A stretch of 5,259 nucleotides of DNA from Planctomycetota bacterium (lineage in GTDB: Bacteria; Planctomycetota; Phycisphaerae; SM23-33; FEN-1343): NCBI GenBank assembly GCA_013203365.1, contig JABMQG010000129.1:1-5259 (forward strand), written 5' to 3'. Made by a program: the position numbers and the translations under genes. Below the pieces are notes generated by a model, which ran no database searches, was not told the DNA's origin, and saw nothing but the letters and a program-made list of their open reading frames with translations. Positions 1-5,259 of the stretch are shown piece after piece. How positions within the stretch are numbered: position 1 is the stretch's first letter; every line of letters starts with the position of its first letter.

Positions 1-318
1 ATGGTCCGCTTTGGCAGCACCTCCGGTGACGGAGCCAGCACCTCCGGTGACGGAGCCAGCACCTCCGGTGACGGAGCCAGCACCTCCGGTGACGGAGCCA
101 GCACCTCCGGTGACGGAGCCAACACCACCGGTGACGGTATCAACGCCGCCGGCGAACAGGCAAAGGCCAGCCTCTCCGAGCATGTGAACAAGATGATGCA
201 ATCAGCCGGGCGGTGGGCCCTTTGGTTTGCCCGCGGCATCAATTGCAATTACCCGGCGGCATACGGCCCTAGCGCCACTGGCGGCGAGATCGCCAGTGCA
301 AACCTACCAGGCCTGTAG
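1..318 (+). CDS. Hypothetical protein with Ser/Thr/Gly/Asp heptad repeats (5' end uncertain)
   Basis: I do not recognise this protein. The visible 105 residues begin with an ATG exactly at the window edge, so it may be a complete small protein or the C-terminal end of a longer one. Residues 6-40 are five identical copies of the heptad STSGDGA. Two decayed copies follow in the same register (NTTGDGI, then NAAGEQA, residues 41-54). The rest is a non-repetitive tail of about 50 residues with a short amphipathic stretch (SLSEHVNKMMQ), an aromatic patch (RWALWF), one Cys and a Gly/Ala-rich end. No signal peptide, membrane helix or known domain is evident. Codon third positions remain G/C-rich through the tail, which supports real coding. 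It ends 28 bp before the GAF-HlyD gene and is probably co-transcribed with it. By position it could be a substrate or accessory of the downstream export proteins, but nothing in the sequence proves this. Confidence 0.6.
   Translation: MVRFGSTSGDGASTSGDGASTSGDGASTSGDGASTSGDGANTTGDGINAAGEQAKASLSEHVNKMMQSAGRWALWFARGINCNYPAAYGPSATGGEIASANLPGL
16..141 (+). repeat. Tandem 21-bp repeat (five perfect copies plus one degenerate)
   Basis: The 21-bp unit AGCACCTCCGGTGACGGAGC+C is repeated without a single mismatch at 16-36, 37-57, 58-78, 79-99 and 100-120. A diverged copy follows at 121-141. The next 21 bases (142-162) still match the heptad pattern at the protein level (NAAGEQA) but hardly at the DNA level. 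The unit is a multiple of three and in frame, so copy-number change would lengthen or shorten the protein without a frameshift. Identity at synonymous positions points to recent expansion by slippage or unequal recombination, with older copies decaying at the 3' side. Confidence 0.95.
276..298 (+). other. Potential RNA hairpin near the 3' end of the repeat-protein gene
   Basis: A perfect 8-bp inverted repeat, CACTGGCG at 276-283 and CGCCAGTG at 291-298, encloses a 7-base loop. It lies inside the last codons of the repeat-protein gene, about 50 bases before the GAF-HlyD start. No T-run follows, so it does not look like an intrinsic terminator. It could stabilise or process the mRNA, or could be chance in GC-rich DNA. 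Confidence 0.4.
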
Positions 319-334
319 CCGATCTGAACTCGAC

Positions 335-338
335 AGGA
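335..338 (+). promoter_or_regulatory. Ribosome binding site for the GAF-HlyD gene
   Basis: AGGA lies 8 bases before the ATG at 347. It supports that start over the in-frame ATG at 227, which lies inside the upstream gene and has no comparable site. Confidence 0.6.
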
Positions 339-346
339 AATCGCCA

Positions 347-2266
347 ATGTCACCGCAAGTTTCACCGTCGGCCCGCAACGTCGGCACCCCGCCGACGGCC
401 GAATTGATCGATAGGCTGAGCCGTTTCGACGGCCCGCCGGAGCTTTTTCTGGTCAACCTGCTGGCCGTGCAATGCCATTTGGCTTCGGCCGATGGCGGGG
501 CGATATTGCGCGCTTCTGGCAAGGGCGGGCAGTCGGAAGTGCTGGCGATTTACCCGCAGCTGGCAGAAGAGTCGGCCATACCGGTCTGGCTGGCCCAGGC
601 GGTGGAATTGGCCCCGCAGGTCGTCGCCGCCGGCGTCACGGCGGTCAATCCGCTCCACGGCCCCGACGACATGTATGGTCAAAGGCCTGGCCGATTCCTG
701 GTGATGGTCCCCCTGCGAGGCGGCCAGGGCGTGCGAGGCCTGGCCACCTACACGATACGCACAAGCGACCCGGCGGTGCTGGAGGCCGGGCGGGAACGAC
801 TGGAAATCACCGTCAGCCTGCTGAGCCTGTACGAAATGCGGCTGACGCTACAGCGGCGTCACCTGGACTTTCAGCGGGTGCGGACCGCCATGGAAACGCT
901 CTCAGCCATAAACGAGCACAATCGGTTCGCCGGGGCGGCGATGGCGGCGAGCAACGAGATTGCCGCGCGATGGCAGGCCGAGCGCGTCAGCTTTGGCGTC
1001 CTTAAGGGCCGATACGTTCATCTCAAGGCGACCAGCCACACCGAGAAATTCAGCCGAAAGATGAAACTCGTACAGGACATCGAATCGACTATGGAGGAGT
1101 GCCTCGACCAGGACGTCGAGGTCCTCTACCCGGCCTCGGCGGAGGTAGCCTACGCCAACCGCGCAGCCGGCGAGCTGTCGAAGCATCACGGCCCGTCGGT
1201 GGTGCTCAGCATGCCGCTTCGCTACGGCGGGGAGGTCCAGGCTGTGCTGACGGTGGAGCGCCCCAGCGACAGGCCGTTCGACCTGGAAGAAATCGAAACC
1301 CTTCGACTGACCGGCGAGCTGTGCACGGCCAGGCTGCTCAGTCTGCACGAAATGGACAGGTGGTTCGGCGCCAGGCTGGCCGCAACGGTGAGGAAGGGCC
1401 TGGCCGCCTTTCTTGGGCCCAAACACACATGGGCGAAGGTGGCGGCCATTTTGGTCTTCGCCGCCGTGGTGTTTCTCGTCTTCGCCAAGGGACAGTATCG
1501 TGTGCACTCGTCGTTTGCGATGGAGGCCATCGAGCGACGTATCGTGCCGGCACCCTACAACGGCGAACTGGCCAAGGTTTTTGTCGATCCTGGAGACCAG
1601 GTCAGTAAGGGCCAATTGTTGGCCCAACTCAAGAAAATCGAGATTGAGGTCCAACTTGCCAAGGCCAAGGCCGACCGCATAGGCCGCGAAAAAGAGCGAC
1701 AATCGGCCATGCAACAGGGCAAGCGGTTCGAAGAACAGGTGGCCGCCGAAGAGATCAAGAAGATCGCCGCCGAGATCGAGCTTCTGAGGCAAAGAATCGA
1801 TCAAGCCGATCTGGTGGCCCCGTGCGACGGGTACGTACTGGTCGGCGACCTGAAAAAGCAGATCGGGGCGCCCTTGGAGACAGGTACGCCGCTTTTTGAG
1901 GTCGGCCCGCTGGATTCGCTCCGCGCGGAACTGTCCGTACCGGAGGACCAGATCGCCGACGTTATCTCCGCAATGAAAAAGGCAACCGCCGCCGGCCGTG
2001 AAGTCGAGGGTGAACTGGCGACTGTTTCGGAGCCAGGCAGGCGAATCGAGTTCGTCGTCGAACGGATCATCCCCGTCGCCGAGGTGGTCGACCAGCGAAA
2101 CGTGTTCAAGGTCTGGGCCAGGCTGCAGGGTGTGGACCTTGGCAGGGAGTCCACCATGCGCCCCGGTTTGGAAGGCGTGGCGAAGATATCCATAGAACGT
2201 AGACGCTATGCGTGGATTTGGACCCGCAAGCCGGCTAACTGGCTGCGGATGAAGCTTTGGTTGTAG
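347..2266 (+). CDS. GAF-domain HlyD-family membrane fusion/adaptor protein
   Basis: This 639-residue protein is a predicted periplasmic adaptor with a large cytosolic front half. Residues about 36-165 and 185-335 look like two GAF-type alpha/beta regions, with strands such as FLVMVPLRGG and VVLSMPLRYGGEVQAVLTVE resembling GAF cores. The first is the less certain. One membrane helix spans about 364-380 (VAAILVFAAVVFLVF), preceded by basic residues, so the N-terminal part should stay in the cytosol. Next come a lipoyl half-motif (398-430, PAPYNGELAKVFVDPGDQVS), a short coiled-coil hairpin (about 430-486), the second lipoyl half (488-520, VAPCDGYVLVGDLKKQIG) and a beta-barrel region to about 615. 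The C-terminus is Trp/Arg-rich. In the HlyD family such proteins join an inner-membrane pump to an outer-membrane channel. Here the partner is more likely the M50-HlyD fusion 6 bp downstream, since no ABC or RND pump gene is in view. The start at 347 has an AGGA site and avoids overlapping the upstream gene. A ligand-sensing role for the GAF regions is inference. Confidence 0.88.
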   Translation: MSPQVSPSARNVGTPPTAELIDRLSRFDGPPELFLVNLLAVQCHLASADGGAILRASGKGGQSEVLAIYPQLAEESAIPVWLAQAVELAPQVVAAGVTAVNPLHGPDDMYGQRPGRFLVMVPLRGGQGVRGLATYTIRTSDPAVLEAGRERLEITVSLLSLYEMRLTLQRRHLDFQRVRTAMETLSAINEHNRFAGAAMAASNEIAARWQAERVSFGVLKGRYVHLKATSHTEKFSRKMKLVQDIESTMEECLDQDVEVLYPASAEVAYANRAAGELSKHHGPSVVLSMPLRYGGEVQAVLTVERPSDRPFDLEEIETLRLTGELCTARLLSLHEMDRWFGARLAATVRKGLAAFLGPKHTWAKVAAILVFAAVVFLVFAKGQYRVHSSFAMEAIERRIVPAPYNGELAKVFVDPGDQVSKGQLLAQLKKIEIEVQLAKAKADRIGREKERQSAMQQGKRFEEQVAAEEIKKIAAEIELLRQRIDQADLVAPCDGYVLVGDLKKQIGAPLETGTPLFEVGPLDSLRAELSVPEDQIADVISAMKKATAAGREVEGELATVSEPGRRIEFVVERIIPVAEVVDQRNVFKVWARLQGVDLGRESTMRPGLEGVAKISIERRRYAWIWTRKPANWLRMKLWL

Positions 2267-2272
2267 CCCAAT

Positions 2273-4480
2273 ATGCCCGTTGACCGCCCCACATTTAGCG
2301 AGTCCTGGTATCGCGTAGCCGCCCTCAGGCCTAGGCTGCGATCGACCGTGCAGGTGCATCGCCAGCACTATCGCGGACAGCTATGGTACGTCCTGCAGGA
2401 CCCGTCCAACAACCAATTCTATCGCCAGAACGAGGCGGCGTACCACTTCGTCGCCCTGCTGGACGGCCGGCGGACCATGGCGGAGGTGTGGGAGGCGTGC
2501 AACCAGCAACTCGGCGACAGCGCGCCCACACAGGGCGAGGCCATCCAACTGATGGGCCAATTGTACGCGTCCAACCTCATCCAGTGCGAACTGCCGCCCG
2601 ACGCACAGGGCCTGTTCCAGATGTACAAGAAACGCGTGCACAGGGAAGTCAAGAGCTACCTGACCAATCTGCTGTTCATTCGTATCCCCCTGATCGATCC
2701 CGACCGATTCCTCGAAAAGTGGGTCGGGGTTTTCGGGAAGATATTCACTTTATACGGGCTGGCAGTGTGGCTCGTGCTGGTATCTGTGGGGTTGTACTTC
2801 GTGATCGGCAAATGGGGGGCCCTCGCAAACCAGGCCGAGAGCGTCCTGGACCCGGCAAACCTGCCGCTGCTGTACGTGAGCTTCATACTGATCAAAGTCT
2901 TCCACGAGTTCGGGCACGCCTTCGCCTGTAAGAAGTTCGGCCTTCAGGCCGGCGGCGGCGAGGTCCACGTGATGGGCGTGATGTTCCTGGTATTCAACCC
3001 GCTGCCTTATGTGGACGCCTCCAGTTCCTGGGCCTTTCGCGAACGCCGCCGACGCGTGACCGTGGCCGCTGCCGGCATGTTCGTCGAGCTTGCCGTGGCC
3101 TCCATAGCGGCCGTCATTTGGGCCAGGACATCAACCGACAACCCCGTTCACGCCATCACCTACAACATGATGTTCATCGCCAGCGTCTCGACGGTGTTGT
3201 TTAACGCCAACCCGCTACTGCGTTTCGACGGCTACTACATATTGTCCGACCTGCTGGAGATTCCCAACCTCCGCCAGAGGGCCACGCAGTACCTGCAATA
3301 CCTGGTCAAGCGATACGCATGGTCGGTTCGGCACGCTCGTAACCCTGCGCACACGCAGGGCGAGCGAGCGTGGTTCGTCTTCTACGGCACGGCATCCACA
3401 ATTTACATGTTCTTCCTCTACAGCCGCATTCTGTTGTTCGTGGCCGACAAGCTGTTCTTTCTGGGAATGTTGCTGGCGATGGCGGCCTTTGTGATGTGGG
3501 TGCTGGTGCCGTTGGGTAAATTAGTGCGTTACCTCTTTACCAGTCCCGAGCTGATGCGCTCCCGCGGGCGGGCCATGCTATCGGTCATGGGCGTGCTGGC
3601 CCTTGCCGTGATCGGCTTCGGTTTGATCCCGGCCCCCGACCGCCATCGCGCCCAGGGCGTTGTGGAACCGGACATGATGATGGTGGTATATGCCCAAACC
3701 GACGGGAAGGTGACGAATTACCTCCCAAGCGGCGTGGTCGTTTCACCGGGCAACGAGCCGCTCGTCCAGGCGGAGAACCCCGAGCTGTCGGCCAAGAAGA
3801 AACAACTCTTGGTCGATCGCAACATAGCGGAAATCCGCCGCCGACAGGCCCAGGCCGAGGGAGAGACGGCCAAGTACCAGGCCCTGGGCGAACAGGTCGC
3901 GGCGTTGAACGAGCACATTGCACAGGTAACGCAGGAATTGGCCCACCTGACGGTCACGGCCAAAGTGCCCGGCACGTGGGTAGCGCCCAACATCGACCGA
4001 ATGCTGGGCGCCTACGCCAAGCGTGGCGATCGAATCGGGCTGGTGGCGAGCCTGGACGAACTCATCATTCGCTCAACAGCCACCCAGGACGAGGCCGTGC
4101 AGTTGATCGGCGAGGCACTCCGCGCAGGGGTGTTGAAGGCGGAAATCCGCGTCAAGGGCCGGCCCGACTTGACCTTTACCGGCTCGGCTGGACCGGAGGA
4201 CATCCGCAAGGCCGGCGGCAACCAGCTGCCCTCGGCGTCGCTCGGCTACAACGCCGGTGGTAGCATGGCCACCGCTTCGGACGATCGCCAAGGCATGAAG
4301 ACGACCGAGCGATTCTTCGAAATTCGCATCAGGCCGCAACTCGACAGCCAGGCTTCTCCGCCGGTTATTCTCCAACCAGGCCAACGCGTGGTGGTGCGTT
4401 TCGACATGCCCAACAAGCCGCTTATCGCACAGTGGTGGCGATCGCTGCTGCAGCTGGTTCAACGGAGGTTCAATGTCTGA
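2273..4480 (+). CDS. PqqD-like / M50 site-2-type zinc metalloprotease / HlyD fusion protein
   Basis: This 735-residue polytopic protein is of the 'putative peptide zinc metalloprotease' type. Residues about 24-107 form a PqqD-like domain (WYVLQDP, RQNEAAY, LLDGRRTMAEVWEA, APTQGEAIQLMGQL), a fold that binds leader peptides in RiPP systems. The membrane core follows: helices near 153-178 and 193-212, the zinc motif HEFGH (211-215), FNPLPYVDASSSW (241-253), helices near 264-284 and 297-310, and NPLLRFDGYY (313-322), which supplies the third zinc ligand region. Further helices lie near 367-389, 395-413 and 434-452. Residues about 458-715 are HlyD-like: lipoyl half (460-500), coiled-coil hairpin (505-560), second lipoyl half (561-600) and a barrel with a Gly/Ser-rich insertion (648-668). 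All expected catalytic residues are present, so proteolysis is plausible; family members may also act in export or self-immunity. The gene starts 6 bp after the GAF-HlyD stop with no clear Shine-Dalgarno site, suggesting translational coupling, and its last 8 bases overlap the SecA-like gene. Confidence 0.9.
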   Translation: MPVDRPTFSESWYRVAALRPRLRSTVQVHRQHYRGQLWYVLQDPSNNQFYRQNEAAYHFVALLDGRRTMAEVWEACNQQLGDSAPTQGEAIQLMGQLYASNLIQCELPPDAQGLFQMYKKRVHREVKSYLTNLLFIRIPLIDPDRFLEKWVGVFGKIFTLYGLAVWLVLVSVGLYFVIGKWGALANQAESVLDPANLPLLYVSFILIKVFHEFGHAFACKKFGLQAGGGEVHVMGVMFLVFNPLPYVDASSSWAFRERRRRVTVAAAGMFVELAVASIAAVIWARTSTDNPVHAITYNMMFIASVSTVLFNANPLLRFDGYYILSDLLEIPNLRQRATQYLQYLVKRYAWSVRHARNPAHTQGERAWFVFYGTASTIYMFFLYSRILLFVADKLFFLGMLLAMAAFVMWVLVPLGKLVRYLFTSPELMRSRGRAMLSVMGVLALAVIGFGLIPAPDRHRAQGVVEPDMMMVVYAQTDGKVTNYLPSGVVVSPGNEPLVQAENPELSAKKKQLLVDRNIAEIRRRQAQAEGETAKYQALGEQVAALNEHIAQVTQELAHLTVTAKVPGTWVAPNIDRMLGAYAKRGDRIGLVASLDELIIRSTATQDEAVQLIGEALRAGVLKAEIRVKGRPDLTFTGSAGPEDIRKAGGNQLPSASLGYNAGGSMATASDDRQGMKTTERFFEIRIRPQLDSQASPPVILQPGQRVVVRFDMPNKPLIAQWWRSLLQLVQRRFNV
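4464..4468 (+). promoter_or_regulatory. Ribosome binding site for the SecA-like gene
   Basis: GGAGG lies 4 bases before the ATG at 4473, inside the last codons of the M50 gene. It is the strongest Shine-Dalgarno match in the window and fixes the SecA-like start, giving an 8-bp overlap with the preceding gene. Confidence 0.75.
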
Positions 4481-5259
4481 CGTGACCGATCCGCCGAGCA
4501 CAACTTGGCGAATGCTCGCCCAGCGGATCGGCTCAGCGGAACTGCCCAAGGGCCTGGACGCCATCTGGGACGTTGCCGCCGGATACGCAAATCGCCTTGT
4601 GCCGCGGCGCAAGAGATATCTGCTGCTTGCCGACCAAGTGGTGGCGATGGAAGGACGGTTCAAGGACCTCACCGACGCCGGGCTGCGCCGCGAAATTGAG
4701 GGGATCCGCGAAATGTTCCTTCGCGGGCGCGAAACGCCGCCGATGCTGTATCGGGCCTTCGCCATCGTTCGCGAGGTCGACTTTCGGCAACTTGGGGAAC
4801 GTCCATACCCGGTTCAGGTAGCCGGCGCGATGGCGATCGAGGCCGGAAACGTCGCCGAAATGGCCACGGGCGAGGGAAAAACGCTCACGGCAACCATGCC
4901 GGCCACCATCGCCGGCTGGCGGGGCAAGGGCTGTCACATCATCACCGTAAACGACTACCTCGCCAAACGCGACGCCGAATGGATGGGCAAGGTCTACAAA
5001 GCCTGCGGGCTCACCTTCGACTACATCGAGGCCGGCATGCCGCCCGAACGCCGGCGAGCGGCCTACCTGGCGGACATAACCTACGCGACAAACAAGGAGG
5101 TCACCGCCGACTACCTCCGCGACCGCCTGGCGCTGGGCCGATTGGCTGGGCTGTCGTCGGTGCTGCTGACGAAGATCATCGACGGAGCCGGCAGCGGCAC
5201 CGACCGCGTGGTGCAACGCGGCCTTGCCCACGCCATTGTCGACGAGGCCGACTCGGTCC
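4473..5259 (+). CDS. SecA-family preprotein translocase ATPase (N-terminal part, runs off the right edge)
   Basis: The first 262 residues show an unmistakable SecA nucleotide-binding domain 1. The N-terminal helical region carries the usual REAFAVVRE-like segment as YRAFAIVREVDF (93-104). The Q-motif region is RPYPVQVAGAMAIE (110-123), Walker A is MATGEGKT (130-137), and the following motifs are HIITVNDYLAKRDAEWM (155-171), DITYATNKEVTADYLRDRL (201-219) and Walker B AIVDEADSV (254-262). SecA powers protein export across the inner membrane. Two features differ from housekeeping SecA: the box reads DEAD instead of DEVD, and about 20 extra residues (roughly 221-244) separate the DYLRD motif from it. 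With its place directly behind the HlyD and M50 genes, this suggests a specialised paralogue rather than the essential SecA. The preprotein-binding domain, second ATPase domain and C-terminus lie outside the window, so completeness cannot be judged. I give no gene symbol, because secA1/secA2 assignment needs the full protein. Confidence 0.93.
   Translation, partial: MSDVTDPPSTTWRMLAQRIGSAELPKGLDAIWDVAAGYANRLVPRRKRYLLLADQVVAMEGRFKDLTDAGLRREIEGIREMFLRGRETPPMLYRAFAIVREVDFRQLGERPYPVQVAGAMAIEAGNVAEMATGEGKTLTATMPATIAGWRGKGCHIITVNDYLAKRDAEWMGKVYKACGLTFDYIEAGMPPERRRAAYLADITYATNKEVTADYLRDRLALGRLAGLSSVLLTKIIDGAGSGTDRVVQRGLAHAIVDEADSV

Follow-up and report, generated by a model that had tools for sequence, protein, structure and literature searches.

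What a SecA-type ATPase does in one row with two HlyD-type proteins, one of them fused to an M50 protease, is the question raised by the planctomycete locus analyzed here. The window (the whole stretch of DNA that was analyzed, 5259 bases) is an entire contig, C55, of a genome that is 82% complete and split into 554 contigs, so that there is no sequence further right on it. We consider it likely, with a probability of about 0.72, that the gene set works as a machine dedicated to exporting large surface-type proteins with an N-terminal LEPR-XLL leader. The gene set, its order, its own type of SecA beside the canonical one, and a link with LEPR-XLL genes both genome-wide and side by side are directly established, and this cargo link gives strong indirect support to the dedicated export role. 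The features of the window are the following:

1..318, forward strand: tail of a cut upstream frame at the left contig edge, no Pfam family, not assigned to the module
347..2266, forward strand: GAF-HlyD adaptor of 639 residues, recognized by Pfam and conserved beside the M50 gene
2273..4480, forward strand: RRE(PqqD)-M50-HlyD protein of 735 residues, with a leader-binding-type domain, an intramembrane protease and a membrane-fusion adaptor
2324..2596, forward strand: PqqD/RRE-like domain, residues 18-108 of the M50 protein, similar to the lasso B1 and PqqD folds
2903..2917, forward strand: HEFGH zinc-protease motif, residues 211-215, with H211, E212 and H215 invariant
3227-3229, forward strand: aspartate ligand D319 of the M50 protein, invariant
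3632..4450, forward strand: membrane-fusion (HlyD/MacA/AcrA-like) part, residues 454-726 of the M50 protein
4473..5258, forward strand: first 262 residues of the secondary SecA, starting within the M50 gene and cut by the contig end
4866..4883, forward strand: Walker A motif TGEGKT of SecA, T-G-E-G-K invariant in relatives
5241..5252, forward strand: DEAD (Walker B) motif of SecA, invariant in relatives

The reading-frame coordinates bear out the layout given in the original prediction, with the same genes, a gap of 6 bp between the GAF-HlyD and M50 genes and an 8 bp overlap (4473-4480) of M50 with SecA. Pfam families above their cut-offs were SecA_DEAD (237 bits), HlyD_3, HlyD_D23 and GAF, and slightly under them were Peptidase_M50 (23.6 bits, cut-off 27.2) and PqqD (21.3, cut-off 23.4). 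Both Pfam and the structure model identify HlyD-type membrane fusion proteins among the window genes. No ABC transporter gene was found in the window. A cargo or DUF3467 gene was also considered and rejected here, the tail at 1-318 being without Pfam match and neither gene being visible by eye in the three forward frames. This tail codes for a 7-residue repeat, STSGDGA, in tandem.

The gene set belongs to a module that is already in the literature. The main text of Kamneva, Poudel and Ward (2015; PMC4452313) described a secondary SecA_DEAD/HlyD/M50 module made of the same genes, i.e. GAF-HlyD, M50-HlyD, a SecA without the full wing and scaffold, a further HlyD and sometimes an OEP. Its broader biological role was termed completely unknown there, and it was proposed that SecA acts as the ATPase of a type I-like passage with M50 as a possible pore (PMC4452313). 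The window has the same SecA_DEAD gene beside GAF-HlyD and M50-HlyD, in a genome with a separate canonical SecA. The similar neighborhoods in other diderms that the original prediction mentions were confirmed, and both the module and the idea had already been published. A term search of that main text (PMC4452313) returned no mention of LEPR, PqqD, DUF3467 or giant. As far as these searches go, what is new relative to the 2015 description is the link to LEPR cargo, the interpretation of the M50 N-terminus as an RRE and the operons with giant genes.

The original prediction depended on a second, canonical SecA in the genome and on the position of the window SecA in a tree. The former was found on contig C268, as a 1234-residue frame with SecA_SW. 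In the tree, secondary SecAs (37, from a wide range of phyla) and canonical SecAs (17, namely 16 planctomycete sequences and that of E. coli K-12) are split by one long branch (FastTree support 1.0, ultrafast bootstrap 100), and the window-type SecA is set apart from housekeeping SecA. The canonical frames of the 16 planctomycetes (L246-L261) have 1163-1436 codons, against a 904-codon frame in E. coli. The alignment of a full-length secondary SecA covers residues 5-607 of the 783-residue solved SecA 3jv2 of B. subtilis, and five secondary SecAs searched with Pfam have the DEAD, preprotein-binding and second P-loop domains and no SecA_SW, so the protein ends early in the scaffold helix. Judged from sequence, the secondary SecA of the relatives is therefore without the wing and most of the scaffold, in agreement with the 2015 module, in which SecA_SW is absent or a fragment. 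As the place of the two-helix finger in SecA is known, its loss follows from the early end. Only Walker A and DEAD lie within the window copy, cut at residue 262; the remaining motor motifs are conserved in the secondary SecAs of the relatives. Contig C225 of the same genome begins with sequence for the terminal part of a secondary-type SecA (model positions 539-666), which ends like those of the relatives and shows the last of these motifs. This piece is probably the remainder of the SecA gene cut off in the window, the two being unjoined.

The structure model of the M50 protein matches a site-2 protease, with the HExxH motif and the downstream aspartate in membrane helices, and these residues are invariant in 20 aligned sequences (window included) and likewise in a set of 15. 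In the model, its PqqD part has the three-strand, three-helix winged RRE fold of lasso B1 and PqqD, and so is predicted to fold like a leader-peptide-binding RRE. A Foldseek search with the RRE model by itself returned nothing below E 0.001. Conservation was noted in beta3 and alpha3 of this domain, and leader binding is putative. The NCBIfam daptide M50 model scored 178.6 bits with the window protein, under its cut-off of 300.

Within a set of 60 relatives (window genome counted) an M50 match was found in 46 and a SecA match in 58. Most of them have a higher-scoring secondary SecA, usually a frame of 640-800 residues, beside a long canonical one, although the lowest scores of the secondary type come near the highest canonical ones. 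By profile searches, 20 loci from 18 relatives contained SecA in 20 cases (no test, since the loci were chosen around M50 and SecA matches), GAF-HlyD in 19, a third HlyD adaptor in 15 and DUF3467 in 14. The 80 named loci fetched via the M50 gene alone show that the grouping exceeds chance, with SecA in 71, GAF-HlyD in 70, the third adaptor in 54 and DUF3467 in 20; gene absences are soft because many contigs are short, and the two sets partly overlap (e.g. L117/G010, L119/G016, L133/G008). The hosts of the 80 loci include planctomycetes, verrucomicrobia, proteobacteria, Nitrospira, Desulfobacterales, a gemmatimonad and a spirochaete, so the neighborhood is kept far outside close relatives, which the original prediction had also needed. 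The small protein DUF3467 sits beside GAF-HlyD in planctomycetes. The search for conserved genes downstream of SecA in the class of the window led nowhere, giving three clusters of 3-4 loci each, mostly from genus g10 (HAD-like, PQQ-repeat-like and uroporphyrinogen-decarboxylase-like, named by reading the sequences).

The candidate cargo comes from gene co-occurrence. We used three even samples of genomes (completeness of at least 90% requested, centre genomes added on top), and pooled over them LEPR-XLL (NF012209) was present in 41 of the 53 genomes with the module M50 gene against 9 of the 562 without it. In the Planctomycetota LEPR was found in 13/19 carriers of the high-scoring M50 class vs 3/176 of the rest, with the class cut (at least 608 vs at most 449 bits) set after the gap was seen. 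The cuts were equally post hoc in the Verrucomicrobiota, where 11/12 carriers had LEPR vs 1/132 of the rest (721 vs 405 bits), and in the Gammaproteobacteria, with 17/22 vs 5/254 (567 vs 452 bits, G510 scored from two pieces). After removal of the genomes that had entered for holding the set, P was still <=2e-12 in each sample, although these Fisher values ignore kinship and overstate independence, since the genomes within a sample are related. The association spans 7 of the 10 module-bearing planctomycete families of the sample and is seen separately in the three groups. Among the 60 relatives 31 had LEPR, 30 of them belonging to the 46 M50 carriers and one to the 14 remaining genomes, and it was also present in 25 of 39 genomes titled as non-planctomycete, all of them with an M50 locus and three shared with the samples. 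The genome of the window has four NF012209 matches over the curated cut-off, and there were none in 14 well-known control genomes.

The consensus near the protein start is [L/F]-E-x-L-E-P-R-[L/V/I]-L-L-S-[A/G]-D. Among 70 distinct LEPR starts P is found in 84%, E at -3 in 94%, L at -1 in 94%, S in 86% and D in 60%; E and R are at 100% by construction, because the pattern used to pick the starts demands E-[PSQAN]-R with hydrophobic neighbors. In 30 LEPR loci outside Planctomycetota the motif is mostly 9-60 residues from the likely start codon and follows basic or polar residues. Three of the four LEPR proteins of the window genome have recognizable domain content (subtilase-Ig/cadherin, Ig/cadherin and DUF4347-LCCL). 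A Vibrio genome report places LEPR-XLL at the N-terminal end of a giant of about 8000 residues (PMC10868602). Frames with LEPR of 20,466 (G302:C142), 19,216 (G305:C1) and 17,246 codons (G272:C80) were seen in our set. In the open-access literature found (titles and abstract openings) no paper linked LEPR-XLL proteins with this gene set, and none named an export route for them.

LEPR genes are also neighbors of the M50 gene. Out of 93 LEPR matches in the 53 genomes, 17 genes lie within 10 kb of the M50 gene against 0.87 expected from random placement, 16 of the 17 on the same strand. Our own LEPR profile detected a frame at 14 of the 80 named loci, counting two weak ones (L146, L178) and leaving out L070 (domain E 0.0095, motif absent by eye) and L147 (E 0.074), and at none of the 20 loci of the relatives. 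Two relatives do have LEPR close by, directly downstream of SecA in G015 and adjoining M50 in G059. Furthermore, each of the 12 closest plasmid-borne M50 copies (32-37% identity in tblastn) adjoins a giant gene with the LEPR motif at its start, and the order is always GAF-HlyD, M50, secondary SecA; with near-duplicates (H2/H3; H6/H7; H8/H10/H11) they represent about eight lineages. Genes in two frames (the giant gene in H6 and H11, SecA in H10) were left as such. The Pontibrevibacter plasmid has a 31.8-kb gene annotated as LEPR-XLL domain-containing, followed by DUF3467, HlyD, a PqqD-family protein, SecA and HlyD. The giant gene measures 38 kb in Pseudosulfitobacter and 26.5 kb in Methylosinus, the latter with HlyD, TolC and a SecA, identified by Pfam despite its annotation as prepilin peptidase, at the opposite end. 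Further plasmid operons were found in Mesorhizobium, Rhizobium, Sinorhizobium, Ensifer, Alisedimentitalea, Pseudohalocynthiibacter and Rhodobacteraceae M382. A thirteenth and more distant copy, on a Thalassospira plasmid, has the LEPR gene, DUF3467, adaptors and TolC with no SecA adjoining. A TolC-type channel thus adjoins the module in Methylosinus and Thalassospira, and there is none in the window. On plasmids the DUF3467 gene separates the giant LEPR gene from the first adaptor gene (L223, L225, L226, L228, L231, L242), and a role as chaperone or adaptor of the cargo is possible. In the Rhizobium johnstonii plasmid (L242 4495-12407), lantibiotic dehydratase and LanC-family genes are found upstream of the giant LEPR gene on the opposite strand.

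In the proposed machine, the LEPR stretch would be a leader bound at the inner membrane by the PqqD/RRE domain of the M50 protein, and cleaved by the site-2-type protease of the same polypeptide. A periplasmic passage to a TolC-type outer channel may be built from the HlyD-type segments of the M50 protein, the GAF-HlyD and the third adaptor, and inner-membrane crossing would take place via SecYEG or via the M50 protein itself. The shortened SecA would give the ATP-driven pushing in most, not all, versions. This is the weakest step, because G594, G599, G613 and G510 have LEPR beside M50 without a secondary SecA. A bolder formulation is an unnumbered secretion system in which the RRE-protease-adaptor reads and cuts the LEPR leader and a SecA without wing and two-helix finger drives proteins of up to 10,000+ residues in one step through HlyD-TolC, possibly without SecY; we advance it tentatively and put its chances a little short of even.

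The alternative that survives best is that LEPR export is carried out by the RRE-M50-HlyD protein and its adaptors, with the secondary SecA assisting or regulating as an optional extra instead of acting as motor. No such SecA was found in 6 of the 53 module-bearing genomes, the four just mentioned among them, and LEPR lies beside M50 with no SecA adjoining on the Thalassospira plasmid and in G499 and G702. Against this, the secondary SecA is present in the other 47 genomes, adjoining the M50 gene in 44 (counted by eye), as well as in 12/12 plasmid copies, and its ATP-site motifs are conserved, so that we regard an optional SecA as somewhat unlikely. The original prediction, a SecA motor feeding a substrate into an HlyD/M50 conduit, is accordingly supported in part: the export role gains through the LEPR link, and the motor role stays putative, with six carriers in which no such SecA was seen.

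A clearly less probable explanation is that LEPR proteins use ordinary Sec or classical type I secretion, and that the gene set trims, anchors or quality-controls surface proteins after export. RTX and serralysin domains are typical of type I cargo, and site-2 proteases elsewhere process membrane proteins. The Vibrio LEPR giant is reported to carry C-terminal RTX and serralysin domains (PMC10868602). By a cut of our own, a 12-residue stretch of Sec-signal hydrophobicity was found in 6 of the 70 LEPR starts vs 12 of 13 third-adaptor controls; the other 64 starts are without a Sec-type core. Moreover, a row in which the giant gene is accompanied by adaptors, an ATPase and sometimes TolC is easier to reconcile with transport than with trimming.

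That LEPR and the module merely share lineages or lifestyles (large genomes, many surface proteins) without acting together could be suggested by the related genomes within each sample and by P values that take no account of phylogeny, but the three separate groups, the 7/10 planctomycete families, the same-strand gene neighbors and the plasmids make it very improbable. An ordinary housekeeping SecA duplicate near unrelated HlyD genes would fit the retained motor motifs, but is already refuted by the separate clade, the missing wing and most of the scaffold, and neighbors conserved across phyla.

Returning to the export machine, it would share HlyD-type adaptors, and TolC in some loci, with type I secretion (HlyB-HlyD-TolC), differing in a signal that is conserved and N-terminal, not C-terminal, and in its SecA-type ATPase. 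Among the module genes of the plasmid regions there was no ABC transporter; sugar/peptide ABC genes appear further downstream in two regions. The accessory Sec systems of Gram-positives (SecA2, SecA2-SecY2) likewise use a second SecA, that of the module perhaps also serving a restricted cargo. However, the module is found in diderms, and its SecA is without wing and most of the scaffold and travels with HlyD/M50 genes; the annotation of the plasmid regions contains no SecY. Leader recognition in RiPP pathways and daptide-type M50 maturation similarly place a PqqD/RRE-like domain next to a protease, whereas the cargo of the module is large to giant proteins, not peptides, its M50 is fused to an HlyD adaptor, and RiPP enzymes are near one operon only, that of R. 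johnstonii.

The orphan gene cluster of 2015 thus gains a testable candidate class of cargo with a short and sharply conserved leader. If the export reading is true, it would point to a way in which numerous diderms, ranging from planctomycetes to rhizobia, bring some of their largest predicted proteins to the outside, with a SecA working together with a type I-like passage.

LEPR-adjoining M50-HlyD loci without an adjacent secondary SecA were seen at L231 (17699-24505) and in G499, G594, G599, G613 and G702, the secondary SecA of G499 and G702 being elsewhere in the genome; such loci are possibly a SecA-free version of the set. Distant M50-HlyD relatives (~26% identity; matches H33-H58) are found on plasmids of Escherichia, Citrobacter and Hafnia.
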